Source: Actinomycetes bacterium | GTDB lineage: Bacteria > Actinomycetota > Acidimicrobiia > Acidimicrobiales > Bog-793 | DNA: 6,513 bases | Reading direction: 5' to 3' | Assembly (NCBI GenBank): GCA_021823365.1 | Contig: JAKAOD010000180.1 | Coordinates: 1-6,513, forward strand | Notes under the pieces: model-generated | Told to the model about the DNA's origin: nothing | Database searches by the model: none | The model's input: only the letters and a program-made list of their open reading frames with translations | Shown here: positions 1 to 6,513 of the stretch, one piece after another | Numbering within the stretch: the first letter of the stretch is position 1 | How the letters are laid out: each line of letters starts with the position of its first letter | Made by a program: the position numbers and the translations under genes

Positions 1-18
1 AAGCACCAACTCGGCCAT
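1..18 (-). CDS. Possible 5' end of a gene leaving the window
   Basis: On the minus strand an ATG at 18-16 opens a frame reading MAELVL before the window ends. A purine-rich stretch (aagg, about 4-5 bases upstream) could act as a ribosome binding site. It lies 72 bases downstream of the DUF5372-like gene on the same strand. From memory, genes of that family often sit next to a recombinase or transposase gene, which would suit this position. Six codons are too few to identify a family, so this is only a pointer for anyone with the flanking sequence. Confidence 0.2.
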
Positions 19-90
19 TTTACCTTGTTACGGGCGGTATCACGTGGTGCTTGCCCCATGAGCCGCCCAGTGTCATCGGCGCAATCGCCT

Positions 91-381
91 TTACGGGCGA
101 GGCGGAATCTGCTTTACATCCCGCTTCGGCTTGACCGGTCGGATCCCCTCGAGCAAGCTCGCCAACGAGAGCAGGTCGTCGATCCTGAAAGCCGAGCGCC
201 CGGCGGCGATCGCGACGAAGGGGTCCGGAGGATCCACGTCCGTCCACCCTGCAGGAAGGCTCGTCAGCTGGCCGTCGTCCGCGAAGAAGAACACGCGATC
301 CTCCGCCCAGGTGTGCCTGCGCACCACGAGCTCGAACTTCCTTCCCGCGAGTGGATGGAAGGGATGGGTGACTTCGATCCG
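91..381 (-). pseudogene. DUF5372-like small protein of a mobile element, start codon lost
   Basis: Reading backwards from 381, this frame gives RIEVTHPFHPLAGRKFEL, then RRHTWAEDRVFFF, LPAGWTDV and the PFV...AGRSAFRIDDLL segment. It ends at a TAA at 93-91, about 97 codons in all. That order of motifs (T-HPFHP, RR-x-W-x-EDRVFF, LPA-WTD, AGRS-FR--DLL) is what I remember of DUF5372, the y4bD/y4pK-type small proteins found beside transposase or recombinase genes. Their biochemical role is unknown. The length is close to the family norm, so almost all of the protein is here. However, between the upstream in-frame stop near 497 and the GTG at 327 I find no ATG, GTG, TTG or CTG in this frame, and the GTG at 327 would discard the conserved N-terminal third. 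I infer that the start was lost at the junction with the IS21 fragment next to it. The frame itself has no internal stops, so the loss may be fairly recent. Confidence 0.6.
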
Positions 382-425
382 TTGTGGCGCTCCCTGCCGA
401 CCATGCGCAATCGACGGGTCGGTCC
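382..425. other. Junction between two unrelated broken genes
   Basis: DUF5372 homology on the minus strand fades at about 381. IstA homology on the plus strand becomes recognisable at about 417-426 (SKPRVERQVPFVR). Neither gene is complete across this interval, and I see no terminal inverted repeat or target duplication here. It is best read as the scar of a deletion or illegitimate recombination between two mobile elements. The exact breakpoint cannot be fixed from one sequence. Confidence 0.45.
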
Positions 426-1211
426 AAGCCGCGGGTCGAGCGGCAGGTTCCCTTTGTGCGCCAACGGTTCTTCGCCGGGGAGGAGTTCGTCGACCTCACC
501 GACGCACAGCGCCGGGCTCGGGCCTGGTGCCGAGACGGTGCGGGCCTGCGCATCCACGGCACCACTCGGGTCCGACCCGCCGAGGCGTTCGCCACCGGCG
601 AGCAGGGACTGCTGCTCCCCGCTCCGAGCTCCCCCTACGACGTCCCGGTCTTCTCCACCCCGAAGGTCCACCGGGACCACCATGTCGAGGTGGCCCGGGC
701 CATCTACTCGGTGCCCGGTGACCTGATCGGCCAGACGCTCCTCGCCCGGGCCGACCGCTCCAGCGTCAAGCTCTACGCCCGGCGCCAGCTCATCAAGGTC
801 CACCCTCGCCAGGCGCCCGGCGGCCGCTCCACCGACCCGGCGGACCTCCCCTCAGAGCGCACCACCTACGCCCTCAGGGACCTCGACCACCTGATCGCCC
901 TCGGGAAGGGGCACGGGGACGCCATCGGCCGCTACGTCGAGGCGGTCCTCGACCACCCCCTGCCCTGGACCAAGATGCGCCAGGCCTACCGGCTCCTCGG
1001 CCTGGTGAAGAAGTGGGGTCCCGACAAGGTGGAGCTGGCCTGTGCCCGGGCGCTCGAGTCCGAGGCCGTCAACGTGAACCTCATCGCCCGGATGATCGAA
1101 CGGGCCAGAGAGGCCGAGCAGGCCTCATCCCCACCGGTGCCGCCCGTCGTGAAGGGGCGGTTCGCCCGCGACGCCTCCGAGTTCGCCATCACCGCGGAGG
1201 GGTCCAAGTGA
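384..1211 (+). pseudogene. istA: IS21-family transposase IstA, 3' fragment
   Basis: IstA is the DDE transposase of IS21 elements. This frame gives only the C-terminal part, about 260-275 residues. It begins around SKPRVERQVPFVR, which carries the last acidic catalytic residue of the DDE triad (Glu codon at 438-440), and runs through FFAGEEF, MRIHGTT-like LRIHGTT, LLLPAP, PYDVPVF, KVHRDHHVEVARAIYSVP, KVHPRQAPGGRSTDPADLP and HPLPWTKMRQAYRLLGL. All of these are typical of the actinobacterial IstA C-terminus. The N-terminal helix-turn-helix and the first two catalytic aspartates are missing, so it cannot be active. The ATG at 384 happens to be in frame, but I would not treat it as a real start because homology begins downstream of it. 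The TGA at 1209-1211 overlaps the GTG start of istB. Confidence 0.88.
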
Positions 1212-1837
1212 GCACCCCGGCCCCCACGATCTCCGCCGAGCTGCGACACATCCTGGCTCGGCTGCGGCTCGGCCAGATGACCGACACCCTGCCCGAGCGT
1301 CTGTTGACCGCTCGCCAGTCGGCGATGCCACACGTGGACTTCTTCGAGATGGTGCTGGCCGACGAGGTGGCGAGGAGGGACAGGACCTCGGCGAGTCTCC
1401 GGGCCCGCACGGCACACCTCGACCCGACCATGGTGGCCGAGGCCTGGGACGACACCGCAGCCGTCACCTACGACCACGGCATCTGGGCCGAGCTCACCAC
1501 GCTGCGGTTCGTCGAGGAGCACCACAACGCCCTCATCCTCGGGCCGGTCGGGGTGGGCAAGACCTTCCTCGCCACCGCCCTCGGCCACATCGCCTGCCGC
1601 CGCCGCTTCCGGGTCCACTTCGAACGGTCCGACAAGCTGTTCAAGAGGCTCAAGGCCGCACGGCTCGACAACTCGCTCGAGGCCGAGGTGCGAAAGCTGG
1701 TCGGCGTCGATCTGCTCATCATCGACGACTTCGCGCTCACCCCGCTCGATGGCACCGACACCAACGCCTTCTACGAGCTCGTGGTCGAGCGCCACCGCCA
1801 GGGGGCGACGGTGATCACCTCCAACCGGGACCCGTCC
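384..1837 (+). mobile_element. IS21-family insertion sequence remnant (istA 3' part plus istB 5' part)
   Basis: Two adjacent plus-strand reading frames are the C-terminal part of an IstA transposase and most of an IstB helper ATPase, joined by a 4-bp GTGA overlap as is usual in this family. A complete IS21 element would be roughly 2-2.5 kb and would end in short terminal inverted repeats. Here both ends are gone: the left is lost inside istA and the right inside istB. The remnant cannot encode its own transposition. No in-frame stops have accumulated in either fragment, so the truncations may be recent. Confidence 0.85.
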
Positions 1838-1936
1838 AAAGCGCACACGTTCGGCCGAACGTGTGCAAGGCGCCGCCTGAACCCTCACAGGTTCGCCGAC
1901 TCGAGCCGATCGGCATCGACCGTGTCCGCCACGTAG
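1208..1936 (+). pseudogene. istB: IS21-family helper ATPase IstB, 3'-truncated
   Basis: IstB is the AAA+ ATPase that loads and activates IstA on target DNA. The GTG at 1208 overlaps the istA stop (GTGA). From that start, Walker A is GPVGVGKT at residues 112-119, Walker B is LLIIDD at about 169-174, and the sensor-1 motif ITSNRDP is at about 203-209. IstB similarity stops after serine 210 (nucleotide 1837). A full IstB is about 250-260 residues and continues with a WL--MADPLL...DRL segment that is absent here. From about 1838 the frame runs into the neighbouring recombinase element and reads 32 chance residues, antisense to the zinc-ribbon recombinase, before a stop at 1934-1936. The protein would lack the C-terminal AAA+ lid with its sensor-2 region and is very probably non-functional. 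Confidence 0.85.
1843..1866. repeat. Left end: perfect 24-bp palindrome built from two inverted 11-mers
   Basis: The 12-base half gcacacgttcgg is followed directly by its exact reverse complement. Each half holds the word gcacacgttcg or its complement (1843-1853 and 1856-1866), which recurs as an inverted pair at the right end of the element. It begins about 5 bases after IstB similarity ends and finishes 18 bases beyond the stop of the zinc-ribbon recombinase. I read it as the left recombination end. It could also fold as a hairpin at the end of the operon, but no T-run follows on the minus strand, so it is not a typical intrinsic terminator. Confidence 0.75.
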
Positions 1937-3510
1937 GCGAGGAGTCCGCCGCCATTCATCCCGAGGGCTTCGGCAACCAGCTTGGGATCGAGGCTGACGA
2001 GCAGGTCGATGATGCGGGTCGAACGGAGGGTCTTCGTCCGGACGCCGGCCGCGTCGAGCACGTGGGTGAGGTAGGCCGGCGACGCCGGCGTCGTGCGCGT
2101 CTTGGTGATCTTCGTGACGACGAGATGCGGGTTGCGAGTGCCGAGAGCGCCGCGGTGCGTCAAACACGCGCGTAGGGCTGTGACGGAGGCTGGGTCGAGC
2201 GGCACTGGGTGCGGCCGACCGGCAACCCGAAGCGTCAAGGCGGCCGAGTCGACGTCTTCGACGCGCAGTGCTGCGACCTCGGCGATGCTCAGCGCGTGCA
2301 GCATCGCGAGGAGGCCGACAAGTGCCTCGTGAGGGTGGACGTCGGCTCGGCCGCTCGTCCAACGTCGAAAGAGCCGTCGCTGGTCATCAATGCCCAGGGT
2401 CGCGCCGGTGAAGCCGTGGCTCGGGATGGGTGGAATGTCGGCGGCGGGGTCGACGAGAACGAGCTTGTTCCGCTTGGCCCATCGGAAGAACTGGCGAGAG
2501 CCGGTGAGCCGGCGGCGCCGGCTGGCGGGCTGGGCGTTCATGAACGCCTCGACATCGGAGGTCTGCACCATCGCCCAGTCGCTCAGCGCTCGATCGGCGA
2601 CGAGGAACCTCGCGAGGTCTCGGACGATGCCGAGATTGCCCTCGATGGTCGAGTCCGATCGGACGTGTGCGCCGAGGCGCCGGGCCCGCTCCTGAGAGCG
2701 CACCAGATGGTCGCAGAACTGCGCCACAGGCGCCCGCAGCGCCTCGGGGGTGGCGTCGACGCGTCGCTGTCTGCGCCCCGCTGCGAGACGAGCAGCCTGG
2801 TCGAGCCCGAAGGCCAAGTCACGACCGACGAAGAATGCCTCGAGCGTCCGAGCGAGCGCTCCGGCCGATCTTCCCGGAAGTCGAGACCGTTCGAGCAGCG
2901 CTTGAGGATGGCGGGACTGGCCGTCACCCAACAGCTGACCAAGGGACGTGATCATCACGCACGCTCGCCCCATGCAGTGGCGGTCGGCCGCGAAGTCGGT
3001 GAAGTCGCCGAGCCAGTCCGGCGGGTCCTCGATTGCGTCGGCGAGGTTGTCGGCCTGGTTCCGGGCCCGGTCGGGATGCCTCTGCCAGCACCTCCCACAG
3101 AGCAGACCGTCGTGCTTGCGGCCCGGTCTCCCGCACGACGTGCACGGCCGGGCGGGTCGCGGTGGGGGTCCGGGGTGCGAGCACGGACCGCACCAGCCGG
3201 TGGACTCTCGGATGAACCCCGCCTGTCCGCAGCGTGGACACGTTTGCTTGGCGGAGGCAGCCTTGTGACGGCGGCGGCAGCGAAGGCACCGGATGCTCGT
3301 CTTGAACCGCACCACGTGACCGCAGTCCACGCAGGTCCTCGAGCACGTGACGCAGCGGCCAGTTTGGGGCGACAGACGCCGGAACGCTCCGCATGCAGGG
3401 CAGATCTTGCGACGGGCGGCTTCTCGATCGGCAGCCCGGCACCGGTGGCAGAGCTCGGTCCCCTTGCGGCCTATCCCTGCGCCGCATCGGATGCAGTCGC
3501 CGATCCTCAC
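1885..3510 (-). CDS. Zinc-ribbon protein with degenerate tyrosine-recombinase domain
   Basis: This is a 541-residue protein starting at the GTG at 3510-3508, inside the HTH gene's stop (GTGA). The same frame is open further upstream, but the GTG start gives the conserved V-RIGDCIRC beginning and matches the other coupling in the operon. Residues 6-141 hold ten CxxC knuckles (C6/9, 21/24, 37/40, 53/56, 60/63, 75/78, 91/94, 107/110, 123/126, 138/141), enough for five zinc ribbons in a row. Residues about 280-350 look like the SAM-like N-terminal domain of phage integrases (RDLARFL, RQFFRWAKRNKLV). Residues about 395-541 follow the catalytic-domain pattern with most key residues replaced. The first Arg is Ser408 (ALSIAEV instead of GLR-E), the Lys position looks like Arg432, the His of HxxR is Lys493 while Arg496 is kept, and LGH is LGM at 516-518. 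The possible nucleophile Tyr526 remains. I infer a DNA-binding partner rather than an independent recombinase. TnpB of Tn554 is the nearest conceptual parallel. Confidence 0.82.
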   Translation of the reverse strand: MRIGDCIRCGAGIGRKGTELCHRCRAADREAARRKICPACGAFRRLSPQTGRCVTCSRTCVDCGHVVRFKTSIRCLRCRRRHKAASAKQTCPRCGQAGFIRESTGWCGPCSHPGPPPRPARPCTSCGRPGRKHDGLLCGRCWQRHPDRARNQADNLADAIEDPPDWLGDFTDFAADRHCMGRACVMITSLGQLLGDGQSRHPQALLERSRLPGRSAGALARTLEAFFVGRDLAFGLDQAARLAAGRRQRRVDATPEALRAPVAQFCDHLVRSQERARRLGAHVRSDSTIEGNLGIVRDLARFLVADRALSDWAMVQTSDVEAFMNAQPASRRRRLTGSRQFFRWAKRNKLVLVDPAADIPPIPSHGFTGATLGIDDQRRLFRRWTSGRADVHPHEALVGLLAMLHALSIAEVAALRVEDVDSAALTLRVAGRPHPVPLDPASVTALRACLTHRGALGTRNPHLVVTKITKTRTTPASPAYLTHVLDAAGVRTKTLRSTRIIDLLVSLDPKLVAEALGMNGGGLLAYVADTVDADRLESANL

Positions 3511-3812
3511 AGTGGCGGCATCGACCGGCCCCGAGCCGCCTGTTGAGGCTCTCTCCTCGGCGTCGGCTTCTTCACCTCGGCGACCGGGGTCGTGTCCACG
3601 TCGAAAAGGTCGTCGGGACTGCATTCGAGCGCCGTGCACAGAGCGGCGAGCGTGGACAACTTCACCTGGGACGGCTGTTTGGTGAGAAGGGCTGACACCG
3701 AGGCCGCTGAGAGCTCGACCCCGGCTCGCTCGCGGAGCAGGCGGCGCAGCTCGGCGCCGGTCCACACCTCGTGCTGAGCCGCAGCCATCCGGAGCTTCCA
3801 TCGGATGTTCAC
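3507..3812 (-). CDS. Small Xre-type HTH protein of the recombinase operon
   Basis: This is a 101-residue protein starting at the GTG at 3812-3810, which overlaps the stop of the upstream recombinase (GTGA). Its own TGA at 3509-3507 overlaps the next GTG. The choice of GTG over the internal ATG (residue 9) rests on the strong Shine-Dalgarno sequence just upstream and on the conserved-looking IRWKLRMAA opening. Residues about 17-70 resemble a Cro/C1 (Xre) helix-turn-helix fold: WTGAELRRLL, SAASVSALLTKQP as the probable turn and recognition segment, then KLSTLAALCTALECSPDDLF. The last 30 residues are Pro/Arg/Lys-rich and probably disordered. Its place between two recombinases in a fully coupled operon suggests an accessory DNA-binding factor, either controlling direction of recombination or repressing the operon promoter. 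Both roles are inference, and DNA binding is the only part the sequence supports. Confidence 0.82.
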   Translation of the reverse strand: MNIRWKLRMAAAQHEVWTGAELRRLLRERAGVELSAASVSALLTKQPSQVKLSTLAALCTALECSPDDLFDVDTTPVAEVKKPTPRREPQQAARGRSMPPL

Positions 3813-4822
3813 TTCTCCTCCTCCAGCTCTGCCAGCACGTTCGACACGGCTCGGCGATAGGCGTCCTCGATGAACGTCGCCGAGGGCGTCACGTAGCGCA
3901 TCGTCGTGCCCACGTGCCAGTGGCCGAGCATCTGCTGGATGGCGACGAGATCCACGCCTCGCTCGTAGTTACGCGTCGCGCATGCGTGCCGCAGCGCGTG
4001 CGGGGAGAACCGGTCTTCGACCGGCCGACCCTCGAGCTCGAGAAGGTGCCGGAGTCGATTGCGGATCGTGCCGCGATGCAGGACCCCGCCACCCTCGTCG
4101 CAGAACAGCGCGGTCGAGTCCGCCATGCGGGGCCGCACGTCGTCGAGGAACCACCGTAGGACCAAGTCGAGCTGATCGAGCATCGGCACCCAACGGGGCC
4201 GGGGCCCAGAACCCCGGGCCGCCTTTCCGAACCGGACGTGGATCTTGCCGAACGGGCCTCGGTCGAAGTGGAGATCCGATCGCTCCAGTGACGCAGCCTC
4301 CTCGGAGCGCAGCCCGCAGTGATACAGCGTGCGGAACAGCGCGTAATCACGGCCGGCCGATGCGAACTTGCGTGCCGTCGCGACCCGGTCGCGCATGAAG
4401 GCGAAGAACTCCTCCATGCGTTCGGGGGTCGGGGGCGGGCGCGTCGACGGTGAGCCATCGTTGCCGACGTGACGAGCTGCGTTGAACTCGTCCACCGGGT
4501 CGCAGAGCACCACGCCGAACGTCGCCTCGATCTCGGCGGCCTTGCGAGCGATCAAGAATCGGTGGAAGTCCTTGAACGCTTGCACGTATCCCCGTCGCGT
4601 CGACGTGGCCATGCCCCGGGCCACCAACTCGGCCACCACCCGGTCGACGTCATCGGGACCAGCCTCCCAGGCGGGAATGCCGAGCAGTTCCAAGAAGCGC
4701 TCCAACACTCCCGTCGCGTTCTCGATCGTGACGGGGCTGAATCCTCGAGCCGCCCACGAGGCGATGAACCCCTCGACGCACGCGGCTTGGAAGCCGGCAG
4801 CGTCCAGCGGGCTCGCAGTCAT
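3809..4822 (-). CDS. Catalytically complete tyrosine recombinase
   Basis: This is a 337-residue site-specific recombinase of the lambda-integrase/XerC-XerD superfamily, which cuts and rejoins DNA through a 3'-phosphotyrosine link. The start chosen is the ATG at 4822-4820. A GGGAG lies 11 bases upstream, and the frame further upstream runs across the element's terminal repeat and shows no family-like sequence. Residues about 10-95 form the core-binding (SAM-like) domain (GFIASWAARGFSP, YVQAFKDFHRFL). The catalytic domain, about 135-320, keeps the full set: Arg172 (CGLRSEEAASL), probable Lys200, His275-x-x-Arg278 (SPHALRH), His301 (MLGHWH) and nucleophile Tyr310 (TTMRYV). It is the first gene of a three-gene operon and overlaps the HTH gene by 4 bp. 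It is the likely catalytic engine for excision and integration of the element. A plain phage or ICE integrase is less likely, because the partner genes and flanking repeats define a small self-contained element. Confidence 0.9.
   Translation of the reverse strand: MTASPLDAAGFQAACVEGFIASWAARGFSPVTIENATGVLERFLELLGIPAWEAGPDDVDRVVAELVARGMATSTRRGYVQAFKDFHRFLIARKAAEIEATFGVVLCDPVDEFNAARHVGNDGSPSTRPPPTPERMEEFFAFMRDRVATARKFASAGRDYALFRTLYHCGLRSEEAASLERSDLHFDRGPFGKIHVRFGKAARGSGPRPRWVPMLDQLDLVLRWFLDDVRPRMADSTALFCDEGGGVLHRGTIRNRLRHLLELEGRPVEDRFSPHALRHACATRNYERGVDLVAIQQMLGHWHVGTTMRYVTPSATFIEDAYRRAVSNVLAELEEEK
3815..3824 (-). promoter_or_regulatory. Strong ribosome binding site for the HTH gene
   Basis: On the minus strand the last codons of the catalytic recombinase read ggaggaggag, ending 2 bases before the GTG start at 3812. 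The first GGAGG lies 7 bases from the start. This near-perfect Shine-Dalgarno inside the upstream gene supports the GTG start and suggests that the small HTH protein is made in higher amount than the recombinase before it. Confidence 0.7.
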
Positions 4823-4885
4823 CGCCGCGGCCGCTCCCGTGATGACCCGCAAACCGGTGCCGCTCACCGCACACCTTCTTCCCAC

Positions 4886-4897
4886 CACACGTTCGAT
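4886..4897. repeat. Internal copy of the end repeat at the right end
   Basis: The word cacacgttcgat here is the exact reverse complement of 4987-4998, so the right end carries a 12-bp inverted pair separated by 89 bp. Ten of its bases (cacacgttcg) match the two copies at the left end. It lies just downstream of the predicted -10 of the recombinase promoter, about where transcription would start, so a recombinase or HTH protein bound here could shut off its own operon. Confidence 0.65.
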
Positions 4898-4902
4898 GGT
4901 GA

Positions 4903-4930
4903 CACCTAACGATCCCACGTTGTGCCTCAA
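4903..4930 (-). promoter_or_regulatory. Candidate promoter of the recombinase operon
   Basis: On the minus strand TTGAGG (4930-4925) is followed after 16 bases by TAGGTG (4908-4903), about 80 bases before the recombinase ATG. The -35 matches the sigma-70-type consensus at four positions; the -10 is weak. It is the best candidate I see between the right end repeat and the gene, and it sits inside the inverted pair 4886-4897 / 4987-4998. Confidence 0.25.
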
Positions 4931-4988
4931 AGATCGGGGACCCTCGCCTACCTCGGAATGCCCTGCTCGCAGCCGGTTTCGGTCAGAT

Positions 4989-4999
4989 CGAACGTGTGC
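4989..4999. repeat. Right terminal inverted repeat of the recombinase element
   Basis: The word cgaacgtgtgc is the exact reverse complement of the left terminal 11-mer at 1843-1853. SIR2-like coding sequence becomes recognisable directly after it (QFQMHGSLNW from 5000), so the repeat coincides with the point where a flanking gene is broken. That is independent support for this being the element boundary. Confidence 0.7.
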
Positions 5000-5425
5000 C
5001 AGTTCCAGATGCATGGATCGCTGAACTGGTGTCTGTCAGCATCGGGCGTCATGGTGCTCGCTGATTGTCGCCCGGCGTATCGCTCGCGCGATATCAGCTA
5101 CATCGTCGCTCCTGCACATGAGAAGGCGATGCCGACCGCACTGAGCGCCGTGTGGAACGAGGCGCGATCGCTTCTCACGACAGCGGAGGAGTGGGTAGTC
5201 GTCGGGTACAGCGCACCGTACTACGACACGGCAATCGCAGGTCTGCTGTCGACGTCAGCGGCGGGGGCACTGCGGAGGATTCGCATGGTGGATCCCAACG
5301 AGGTCGTCGTGGAGCGGTTTCGAGCACTTACCGGCACGGACGTCGACATCCAGTGGAACGACTCGCTTGACCACTTCTGCGAGGGCCTGCAAAGCGGCGT
5401 GAGCGAGCCGTCTGGGCGCGCGTGA
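5000..5425 (+). pseudogene. SIR2-family protein, C-terminal fragment
   Basis: From 5000 the frame gives about 141 residues ending at the TGA at 5423-5425. It includes QMHGSLNW, WVVVGYSAPYYD and RIRMVDPNE, the pattern of the C-terminal half of bacterial SIR2-like NAD-dependent enzymes. The His codon at 5012-5014 corresponds to the HGS histidine that is catalytic in sirtuins. The N-terminal Rossmann part (GAG-S and the TxNxD segment) is absent, so NAD cannot be bound normally. The same frame is open upstream to an ATG at 4922, but those residues come from the mobile element's end. Many stand-alone SIR2 proteins of bacteria act in phage defence by degrading NAD, but this fragment alone does not show which kind it was. 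No stops interrupt it, which suggests a recent break. A short fused product from 4922 could be made but is unlikely to work. Confidence 0.7.
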
Positions 5426-5640
5426 TGACAAGGACCTCTGCTTGAACCAGCAAGCGGGCGAAGGCCCTGGGCAGTCATTGCAGTTGCCATGCTTAACGCC
5501 GCGCCTGGGCGGTGGCGACCCTCCTCAAGGTGCGCGGTTGGGACCTGCTGGCCCTGAGGCCGCACTGACCCCGAGCACTGGGCGCGGTGTCGTTGAGCTC
5601 GGTTTCGGCTGGTGGTCCGGGGTCGCTCTAGCCTCTGGTC
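5426..5640. other. Spacer between the SIR2 fragment and the BluB-CobT gene
   Basis: No gene is supported in these 215 bases. A plus-strand stretch from 5497 to the TGA at 5566-5568 reads like a protein tail (RRAWAVATLLKVRGWDLLAL) but begins right after a stop, has no start of its own and matches no family I can name. It may be the end of a decayed transposase. I see no cobalamin-riboswitch B12 box ahead of the cobalamin gene, and no convincing terminator. Confidence 0.4.
5629..5634 (+). promoter_or_regulatory. Candidate -10 of a leaderless bluB-cobT transcript
   Basis: TAGCCT fits the actinobacterial TAnnnT -10 pattern and ends 6 bases before the ATG at 5641. No Shine-Dalgarno sequence precedes that ATG. 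Together these suggest a leaderless mRNA starting at or next to the A of ATG. No clear -35 is visible, as is common for such promoters. Confidence 0.3.
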
Positions 5641-6513
5641 ATGGACGAGTCCGTGTGGCCGCGGCCGGTGCCTTTGGTCGGTGATCCGACGTCAGCAGCC
5701 CAGCGCTCTGCGGATCCTGCAGGATGGTCGTTCGATGCGGCGACGGTGAGGGCAGTCCACGCAGTCCTCGCGGCGAGGCGGGACGTCCGCCGCTTCCGGC
5801 CCGATCAGGTGCCGTCGGAGGTGGTGAAGCAGGTGCTCATGGCGGGCCATCAGGCCCCGTCGGTCGGGCACTCCCAGCCCTGGCGCTTTGTGATCGTGCG
5901 GGATCAGTGGACGCGTGATCGGGCAGCACTCATGGCCGACCGCGAGCGACTTCGACAGGCCGAGATGCTCACTGAGGAGCGCAGGTCGCGGCTGCTCGAC
6001 CTGCAGCTCGAGGGCATCCGGGAGGCACCGGTCGGGGTGGTCGTAGCCTGCGACCGGCGGGTGCCAGCTGGCGGCGTGCTCGGGCGGGCCAGTTTCGCCG
6101 ACGCGGACATGTGGAGCTGTGCCTGCGCCATCGAGAACATGTGGCTGGCGGCTCGGGCGGTCGGGCTCGGCCTCGGCTGGGTGACGCTGTTCCAGCCCGA
6201 GGAGCTGGCCGGGCTGCTGGGCCTGCCGCCAGGGATCGAGACGCTGGGTTGGCTCTGCCTCGGCTGGCCAGATGAGCGGCCGCCCAGTCCCGGCTTGGAG
6301 CGGCACGGCTGGTCGGAGCGCATGCCGCTCGAGGACGTCATCGTGGAGGAGCGCTGGCCGTCTGCTGATGAGCCCGCAGCTCCGGTGTCGCACCTGGCCG
6401 GTCCCGATCCTGCGTCGGTTGTCGCCGGGCGCGACGAGGGTGACGATCGGCTGACCGTTCCCGGCTCGCTCGGGGTGCTCGACGTCGTCGTGAACCGGGT
6501 GCTCGCGCTGCGG
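5641..6513 (+). CDS. BluB-CobT fusion: DMB synthase joined to DMB phosphoribosyltransferase (partial)
   Basis: The frame is open from the ATG at 5641 to the end of the window, 291 codons without a stop. Residues about 41-240 are a BluB domain, the flavin-destroying nitroreductase-fold enzyme that turns FMNH2 into 5,6-dimethylbenzimidazole. Matching segments are RRDVRRFRPD (46-55), APSVGHSQPWRF (72-83), LEGIREAPV (123-131), LGR (147-149), AIENMWLAAR (163-172), GLGWVTLF (177-184), LCLGWPDE (205-212) and the tail MPLEDVIVEERWP (228-240). WVT stands where I remember WVS in BluB. A Pro/Ala/Asp-rich linker (about 241-267) follows. Residues 268-291 begin a CobT domain: DDRLTVPGSLGVLD corresponds to the CobT opening LTKPPGSLGRLE, with Lys missing and one Pro fewer. 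CobT joins DMB to nicotinate mononucleotide, so the fusion would pass DMB directly to the next cobalamin step. The N-terminal 40 residues are extra and unassigned. The catalytic core of CobT is outside the window. Confidence 0.85.
   Translation, partial: MDESVWPRPVPLVGDPTSAAQRSADPAGWSFDAATVRAVHAVLAARRDVRRFRPDQVPSEVVKQVLMAGHQAPSVGHSQPWRFVIVRDQWTRDRAALMADRERLRQAEMLTEERRSRLLDLQLEGIREAPVGVVVACDRRVPAGGVLGRASFADADMWSCACAIENMWLAARAVGLGLGWVTLFQPEELAGLLGLPPGIETLGWLCLGWPDERPPSPGLERHGWSERMPLEDVIVEERWPSADEPAAPVSHLAGPDPASVVAGRDEGDDRLTVPGSLGVLDVVVNRVLALR

Follow-up and report, generated by a model that had tools for sequence, protein, structure and literature searches.

A three-gene site-specific transposon of actinobacteria that appears to favour the transposition genes of insertion sequences

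The window analysed here, a stretch of 6,513 nucleotides from an Acidimicrobiia bacterium (contig JAKAOD010000180.1), contains three minus-strand genes, which we call A, C and B. We are confident that together they form a transposon of about 3.2 kb that inserts site-specifically, usually into the gene by which an insertion sequence (IS) transposes. Comparison with related loci showed defined ends, exact insertion, recent movement and a preferred target, which is one codon of the IS21 gene istB in the main group of copies and one site in IS256 transposases in a second group. The element belongs to actinobacteria and resides mostly inside the movement genes of other mobile DNAs, and it appears to live as a parasite of parasites. 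A preliminary description of the window had recognised the gene trio but missed what matters most, namely that insertion falls at one fixed codon of IS21 istB and one fixed site of IS256 transposases.

Gene A (3809–4867, minus strand) encodes an intact tyrosine recombinase, as judged from its catalytic residues and Pfam domains (Phage_integrase, E = 6e-25; N-terminal SAM-like, E = 8e-6). Its open frame runs on to 5014, past the end of the element, and the start at 4867 is uncertain, being taken from the onset of homology in many relatives at about residue 36–43 of the 3809–4978 query. Gene C (3507–3812, minus strand) encodes a 101-aa Xre/HTH_26 protein (PF13443, E = 1.7e-11). Gene B (1885–3510, minus strand) encodes a 541-aa protein with ten CxxC motifs, forming five C2C2 zinc ribbons, and a tyrosine-recombinase homologue without R-I, the first catalytic arginine. 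GTGA overlaps join the end of A (3809) to the start of C (3812) and the end of C (3507) to the start of B (3510). The full coupling of the genes and the make-up of the trio, both noticed in the preliminary description, are thus borne out.

The catalytic residues of A were kept across 46 proteins (R239 in 46, K260 in 46, H342 in 45, R345 in 46, H368 in 44 and Y377 in 42). In 36 B proteins the R-I position was never arginine (serine in 25, threonine in seven, alanine in two, asparagine and proline in one each), the histidine of HxxR was replaced in at least 34, and the histidine of LGH was methionine or isoleucine in 34, with gaps in the other two; retained were two arginines (35 proteins each) and the tyrosine (34 proteins). 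Most B proteins carry ten CxxC motifs within their first 260 residues, the exceptions being L089, L025 and L096 with 11, L010 with nine, L012 and L031 with eight, L013 with four, and L093 with none in the frame used. Protein B matched no Pfam family at E = 0.01, and a sequence search at the same threshold returned no relative of solved structure; weak matches to XerC/XerD were found. Its predicted structure (pLDDT 86; pTM low, at 0.37) matched the folds of XerA (E = 2.6e-7), the Tn1549 integrase, lambda integrase and Cre in the PDB.

Exact boundaries came from a pair of plasmids, one occupied and one empty: NZ_CP034156.1 of Rhodococcus sp. NJ-530 (L024) and NZ_AP026692.1, R. qingshengii pN9T4-1 (L052). 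They match at 100% identity along stretches of 5,846 and 3,974 bp, and their sole difference in the 9.8 kb compared is an insertion of 3,218 bp (L024:5847–9064) in an otherwise intact istB gene, with target bases neither lost nor duplicated. The inserted sequence reads ATCTGG-GGTTGGCACTTGTTCG ... CGAACATGTGCGCTTT. The preliminary description had proposed a search for empty sites, and this pair supplies one at single-base precision; intact istB genes with the same site empty were found in L052, L053 and L054. Similarly, the flanks of an occupied IS256 copy (L112) meet at adjacent positions (1726/1727) of the intact IS256 transposase of L117, with 93% and 88% identity on the two sides.

By analogy with the exact pair, and from the ends of aligned relatives, we take the window element to run from 1838 to 5004 and to carry a further hexamer (5005–5010), so that the whole would span 1838–5010 (minus strand; 3,173 bp including the putative 6-bp spacer) and hold genes A, C and B only. 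The B-side end (1838–1866) consists of AAAGC and a 24-bp perfect palindrome (1843–1866), and lies at the same place in relatives. The palindrome is unusual (0.01 expected), and it recurs, with mismatches, at the corresponding place in relatives. The A-side terminal arm (4989–5004) reads AACTGGCACACGTTCG in A-to-B orientation and is preceded by the hexamer ATCTGG (5005–5010, same orientation), which would form the central spacer of a circle joint. The 11-bp inverted repeat that the preliminary description took for the termini is indeed present (GCACACGTTCG at 1843–1853 and CGAACGTGTGC at 4989–4999), but the ends as placed here lie farther out, and the repeat by itself is not above chance: exact 11-bp inverted pairs separated by over 500 bp number 26 in the window, while 100 Markov-shuffled sequences gave 18.9 on average and 35 at most. 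Likewise, both flanking genes are broken as had been described, but at ends outside the repeats. Similarity to relatives had also been expected to stop at 1843. In L001, L002, L003, L005 and L006 it runs on to 1815–1822, a refutation that is apparent only, since the istB beside the element is the target that these copies have in common.

Relatives were gathered into a sample of 62 loci, comprising 19 loci from a GTDB contig scan with A, 21 plasmid regions, L056 from a flank search, 20 of the 24 places from a Streptomyces search, and the window. On the plasmid side, tblastn returned 865 records, 34 of them at 60–80% identity, and 19 of these 34 were fetched. Outside the sample stand L032–L051 and L057–L086, which are short cuts of 3–4 kb and mostly duplicate places or weaker recombinases (among them L060 and L083, relatives at 45–47% with no other representative in the sample), the empty or flank loci L052–L055, L116 (a 68% relative) and L117–L121. 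Matches at E ≤ 1e-90 occurred in at least 23 of 392 Streptomyces genomes, at least five of 394 genomes of the class, and at least two of 397 genomes of the order that holds the genome of L011, a Mycobacterium MAG; these counts include the centre genomes and are lower bounds because only four candidates per genome were scored. Of 7,994 candidates that were scored, 1,244 were homologues of B at E ≤ 0.001. No A homologue was confirmed in viral contigs. Ends were not located in eight of the 62 loci (L014, L016–L019, L031, L105 and L106), and L013 is likewise without assignment.

The target was an IS21-family istB gene in 40 of the 62 loci, as labelled by blastx of the flanks and a second, enlarged reference set. 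Both flanks were labelled in 27 of these, and in three with both ends only the A-side label was obtained at first; six loci with an A-side end only, three with a B-side end only, and L088 complete the count. The second istB label of L101 came with the enlarged reference set, and L025 and L093 have an A-side label alone, yet their joined flanks show the istB motif. In eight further loci both sides belong to IS256 transposases, split at one site. Read from A to B, every labelled flank has istB antisense and IS256 sense, and the 42 two-ended copies have 36 distinct flanks (90% threshold). Joining the 45-bp flanks of 30 istB copies restored a readable, in-frame istB in 29, all interrupted at one and the same codon, N-x-x-(mostly F/P)-x^x-(W/F); the exception was L001, in which no frame fitted the motif rule of the script. 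The majority site of the 30 copies is CCANNN^NNNGAANNNNNNGTT, with counts of 24, 25 and 29 for C, C and A, 24, 23 and 21 for G, A and A, and 26, 30 and 30 for G, T and T.

A few loci depart from these two targets. L030 probably splits a DDE transposase at GVDS^DNGGEF, its two parts matching rve at E = 0.0025 and 0.022, below Pfam's cutoff. L114 lies in a PLD-like gene (E = 0.00078, below the cutoff) and L012 in a gene outside the recognised IS genes, while L011 has no flank. The target preference is therefore not absolute, since L012, L114 and the SIR2-like half of the window copy fall outside recognised IS genes or are mixed. An IS256 composite carrying the element was considered for L028/L056 and was not supported, as similarity continues past the second insertion into common flanking DNA, as in a larger duplication. 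A tree of A, built from frames of at least 300 aa and so covering 50 of the 62 loci, joined the IS256 copies with a long enough frame (three of the eight) in one clade (100/100) and placed the window among the istB copies, which do not form a single clade (four changes).

Nearly identical copies were found in different istB genes, which shows recent movement. L087 and L088, from the same genome, are 100% identical in the 1,447 bp that begin at the A-side end; L110 and L111 are 99.66% identical over about 3.24 kb; and L024 and L113 are 98.6% identical over 3,218 bp. Together with the exact empty site, these pairs uphold the earlier suggestion that the element moves as one unit. They also weigh on the idea that the trio is a passenger module of IS21, inherited with istB, and not an independent element. 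The presence of most resolved loci in istB (40 of 62) is what such a module would predict, but the flanking istB genes are only about 26–67% identical to that of the window, near-identical copies occupy different istB genes, eight copies sit in IS256, intact istB genes occur with the same site empty (L052, L053 and L054), and the exact empty site of L052 contradicts it, so that we regard the passenger reading as highly improbable.

The A-side hexamer is identical within each of the three pairs. Over the 30 istB copies it is ATCTGG in 17, AACTGG in eight, ACCTGG in three and other sequences in two, and it is ATATGG in all eight IS256 copies. On the opposite side, the 30 istB copies show 17 different hexamers. 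A-side ends were located by a pattern that included the hexamer, with up to two mismatches allowed, and its constancy over the 38 copies is therefore partly selected; the three pairs are unaffected. If the hexamer is the spacer, then it seems to stay with the A-side end while the target bases follow the B-side end.

In the window copy the two flanks do not match each other. They come from different genes, a point that the preliminary description did not notice: to the left lies IS21 istB, to the right the 3' portion of a SIR2-like gene. The B-side flank (1208–1837, plus strand) is the N-terminal 210 codons of istB, cut after SNRDPS (PF01695, E = 2e-39), and follows a C-terminal fragment of IS21 istA (384–1211, plus strand; PF22483 and NF033546). 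The A-side flank (5011–5425, plus strand), starting at HGSLNW, is the 3' part (137 codons) of a putatively SIR2-like gene, which we name for its motif because the fragment had no match in Pfam. Distant similarity to proteins of L118 and L120 (477 and 467 aa) was found at E of about 2e-5 to 5e-5, with the motif shared, and these homologues extend further upstream. The SIR2-like fragment was absent from the plasmids searched.

With istB on one side and a SIR2-like gene on the other, the window copy must be either mis-assembled or rearranged. A chimera formed during assembly, at a 3.2-kb element that is repeated, has, in our judgement, an even chance of being the cause. The same gene lies on both sides in 35 of 36 blastx-labelled two-flank copies, the window being the sole exception, and more than one copy per genome does occur (L087/L088). 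However, the SIR2 side has CCANNN beside the end, like most istB targets (1 in 64 by chance), and a genuine insertion in a SIR2-like gene followed by recombination between copies explains the flanks about as well. Such a real rearrangement, in which a copy lying in istB recombined with one lying in a SIR2-like gene, is a serious possibility, if one to which we give slightly less than even weight. In its favour, the ends of the element cut both genes, and distant queries located neither the C-terminus of istB nor a SIR2-like N-terminus in the window; against it, we saw no sister copy whose flanks were reciprocal.

For the transposon itself we propose the following mechanism. A would cut and join at the 11-bp arms around the 6-bp spacer, by way of a circular joint (arm, ATCTGG, arm) in which 5+6+5 bases would lie between the two arms, the hexamer exactly central; at each move the spacer would accompany the A-side end to its new site. 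B is probably non-cutting, and may bind DNA through its ribbons and help to choose the target or build the complex. C may regulate the operon or serve as a directionality factor. Codons that are constrained across IS proteins would offer many sites whose loss the host can afford. A circle or tandem joint was sought in viral contigs (none found) and in 382 Streptomyces genomes (0 of 382), both with a pattern limited to A-N-CTGG hexamers, and in plasmids at 80% coverage (none found).

We think it about equally probable as not that the element represents a widespread, undescribed IS-specialised class, in which a dead zinc-ribbon paralogue picks constrained IS codons (in IstB, IS256 and another DDE transposase), and which switches IS family along its phylogeny and propagates its own crossover hexamer without swapping it whenever it moves. 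If so, the class would be a natural brake on the activity of IS21 and IS256, and may limit their spread in actinobacteria. It would be a DNA transposon family with other transposons as its niche, the reason being that conserved motifs of IS proteins provide many similar DNA sites that are cheap for the host. The system is also compact enough to study the choice of a protein-coding motif by a site-specific recombinase, and the role of a dead recombinase paralogue.

In the literature searched, which included few subscription papers and preprints, neither an A-C-B trio, nor insertion at a specific istB codon, nor a group that targets IS256 was described. Specialisation of a mobile element on an insertion sequence has a parallel in the group II intron RmInt1, which targets ISRm2011-2, although RmInt1 is an RNA retroelement that splices out and does not rely on a DNA recombinase. 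The element has the general features of a tyrosine-recombinase transposon, namely a catalytic recombinase, defined ends and exact insertion. Tn554, RIT, GInt and SE elements resemble it mechanistically, yet none of their gene sets corresponds to A, C and B.

Tn554, whose target is radC, offers a rival explanation, in which the element would be a Tn554-type transposon of the actinobacterial Tn554-related class. That class was defined by Van Houdt et al. (2012; PMC3414803), in whose account Tn554 is site-specific and its relatives combine one ordinary and one large recombinase-like protein, often with a small third protein, on actinobacterial plasmids, all of which resembles the present element. 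One plasmid tabulated for the class, NC_007491, also has a B homologue; NC_008270, NC_008697 and NC_003903 are not among our 49 B-matching records, and may be missing from the collection. In the published description, however, both recombinases (TnpA and TnpB) have catalytic motifs, a potential one in the case of the long protein of 611–828 aa, whereas here A is intact and B, at 541 aa, lacks R-I (36 of 36 proteins); the third protein, judged against the description of TnpC, is an HTH_26 protein (PF13443) and not TnpC-like. We consider membership of this class unlikely. A further trait of Tn554 is that the donor-side hexamer is copied across to the opposite flank whenever the element moves; what sequence comparison shows here is an A-side hexamer that is the same within each of the three near-identical pairs in different targets.

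RIT elements resemble the element in size (around 3,500 bp) and in having three overlapping genes, and one type reportedly sits in the gene for the transposase of a Tn6049-related transposon, but as described (PMC3414803) they consist of three tandem tyrosine recombinases with a possible catalytic motif, have no HTH gene and have variable ends. The third gene here encodes an HTH protein, and with B lacking R-I the earlier judgement that the trio is neither the textbook Tn554 nor the three-recombinase arrangement stands. GInt elements also need recombinase-type genes jointly and are site-specific, preferring the end of ssb; they differ in having four essential genes, ginABCD, three of them recombinase-related, as against three genes here, one of them HTH, and the main text of their report mentions no zinc, HTH, istB or transposase (PMC5385486).

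SE elements share several features with the element: recombinase and recombinase-like genes coupled in one operon, ends with inverted repeats, a 6-bp joint spacer and few target sites, with a 5-6-5 arrangement between the 11-bp arms here, as seen in L024/L052 and at the window ends. The SE gene set is reported as intA-tfp-intB-srap, with two RHRY recombinases, in Gammaproteobacteria, and the sizes given are 7.2 and 13.8 kb for the first two members and 15.7 kb for the median (PMC10214605). The window element lacks this set, and it is by the description of the gene set that we separate the two. SEs reportedly circularise with a strand bias and without forming an empty site. Targets differ as well, being istB and IS256 here, although one SE insertion is reported in insJ of IS3 (PMC10214605). 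In SEs the joint hexamer is reported to go to the intA-distal side, and the six bases that belong to the target end up on that of intA (PMC10214605). The polarity here, with the hexamer on the A side, appears opposite if the hexamer is indeed the spacer, and this allows one to ask why the hexamer seems to be kept in this element while SEs reportedly exchange theirs.

In the copy of the element at locus L025, the interval between the match to gene B, the five-zinc-ribbon recombinase homologue, and the B-side end (L025:9182-9622) encodes a GNAT acetyltransferase, and therefore some copies may carry cargo. Many Streptomyces copies likewise have ~0.45-1 kb separating the B match from this end, with L091 and L102 lacking such a stretch. 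At the opposite terminus, gene A, the tyrosine recombinase, lies ~1.2 kb from the A-side end in L005 (L005:4771-6001), a gap larger than that of its relatives.

The element-bearing IS256 region of L028 contains a second insertion (L028:9545-12990) with two other tyrosine recombinase genes, and another B-side palindrome accompanied by a remnant of B was found in L026 near 11624, which is probably a nearby, truncated second copy. In the window itself, a DUF5372 protein (91-327, minus strand; PF17342, E 3e-19) adjoins the IS21 remnant, and a bluB-type 5,6-dimethylbenzimidazole synthase (5641-6513; TIGR02476, E 2e-68) is encoded in a frame still open at the window end.

Three MAGs (L016, L017 and L018) have in common a 5.0-5.1-kb segment with 99.6-99.9% identity, carrying homologues of A (33-34%) and of the HTH_26 gene C. 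One of these MAGs is labelled Rhodospirillales and two are labelled as Acidimicrobiia-type, and the segment could be either a mobile relative or contamination. Within Streptomyces, L031, L105 and L106 form a sister clade, with an A identity of 45-50%.
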